Below, in pieces: positions 1 to 24,869 of a stretch of DNA of 24,869 nt. This DNA is from a virus: the IMG/VR virus record IMGVR_UViG_3300022602_004801, positions 1 through 24,869 of that record. One strand, 5' to 3'. A program made the position numbers and the translations under genes. Each line of letters opens with the position of its first letter. Position 1 is the stretch's first letter. Below the pieces are notes generated by a model. The model was given only the letters and a program-made list of their open reading frames with translations, did no database searches and was not told the DNA's origin.

Positions 1-651
1 ATGCGTGTAATATTCTGCCTACCAGGACGAGAGTTCAGCGACCAATGGGTGCGCAGCTGGACTGACACCATAACTACCCTAGGCCAGAATGGCATTGAAT
101 GGGCCATGAGCATGGCCTATGATCCCGTGGTTTACTATGCACGCAACCGTGTGCTGGGAGGCAACAACGTGGATGGTCGTGGCCAAAAACCATTCGGTGG
201 CACTGTTGATTATGATTACCAAGTGTGGATAGACAGTGACATGGTGTGGCGTGCCAGCGACGTGCTTAACCTATTGCAGCTGAACAAACCAATTGCCAGC
301 GGCTGTTATCTCATGGCCAATGCCGAAGAGTTTCCCATCGTAGAAACGCTGGATTACGGCAAGCTGCTGGAGCAGGGCACGTTCAAGTTTGTCAATAGAG
401 CAGAGATGTCAGCCAAGACCGAACCATTCACTGTGAGCTACGCAGGTTTTGGTTTCATGGCAGTGGCCAAAGGTGTGATGGAACGCTTGGAATATCCATG
501 GTTTCGCCCCCGCTGGGTTGATCAAGGAGACTTCCTAGAGTTCACAGCAGAGGACGTGGGCTTCTGTTGGTCAGCAGCAGAGATGGGTGAGCAGATCTGG
601 ATTGATCCCAGCATAAGAGTGGGTCACCAAAAAAGCTTGGTGGTGGTTTAA
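1..651 (+). CDS. GT-A fold glycosyltransferase-like protein
   Basis: A 216-residue protein that probably transfers a sugar from a nucleotide-sugar donor; the acceptor is unknown. It starts with a hydrophobic beta strand (VIFCLPG). A YARNRVL segment lies near residues 46-52, a DxD-type metal/nucleotide-sugar motif (D78-S79-D80) follows a WI strand, a GFGFMAV segment comes next, then an acidic AED, and a late His (H209). These elements recur in the same order in the 237-residue protein at 19459-20172, so the two are probably distant paralogues. The ATG is the first base of the window, so a longer N-terminus cannot be excluded from this sequence, although the length suits a small phage glycosyltransferase. 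Its stop codon overlaps the stop of a tiny minus-strand gene. The family call comes from motifs; substrate and role (virion, host surface or DNA glycosylation) are unknown. Confidence 0.65.
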   Translation: MRVIFCLPGREFSDQWVRSWTDTITTLGQNGIEWAMSMAYDPVVYYARNRVLGGNNVDGRGQKPFGGTVDYDYQVWIDSDMVWRASDVLNLLQLNKPIASGCYLMANAEEFPIVETLDYGKLLEQGTFKFVNRAEMSAKTEPFTVSYAGFGFMAVAKGVMERLEYPWFRPRWVDQGDFLEFTAEDVGFCWSAAEMGEQIWIDPSIRVGHQKSLVVV

Positions 652-728
652 TGAACTGTGCAGCCCAGCGTGAATGCGTAGGTGGTGTCTGCGCTGGTCA
701 AGAATAGAGCAATCAGTTTCTTAAACAT
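648..728 (-). CDS. Putative 26-residue peptide
   Basis: A tiny open frame beginning MFKKLIALFL, with a hydrophobic N-terminal half that could be a membrane segment or a short signal-like anchor. Its ATG overlaps the stop of the 19-residue frame upstream (TGATG) and an AAGGA lies upstream, which fits translational coupling. Its TAA lies in the same TTAA as the stop of the glycosyltransferase gene on the other strand. Three other convergent pairs in this window also have overlapping or abutting stops, which is the main argument that this frame is real. No family recognised. Confidence 0.45.
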   Translation of the reverse strand: MFKKLIALFLTSADTTYAFTLGCTVH

Positions 729-787
729 CACTTGCTGTCCTTGGGTGGGGTATAGATGATTTCATCCCAGTCAAGATATGGCCACAT
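728..787 (-). CDS. Putative 19-residue peptide
   Basis: A very short frame, MWPYLDWDEI followed by a Pro/Lys-rich end. The support is context. A good ribosome-binding site (AAGGAG, about 8 nt before the ATG) overlaps the stop codon of the 64-residue gene upstream, and its own stop overlaps the next start. It could be a real micropeptide or just a leader that couples translation to the 26-residue frame. No family recognised. Confidence 0.4.
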   Translation of the reverse strand: MWPYLDWDEIIYTPPKDSK

Positions 788-799
788 GCTAATTGCTCC

Positions 800-994
800 T
801 TAGAAACCGTTTAAGAATGGCTTGCGCTCATTCCAGCTGAGTCGTTCAAATTCACGGCTAAATGTTTCCACATCCAGTATGCTCTGAGGATTGCGGCTCA
901 TTATGTAGCGCTCTTCTGGAGTCATCTTGCGCTCATCTGTCTTGGGCTGTGACACGATCTTCTTGCCAACCAGCTTGTTGATCCACTTGATCAT
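800..994 (-). CDS. Small hypothetical phage protein, 64 aa
   Basis: A 64-residue basic protein starting MIKWINKLVG. The start at 994 is chosen over longer frames because AGGAG lies the right distance upstream and because the upstream codons overlap a promoter at 1044-1072. The C-terminal half contains PEERYIMSRNPQSILDVETF and then an Arg/Glu-rich helix. This layout resembles small DUF3563-type proteins (an ERYL-type motif followed by a charged helix), but that comparison is from memory and weak. It is the first gene of a short minus-strand run with two micro-ORFs. Function unknown. Confidence 0.65.
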   Translation of the reverse strand: MIKWINKLVGKKIVSQPKTDERKMTPEERYIMSRNPQSILDVETFSREFERLSWNERKPFLNGF

Positions 995-1043
995 TGTTGT
1001 CTCTCCTAATGTGTGTGTTGGTGTACGTGGTACACGCTTACAT

Positions 1044-1072
1044 AGTATATGCATATTTACTGCACTGCACAA
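1044..1072 (-). promoter_or_regulatory. Sigma70-like promoter for the small minus-strand genes
   Basis: On the minus strand TTGTGC is followed by 17 nt and then TATACT, about 50 nt before the ATG at 994. The -35 box lies inside the first copy of a 14-bp direct repeat, so a protein bound to the repeat could block it. Confidence 0.6.
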
Positions 1073-1097
1073 TGATTTAGTCATGCACTGCACAATG
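1061..1097. repeat. Direct repeat (2 x 14 bp), operator-like
   Basis: TGCACTGCACAATG occurs at 1061-1074 and again at 1084-1097, exactly 23 bp apart start to start, between two divergent promoters. The first copy covers the minus-strand -35 box; the second ends 7 bp before the plus-strand -35 box. A perfect 12-bp palindrome, GCATAATTATGC, follows at 1165-1176 in the leader of the plus-strand gene. These look like protein-binding sites, but the binder is unknown. Confidence 0.5.
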
Positions 1098-1104
1098 GGC
1101 TACC

Positions 1105-1133
1105 TTGCAAAGCCGCAATATCTATGTTATAGT
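1105..1133 (+). promoter_or_regulatory. Sigma70-like promoter for the QueD-like gene
   Basis: TTGCAA, 17 nt, TATAGT, with the likely start of transcription about 50 nt before the ATG at 1190. It is divergent from the promoter at 1044-1072. Confidence 0.6.
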
Positions 1134-1189
1134 GCATGACAGTTTCGTGACGGTGGCAAACAGAGCATAATTATGCACAGCGAGGTCAC

Positions 1190-1639
1190 ATGGGAATCTA
1201 TCTAAGCACCAAGACATATACTCACAGCGATGGTTCAAGCTGCTGCTACAGGCAGTGGAGAGCCACCGACAGCCGCGCAAAACTACACGGTTACAATCTC
1301 AGCATCAAGATGGTTTTTGAATGCCATCACTTGGACGACAGCTATCAAACAGTTGATCTTGCGACCATTACACCTATCGACGATTGGGTACGCAACCAGT
1401 TCCATAATACCACGCTCGTAGCTGCAGATGATCCAGAGCTGGACAGCTTCCGTGTCCTAGCTGACAAGGGTGTGATCGATCTCAGGATAGTTGAAGCCAC
1501 AACTGTTGAAAAATTTGCTGAATACGCATTTGTTTTTGCCAAGCAATGGATAACAGACACTGGATTGCTCACTCGAGCTACAATTCGCAGCGTGGAATGC
1601 AGCGAGCATGAGGGTCTCACAGGACTCTACGTTGAATAG
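1190..1639 (+). CDS. QueD / 6-pyruvoyl-tetrahydropterin synthase-like protein, active site apparently degenerate
   Basis: A 149-residue protein that I read as a member of the 6-carboxy-tetrahydropterin synthase (QueD)/PTPS family. Members found in phages can feed the preQ0/queuosine pathway. Visible family marks are a Cys-rich start followed by RQW (C18, C19, R21-W23), HGY (33-35) where the family normally has HGH, a VDL strand (55-57), HNTTLVAADDP (72-82) where the family normally has DHTTLV, a VEATTVEKFAEY helix start (101-112), and VECSEHEG near the end (135-142). Compared with the family as I remember it, one zinc His, the catalytic Cys just before HG, and the Asp-His dyad are not in place. 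The enzyme may therefore be inactive or changed. GAGG just upstream supports the ATG. No other queuosine gene lies in this window. Confidence 0.65.
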   Translation: MGIYLSTKTYTHSDGSSCCYRQWRATDSRAKLHGYNLSIKMVFECHHLDDSYQTVDLATITPIDDWVRNQFHNTTLVAADDPELDSFRVLADKGVIDLRIVEATTVEKFAEYAFVFAKQWITDTGLLTRATIRSVECSEHEGLTGLYVE

Positions 1640-1663
1640 CAATCAATCTCTGGTCCATCTTGG

Positions 1664-1670
1664 CTAAATA
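1664..1670 (+). promoter_or_regulatory. T4-late-promoter-like TAAATA box
   Basis: CTAAATA lies 28 nt before the ATG of the structural-type gene at 1698. The T4 late consensus is TATAAATA. The match is partial; it is listed because similar boxes precede three minus-strand genes. Confidence 0.35.
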
Positions 1671-1697
1671 TCCCAGCATAGCCTGGAGAATCACAAG

Positions 1698-2876
1698 ATG
1701 GCCACCTTTTCACCTTTTGCAGCGTATTACAGGATTACCTGGAACCTGACATCGCCAAACAACTACACTGGTAGCAACAGCACCGGGGGTGGTATCAATC
1801 CTTTTAACAGCAGGCAATATCACAGCATGATCGCTACCACTGGCAACGTTGACGTTTCAGGTGGGTACGGTGGTACAACTGGTGACGAATTGTTGCTTAA
1901 CGGCTACATCATAGGCCCATTCACCAACGGTGATACTGTGCCAACCATGGTGCAGCGATTTAATACCATGAGCAACTGGACCAACGTGATGGCCAGTGCT
2001 GACATCAATCCAAAATACATCACCTTGAGCTGCGCTTATCCTAGCGTGCAGACTGCTATCACGCTGGCCAATTACGTTGGCACGCCTCTGGCTAGCCTTG
2101 GATTCACAGCGGGTAGTTTCACATATGCAAATCCAATCTACGGCGGTACCTTCAGTGCTCCGACCAATAACCAGAACATCGTGATCAACGGTACAACGGT
2201 AACGTTTACTACTGCTGGCGGTTTAAGCCTCAGCGGTGTATGCTCTACTATCAACAGCGTCACAGGCGTGACCGATGTGGTTGCTACGCCAGCTGCTGGA
2301 AATGTGCAGCTCAACAGCGCCAGCAACAGTCCAATCTACATACTCAGCGGCACTGCTACCAGTGGTTTGGGATTCACCAACGGTACTGCCTATGCTGGTG
2401 CGATGACCTACGCAGACGCAGTGGAAAATGAGCAGGGCTTCTTGCGCTGGAAATATGTGGCCAGCAGCATTGAATCTCTGGTCACGCCAACTTACTATGC
2501 CGGTGTATCTTACGGTAACACCACAGTACAGAGCACCAATGGCGTCAATCCTCCAGCTCAGTTCAGCTGGACTCTAGGCGTTGAACACATAGACGCGTTG
2601 ACAACCACAACATTGACAGGCGAACCAGAAGGTGCAGGTGTACAGCTCAGCGGACCTGCCTGCGTGAAGCGTCTTATATCGCGTGCACTGATCAACAGCT
2701 ACACTGAGAACTGCAACGTGTACAATCCAAATGTTGCTGTCGCAGGTAGCTCGGTGATTGCATTCAATACCAGCCAGATGGTGACTGTACAGGTCACAGC
2801 AGGGGCAATTGATACGATAGCCAATCTGGCAAACATAGAAGCAAACATCACAGTTACTCAGATATACAACGTCTGA
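1698..2876 (+). CDS. Putative virion structural protein with flagellin hook IN-like motif
   Basis: A 392-residue protein rich in Gly, Ser, Thr and Asn, typical of beta-rich phage tail or decoration proteins. Residues about 159-230 read like the flagellin hook IN motif: an IVINGTTVTF strand, a short helix with a TINS segment, a VVATPAAGNVQL strand pair, then a Gly/Ser stretch ending in SGLGFTNGT. A LGFTAG segment at 134-139 suggests an earlier partial copy. The C-terminal third (LGVEHIDALTTTTL, then repeated beta-type sequence) matches nothing I can name. GGAGA precedes the ATG by about 8 nt, and a TAAATA box lies further upstream, which would fit late expression. There is no signal peptide. 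The structural role is inferred from composition and motif only. Confidence 0.55.
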   Translation: MATFSPFAAYYRITWNLTSPNNYTGSNSTGGGINPFNSRQYHSMIATTGNVDVSGGYGGTTGDELLLNGYIIGPFTNGDTVPTMVQRFNTMSNWTNVMASADINPKYITLSCAYPSVQTAITLANYVGTPLASLGFTAGSFTYANPIYGGTFSAPTNNQNIVINGTTVTFTTAGGLSLSGVCSTINSVTGVTDVVATPAAGNVQLNSASNSPIYILSGTATSGLGFTNGTAYAGAMTYADAVENEQGFLRWKYVASSIESLVTPTYYAGVSYGNTTVQSTNGVNPPAQFSWTLGVEHIDALTTTTLTGEPEGAGVQLSGPACVKRLISRALINSYTENCNVYNPNVAVAGSSVIAFNTSQMVTVQVTAGAIDTIANLANIEANITVTQIYNV

Positions 2877-2881
2877 TAGCC

Positions 2882-2909
2882 TTGACAGGCAGCAATAGGC
2901 TGTTACAAT
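2882..2909 (+). promoter_or_regulatory. Sigma70-like promoter, extended -10
   Basis: TTGACA, 16 nt, TACAAT with TGT directly before the -10 box, 26 nt before the ATG at 2935. It starts a few bases after the previous stop codon and could drive the membrane protein, clpX and the bS21 gene together. Confidence 0.7.
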
Positions 2910-2934
2910 CTAAGTTGCTGGCAAGGAGATTCTC

Positions 2935-4761
2935 ATGTTGACCACTCTGCTAATGTTTGTTGCTGCTATATCTCTCAGCGGCGTGGCAGGATACTACTCA
3001 GTCATTGGTCTTACCACCATCTTTAGCTCAGCATTCATACCAGTGCTGATCATGGCGGGTACCTTAGAAACCAGCAAGGTCATCACTGCCAGCTGGTTGT
3101 ACAACAACTGGCAGAAAACTCCGTGGTTGCTGAAGAGCTATCTCACTGGCGCGGTTGTGGTGCTGATGTTCATCACCAGCTTGGGCATCTTTGGATTTCT
3201 CAGCAAAGCACACGTAGAGCAGGCAGCAGCAGGTGCAGAGCAGCAGGCCAAGGTACTGCATATCACGCAGAGCATAGATCAACAGAACGCAATCATAGAG
3301 CGTGCAAAAACCAAGCTGGCCAACGCAGGCAAGGGTGACGAAGCCAGCAACACTGCAATCAACACACGCATAGACGATGCAAACAAGGTAATAGATAATG
3401 CAAACAAGCGTGTGCAGCCTCAGATAGATGAGCAACAGAAGATCATAGACGCTGCAAACGCAAAGATTGAGCTGCGAGCCAAGAGCACTCAGAGCCAGAT
3501 TGACGACATTGACCGCCAGGTAGCAAACCTTGACAGCATAGTCAAGAGCCTGATTGATCAGAAGAAGACCAGCCAAGCGCAGGCACGCCAGCAGGAGCAG
3601 CAGGCAGACAGAAATCGCCTAGCCAAGCAAAAGACTGAGTTGCTTAAACAGATAGATGCTATGCGACAGGCACCTGATCCTCAGATAGATGCTGCAAAAG
3701 CCGAAATCGCACGTTTGCGTGCCAAGACAGATGATGAGATCAAGCAGGCTCGTGGCGTGATAGATCAGCTCACAACCAAGCTGAGCCAAGGCAGCGACAC
3801 TGACAAGCTACAGTCTGATATAGATGCGCAAAACGACAAGATCAAGGCCGCAGAAGCTGAGATTGAATCGCTGAATGCAGAAAAGTTCAAGCTGGAAACC
3901 GAAGGTCGCAAGCTAGAAGCTGAGACAGGTCCGATCAAGTACATAGCACAGGCTCTTTATGGTGATGCTGTGGATCAGACTCTGCTGGAACACGCAGTAC
4001 GCTGGATCATCGTTTTGATCATCGTGGTGTTTGATCCACTGGCAGTGTTGATGCTGATAGCAGCCAACCAAGGTCTCAAAGAATGGCGTGAACGAGAGAC
4101 AGAGCCCGACAATGACGAAGAGGCGCTGGTCGAAGCCATACTTGAAGAAGTCAAGGAAGAGCCTGTGGTAGTTACGCATCCGCAGGAACATCAGCAGGTC
4201 ACGCTGAACATAGAGGGCAAGGATGAGCTCATAGCAGTGATAGAAGGACTGCGTAGGGAGATGTCTGCTCTGAACGCAGCCATAGCTGCTCCGCCTGCAG
4301 AGTCTGAAACAGAGATTGATTTTTCTAATCTATCAGGCGTAGCACATTCTGAAGCTGAAACACTATCTGAGCCTGTGCGTGTAGAGCCACAAAATCATAC
4401 TTTCAGCTTTGAGGCCAGCACCATCACCATCGCTAGAGATACAGATATAGCAGCAACGATCCCACCAATTGAAGATGATTCACAGGGCAGTTTTGACTTT
4501 GATGCAGAGCCAGAACCTGAAATATTGGTCAAACCTCCCATATCAGCGGATGAGATAGATCCAGAAGACATGGACAAGCTCATAGCCGTAGAAAGCATAG
4601 AACCAGAGCTGGACAATGGTAGCCAATGGCAGATCATAGACACGCTGCCAGAACCGCGAGAACCACAGGGCGGTAAGACAGTGCATGAGTTCCTAGATGA
4701 GCTCAGAGCAGCTCATCAACAGCGCATAGATCAGCATCTCGCTGGCAAGAGTGATACATAA
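2935..4761 (+). CDS. Membrane-anchored coiled-coil protein (DUF4407-like layout)
   Basis: A 608-residue protein. Three hydrophobic segments lie near the N-terminus (about residues 4-24, 26-43, 66-88). A long, highly charged coiled coil rich in Gln, Asp, Lys and Ala follows (about 95-335) with repeated IDxANxxI-type heptads. A fourth membrane segment is at about 355-378 (WIIVLIIVVFDPLAVLMLIA). An acidic Pro/Glu-rich tail runs to the end and finishes with a basic helix. This order (membrane segments, periplasmic or cytosolic coiled coil, membrane segment with DPLAV) resembles DUF4407-type proteins and large coil proteins of T4-like marine phages. AAGGAG lies 6 nt before the ATG. The function is unknown; a scaffold at the inner membrane is one possibility. 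The antisense frames inside it come from codon bias. Confidence 0.75.
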   Translation: MLTTLLMFVAAISLSGVAGYYSVIGLTTIFSSAFIPVLIMAGTLETSKVITASWLYNNWQKTPWLLKSYLTGAVVVLMFITSLGIFGFLSKAHVEQAAAGAEQQAKVLHITQSIDQQNAIIERAKTKLANAGKGDEASNTAINTRIDDANKVIDNANKRVQPQIDEQQKIIDAANAKIELRAKSTQSQIDDIDRQVANLDSIVKSLIDQKKTSQAQARQQEQQADRNRLAKQKTELLKQIDAMRQAPDPQIDAAKAEIARLRAKTDDEIKQARGVIDQLTTKLSQGSDTDKLQSDIDAQNDKIKAAEAEIESLNAEKFKLETEGRKLEAETGPIKYIAQALYGDAVDQTLLEHAVRWIIVLIIVVFDPLAVLMLIAANQGLKEWRERETEPDNDEEALVEAILEEVKEEPVVVTHPQEHQQVTLNIEGKDELIAVIEGLRREMSALNAAIAAPPAESETEIDFSNLSGVAHSEAETLSEPVRVEPQNHTFSFEASTITIARDTDIAATIPPIEDDSQGSFDFDAEPEPEILVKPPISADEIDPEDMDKLIAVESIEPELDNGSQWQIIDTLPEPREPQGGKTVHEFLDELRAAHQQRIDQHLAGKSDT

Positions 4762-4782
4762 CAATAACGGAGATTGAACAAG

Positions 4783-6036
4783 GTGGCCAGAGATAATTCA
4801 CGACCTATCTTCTCCTGCAGTTTCTGCAGCAAGACCAATCTGGAAGTCAGCAAGCTGATAAACGGAAACGATGTCTACATCTGCAACGAATGCGTGGAAC
4901 TGTGTCACGGTATACTGGTAGAAGAAAAGCACACCAAACCAATACCGCAGAGCGATATCACACCAGATCGCATCAAGCGATTCCTAGATGAGCGAATCAT
5001 AGGCCAAGACCACGCCAAGATGGCCATTGCTGTGGCAGTGTACAATCATATCAAGCGCATTGCCAATCCCAGCATAGATGGTGTGGAGATTGACAAGAGC
5101 AATCTCATGTTCATTGGACCAACAGGCTGTGGCAAGACCTACATGATCCAGCAGGTTGCCAAGATGATGAGCGTGCCAATGGTGATCATTGATGCAACCA
5201 GCATCACAGAAAGCGGTTACGTGGGCCTTGATGTGGAAGAAGCCATCGCGCGGTTGTATCAAGCAGCTGATCAGGACATTGAAAAGACTGAGAAGGGCAT
5301 CATCTACATAGACGAGATTGACAAGAAGAGCCGCAAGAGCGAAAGCAGCAGCATCACGCGCGACGTCAGCGGCGAAGGCGTGCAGCAAGCATTGCTCAAG
5401 ATATTGGAAGGCTGCGAAGTCAAGGTTCCACCCATGGGCGGACGCAAGAATCCTGCCGGTGAATACATCATGGTCAACACCAAGAACATCCTGTTCATCT
5501 TGGGCGGTGCGTTTGTGGGCCTCAAAGATATCGTGAATAAGCGCCTTGACACAGGCAGCGGCATGGGATTCAGTGCAAACCTGAGCAAGCACGACGTTGA
5601 ATCTGCTGACACTTTTAAGCTGATCAGCCAGGCTAGGCAGGAAGATCTCATACAGTTCGGCATCATCCCAGAACTCATCGGGCGCATACCCGTGATGGTG
5701 CCATTCGCAGAGCTTGATGAGGAAGATCTGGTACGCATACTCACCGAACCAAAGAGTGCTATCGTCAAGCAGTACCAAAAGATGTTCCAGCTTGATCATG
5801 TTGAGCTGGAGATACAGCCAACAGCACTGCGCGTGATAGCCAAGCAGGCCCTAGCCAACAAGACTGGTGCCAGAGGTCTCAGAGGTATTATAGAAAAGCT
5901 GCTGCTCAAGACGCAGTTTGACTTACCGCGCCTTGACAAGGAAGGCGTGCAAAAGGTGGTTATCACGGAAGACATGGTTGCCAACGGCAGTGAACCCATG
6001 TTGGTATATCGCTCCAAGGCTGAGGCGGTTGGTTGA
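4783..6036 (+). CDS. clpX: ClpX-like AAA+ unfoldase
   Basis: A full-length ClpX of about 417 residues. It unfolds tagged proteins and feeds them to ClpP. Numbering is from the GTG at 4783, preferred because CGGAG stands about 10 nt upstream; the in-frame TTG at 4774 is too close to it. The N-terminal zinc domain has C12, C15, C34 and C37. Walker A is GPTGCGKT (112-119), Walker B is IIYIDEID with D177-E178, and the pore loop GYVG and the [14 protein letters not shown] segment are present, as is the sensor-2 GARGLR. The loop that in bacterial ClpX carries IGF, the ClpP-docking tripeptide, reads M261-G262-F263 in the same setting (SGMGFSA). No clpP is seen here, so docking to host ClpP is the likely use. 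The gene lies just after the coiled-coil gene and 24 nt before bS21. Confidence 0.95.
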
Positions 6037-6060
6037 TGGTGATTTTTGGATAATTAGTTC

Positions 6061-6339
6061 ATGAACCGTGACAACAGCAACACAAACAGAGACGCTTGGT
6101 CGCACAAGAAGGGCCTGACCGTGCAGGTCTGGAATGGTAACGTAAACAAGGCGTTGAGCCAGCTGAAGAAGCGTGTGGCCACAGAGGGCATAGCCAAAGA
6201 GCTGCGCAAACGCAAGAACTTTGAGACCAACACTGCCAAGCGTCGCAGAGCCATGGCAGAAGCCAAGAGCCGTTGGCGCAAGAAGCAGGCCCAGATAGCC
6301 GGGCTGGAAACTGGCAAGAAGCGCGATCGCAATCGTTAA
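6061..6339 (+). CDS. rpsU: Ribosomal protein bS21 homologue
   Basis: A 92-residue, very basic protein. After a 17-residue polar N-terminal extension it follows the bS21 pattern: LTVQVWNGNVNKALSQLKKR (19-38), then a GIAKELRKRKNFET helix pair and an Arg/Lys-rich C-terminal helix with RRRAMAEAKSRWRKK. bS21 sits near the 3' end of 16S rRNA and helps initiate translation. Phage-borne bS21 genes are known and are thought to replace the host copy in ribosomes during infection. There is no evident Shine-Dalgarno before the ATG, which contrasts with most genes here. The stop codon lies in TTAA and overlaps the stop of the convergent S53 peptidase gene. The call rests on the sequence pattern; incorporation into ribosomes is inference. 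Confidence 0.85.
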   Translation: MNRDNSNTNRDAWSHKKGLTVQVWNGNVNKALSQLKKRVATEGIAKELRKRKNFETNTAKRRRAMAEAKSRWRKKQAQIAGLETGKKRDRNR

Positions 6340-8012
6340 GCAGTGATATAAGGTCGCGGATAGGTTTGTCCGCTGCTAGGACGTGCTCCAACCAGATAGT
6401 TTGGATAAACTGCACCGGTAGAATCGGCTTGGAACACAGCTAATATGCTGGTACCTATCGGGCTACCATAGCCCGTGACAGCATCCCAACCAGTGGTGCA
6501 TTGGTAACCATCCATCTCATAGGCATTGTTGCCAACGGTGATGTCCCGCATCGCGCTGGGGTTGGAGTATAGCTTGGTCTGCATGAAACCTATGCGTCCA
6601 CCTATGGTAGCATTGATTCGAGCTATCAACGCCGCCCACATCGGAGCGCATGCGCTGGTACCACCGTATTGGCTATAGGTGTTGCTGTTTCCCCAATAGA
6701 ACTGATAACCTGTGTTGGGATCACTATTGCCTGCGACATCTGGGACGCCTCGCATGGTCAGGGCCGATACCACGTTACCTGGATAGGTCTTTGCAGTTAG
6801 CCCGTTCTGCCAGCCGGGCAAGCTTTCATAGTAGCTTTGACCACCACCTGAACCAATCCACGCTGTCTCGCTGGCGATGCTGTTGTTGATGTTCAGCTGC
6901 AGAGTAGTACCTCCGCAAGCTAACACGTAGGGGCTGCTGGCAGGATACAACACTTCTTCGGCCAGACCAGCCCATGTGCTGCCTTCGTCTCCGCTAGCTG
7001 CACACACCGTAACACCCAACACCACAGCCTGCGCCAGCACTGCATCTGTAGCAGCTATGGTAGAAGAATCCCAGTATCCGCTGGCTGGGTTATCGCCTGC
7101 GCCCCAACTTATGCTGAGCACTGTTGGATTGTTGGTAGTATCATGTATGGCAACGTTGATTGGATCATACCAGTCTGGACCAGCCACAGGGTTGCTAGTA
7201 CCTGACCCATAACCCCAATACATGGCAATGGTGCTGGTGTGCGCAATCCCACCTGCAACATATATGTCTAGCATGACTTCTGGTGCACCATTGGTGTCAC
7301 TTGGATTATTGTATCCGCCATCTACGTTGGTGTTTGTGATAGTCGGTGCGGCAAAACCCAATGGTGCAAAGCTGGATGTGACATTCTGTGTAGTATAACC
7401 GCCACCGTATTCAATGATTCCTATGCAGGTACCAGTGCCAGTATTGGTGGGCATCTGGTAGGCAGTGGCTATCTGAGTAGGAGTCAATGCAGTCTCAGCT
7501 GCCGGTATAGCATCAGCATCGCTAACTGTTTTGGAGGCATAGGTCAGCTTTACTGGATTATGCAATCCGAACACGTGATCAATCACACCGTCCATCTCAG
7601 CTGGCACGGACAACATGCCTTCATAACTGATATAGGTGCGATCTGGCTTTTGAACTGCTAACAGAGTGATGCCAAACGCAGCATTGAACTGTGCTGCAGT
7701 ACCTTGTAATCTCACTGCTGCTGCACCCGCATGTGCATCAGTTACAGCGATGCCGTGCGAACCAACGAATGCACGCACAGCAGCGATATCAGCATCACTG
7801 GCAGCATATCTGCGTGTGAACTCATCATAGCTGATGTGTGTATCCTCACCGCGGGTTATGGCATCAGCATGCTCAATCATGCTGCGGCCTTGATATGTGG
7901 GCCTGCGCAGCAACAGAGTTGCTTTTACCATCCATGTAGTATCTATGGCCGATGTGCTTATGGCATCTGCAGGTATCAGCGTGCTAGTTCTAGCAAGAGG
8001 AACACGATTCAT
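6336..8012 (-). CDS. S53 family serine-carboxyl peptidase (sedolisin/kumamolisin-like) with pro-domain
   Basis: A 558-residue protein covering the two parts of a kumamolisin-type protease. The N-terminal pro-domain (about 20-155) has the Pro-kumamolisin pattern, including VRLQGTAAQFNAAFG. In the catalytic domain EVMLD supplies the Glu (E245) and Asp (D249), ASGDEGS supplies the oxyanion-type Asp (D342), and YGGTSACAP supplies the nucleophile S453. The late calcium-site elements RDITVG (489-494) and GWDAVTGYGSP (508-518) are also present, so the site looks intact. There is no signal peptide, which argues for delivery in the virion or on lysis rather than Sec secretion. GGAG about 9 nt upstream lies inside the end of the collagen-like gene, one base away, so the two are one operon. 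S53 enzymes usually act at acidic pH. The role in a phage is unknown. Confidence 0.92.
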   Translation of the reverse strand: MNRVPLARTSTLIPADAISTSAIDTTWMVKATLLLRRPTYQGRSMIEHADAITRGEDTHISYDEFTRRYAASDADIAAVRAFVGSHGIAVTDAHAGAAAVRLQGTAAQFNAAFGITLLAVQKPDRTYISYEGMLSVPAEMDGVIDHVFGLHNPVKLTYASKTVSDADAIPAAETALTPTQIATAYQMPTNTGTGTCIGIIEYGGGYTTQNVTSSFAPLGFAAPTITNTNVDGGYNNPSDTNGAPEVMLDIYVAGGIAHTSTIAMYWGYGSGTSNPVAGPDWYDPINVAIHDTTNNPTVLSISWGAGDNPASGYWDSSTIAATDAVLAQAVVLGVTVCAASGDEGSTWAGLAEEVLYPASSPYVLACGGTTLQLNINNSIASETAWIGSGGGQSYYESLPGWQNGLTAKTYPGNVVSALTMRGVPDVAGNSDPNTGYQFYWGNSNTYSQYGGTSACAPMWAALIARINATIGGRIGFMQTKLYSNPSAMRDITVGNNAYEMDGYQCTTGWDAVTGYGSPIGTSILAVFQADSTGAVYPNYLVGARPSSGQTYPRPYITA

Positions 8013-8013
8013 A

Positions 8014-8610
8014 TCATATCTCCAATTGCAGCAGAGTGAGTGTGACAGTTATTGGCACTGCAGAATTACCGTTATTGCTCACTTTCATGGGTATGTCAGT
8101 TGTAGGAGGATTCTCGCTGCTGAAACCTGCTGCTGCTGGTGTGATCAGCTGTGTTGTTGCTGAGTTTGATATTATCTCTGCTATCACACCACTGCCCGGT
8201 GTTGGATTGGTGTATATAGTGCGCGATTGATCATTGGTGCGTGCTGCAATGCTGCTGTATACTGTGACCCAGGCTGCGTGATTGACCTGTATGCTATATA
8301 GATTATACCCCTTGAACCCGTTCACGGACACGCTGACGTTTGAACCCACTGCCAGGTTGGAGGTAGTAACAGATACAGTGGTCCTGCTAGACGAGCTGCA
8401 TGATCCGGTTGATCCAGTTGGACCAGTTGGGCCTGTGTTGGCTGAAGTGCCTGGCTGACCTGTAGGACCACTTGGGCCAGTTGTGCCCCGCAGGCCCGTT
8501 GGACCAGTACCCCCGAGTGAACCTTGCACGCCCATGGGACCAGTTGCGCCTGTGGCACCTCGCACACCAACACCGGTTGGTCCTGTGGGGCCAGTTATGT
8601 AACCCTGCAT
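8014..8610 (-). CDS. Collagen-like repeat protein with C-terminal beta domain
   Basis: A 198-residue protein. Residues about 7-72 are Gly-X-Y triplets dominated by GPT, GAT and GTT, with two short interruptions (near GVGVRG and GTSANTG). After a CSSSS spacer, residues 76-198 form a Ser/Thr/Val-rich domain that looks all-beta and could be a trimerisation or binding head. Collagen-like repeats occur in phage tail fibres and decoration proteins. CGGAG lies the usual distance before the ATG at 8610; an ATG 4 nt further up is in another frame. The S53 peptidase starts one base after its stop, so the two products are made together, and the repeats or the head may be a partner, carrier or substrate of the protease. 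That link is inference. Confidence 0.85.
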
Positions 8611-8633
8611 CCATGATCTCCGTTGAGCTACGA

Positions 8634-8640
8634 TATTTAT
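8634..8640 (-). promoter_or_regulatory. T4-late-promoter-like ATAAATA box
   Basis: On the minus strand ATAAATA lies 24 nt before the ATG of the collagen-like gene (8610), matching 7 of 8 positions of the T4 late consensus TATAAATA. No good -35 box accompanies it, as expected for that promoter type. Confidence 0.45.
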
Positions 8641-8655
8641 GGTTGGGCTCAGATC

Positions 8656-8684
8656 TTGACCTTGAGGTCAGCACATATTAAATA
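8656..8684 (+). promoter_or_regulatory. Candidate promoter for hsp20-clpS
   Basis: TTGACC, 17 nt, TAAATA, about 60 nt before the hsp20 ATG. The -35 box overlaps a palindrome (TGACCT-TG-AGGTCA, 8657-8670) and the -10 box sits in another (CATATT-A-AATATG, 8674-8686), so repression by a DNA-binding protein is plausible. Confidence 0.45.
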
Positions 8685-8743
8685 TGCAAGGTAGGTGCCT
8701 ACGGGGCCTGCAAAATGATGCTTCGCTTTAACAGGAGGTACAA

Positions 8744-9211
8744 ATGCGTCATCCAACAGCAACAGTCTTCAATTCAATGGAAGATCTCTTCCGAGATCTC
8801 AATAGGTTTGCCATAGGCTTTGAGCCTATGATTGCTCGAGTAGCCAGTAATCCGGTTACCTATCCACCTTACAATCTCACTCACGACGAAAATGGCTACA
8901 AGCTTGAACTGGCAGTGGCTGGATTCAAGATGGAAGAACTAGAAATCTATCTCACCAATGATCGTATCCTGATGGTTCGTGGTAGCAAAGCTGAAGATCA
9001 GAACGGGCGCAATTGGATCCATCGTGGTATCGCAGCGCGGGATTTTGAGCGTCAGTTTACTTTGGCAGAACACATCAAGGTCATCTCGGCAAAGATGGAA
9101 GATGGTTTGCTCATAATCGAGCTTGAGCGTGAGATACCAGAATCCAGCAAGGGCAGGGTAATACCAATTACCAATGGCAACATCATAGATGTGACCTCTT
9201 CAGCGGAATGA
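8744..9211 (+). CDS. Small heat-shock protein, Hsp20/IbpA family
   Basis: A 155-residue holdase chaperone. It binds unfolding proteins without ATP and hands them to DnaK-type systems. The alpha-crystallin domain spans about residues 41-133 and matches the IbpA pattern closely: YPPYNL (40-45), a NGYKLELAVAGF strand pair (50-61), a RGIAARDFERQFTLAE segment (94-109), and GLLIIELEREIPE (121-133). The C-terminal IPI (140-142) is the I-x-I oligomerisation motif. An AGGAGGT ribosome-binding site stands directly upstream. ClpS follows 53 nt later on the same strand. In T4-like marine phages Hsp20 is common and is often linked to virion assembly; here dnaK, clpX and clpS in the same window suggest a wider set. 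Confidence 0.93.
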   Translation: MRHPTATVFNSMEDLFRDLNRFAIGFEPMIARVASNPVTYPPYNLTHDENGYKLELAVAGFKMEELEIYLTNDRILMVRGSKAEDQNGRNWIHRGIAARDFERQFTLAEHIKVISAKMEDGLLIIELEREIPESSKGRVIPITNGNIIDVTSSAE

Positions 9212-9264
9212 CCTTGCGTTATGCAACGCTTAACCGCATAATCTAACATAATCAGGAGGGACCA

Positions 9265-9576
9265 ATGGCTAAGACAGATAGATCAACCGTTGTAGCGGTG
9301 ATTGAGCGCGTGGCAATGGCCCCTCCCAAGATGTGGAACGTGTGGTTGATCAACGACGATGCCACCACCATGGAATTCGTGGTGCTGGTGCTCATGCAGA
9401 TTTTCCATCGCAGCTTTGAAGAAGCACAGGACATCATGATGCACATCCACACCAACGGGCGAGGTATCGCGGGTACATACAGCCATGAAGTAGCTGTGCA
9501 AAAGCGCGATGAAACCATAGCCATTGCTCGACAGCACGGATTTCCGCTGATGGCTGAACTAAATCCCGCAGAATGA
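9265..9576 (+). CDS. clpS: ClpS adaptor protein
   Basis: A 103-residue adaptor that recognises destabilising N-terminal residues and delivers the substrate to a Clp unfoldase. The ClpS core is complete: WNVWLINDDATTMEFVV (24-40), a helix ending MMHIHTNG (58-65), AGTYSHEVA, and a final ARQHGFPLMAELNP. The residues that line the N-degron pocket in E. coli ClpS (Asn-Asp-Asp, Thr, Met, His) appear as N30-D31-D32, T34, M36 and H62, so the pocket should work. In bacteria ClpS normally serves ClpA rather than ClpX; no clpA lies here, so it may use host ClpA or serve the phage ClpX in an unusual way. AGGAGGG precedes the ATG. It probably shares transcripts with hsp20. Confidence 0.93.
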   Translation: MAKTDRSTVVAVIERVAMAPPKMWNVWLINDDATTMEFVVLVLMQIFHRSFEEAQDIMMHIHTNGRGIAGTYSHEVAVQKRDETIAIARQHGFPLMAELNPAE

Positions 9577-9580
9577 GCGG

Positions 9581-9608
9581 TTGACAGATCTTTAGAACCG
9601 TGTATAGT
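9581..9608 (+). promoter_or_regulatory. Sigma70-like promoter for the HTH gene
   Basis: TTGACA, 16 nt, TATAGT, placed directly after clpS and about 60 nt before the ATG at 9670. Confidence 0.7.
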
Positions 9609-9669
9609 AATACTGCAACTGAAGTTGTCCACAGGACAACGCACACTTACACTAACTGGAGACTACAAA

Positions 9670-9909
9670 ATGACCGCATATGCTACGCAAGCCGAGAAGG
9701 TTCTCGCTTATCTCAGCAAGGGCAACACGCTCACCGCCAAACAGGCCATGAGCCGCTTCAAGATCCAAAAGCTTTCAGCTCGTATCTTTGAACTCAAGGA
9801 AGAAGGCCACAACATCGTTGCTACTCCTCTTCCGCATGCTGGTGTTGGCGCTCCTCGCGTCAAGTATAGCTTGGCTCCTAAGAGCCGCAAGCGTTCAACC
9901 AAGGCCTAA
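9670..9909 (+). CDS. Small winged-HTH-like DNA-binding protein
   Basis: A 79-residue basic protein. The first 50 residues follow a helix-turn-helix layout: TQAEKVLAYLSKG (6-18), a LTAKQAMSRF helix (21-30), a KLSARIFELKEEGHNIV recognition helix and wing (34-50). This pattern matches small phage/prophage HTH proteins of the HTH_39 type. The tail is Lys/Arg-rich. The start at 9670 is chosen over an in-frame ATG 45 nt upstream because TGGAGA sits 6-11 nt before it. It has its own promoter and ends at a strong terminator, so it is a single-gene unit. It is a candidate binder of the palindromes and repeats seen in nearby leaders; that is inference. Confidence 0.75.
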   Translation: MTAYATQAEKVLAYLSKGNTLTAKQAMSRFKIQKLSARIFELKEEGHNIVATPLPHAGVGAPRVKYSLAPKSRKRSTKA

Positions 9910-9944
9910 TCACTAAGAACTTGTTAGTACAAGTCTAGGGAGGC

Positions 9945-9979
9945 AAAGGGTTCCAGGAAACTGGGACCCTTTTTTATTT
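9945..9979 (+). terminator. Rho-independent terminator
   Basis: A 12-bp stem (AAAGGGTTCCAG paired with CTGGGACCCTTT, one G-U pair), a GAAA tetraloop, and a run of six T. It ends the HTH transcript and overlaps the 3' end of the convergent GGCT-like gene. On the minus strand the T run is short, so it is weaker in that direction. Confidence 0.92.
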
Positions 9980-10429
9980 CTGTGTATGTTTCAGCTCTGT
10001 GATGCGATCGTCCAGAGCTGTGATCAACTGGCTCATAGGTATGTGGTTCTCGCGATAACCAGTGGCTACATAATCCACATACTTGGCGGTTGGTGGTTCG
10101 TCGCTGTGGTATTTCTTAAGCAAAACATAAGACATGGCTTTGAGCATCTTTCCATTGTATTCTATGGTCACTATCTGGTGGCGATAGTTGCTGTGATATG
10201 CTTCGGCCCAATCAAGCTTGTCCAACTGCTCAATTGGTATTATCCATAGGACTCCATGCACAGTGTCCCCCTCTGAAGGCACTATGTTGCTTACATGCTC
10301 TAACACATATTTCCAGTCGTGTAGGTCAGCATGTCCAATTAGACGGGCGTTGGGTACACGCCTGTACATCTCCTGCACGTTGGTATTATGACCGTATGCG
10401 AAATAGGGTATGTGTTCCCAGGCAGCCAT
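9974..10429 (-). CDS. Gamma-glutamylcyclotransferase (GGCT/AIG2)-like protein 1
   Basis: A 151-residue protein of the GGCT/AIG2 fold, whose members release 5-oxoproline from gamma-glutamyl compounds or cleave related amine adducts. The N-terminal substrate loop reads YFAYGHNTN (9-17), where most members have YGSN. GVLWII (59-64) is the core strand, and LDWAEAYHSNYRHQ (72-85) carries the expected catalytic Glu (E76) followed by the Tyr/Arg element. A second member at 21749-22168 has the same odd NTN. The ATG at 10429 is preferred, with a GTG at 10435 as alternative; either lies at the stop codon of the Ntn-hydrolase gene, so translation is coupled. Substrate unknown. Confidence 0.75.
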   Translation of the reverse strand: MAAWEHIPYFAYGHNTNVQEMYRRVPNARLIGHADLHDWKYVLEHVSNIVPSEGDTVHGVLWIIPIEQLDKLDWAEAYHSNYRHQIVTIEYNGKMLKAMSYVLLKKYHSDEPPTAKYVDYVATGYRENHIPMSQLITALDDRITELKHTQK

Positions 10430-10431
10430 GA

Positions 10432-11322
10432 TCACTCGCTGCTGTGCTGCATCTTGGGGAATGGCTTAGTACCCATCTCCTTGCGATGGTCATAGAGCAC
10501 CTTGTTGCTCAGTATCTCCACGAAGCACTTGTGCTTGGGATGATTGAGATCCCAGAAGTTGAATGTCATGTGGCTCTGGACAGGGCGCACTGCAAAGGTG
10601 CTCTCGCTGGGCGTGATCATTATCTGGCTTGTGGTGCGCATCAGCTTCTTTTTGTCTGTGGTGCGCAGGCAGTTTAGCTGCGGATTATCACTGTAGACCC
10701 CTGCCAAGCCGTCGATCATGGCCTGCGGAGTCTCGGCTGCTGCGACCACCTTCTCAGCGATCATCTTGCGGCTTTCGCTGCTGATACGGCTCATGGTCTG
10801 TGATTCGCTCTCTTCGGTACGCTGGTAACCAGCCCATGGTAGCAAAACGCCGTGGTTAGTGCGCACTATGGTTTTATCGTGCGGAATTTCCTGTATCTTG
10901 TAAGCGTATTTCTCGTTCTCGTACTCGCCTGGTTCCCAGCAGCCTTCAAGCAGGTAGCAGGTATCTTTGTCAAATATCAGCGTGTTGCCCGGCAGCTTGT
11001 CCTTGATCAGGCTCATAGCAGCGGCCTTGACATTGGGGTAGCGCAGTGCCTTCTTGAGCTTGACGCCGTCCTTGCTGGGTGTCTTGGTGCGAACCTGTAT
11101 CTCCATCTCGTCGTCCTTGACCATCAAGCTGGCGCTGATGATGCACACTCCGCCGCTGTTCATGCCCTCGCAATACTGTGTGACGTCGTCCCAGAACAGC
11201 ATGACTTCCACGCCGTCGCGATTTTCTCGCTTGAAGCTGATCTCAGGAATGTAGTTACGGTCACGGTTTTTAACACCAACCCAACCTACATCAGGGAAAT
11301 ATTTTGCCGAAACTACACACAT
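10432..11322 (-). CDS. Ntn hydrolase, choloylglycine hydrolase / penicillin V acylase-like
   Basis: A 296-residue protein that would expose Cys2 as N-terminal nucleophile once Met1 is removed. The start at 11322 (MCVV) is chosen because GGAG lies 8 nt upstream and because it places Cys at position 2. Family-type motifs in order are C2, GVKNRDRNY (16-24, matching the GRNMD region with D21), EGMNSGGVCIISASL (52-66, matching DGMNEKGL), and TNHG (155-158, matching the TNxP region). Relatives hydrolyse amide bonds in bile salts, penicillin V or acyl-homoserine lactones. The C-terminal 100 residues are less familiar. It is in one operon with a GGCT-like gene. I know of no standard phage role; cell-signal or peptidoglycan chemistry are guesses. 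Confidence 0.7.
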   Translation of the reverse strand: MCVVSAKYFPDVGWVGVKNRDRNYIPEISFKRENRDGVEVMLFWDDVTQYCEGMNSGGVCIISASLMVKDDEMEIQVRTKTPSKDGVKLKKALRYPNVKAAAMSLIKDKLPGNTLIFDKDTCYLLEGCWEPGEYENEKYAYKIQEIPHDKTIVRTNHGVLLPWAGYQRTEESESQTMSRISSESRKMIAEKVVAAAETPQAMIDGLAGVYSDNPQLNCLRTTDKKKLMRTTSQIMITPSESTFAVRPVQSHMTFNFWDLNHPKHKCFVEILSNKVLYDHRKEMGTKPFPKMQHSSE

Positions 11323-11339
11323 GGGATTCTCCAATAAAT

Positions 11340-11346
11340 TATTTAT
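11340..11346 (-). promoter_or_regulatory. T4-late-promoter-like ATAAATA box
   Basis: On the minus strand ATAAATA lies 18 nt before the ATG of the Ntn hydrolase, a little closer than usual. It abuts the divergent promoter at 11350-11378. Confidence 0.35.
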
Positions 11347-11349
11347 CTG

Positions 11350-11378
11350 TTGTACATATTTGATTGATAGGATATAAT
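11350..11378 (+). promoter_or_regulatory. Sigma70-like promoter giving a leaderless transcript
   Basis: TTGTAC, 17 nt, perfect TATAAT. The -10 box ends 5 nt before the ATG at 11384, so transcription should begin at or within a base of the start codon. No Shine-Dalgarno could be transcribed. Confidence 0.7.
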
Positions 11379-11383
11379 AGCGC

Positions 11384-11668
11384 ATGTGGACCAAGATCAA
11401 GAAGTTCTGGGCAGACAGCTATCACAGCGATCGGCTGGCTTTCTACTTGGAAATGCAGAACTTTTTCTTTAGCGTGGGAGCCAGCATCATGTTGGCTACC
11501 ACTGCCAATCACCCCAACATGGCCTTCATCTATCCATTTTATTTCGTGGGTAGTACCAGCCAAGTAGTGGCCAGCTACCGTCGAGGCCAACCCTGGATCA
11601 TGTTGGTAACTATGTGGTTTGCTACCATGAATGTCGTAGGTTGGTCGAGGGCTATGCAATTCATATGA
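11384..11668 (+). CDS. Small membrane protein, 94 aa
   Basis: A 94-residue protein with two to three hydrophobic helices: about residues 26-41, 46-60 and 70-87, split by a basic YRRGQPW turn (65-71). The N-terminal 20 residues are amphipathic and basic (WTKIKKFWADS), which suggests a cytoplasmic N-terminus. It resembles unnamed small membrane proteins of T4-like marine phages. The gene appears to be expressed from a leaderless mRNA and overlaps the next gene by ATGA. Function unknown. Confidence 0.7.
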   Translation: MWTKIKKFWADSYHSDRLAFYLEMQNFFFSVGASIMLATTANHPNMAFIYPFYFVGSTSQVVASYRRGQPWIMLVTMWFATMNVVGWSRAMQFI

Positions 11669-12291
11669 ACACGCGAGCCATACACATCGAGCCGACCACA
11701 CGCTGCACATTGGCCTGTCCTCAATGTCCGCGGACGGAACATCTGAACATGGTGAACTCGCGTGATTGTGATATCAATACCATGGTCAAAGCATGCAGGG
11801 GTTTTGACAGAGTGCATTTGTGCGGCAATCATGGTGATCCAATATACCATCCGCATTTCCATGAGCTGATCACGAGATTGCGTAACGGCAATCCCAGTCT
11901 GGTTATAACCATGCACACCAACGGAGCGTACCGTGGGCGCGAATGGTGGGAAGCCACAGCTGCCTTGCTGACCAAGGGCGACACAGTGACTTTTAGCATA
12001 GACGGCCTACCAACCAACAATCATATCTATAGGGTCAATAGCCTTTGGTCCAGTGTGGAGCTAGGTATTCGCACGCTGCGTGCCAACAGTGATGCGGAGA
12101 TGGTATGGAAATGGATAGCGTTTAGATACAATGAGAATGACGTGTATGCCGGCACACAACTGGCAAGAGATCTGGGATTTGACCGTTTTCAGATCGTGAA
12201 GAGCTATCGCAGAGGGGAGGATGACGAGCTGAGTCCTTCCCTGAGCTGGCAATATATCCAGGAGCAGGCCAATGCCGCAGGTGTTTGCTAA
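11665..12291 (+). CDS. Radical SAM protein, catalytic half
   Basis: A 208-residue radical SAM domain. C14, C18 and C21 form the CxxxCxxC that binds the [4Fe-4S] cluster (TTRCTLACPQCPR). GNHGDPIYHP takes the place of the GGEP SAM-binding motif, and MHTNGA, FSIDG and FRYNEND match later core strands. The ATG overlaps the stop of the membrane protein (ATGA), so translation is coupled. The frame closes at a TAA just before the point where a SPASM-type Cys domain would begin; that domain continues in the +1 frame from 12272. A single-base indel, possibly in the TTT at 12284-12286, or a +1 frameshift would give one protein of about 300 residues. Otherwise the two halves are separate subunits. Substrate unknown. 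Confidence 0.8.
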   Translation: MNTRAIHIEPTTRCTLACPQCPRTEHLNMVNSRDCDINTMVKACRGFDRVHLCGNHGDPIYHPHFHELITRLRNGNPSLVITMHTNGAYRGREWWEATAALLTKGDTVTFSIDGLPTNNHIYRVNSLWSSVELGIRTLRANSDAEMVWKWIAFRYNENDVYAGTQLARDLGFDRFQIVKSYRRGEDDELSPSLSWQYIQEQANAAGVC

Positions 12292-12604
12292 GTGCAAAAC
12301 CGACCATGTGATGCCCTATATCAGTGCAGATGGCATCTATTGGCCTTGCTGTTGGGTTCCTAACCACCCACACACGGCAACCATGAAGCAATTTCTGGGC
12401 AATGATTTTGAGCAGTTGGATGTCAGCAAACATGATCTTGCTGAGATTGCTCAGAGCAATGCCTTGCAGCGGTTAGAAGCCAGCTGGCAAGACGGTTCGT
12501 TTGCGCCTTGCTTGCGTTTCTGTAGTGAACCATTTGATGAACATAGCCGCATGACCACAGATCAAAAATCAATGATCAAACTAAGGAGACGAACACATGA
12601 GTAA
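12272..12604 (+). CDS. SPASM-like Cys-rich partner of the radical SAM protein
   Basis: A 110-residue protein with the spacing of an auxiliary iron-sulfur (SPASM-like) domain: C8, then ISADGIYWPCC with C26-C27, then APCLRFC with C80 and C84. SPASM domains hold extra clusters that help radical SAM enzymes bind and modify peptides or other substrates. It starts 20 nt inside the end of the radical SAM gene, in the +1 frame. GGAG lies 7 nt before its ATG, so independent initiation is possible. The last 30 residues are basic. The next gene starts inside its final codons. It is best read as the C-terminal part of the same enzyme, either split or frameshifted. Confidence 0.65.
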   Translation: MPQVFAKCKTDHVMPYISADGIYWPCCWVPNHPHTATMKQFLGNDFEQLDVSKHDLAEIAQSNALQRLEASWQDGSFAPCLRFCSEPFDEHSRMTTDQKSMIKLRRRTHE

Positions 12605-13043
12605 CCCAATAATCAAGATGGAGATCACGACAGGAACAGTTCTCATAGAATGTTTTCCTGACAAGGCTCCTAACCACGTGGCCCAGATCCTGCGCCAGGC
12701 AGGTCAAGGCCTGTACGATGGCACAGACTTCCATAGAGTCATTGACGGATTCATGGCACAGGGAGGATGGACCAAGCAGGCTCTGCCGCAGCTGTTGGCT
12801 GAATTCAATGACGTGCCGCATACTGAAGGCATCTGCAGCATGGCACGCACCAGCGATCCAAACAGTGCCAGCGACCAGTTCTTCATCTGCTTTGGCAATG
12901 CCAACTTCCTTGATCGCCAATACACAGTGTGGGGCAAGGTGATCTATGGCATGCAGAATGTGCATGCGATTACCAGAGGTGAACCACCGCAGGATCCCAC
13001 AAAGATCATCAGCATGCGTCCAATGCCGCTGTATGCTGATTGA
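12597..13043 (+). CDS. Cyclophilin-type peptidyl-prolyl cis-trans isomerase
   Basis: A 148-residue cyclophilin that speeds cis-trans isomerisation of prolyl bonds during folding. The single domain has the key active-site set: FHRVIDGFMAQGG (45-57) gives the catalytic Arg R47 with F52, M53 and Q55, and SMARTSDPNSASDQFFI (81-97) and NANFLDRQYTVWGKV (101-115) form the other wall of the pocket, with Trp near the usual position. There is no signal peptide, so it acts in the host cytoplasm. AAGGAG precedes the ATG. It overlaps the end of the SPASM-like gene and is followed by dnaK, whose -35 box overlaps this gene's stop codon. It is shorter than host cytosolic cyclophilins by only a little and looks complete. 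Confidence 0.93.
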   Translation: MSNPIIKMEITTGTVLIECFPDKAPNHVAQILRQAGQGLYDGTDFHRVIDGFMAQGGWTKQALPQLLAEFNDVPHTEGICSMARTSDPNSASDQFFICFGNANFLDRQYTVWGKVIYGMQNVHAITRGEPPQDPTKIISMRPMPLYAD

Positions 13044-13070
13044 CAAGCACCGAACCAAATACTATATAAT
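13040..13070 (+). promoter_or_regulatory. Strong promoter for dnaK
   Basis: Perfect TTGACA overlapping the cyclophilin stop, then 17 nt to TATATA or 19 nt to the perfect TATAAT. Either way transcription would begin near 13075-13078, at the foot of the inverted repeat described next. Confidence 0.75.
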
Positions 13071-13073
13071 GAG

Positions 13074-13098
13074 CATGGCCGGGCTACGGCCGGCCATG
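13074..13098 (+). promoter_or_regulatory. Inverted repeat at the start of the dnaK leader
   Basis: CATGGCCGG and CCGGCCATG form a perfect 9-bp stem around a 7-nt spacer. The layout (9-N7-9, between promoter and chaperone gene) recalls the CIRCE operator (9-N9-9) but the sequence is different. It could be an operator or a stabilising hairpin at the 5' end of the mRNA. No T run follows, so it is not a terminator. Confidence 0.6.
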
Positions 13099-13127
13099 GC
13101 AACATCTTGCTTTATGAGGAGATAGAA

Positions 13128-14984
13128 ATGAGCAAAGTGATAGGTATTGACCTTGGAACCACCAACAGTTGCGTGGCTGTGATCGAAGGTGGCAAGTCTA
13201 AGGTATTAGAGAACGCAGAAGGCGCCCGCACCACGCCCAGCATAGTGGGTTTCAAGGACGGCGAGACCATGGTAGGCGCACCTGCCAAGCGACAGGCAGT
13301 GACCAACCCCAAGAACACGTTACACGCAGTCAAGCGCTTGATTGGCCGCCGCTATGAAGATGACAGCGTGCAGAAGGACAAGAAGCTGCTGAGCTATGCC
13401 ATCGTGGCAGCTGCCAACGGAGATGCCTGGGTAGAAGTTGACGGCAAGAAGATGAGCCCTAGCGAAGTATCGGCTAAGATACTGACCAAGATGAAGGAAA
13501 CTGCTGAGCGCTATCTTGGCACCACAGTTGACCAAGCAGTGATCACTGTGCCAGCTTACTTCAATGATAGCCAGCGCCAGGCCACCAAGGACGCAGGTAA
13601 GATCGCTGGATTGGAAGTGCTGCGCATCATCAACGAACCCACTGCAGCCGCGCTGGCATATGGATTGGACAAGAAGCAGAGCGGCAAGATTGCTGTGTAT
13701 GATCTGGGTGGTGGTACCTTTGACGTCAGCATCCTCGAGCTTGGCGACGGCGTGTTTGAAGTGCTCAGCACCAACGGTGATACACAGCTGGGCGGCGAAG
13801 ACTTCGATCTTCGCATCGTGGACTTTCTCGCAGACACCTTCAAGAACGAACAGGGCATTGATCTGCGCAAGGACACCATGGCACTGCAGCGCCTGAAGGA
13901 AGCTGCTGAGAAGGCCAAGATTGAGCTCAGCTCCAGCAGCCAAACTGAAATCAACCTACCCTACATCACCGCAGACAAGGATGGTCCCAAGCATCTAACC
14001 GTTACACTTTCGCGTGCCAAGCTTGAAAGCCTAGTTGATGACCTGGTCACACGCACACAGGGTCCTTGCCGCAAGGCATTGGCTGATGCTGGACTACAAG
14101 CCAGCGACATCAGCGAGGTCATACTGGTTGGTGGTCAGACTCGCATGCCCAAGGTACAGCAGGCCGTGAAGGAAATCTTCAAGCGCGATCCCAGCCAGGG
14201 CGTGAACCCAGATGAAGTGGTGGCCATGGGTGCTGCCATCCAGGGTGGCGTTCTGCAGGGCGACGTCAAGGACGTGCTGTTGCTGGACGTGACTCCTCTG
14301 AGCCTTGGCATTGAAACTCTAGGCGGAGTGTTTACCAAGCTGATCGAGCGCAACACTACCATACCAACCAAGAAGAGCCAGGTGTTCTCTACAGCAGCAG
14401 ACAATCAACCAGCTGTTAGCATAGCAGTGTTCCAAGGGGAACGCCAGATCGCACGCGACAACAAGAGCTTGGCCAACTTTGAACTAACCGGAATCGCACC
14501 AGCACCTCGCGGTGTGCCGCAGATTGAAGTGACCTTTGACATCGATGCCAACGGCATCGTGCATGTCAGTGCCAAGGACCAAGCAACTGGTAAGGAACAG
14601 AAGATCGCCATCCAGAGCAGCGGCGGACTCAGTGACGAAGACATCGAGCGCATGGTGCGCGAGGCTGAGGAAAACGCAGAAGCTGATAAGAAGAAGCGCG
14701 AAGTGATCGAGACTCGCAACGGTGCTGAGAGCCAGATCAACATGGCTGAGAAGCAGCTCAAGGAACATGAGGACAAGATCCCAGCTGACCTCAAGACTGA
14801 AGTCGAAGCAGCTATCGCAGACGTCCGCACTGCTATCGCAGGTGATGACGTGGCTGAGATGCGGCCAGTGCTGGAGAAGTTTGGTCAGACGCTTATGAAG
14901 ATTGGCGAGATCGTATACAAGGCCCAGAGCACGCCTCCCAGCCCAGACGAGCCAATTGACGTGGAAGCCAAACCAGCAGACTGA
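13128..14984 (+). CDS. dnaK: DnaK (Hsp70) chaperone
   Basis: A full-length 618-residue Hsp70 that binds exposed hydrophobic segments in an ATP cycle. [10 protein letters not shown], the [11 protein letters not shown] segment, [12 protein letters not shown] and [11 protein letters not shown] cover the nucleotide-binding domain. [14 protein letters not shown] begins the substrate domain, which runs through [15 protein letters not shown] and the helical lid (about 500-600). The tail is short and acidic and ends AKPAD rather than in an EEV-type end. Sequence style is alphaproteobacterial, from memory. The ATG at 13128 is chosen because GAGGAG lies 6 nt upstream; the longer frame begins seven codons earlier across that site. 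No dnaJ or grpE is present, so host co-chaperones would be needed. It has its own strong promoter with an inverted repeat in the leader. Confidence 0.98.
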
Positions 14985-14996
14985 TAGGAGCAGCAC

Positions 14997-15449
14997 ATGT
15001 CCCGCACGGGTAAGATAGGATTCACCTGCAGCACCATGGATCTATTCCATGCGGGGCATGTGGCCATGCTTGAACAAGCCAAGCAGCATTGTGATTGGCT
15101 GATAGTTGGTTTGCAGAGCGATCCATCTCTGGATCGCAAGAGCAAAAACAAACCAGTGCAGAGCATCGTGGAACGGCAGATACAGGTAAAGGGCTGCCGT
15201 TTCGTGGACGAGGTTTGGGTATATGACACAGAAAAAGATCTGGAAGATCTGCTAAACATACTGCCAATTGACGTAAGGATCCTTGGCGAAGAATACCAAG
15301 GCAAACAGTTCACTGGGCTACAGATTTGCCAGGATCGTGGCATAGAAATTGTTTTCAACGAGCGCAGGCACGGATTCAGCAGCAGTGGTCTGCGCACCAG
15401 AGTATATAACCTTGAAAGTGCCAAATCCAAGGATGCTATAGAGCAGTAA
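14997..15449 (+). CDS. Cytidylyltransferase-like nucleotidyltransferase
   Basis: A 150-residue enzyme of the HxGH nucleotidyltransferase superfamily, closest in pattern to glycerol-3-phosphate cytidylyltransferase (TagD) and RfaE-type domains, which make CDP- or ADP-linked sugars and alcohols. FTCSTMDLFHAGHVAML carries H18-A-G-H21. KNKPVQSIVERQIQVKGCRFVDEV (49-72) matches the KPV...ER...VDEV segment, and GFSSSGLRTR (126-135) stands for the RTSGISTT-type nucleotide loop. TAGGAG precedes the ATG, 12 nt after dnaK, so they share a transcript. It may supply an activated precursor for the glycosyltransferase-like proteins in this window; that link is inference, and the exact substrate cannot be read. 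Confidence 0.82.
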   Translation: MSRTGKIGFTCSTMDLFHAGHVAMLEQAKQHCDWLIVGLQSDPSLDRKSKNKPVQSIVERQIQVKGCRFVDEVWVYDTEKDLEDLLNILPIDVRILGEEYQGKQFTGLQICQDRGIEIVFNERRHGFSSSGLRTRVYNLESAKSKDAIEQ

Positions 15450-15455
15450 ATACTG

Positions 15456-15483
15456 TTGACAACTGCATAAATTCTGCTAATAT
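15456..15483 (+). promoter_or_regulatory. Sigma70-like promoter, extended -10
   Basis: TTGACA, 16 nt, TAATAT, with TGC directly before the -10 box, about 20 nt before the ATG at 15504. Confidence 0.7.
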
Positions 15484-15503
15484 GCAGGTATAAGGAGAAG
15501 AAA

Positions 15504-15782
15504 ATGCGTAAGATATTGTCTATGGCACTTGCAATGGCCATTCTATCAACTTCTGCTGCTCATGCTGAATATCGAGGACCTCGCCCAGGTTATAATGGTG
15601 GCTGGGTGGCGCCTTTGGTTGGAGGACTCATTGTAGGTGGTATTGTGGGTGGTGCTATGGCACAACCGCGTTATTACGAAGAGCCGGGCTGGCACACAGA
15701 ATGCCGCCGTGAGCGAGTATTTGATCAATGGGGCAACTTCATTGGGTATGAACGCCACTGCTACCGCGTTCCAAATTACTGA
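15504..15782 (+). CDS. Exported Gly-rich small protein
   Basis: A 92-residue protein with a clear Sec signal peptide: basic MRK, a hydrophobic core to about residue 16, and a probable cut after AHA (residue 21). After an RGPRPGYNGG linker comes a glycine-zipper segment (APLVGGLIVGGIVGGAMAQ, about 36-54). The C-terminus is aromatic and basic with two Cys (C67 in HTECRRERV, C87 in RHCYRV) that could form a disulfide. It resembles bacterial periplasmic or outer-membrane glycine-zipper proteins more than typical phage proteins and may be a host-derived envelope modifier, for example in superinfection exclusion or lysis. AAGGAG and its own promoter stand upstream. Confidence 0.75.
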   Translation: MRKILSMALAMAILSTSAAHAEYRGPRPGYNGGWVAPLVGGLIVGGIVGGAMAQPRYYEEPGWHTECRRERVFDQWGNFIGYERHCYRVPNY

Positions 15783-15810
15783 TTGACAGATCATGGTTGT
15801 GTGCTACAAT
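15783..15810 (+). promoter_or_regulatory. Sigma70-like promoter, extended -10
   Basis: TTGACA, 16 nt, TACAAT with TGC directly before the -10 box. It begins at the last base of the exported-protein stop codon region and drives the ArfA-like gene. Confidence 0.7.
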
Positions 15811-15837
15811 GCCACTATAGGTGTAGAGGAGGTTGTG

Positions 15838-15966
15838 GTGCGCAATGCATATGCAAAAGCGCTCGAAAATCCACTATTCCGCCAACGCAAAGTTGCGGCC
15901 CGAAAGGGCAAAGGTGCTTACAAGCGCACGGAAAAACATGTCCGCAAACAACACATGGATGTTTGA
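15838..15966 (+). CDS. ArfA-like alternative ribosome-rescue factor
   Basis: A 42-residue basic protein from a GTG start, with AGGAGG 5 nt upstream (another in-frame GTG stands at 15835). Residues 3-17 (NAYAKALENPLFRQR) line up without gaps with residues 14-28 of E. coli ArfA (NAIEALLHDPLFRQR), and KGKGAYKR plus a following KH match the KGKGSYMRKGKH stretch. ArfA binds ribosomes stalled on broken mRNA and recruits release factor 2; the basic tail enters the empty mRNA channel. The position equal to ArfA A18 is Lys here. E. coli arfA is made from truncated mRNA, whereas this frame has a normal stop soon after the functional core, so it would not depend on mRNA cleavage. It has its own promoter. 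The match is from memory but long and specific. Confidence 0.78.
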   Translation: MRNAYAKALENPLFRQRKVAARKGKGAYKRTEKHVRKQHMDV

Positions 15967-16219
15967 CAACGATTGGTGGCACTCAGAAAGCAGCAATCTC
16001 TGCCGCAGGATCAACAGCCTACCGTATGATACCAAACATGAGATGACCAAGCTGTTCGAGGTATGCGAGGACCAAGCTATGGCCATATGGCGAGAAGAAA
16101 TCACCTGCAGATATCATCAAAAACAAACTGACAAACACAAGAAACTCATGCAGAAATTCCGAGAAACCCACAGCAATTTGGAGCAGCATGTGGTCATGGC
16201 CCTGCTGATGCGACCATGA
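15938..16219 (+). CDS. Hypothetical protein, 93 aa
   Basis: A 93-residue protein, Trp- and His-rich, starting inside the ArfA-like gene in another frame. The N-terminus reads NNTWMFDNDWWHSESSN. Then comes a helical charged region with two Cys (about 22 and 43) and a Lys/Gln-rich helix. There is no good ribosome-binding site at 15938, so it probably depends on translation of the ArfA-like frame; an in-frame ATG at 15959 is an alternative. The longer reading of this frame back to 15833 is rejected because it competes with the ArfA-like frame for the same AGGAGG. Its stop overlaps the next start (ATGA). No family recognised. Confidence 0.55.
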   Translation: MSANNTWMFDNDWWHSESSNLCRRINSLPYDTKHEMTKLFEVCEDQAMAIWREEITCRYHQKQTDKHKKLMQKFRETHSNLEQHVVMALLMRP

Positions 16220-16467
16220 GCGTGGGATTTAATTTCTTCCTTCATGTGATATTTGTGCTGCTTTGCATTGGTCTAGGCTATGTGTTGCGTTGGAGCATGG
16301 AGGAATTCAAGGAACTTGACGCACAGGTCAAGAGAATGAAACAACCAGAAACTGTGTTTCAGGCTCCTGCCAAATCACAGACATCGTTGCCAACCTTGCA
16401 AACTACCATGCAGGGCAAAGCTGATCCTGCAAAATTAGCTGAACTCAAGGCAACCATAAAGAAGTAG
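16216..16467 (+). CDS. Small single-pass membrane protein, 83 aa
   Basis: An 83-residue protein with one strong N-terminal membrane helix (about residues 5-24, FNFFLHVIFVLLCIGLGYVL). A charged amphipathic segment and a Gln/Ser/Thr/Lys-rich tail follow. The topology is probably N-out or signal-anchor with a cytoplasmic tail. Its ATG overlaps the stop of the preceding gene (ATGA), so translation is coupled. No family recognised. It lies in a run of small genes of which at least three encode membrane helices. Confidence 0.6.
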   Translation: MSVGFNFFLHVIFVLLCIGLGYVLRWSMEEFKELDAQVKRMKQPETVFQAPAKSQTSLPTLQTTMQGKADPAKLAELKATIKK

Positions 16468-16495
16468 CGATATATACTGCTGGGAGGTCTGGCAG

Positions 16496-16666
16496 ATGGA
16501 GATAGAAGCATATTTTGATACAGTAAAAGATTGCTTTATCGTTGTGTTGTGGAAAGACGACACAGTGCTGGAAAAACAACATTTGGCCAGCCTGGAAGAA
16601 GTGGATGCCAGCGTGAATCTCTTGCGCCGCCTCTATCCTCTCGCCACAGTGATTTATGGAGTCTGA
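16496..16666 (+). CDS. Small hypothetical protein, 56 aa
   Basis: A 56-residue acidic protein: MEIEAYFDTVKDCF, a VVLWKDD strand turn, and a helix ending RRLYPLATVIYG. The layout (two beta strands, a helix, a last strand) could be a small alpha/beta fold. GGGAGG lies 8 nt before the ATG, which is strong support despite the small size. Its stop is followed at once by the next small gene. No family recognised. Confidence 0.6.
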   Translation: MEIEAYFDTVKDCFIVVLWKDDTVLEKQHLASLEEVDASVNLLRRLYPLATVIYGV

Positions 16667-16667
16667 C

Positions 16668-16784
16668 ATGCCGCATACCATGAGAGCCATGATATATGCT
16701 GTTGTAATTCCACAATCCCTGTACGTCATGGGCATGTGTTGGTTGGTAGCAGCAATCAATGCCACCCAGGGAGTGCGTCGATGA
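16668..16784 (+). CDS. Small membrane peptide, 38 aa
   Basis: A 38-residue frame, MPHTMRAMIY followed by a hydrophobic stretch to about residue 31, then a short basic end. It would form one membrane helix. The ATG lies one base after the previous stop and its own TGA overlaps the next ATG (ATGA), a pattern repeated through this cluster. There is no obvious own ribosome-binding site, so it relies on coupling. No family recognised. Confidence 0.5.
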   Translation: MPHTMRAMIYAVVIPQSLYVMGMCWLVAAINATQGVRR

Positions 16785-17014
16785 CAGATGCCATAGATCA
16801 GCTGTTTGATCATCTCGAGACCATGTTTGATGCCGCTGACGACATGTGGGAAGAAGAGAAGTACGCCAACTATCGCGAACGGTTGAAGATCAAGGAAGAA
16901 CGATACGAGCCTGCCAAGCAAGCAGCACGTACTGCTTTCAAGGTAGCTGTATCTGATCTCATTCAACAAGAGGTACGCAAGCAGATCAGTGCCAAGAACT
17001 GGGGCATGTTATAA
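16781..17014 (+). CDS. Small acidic helical protein, 77 aa
   Basis: A 77-residue protein that looks all-helical: TDAIDQLFDHLETMFDAADD, then a WEEEKYANYRERLKIKEERYE coiled stretch, then a more hydrophobic helix ending in a basic QEVRKQISAK. The start at 16781 is preferred to an in-frame start 45 nt upstream because GGGAG lies 8 nt before it and the ATGA overlap couples it to the 38-residue frame. No family recognised. Confidence 0.65.
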   Translation: MTDAIDQLFDHLETMFDAADDMWEEEKYANYRERLKIKEERYEPAKQAARTAFKVAVSDLIQQEVRKQISAKNWGML

Positions 17015-17015
17015 C

Positions 17016-17111
17016 GTGTATAATATACTGCTTGGTGTTTTATTCGTTGCGATATTAGCTGGTATGATTGGCTACATGCTGAGCTATCGCGATCAGAATA
17101 CCCTAGATTAG
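17016..17111 (+). CDS. Putative 31-residue membrane peptide
   Basis: A GTG-started frame one base after the previous stop. It encodes one hydrophobic helix (about residues 3-25, NILLGVLFVAILAGMIGYML) and a short polar tail, SYRDQNTLD. The composition is that of a typical small phage membrane peptide and fits the pattern of the cluster, but there is no clear ribosome-binding site, so coupling is assumed. Confidence 0.45.
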   Translation: MYNILLGVLFVAILAGMIGYMLSYRDQNTLD

Positions 17112-17168
17112 TGGCATTTCCGTTGAAAATTGCCTTAGATTTCAACAGCATAATCTGAAAATAAACGG

Positions 17169-17196
17169 TTGACACTATCACAATGTGTGCTATTGT
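17169..17196 (+). promoter_or_regulatory. Sigma70-like promoter for the rIIA-like gene
   Basis: TTGACA, 16 nt, TATTGT with TGC directly before the -10 box, giving a leader of about 75 nt before the ATG at 17279. The intergenic stretch 17112-17168 shows nothing else I can name. Confidence 0.65.
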
Positions 17197-17278
17197 AATC
17201 ATGTAGCACAGAGGAGCGGGCATTTATCAAAGTGCCATCTCTTCATTTAATCCACCAGATTTCTCACAAGGATTAACT

Positions 17279-19399
17279 ATGATACCTAGTACTGTAGCGA
17301 GAGATAGCAATTCAGTTGCCGGTTCTGTTGATAATAATCCACAATTTACCATCACTGCTAGCGGCCGCGCCTTCAAGATCCTCAGCGATGGTCTCTACAG
17401 CGACAAGATCCGCGCAATCATCCGCGAGCTTGCTTGCAACGCTCGTGACAGCCATGTAGCTGCTGGCAACACAGCACCATGGGACATGCACCTTCCCACG
17501 TATGATGAGAATTGGTTCAGCATCGAGGATTTTGGCACTGGCATGAGCCATGAGGACGTGATGAACGTCTACAGCCGTTACTTTGCCAGCACCAAGACTG
17601 CCAGCAATGATTTCGTTGGACAGCTGGGATTGGGCAGCAAGAGCCCATTCAGCCTCACTCGTGCGTTCACCGTGAACAGCTGCTATGCGGGTGTTGAGAA
17701 TCGTTACCGCATGTATTTTGACGACAGCGACACACCGCGTGTGGATCACATCGCCAGCGGCCCTGCTACGAAAACTGGCATCAAGGTACAGTTTGCTGTG
17801 CCCAATGGTATAGATCGCTGGCACAACAAGGCAGTTGAAGTGCTGCGCTGGTTTGATCAGAAACCAACCTGCAACGTCCAGATCGAGATGGATCTCGCTG
17901 AGCCTGCACGCCGTGGACAGGGTTGGCGCATCTGGGACAAGGCTCAGTGGAACGGTGGTTATAGCCAGATCCTCATGGGAGGTGTGCTGTATCCTTTGGA
18001 TCGCCATAGCTTACCTGACATGGATCACCGTATCAGCTATCTCTGTGATTTTTCCATCGTGATTGACATGCCCATCGGCGACTGTGACGTGGCTGCCAGC
18101 CGTGAAGGTCTCAGCTATGATCCTCGTACAGTCAGCAACATCATTGCGCGGTTGAACGCAGTGCGTGACAACATGGTGGCCTTGGTCAGTGATGCGATCA
18201 GCAACGCACCCACGCTCTGGGCAGCACATCACCAATGGCATGTCAACTTCACAGGATCAGCAGGTTTCAACATGCGCCGCGTGTTTGATGACGTGCAGCT
18301 GGAATGGCAGGGCAACAACATCGATCGCGGCACTATCTCAGTGAATACCACTGACCTGTACAAGAAAGCTGACAACGGCGTGCGTCTCATGCCTGCGCAG
18401 ATCAAGAGCGTGCGCAAGCATGACAGCTTCATGGTGACCTGTGCCCCTGCTACCAAGATCGTGTTTGACGATCTCAAGAAGGGTGGGTTGAGTCGTGCAC
18501 GGCAGATGCATGCTGTTGCGGAGTACAAGAACGTTACGGTGTTGTTCCCACCTCGACAGGGTGGCTGGGAAGCACTGCGAGCCGAGCTGGGTTATCCAGA
18601 GGTTGTTTACACCAGCACGTTGCCTGAGGTAGCCAAGAAGACCAAGAATACCGTGCAGCAGGTTTGGTCACTTAACCACCACAGCCGCAACGGTGGCAAG
18701 TGGGCATGGAAGGAAGTTGATCCGGCCACGCTGCCCAAAGGCAAGCTGATCTATGTCACGCTCAAGAACTGGGACGTGACTGCTGGCCCCAAGTATCTAG
18801 GACGCTATGGTCTGGACACGCTGCGGTCAGCTGCGGTGCAGACTGGACTGATGAAATCAGATGCCACGATCTACGCAGTACGTCCGGCCAGCGTGCGCAA
18901 GCTGGATGCTCAGCGTTGGGTTGGCCTTCATGATTATCTGGAGCCCATGGTCAAGACCATGATGGCAGAGCCCAAGACACAGGCACTGTATCGTGCGCAT
19001 GCTGAGCAATCTCAGGTACAAGACGTGATACCAACCACTATCAACAAGCTCAGCGCTGTGGTTGACAAGTTGCGCAGCAAGGTCCGTGATCCAGACAGCG
19101 AGCTGATCAACTTTCTCGGTGGACTCAGCGACATGAAGGCTGCAAGCAACGTGGATCTGGGACCATACCGCACGCTGCAGAGGCACTATGAGATCAGCAT
19201 GCCCGAGTTTGATGAACGCAGCTCAGTTGGCATTGAAGCCGAGCGCATCAGTCGCAAGTATGGCTTACTCAAGCATGTGAACCTTGGTTATCACATTGAC
19301 AACGAAGGTTTGAACGATCTGGTTAACTACATTGATGCTGTGGACACTGCGCATGTGTTCCTCAGCTTGAGCAAATCAGACGCAGAAACTGAAGACTGA
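17279..19399 (+). CDS. rIIA-like protein with GHKL ATPase domain
   Basis: A 706-residue protein close in length to T4 rIIA. T4 rIIA and rIIB are membrane-associated proteins needed for growth in lambda lysogens and for normal lysis control. The N-terminal GHKL ATP-binding fold is clear: the N box IIRELACNARDSH (47-59, E50, N54, D57), the G1 box IEDFGTGMS (82-90), and the lid/G2 element GQLGLGSKSPFS (114-125). The remaining 550 residues have no motif I can name beyond a conserved-looking DCDVAASREGLSYDPRT element. AAGGA lies upstream of the ATG and the gene has its own promoter. The expected neighbour rIIB is not visible in the window. Confidence 0.88.
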   Translation: MIPSTVARDSNSVAGSVDNNPQFTITASGRAFKILSDGLYSDKIRAIIRELACNARDSHVAAGNTAPWDMHLPTYDENWFSIEDFGTGMSHEDVMNVYSRYFASTKTASNDFVGQLGLGSKSPFSLTRAFTVNSCYAGVENRYRMYFDDSDTPRVDHIASGPATKTGIKVQFAVPNGIDRWHNKAVEVLRWFDQKPTCNVQIEMDLAEPARRGQGWRIWDKAQWNGGYSQILMGGVLYPLDRHSLPDMDHRISYLCDFSIVIDMPIGDCDVAASREGLSYDPRTVSNIIARLNAVRDNMVALVSDAISNAPTLWAAHHQWHVNFTGSAGFNMRRVFDDVQLEWQGNNIDRGTISVNTTDLYKKADNGVRLMPAQIKSVRKHDSFMVTCAPATKIVFDDLKKGGLSRARQMHAVAEYKNVTVLFPPRQGGWEALRAELGYPEVVYTSTLPEVAKKTKNTVQQVWSLNHHSRNGGKWAWKEVDPATLPKGKLIYVTLKNWDVTAGPKYLGRYGLDTLRSAAVQTGLMKSDATIYAVRPASVRKLDAQRWVGLHDYLEPMVKTMMAEPKTQALYRAHAEQSQVQDVIPTTINKLSAVVDKLRSKVRDPDSELINFLGGLSDMKAASNVDLGPYRTLQRHYEISMPEFDERSSVGIEAERISRKYGLLKHVNLGYHIDNEGLNDLVNYIDAVDTAHVFLSLSKSDAETED

Positions 19400-19410
19400 T
19401 AATTTGTTAG

Positions 19411-19454
19411 GTCTCCGATCTTACCACATAATTACAGGAGTAACGATCGGAGAC
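19411..19454 (+). promoter_or_regulatory. Long hairpin that would mask the ribosome-binding site of the next gene
   Basis: GTCTCCGATC (19411-19420) and GATCGGAGAC (19445-19454) are a perfect 10-bp inverted repeat around a 24-nt loop. The right arm contains GGAGA, the ribosome-binding site of the gene starting at 19459. The loop ends in another AGGAG, 17 nt from the ATG. When folded the hairpin should limit translation. Confidence 0.6.
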
Positions 19455-19458
19455 TCCA

Positions 19459-20172
19459 ATGGAACTTACTCAAGATATGGTCAAGGTGCTGCAAGCAGCC
19501 AGGGTTCACTTTTGCATCCCTTGCTACGGTGGCCAGATCAACGAAGGCACCTTCATCAGCATGCTGAAATACATGGCCACGGCTCAGCGCCTTGGGTTGA
19601 ATTTCACCATTGACACCATGGTAAACGAAAGCTTGGTTTGCCGCGCTCGCAACAGCTTGGTTGCCAAGATGCTGTATTTTGAACCCAAGAGCACGCACTT
19701 GATGTTCGTGGACGCTGACATCGGCTTTGAGCCAGAAGAAATCTTCAAGCTGATCATAGCTGACAGGGACGTGGTGGGCGGACTATATCCCAAGAAGGCA
19801 CTGCCCATCAGCTACGTGGTCAACAAGGTACCGGGTGCAGAGAAGCAAGGCAACTTAGTTGAAGTGGCCAATCTGGGCACAGGTTTTATGATGATCAAAC
19901 GCCACGTGCTAGAGCAGATGATCGCCAAGCATCCTGAACTGCACTACGTGGACAGCATCGGATTGGATCCCAAGTATGATCCGTTCAAGTACGCGCTGTT
20001 TGACACTGAGATTGACAACGACAGCAAGGAATACCTCAGTGAAGATTATACCTTCTGCAAGCGTTGGCGTGCCATGGGTGGCAAGATCTGGGCCGACTTG
20101 ACCATCACGCTGAACCACATAGGATACTTTACATTCCGTGGTGATGCCACACAGCTCCAGCCGCATCTGTGA
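19459..20172 (+). CDS. GT-A fold glycosyltransferase-like protein 2
   Basis: A 237-residue GT-A protein. Key elements are the HFCIPCYGG strand (17-25), VCRARNSLVAKML (60-72), FVDADIGF with D85-A86-D87 (metal/nucleotide-sugar site), VGGLYPKK, LGTGFMMI, SEDYTFCKRW (acceptor-side acidic pair) and a late LNHIGYF with H220. The same plan is seen in the first gene of the window (YARN, DSD, GFGF, AED, VGH). The ribosome-binding site CGGAG lies inside a 10-bp hairpin arm, so expression may be held back. It is followed by a radical SAM gene 17 nt later. The acceptor is unknown. Confidence 0.75.
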   Translation: MELTQDMVKVLQAARVHFCIPCYGGQINEGTFISMLKYMATAQRLGLNFTIDTMVNESLVCRARNSLVAKMLYFEPKSTHLMFVDADIGFEPEEIFKLIIADRDVVGGLYPKKALPISYVVNKVPGAEKQGNLVEVANLGTGFMMIKRHVLEQMIAKHPELHYVDSIGLDPKYDPFKYALFDTEIDNDSKEYLSEDYTFCKRWRAMGGKIWADLTITLNHIGYFTFRGDATQLQPHL

Positions 20173-20189
20173 TATAGGATCCACGATGC

Positions 20190-21365
20190 ATGATCAGTGA
20201 AACATTCTGTGCTGCACCGTGGACTGTTCATAACATAAATGCAGATGGTAGCAACACCATCTGCTGTGTTAACCACAAGATCAAATACCAAGGCGACCGG
20301 ACAGAATGGCTGCGAAGCGACGAGATGCAAGAGGTCAAGCGTCGTATGCTCAACGGAGAATCTGTCAAAGGCTGCGGAAAATGCTACGGGCATGACGCAG
20401 ATGGTACCAAGAGCCTGCGCAGGGTATACAATGAGCGCACTGCCAATCTCATCAATATTAGACGATTACGTGATCCATTGTACAGCGAGATAGCATGGTT
20501 TGACATCAGCATCAGCAACAAATGCAATCAGAAATGCCGCATTTGCGGACCTTATAACAGCACAGCATGGTATAAAGATGCTGCGGAATTGGCTGACCTT
20601 AACTGGAGCCATACCAAGATGCCCACCCATAATGCAGACTCTAGCATACCCAGAGTAACAGAGATTATAAAATTGATGCAGAGCAGTGCCAGTCCTCTAA
20701 CCATAGAGATGAAGGGCGGTGAACCTTTGTATATTCCAGAGAACAGGCAATTGCTGAAACAGATGATTGCACTTGGTTTGCATGAACGCACAGAAGAACT
20801 GCGCATTATAACCAACGGCACGCAACAAGATGCAGAGTTGCTAAGCCTATTGCAGCAGTTTCCAACGCTCAATATAGCTCTGAGCATTGATGCCACAGGC
20901 AAGCTACACGAGTATGTTAGAGGCAGCAATCTAAGTTGGGATCAATGCCGCAGGCGATGGCACGACCTTACAAATCTCAGCAATCTAAAGACTCTGCGCG
21001 TGGCCAACACAATCTATGCATACACCATTTTTGACCTTGGCAATTTACGCACATGGATTGAGAGCGAATTCGGGCAAGGTCTGGATCATGCAGACTCACT
21101 GTTGCACGACCCGCCATATCTGCGAGCGAAGTTAGTGCCGCAGCATATGCGAGAAATAGCAGCTAGCAGGCTATCATCAGACGATGATATGCGTGATATA
21201 CTACAACAAACCATATCTGATACAGAGTTTGGAACAGAGTTTCCCATAGAAGAAGAGATAGAGTGGTTGACATTGAAATTCAAGCAATTCACGCGACGCT
21301 TGGATAGGTTACGCGGTGAGAGTTTGGTAGAGCTAGTGCCTGAACTGGCGCCGATGATGGCCTAA
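20190..21365 (+). CDS. Radical SAM protein with N-terminal twitch/SPASM-like Cys domain
   Basis: A 391-residue radical SAM enzyme with the order reversed compared with the usual SPASM layout. The N-terminus has FCAAPW (C7), NADGSNTICCVNH (C25, C26) and GCGKCYG (C62, C65), an auxiliary-cluster pattern. The radical SAM core follows with SNKCNQKCRICG (C112, C116, C119), then MKGGEPLY (the GGEP motif), ITNGTQQD and LSIDATGK. This order is seen in twitch-domain radical SAM proteins of phages and bacteria. The start at 20190 has only a weak TAGGA upstream. It lies after the glycosyltransferase-like gene, which may point to joint work on a surface or peptide substrate. Its stop overlaps the stop of the convergent coiled-coil gene. 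Confidence 0.85.
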   Translation: MISETFCAAPWTVHNINADGSNTICCVNHKIKYQGDRTEWLRSDEMQEVKRRMLNGESVKGCGKCYGHDADGTKSLRRVYNERTANLINIRRLRDPLYSEIAWFDISISNKCNQKCRICGPYNSTAWYKDAAELADLNWSHTKMPTHNADSSIPRVTEIIKLMQSSASPLTIEMKGGEPLYIPENRQLLKQMIALGLHERTEELRIITNGTQQDAELLSLLQQFPTLNIALSIDATGKLHEYVRGSNLSWDQCRRRWHDLTNLSNLKTLRVANTIYAYTIFDLGNLRTWIESEFGQGLDHADSLLHDPPYLRAKLVPQHMREIAASRLSSDDDMRDILQQTISDTEFGTEFPIEEEIEWLTLKFKQFTRRLDRLRGESLVELVPELAPMMA

Positions 21366-21700
21366 TCCAAACTGTGATTTTCCATCCATGCATCTAGGAT
21401 CTGCAATCTAGCTTGGATGTCCTTGATCTGCCGCGACACCAATATGTGTTTGGCTGCGTCTAAACGTTCGCGCAAGCTGCGCTCTACCACATCTTCAATC
21501 TTGCTGGTCATGTATTTTTCCAGACTGGCTGTGAGCTCATAGTGCTGCAGATCAGCTAACAGTTGTTCACGATGCCTCAGCATGCTCTCTAGTTTTTCGT
21601 CTGAGCTACCGTTGAGACTGGCAACCACGGAATTGAATTCTGCTTGTGCCCGTACCAAGCTTAGGTCGTCTAGCATCTCTGTCATCTGTGCAGTGTCCAT
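21362..21700 (-). CDS. Coiled-coil hypothetical protein, 112 aa
   Basis: A 112-residue, almost fully helical protein with heptad-like spacing (MTEMLDDLSLVRAQAEFNSVV, then LESMLRHREQLLADLQHYE, then IEDVVERSLRERLDAAKHI). It has no Cys, no membrane segment and no motif I recognise. The ATG at 21700 is chosen over a TTG two codons upstream because GGGAGA lies 7 nt before it. A TAAATA box stands further upstream, so it may be a late gene, for example a small structural or chaperone-like protein. Confidence 0.65.
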   Translation of the reverse strand: MDTAQMTEMLDDLSLVRAQAEFNSVVASLNGSSDEKLESMLRHREQLLADLQHYELTASLEKYMTSKIEDVVERSLRERLDAAKHILVSRQIKDIQARLQILDAWMENHSLD

Positions 21701-21713
21701 GGCCAATCTCCCG

Positions 21714-21742
21714 TTGACTGATATTTAATAGTGTGTTATGCT
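21714..21742 (+). promoter_or_regulatory. Promoter giving a leaderless transcript for GGCT-like protein 2
   Basis: TTGACT, 17 nt, TATGCT with TGT before the -10 box. The -10 box ends 6 nt before the ATG at 21749, so transcription should begin at the start codon. No Shine-Dalgarno is present. The same arrangement is seen at 11350-11384. Confidence 0.6.
21722..21727 (-). promoter_or_regulatory. TAAATA box upstream of the coiled-coil gene
   Basis: On the minus strand TTAAATATC lies 22 nt before the ATG at 21700. It matches the core of the T4 late consensus only (TAAATA), and sits inside the divergent promoter spacer. Confidence 0.3.
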
Positions 21743-21748
21743 GGTAGC

Positions 21749-22168
21749 ATGACACATTATTACTTCGCCTATGGCCGTAACACTAATTCCAAGTTCATGC
21801 TGGACCGCTGCCCACGAGCAGTGTGCCTTGGGCCGGCCTGGGTAGATGGTTATGCGTTCCGTTGGCGAGGAGTTGCTGATTTGGACATAGCACTCGATGA
21901 TTATGCTCTTGGCGTGCTCTGGGAGCTCAATGACGGTGATCTAGCAGCGTTGGATTGGTACGAAGGTTTCCCGCGCAAATACTTTAGGCAGCGAGTGATT
22001 GCCAAGACCAGCCTCAGGGAATACACCAGCTGGGCCTACATGATGGTGAACCAAGGTGAGGAATCGGCGCCCAAGGATGAGTATAAAACTACGCTGTTTG
22101 AAGGCTACACTGAAAATGCCATCAGCACTGAGCAGATGGAACTGGGTTTCAAGCGTCTCAATCTTTGA
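21749..22168 (+). CDS. Gamma-glutamylcyclotransferase (GGCT/AIG2)-like protein 2
   Basis: A 139-residue protein of the GGCT/AIG2 fold. YYFAYGRNTN (4-13) is the N-terminal loop, GVLWEL (55-60) the core strand, and LDWYEGFPRKYFRQ (68-81) carries the catalytic-type Glu E72 with the Tyr/Arg element. Like protein 1 it has NTN after the second Gly where most family members have YGSN, so the two share a phage-specific variant of the substrate loop. The start at 21749 is used because the promoter places transcription there; a GTG 18 nt upstream has no support. The stop codon abuts the stop of the LamG gene on the other strand (TGATCA). Substrate unknown. Confidence 0.8.
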   Translation: MTHYYFAYGRNTNSKFMLDRCPRAVCLGPAWVDGYAFRWRGVADLDIALDDYALGVLWELNDGDLAALDWYEGFPRKYFRQRVIAKTSLREYTSWAYMMVNQGEESAPKDEYKTTLFEGYTENAISTEQMELGFKRLNL

Positions 22169-22912
22169 TCACAGGCCGTAGCGTGAGCTAATGGCGTTAT
22201 AGTTCTGCTGTATCTCACCGCTGGTCAGCGCACGATCATAGATCAAAGCCTGTCCGATGTTGCCCTGCAGATACTCGTATTGCGCAGGCCAAGTCAGACC
22301 AACCTGAAGATTGGCATCATTGGTATCCAGACCACTGGCAGCTTGCGTACCCACCAGCTGACCATTGGCCCAAAGGCTGCGATTGTTTCCGTCCCACTGT
22401 GCTATCACGTTCACCCATTGGGTATAATCTACCAAGGTTACTACTGATGAAAAATCATTGCCCCACCAATAGTTGTCAAGACCATTGGGTGAGTTTATGG
22501 TGCGAAAAGCGTTAACGCTGCCCACGCTACCGAAGCCGTCCCCAACACATAAGATGCCGCCTGTTCCAGGCCAAGTGCCGCTGGGCCATTGCACCCAGGC
22601 ACAGAGAGTATAGGGGCTTGAGCCAGATGGGAGGTTGTTGGTTGCTGTGTTGTTGAAGTAACCGTCAGCTCCCGTGCTGAAATAACCGCCGCCGCTGCTG
22701 GTCCATGAGATGCTGCCGCTGTTCTGCATGTCCACATCGTTGCCGTTGCCGCTGAGATCATACCATGTTGTGCCAGAGCCTGGATAGCTAGATCCCAGCG
22801 CAGCGTCCAAGTACAGCTGGAGATTGGCAGTTACGATAGCAGGTCCACTGCTAGCACCACCTATGGTGATGCCACCCTGTATGGTTATGCCCTGCTCTAT
22901 GACTATGCTCAT
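22169..22912 (-). CDS. LamG / concanavalin A-like lectin domain protein
   Basis: A 247-residue protein. After a 25-residue Ile/Gly repeat start (IEQGITIQGGITIGG), a LamG-like jellyroll domain runs from about 30 to 245: LQLYLDAALGSSYPGSGTTW, WYDLSGNGNDV (a common LamG signature), SYTLCAWVQ-type strands, WVNVIAQWDGNNRSLWANGQLVGTQ, and a last LQGNIGQALIYDRALTSGEIQQNYNA element. Such domains bind carbohydrate and are found in phage tail and decoration proteins, so a role in attachment to the host surface is likely. It lies 7 nt after the Hint tail protein on the same strand, with no clear ribosome-binding site, so it is probably translated by coupling. Confidence 0.85.
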   Translation of the reverse strand: MSIVIEQGITIQGGITIGGASSGPAIVTANLQLYLDAALGSSYPGSGTTWYDLSGNGNDVDMQNSGSISWTSSGGGYFSTGADGYFNNTATNNLPSGSSPYTLCAWVQWPSGTWPGTGGILCVGDGFGSVGSVNAFRTINSPNGLDNYWWGNDFSSVVTLVDYTQWVNVIAQWDGNNRSLWANGQLVGTQAASGLDTNDANLQVGLTWPAQYEYLQGNIGQALIYDRALTSGEIQQNYNAISSRYGL

Positions 22913-22919
22913 AGCAAGG

Positions 22920-24869
22920 TCAAGCCATCACTGTAGAACGTATGTCCAGCGCTTCCAAGCGAGTTTCCACATACCAGCGTATGTAACCCGCTGTATGCTC
23001 CGCACACTGTTCCTGCAACCTCAGTCCTGCTATCCACTTGTGATCAATGCCAGAAAATTCGCTTAATGGCCTTAATTCGCGATGATCCTTGACGAACTTC
23101 ATGTCGGCTATTGGGTAGGTGTTGTTGAACCTGTTGCTGGTCAGCACACCGTCAGCATAGCAGTTGAGATGGTACTCTGTCCACAGGTTGTAGTAGGTCA
23201 CTGGCTCTGATATGACCTCTGCGCTGACCAGCACAATCTCTTCACCGCGGTCGTTGACAGTGACCGTGCCAAGTGGCGTGTCTGCCATCATGGTGTGAGT
23301 GAAGCGTCCAGCAGCCTTGTTGAATATGTGATGGTGACCAACCGTGCGCAGCGTTGTACCATCGCTGAACGTGAGCAGGTTGTATTCGTGGGCTGTTTCT
23401 GCGGCCTTGAGCCAGATTGGTGGTGCGCTTGCGGACACGCCGTTGTCAAAGTCCCAGACCTTGATATGGTCAGCATATGTTATGTCTTCAATCCGCTTGA
23501 CAGTGCCATCTGCCAGTGTGATCAGCGTGCCTGCTGGGAAGCAAACGTAACCGCTGGTGCCTGTCGCTGGTGCGCTGTATACAGTGCCGGCATTGGTGGT
23601 CACGAATGCTACTACCGTGAACGGAGTGCTCTGGTAACCAGTGGTGAAGGTCAAGATCTGCTGACCAGTTGTTGCTGTGCCTTCAACATAGGTGTCTGCT
23701 TGAGTACCACTGGTAATGATCAAGCCAGTGGAGATGATGCCAGGAGTGCTGTTGATGGTATAGCTCACGCGACCTTGGCTTGGATAGTTGTCGTTGTCTC
23801 CAAGGTTAGCATCGTCAACGTTGGCACTCTGCACGTAGGCAGCATAGTTCACTGTGCCTGAACCACCTCCACCGCCTACCAGTGCGTTGCTGCCATCGTG
23901 CCAGTTGATGGTACCACCTGGAGGCAGGGTTAGGTTACCAGTCTGATCAAAGGTCCAGCTGCCGACCGGGCCAGTGATCTGCACGAAGTTGTTGCTGTTG
24001 TACATGGTGATCAGCACATAACCCCCATCATTAGGGCTGATGCCTATCTCATCACCATACATCACGATACCAAGGTCGCCTGTGACCGCCAGCTGGCTGT
24101 TGCCGCTGAACATGCCAATACCACCCACACCGGAGCTGCGGAGCCACATGTCCTCTGTGGTCTGTATGGTCATGGCATTGCTGCTGATTATGCCTCCGTT
24201 GGCAGGCAGCGTGATATTGCCGGTGATGTCAAAGTCCCAGACATTAGTCTCACCATTGGTGCTGATCCACACGTTGCCACCTTGGCTCGCGGGTTTGAGC
24301 CACACTTCGCTGAAGCTGGATTCGTTGGTGTAGAGGTCTATGCCAGTGTCAGCAGTTGAGCCAGTGATCTGACCATAGCCACCCGTGCCTTGGTAGTCTG
24401 GCAGAGTCAGCGCGCCACCGTTGCTGGTAGCAGCAAACACTAGGTCAAAGCCGTTGCTCTGCCATACCATGTCAGCATTTACGCTGCTGGCCATGGTGCT
24501 GTTCACGAAGGTGATGTTGCCAGTGTTGGCATTGCCTGTGGGTCCTGGAGGTGTGGTCCAGGTCACAGAACCGCTGCCATTAGTTGCTAGCATCTGCCCG
24601 GCAGTGCCATCAGCAGCCGCGAAGCTGTAATTAGGGAATGCTGTGGTACCGTCGGATCCAAACTGCCACGTGTTGGTTATGTTATTAGCAGGGCCAGTTC
24701 CGATGGTGACGCTGCCGTATAGCCTGTTCAATATTATGGAGTCGGAACTGCCATTGGCTGGTAATATCAATGCTGCGGTAGCAGCGTGTGATAGATCAGC
24801 GTTCTCCACGACGATCCCACCAAGGTCATACAAGCTGTTGCCCGTGAATCTGATGTTACCGGTAACGTA
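22920..24869 (-). CDS. Tail-fibre-like protein with C-terminal Hint (intein/hedgehog-like) domain, 5' end cut by window
   Basis: At least 649 residues; the frame stays open to the right edge, so the true start lies outside. The visible N-terminal 400 residues are Gly/Asn/Thr-rich beta repeats with recurrent GNITLP or GNLTLPPGG units, as in phage tail fibre and baseplate proteins. After TSGYV comes a Hint domain of about 140 residues (about 23543 down to 23120). It has an N-terminal Cys (CFPAGTLITLADG), TVGHHHIF with the TxxH of block B, and YYNLWTEYHLNCYADGVLTSN at the end. The last block lacks the usual His-Asn and is followed by Arg rather than Cys, Ser or Thr, so splicing is unlikely and N-terminal cleavage more likely. 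A 60-70-residue helical tail follows. Confidence 0.8.
   Translation of the reverse strand, partial: YVTGNIRFTGNSLYDLGGIVVENADLSHAATAALILPANGSSDSIILNRLYGSVTIGTGPANNITNTWQFGSDGTTAFPNYSFAAADGTAGQMLATNGSGSVTWTTPPGPTGNANTGNITFVNSTMASSVNADMVWQSNGFDLVFAATSNGGALTLPDYQGTGGYGQITGSTADTGIDLYTNESSFSEVWLKPASQGGNVWISTNGETNVWDFDITGNITLPANGGIISSNAMTIQTTEDMWLRSSGVGGIGMFSGNSQLAVTGDLGIVMYGDEIGISPNDGGYVLITMYNSNNFVQITGPVGSWTFDQTGNLTLPPGGTINWHDGSNALVGGGGGSGTVNYAAYVQSANVDDANLGDNDNYPSQGRVSYTINSTPGIISTGLIITSGTQADTYVEGTATTGQQILTFTTGYQSTPFTVVAFVTTNAGTVYSAPATGTSGYVCFPAGTLITLADGTVKRIEDITYADHIKVWDFDNGVSASAPPIWLKAAETAHEYNLLTFSDGTTLRTVGHHHIFNKAAGRFTHTMMADTPLGTVTVNDRGEEIVLVSAEVISEPVTYYNLWTEYHLNCYADGVLTSNRFNNTYPIADMKFVKDHRELRPLSEFSGIDHKWIAGLRLQEQCAEHTAGYIRWYVETRLEALDIRSTVMA

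Follow-up and report, generated by a model that had tools for sequence, protein, structure and literature searches.

A phage S53 protease zymogen encoded directly behind a fibre C-domain gene: one form of an apparently unreported two-gene module

The virus record analysed here (the window, 24,869 bases) carries on its minus strand a gene for a collagen-like protein and, one base past its stop codon, a gene for a serine protease of the S53 (kumamolisin) type. What would a phage do with such an enzyme, and is the collagen-like protein its partner, its substrate or neither? The original prediction held that the two genes form a late operon of virion components and that the protease might cut host surface proteins or mature the collagen-like protein. 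The relevant features of the window are the following.

8634..8641, minus strand: T4-late-promoter-like box CATAAATA, 31 nt upstream of the fibre start (from sequence)
8014..8610, minus strand: fibre protein, collagen-like shaft plus C-domain, 198 aa (ORF and Pfam)
8398..8592, minus strand: Gly-X-Y (collagen-like) shaft, aa 7-71 (Pfam Collagen, 2.8e-6); relatives have other fibre repeats instead
8017..8391, minus strand: C-domain, aa 74-198, a beta sandwich (AlphaFold pLDDT 96) common to gp10/tail-fibre proteins of T4-like cyanophages
8013..8013, minus strand: one-base gap between fibre stop and protease start, the spacing seen most often in relatives
6336..8012, minus strand: S53 (kumamolisin-type) protease zymogen, 558 aa, ATG start (AlphaFold pLDDT 79, pTM 0.86)
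7500..7946, minus strand: pro-domain, about aa 23-171 (Pro-kuma_activ match at aa 58-152 and alignment with 1t1e)
6423..7499, minus strand: catalytic domain, about aa 172-530, with E245, D249, D342 and S453 (kumamolisin alignment)
6354..6416, minus strand: C-terminal tag, aa 533-553, GAVYPNYLVGARPSSGQTYPR, predicted disordered, common to S8 proteases and small tag proteins

The second gene encodes a complete S53 enzyme with its pro-domain, as originally predicted. In phmmer searches, its product matches pro-kumamolisin (1t1e) with E=1.1e-87 over residues 23-527 and mature kumamolisin-As with 2e-68; the Pfam pro-domain model Pro-kuma_activ (PF09286) scores 54.7 bits (1.8e-14) against a cut-off of 23.5. 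Alignment places E245, D249, D342 and S453, exactly the positions assigned beforehand, on the kumamolisin Glu, Asp, oxyanion Asp and Ser. The same four residues are kept in all 19 complete viral S53 sequences, near-copies included (one fragment, L006, stops before S453, and L018 is rearranged); the pro-domain is missing or truncated in two short relatives (L045 and L079). The AlphaFold model (pTM 0.86) has the subtilisin-like fold and superimposes with TM 0.75 on S53 models from giant viruses, namely the full-length S53-like entries A0A3G4ZQ87 and A0A3G5A7D9 of BFVD, from Barrevirus and Homavirus. No full S53 match from a phage was listed when the viral structure library was searched with this model, and no S53 was found among 50,697 records of cultured phages. 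Comparison with the two closest distinct relatives tested gave dN/dS ratios of about 0.09 (L003; dN 0.146, dS 1.61) and about 0.11 (L006; dN 0.074, dS 0.687): the gene is kept by strong purifying selection. Its start lies one base past the Gly-X-Y gene, as had been noted, the gap being position 8013, and a GGAG Shine-Dalgarno motif for it falls within the last codons of the fibre gene.

Related S53 genes were collected from 17 IMG/VR loci, one of which (L012) ends before the upstream gene. In all loci reaching upstream except L017 and L018, the same-strand gene preceding the protease ends in a domain of about 100-125 aa like residues 74-198 of the window protein. The original prediction, which was to fall if the pair were not conserved in relatives, holds in this respect; its emphasis on collagen does not. 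A Gly-X-Y body precedes the C-domain in the window and in L002-L006, L009-L011, L013 and L016. Elsewhere the C-domain stays and other bodies replace Gly-X-Y: YadA-like GNxAG repeats in L007/L008, a ILGGVKVDGTTI fibre repeat in an 877-aa protein in L014, and another non-collagen fibre of 445 aa in L015. The predicted structure of the C-domain finds its best matches in cyanophage fibre proteins (TM 0.95-0.97) and, in the PDB, weak jelly-roll-, CUB- or P-domain-like matches at best. Its invariant residues include Y29, L31, W41, Y45, D54, R57 and E72 (A8 numbering).

Some of these loci carry further peculiarities. Upstream of the module in L013 (5288-6208) is a protein of low-complexity repeats (MPAPMTGGG / PSGMGIPTPMGG units) whose C-terminal part is hydrophobic. 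The S53-like gene of L018 (3014-4159), from a myophage with a sheath, is flanked by a tail-tube-like and a tail-assembly-like gene; its SISWG block is displaced to a position after the GGTS catalytic motif, and it has neither pro-domain nor tag; it is possibly an inactivated or repurposed S53. In L017 (9963-13946) a single polypeptide of 1327 aa joins an S53 zymogen to about six beta-sandwich domains resembling cadherin, which makes a covalent alternative for constructing an S53 surface protein; neither C-domain nor tag was found on its 90-kb contig.

Searches of the phage collection with the C-domain returned 48 records, almost all T4-like cyanophages. Here too a clan SB protease follows, of family S8 (subtilase), and starts at most about 1 bp from the stop codon of the C-domain gene in S-H38, S-H9-1, S-WAM2, S-RSM4, S-CREM1, Sf-FR1, S-CAM4, ACG-2014e/h/i and S-CAM1. 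Several of these proteases are annotated as "subtilisin-like serine protease", and the fibre as "baseplate wedge subunit and tail pin" or "tail fiber". For counts, the closest 80 of more than 580 IMG/VR matches to the C-domain were pooled with the phage loci and reduced to 74 clusters at 90% identity; percentages from this sample may not hold across the whole family. Within it, a clan SB protease directly follows the C-domain gene in 65 of 74 clusters (50 S8, 15 S53), a non-protease family, BM, in 4 and something else in 5, and 1 bp is the most frequent gap. The S8 His, Ser and oxyanion Asn are kept in 70/70 sequences and the Asp in 68/70, the other two having Glu at the aligned position (L022:5308-7563 and L118:1484-3295). 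The non-protease proteins, of 608-929 aa (L023:5299-7125, L024:5305-7602, L026:5311-8100, L021:2879-5182), occupy the protease's place and are followed by a small tag protein. No natural fusion of C-domain and protease was found among the module loci. Given the non-collagen partners and the S8 enzymes behind the same C-domain, the conserved unit is a fibre C-domain plus a tagged protease. The window pair has all its parts: a C-domain ending the upstream gene, a same-strand clan SB protease 1 bp downstream, and the tag.

The tag comes after the kumamolisin fold. The C-terminus reads GAVYPNYLVGARPSSGQTYPRPYITA in the window protease and GQAYPTTQYKYRRDSGVVYPRPRIRRT in the S8 protease of S-H38; the window core, GARPSSGQTYPR at aa 542-553, matches the pattern GxRPxSGxxYPR, which follows the protease domain in both S53 and S8 enzymes. 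In 247,187 aa of ORF translations from the loci collected up to then, this pattern occurs 19 times, always in module genes, against 0.12 in shuffles; chance was accordingly rejected. A 21-position profile was then run over whole records; sequences used to build it match by construction, which does not apply to held-out records. Among complete non-redundant proteases, 48 of 56 exceed 8 bits, and a recognisable [YFW]PR remnant persists in 7 of the remaining 8. All 10 held-out cyanophage records with a C-domain (S-WAM2, S-RSM4, ACG-2014i, S-CAM4, ACG-2014e, S-CREM1, Sf-FR1, AG-345-P14, S-CRES2 and S-SCSM1) contain the tag, 9 of them in or just after the gene following the C-domain gene; the match in S-CRES2, 17 kb from the C-domain gene, is doubtful. 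The profile search found no tag in any of seven records lacking the C-domain (P-SSM5, S-T4, S-TIM54, syn9, S-PM2, P-SSM4 and P-HM2), two of which, P-SSM5 and S-T4, do encode S8 proteases, nor in any of 80 cellular S53 proteins; the T4 genome yielded a partial match only (12.7 bits), in a 30-aa frame. A tblastn search with the 31-aa tag gave no match, the query being too short and divergent. Where a non-protease stands behind the C-domain, the tag is found on a separate protein of 77-120 aa encoded next (S-BM3, Sf-CH1b, AG-345-F15 and the first module of S-H9-1). The held-out records, the tagless S53 and S8 enzymes and the separate tag proteins together indicate that the tag goes with the C-domain and not with the protease. 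In the S53 model the tag lacks order (pLDDT about 33), which would be expected if it took up its fold on a partner. A generic C-terminal sorting signal is unlikely, since in S-H9-1, S-MbCM7 and others the tag directly follows the protease domain, leaving 119-411 residues between it and the C-terminus.

The late-promoter-like box announced before the operon is present (CATAAATA). ATAAATA occurs twice in the window against 1.08 expected, so that the single box is not significant by itself. Across relatives it becomes significant, since ATAAATA lies within 60 nt upstream of 27/94 C-domain genes, as compared to 0.58% of random positions. These boxes, at 23-45 nt before the start, presumably correspond to the T4 late promoter, which they resemble. 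A two-gene late operon is supported. Fibre, baseplate or other structural genes adjoin the module in L007, L014, L015, L083 and cyanophages, and T4-type gp23 is encoded on three S53-bearing contigs. The window itself has a T4-type rIIA gene (phrog_612, 7e-112). Around the pair, on the opposite strand (4774-15449), is a dense proteostasis set comprising a ClpX-like ATPase, Hsp20, ClpS, cyclophilin and DnaK, plus ribosomal protein bS21. Further along the window (22169-24833, minus strand), a large fibre-like protein that carries a Hint (hedgehog/intein-type) module at its C-terminus could be a self-processing virion protein; it is followed by a LamG/concanavalin-like protein.

What we infer beyond the gene pair, from docking and virion presence to activation, substrate and pH, would run as follows. 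The late module would arm a tail or baseplate fibre with a protease, fibre and zymogen being made together. The first gene would supply a fibre with an interchangeable shaft ending in the conserved beta-sandwich C-domain, and the second a clan SB serine protease zymogen (S53 here, S8 in cyanophages and most relatives) whose protease domain is followed at once by a flexible tag. Judging from their co-occurrence, the tag most likely binds the C-domain, which would mount the protease at the fibre end. Carried on the virion, the enzyme would cut host-surface or extracellular-matrix proteins during adsorption. We put the probability of this reading, a tagged protease docked on the fibre C-domain and acting from the virion, at roughly 0.6; the view of fibre and protease as virion components, already part of the original prediction, is supported as likely. 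Counting against it are L017 and several cyanophages, which have such proteases without C-domain or tag. S-PM2, syn9 and S-SM1, the three phages whose proteomes were compared in PMC3037559, are without the C-domain.

The main competitor keeps the same docking and predicts cleavage of the fibre: the tag would recruit the protease to the C-domain during assembly, where it would process the fibre or neighbouring tail proteins and might then leave. That the protease gene strictly adjoins the fibre gene and seems coupled to it suits such a maturation enzyme, the co-occurrence of tag and C-domain fits recruitment equally well, and a zymogen encoded beside a fibre gene, its activity delayed by the pro-domain form, could be an assembly protease; many conserved peptidases of jumbo phages are thought to process virion proteins (PMC7824862). 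The proposal is weakened by the shafts, which are unrelated (collagen, YadA-like and T4-type repeats) and so have no cleavage site in common outside the C-domain, and by the phages in which a large non-protease and a separate tag protein stand behind the same C-domain, whose fibres therefore mature without a protease. Some proteases, moreover, bear extra C-terminal domains of structural type; the one in certain cyanophage S8 enzymes resembles the tail-fibre connector of the baseplate wedge (phrog_677). S53 enzymes are active at acid pH, and the host cytoplasm is not acid. On balance we regard maturation as improbable, though it deserves more weight than the other alternatives.

A protease devoted to maturing or digesting the collagen-like protein is a much weaker proposition. 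Some S53 enzymes, such as kumamolisin-As, do cleave collagen, and collagen-like shafts are found in the window and the ten relatives listed above; but the partners in L007/L008, L014 and L015 are non-collagen fibres that keep both C-domain and S53, and S8 holds the same place in most of the relatives sampled (closest 80 of more than 580, plus phage loci). Collagen was accordingly rejected as conserved partner or substrate; this part of the original prediction is largely refuted, and we consider it very unlikely. Slightly less remote, and still improbable, is a cargo enzyme with no role in the virion, made late, released at lysis or acting in the cell (for example on host proteins) and merely sharing the fibre operon. 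Proteases of the L017 and P-SSM5 type, existing without C-domain or tag, speak for it; it leaves unexplained the adjacency in 65 of the 74 sampled clusters and a tag common to different protease families that is missing where the C-domain is missing.

Under the preferred reading, of a virion-borne protease docked on the fibre, the choice of enzyme may relate to habitat. In a tree of 15 viral and 80 cellular S53 proteins, a branch with SH-aLRT 99 separates the viral from the cellular sequences. S53-bearing C-domains are scattered among S8-bearing ones, implying 6 changes, of which well-supported branches force only 1, the domain being short and poorly resolved; repeated swapping of S8 and S53 is suggestive only. 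The protease of L005 is 100% identical to that of the window over 339 aa. L005 and L009 both come from dataset 3300000553, the hypolimnion of Trout Bog Lake, a lake of pH 4.8 (PMC5636890) and the one dataset for which environmental pH was confirmed. An acid-type S53 would serve in acidic bog water and S8 in seawater, and replacement of S8 by S53 would fit extracellular action at low pH. A broader generalization, which we hold tentatively and at somewhat less than even odds, is that C-domain and tag may be a general plug-and-socket of T4-like phages, by which any late GxRPxSGxxYPR protein could be mounted on a fibre end, payloads (S53, S8 or non-enzymatic) having been exchanged in evolution according to host surface and water pH; a virion-borne protease needed for infection would then be carried by many phages of sea and fresh water.

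Altogether, the zymogen, the late operon and the likely place in the virion stand as first proposed, and so does novelty: no report of a phage S53, or of a module of fibre C-domain and tagged protease, was found in the open-access literature (most subscription journals lie outside it). To these the analysis adds the C-domain, the tag common to both protease families and the S8 counterpart that cultured phages encode; the S53 pair is one form of a widespread and apparently unreported two-gene kit. The enzymes known from phage tails are for the most part polysaccharide depolymerases. If correct, a fibre-mounted protease with a tag portable between two protease families would change the view of adsorption by marine and freshwater T4-like phages and point to a protein barrier at the host surface. 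It would also provide a function hypothesis for phrog_9158, phrog_9627 and phrog_15343, listed in PHROGs as of unknown function. The module is directly testable, since the cultured cyanophages S-RSM4, S-WAM2, S-H38 and S-CREM1 carry the S8 version.

Four known systems bear comparison. With kumamolisin and sedolisin (MEROPS S53; 1t1e, and 1sio for kumamolisin-As) the window enzyme shares fold, pro-domain, the Glu-Asp-Asp-Ser set and the closing aspartate motifs of the Ca site, viral S53 proteins being about 40% identical to the 80 cellular ones; it differs in being phage-encoded, in its C-terminal tag and, L017 and L018 excepted, in always standing behind a fibre C-domain gene. The cyanophage S8 proteases (phrog_9158; S-H38, S-H9-1, S-RSM4, S-WAM2) occupy the same slot 0-1 bp behind the C-domain, with the same tag and late-promoter box, but belong to another catalytic family with another pro-domain, and are annotated singly, without module or tag, in the records examined. 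In T-even phages, the gene directly downstream of gp37 encodes gp38, which goes to the tip of the gp37 fibre. The pair layout is alike; here, however, the second protein is S53 or S8 by Pfam and structure rather than an adhesin or chaperone of gp38 type, a short tag is the proposed link, and the systems are not homologous as far as tested. Finally, the virion-borne depolymerases of tailspikes likewise place on the adsorption organ an enzyme that clears the host surface, as proposed here; the activity in our case would be proteolytic instead of polysaccharide-degrading, and would reside in a separate polypeptide docked by its tag rather than in a domain of the spike.
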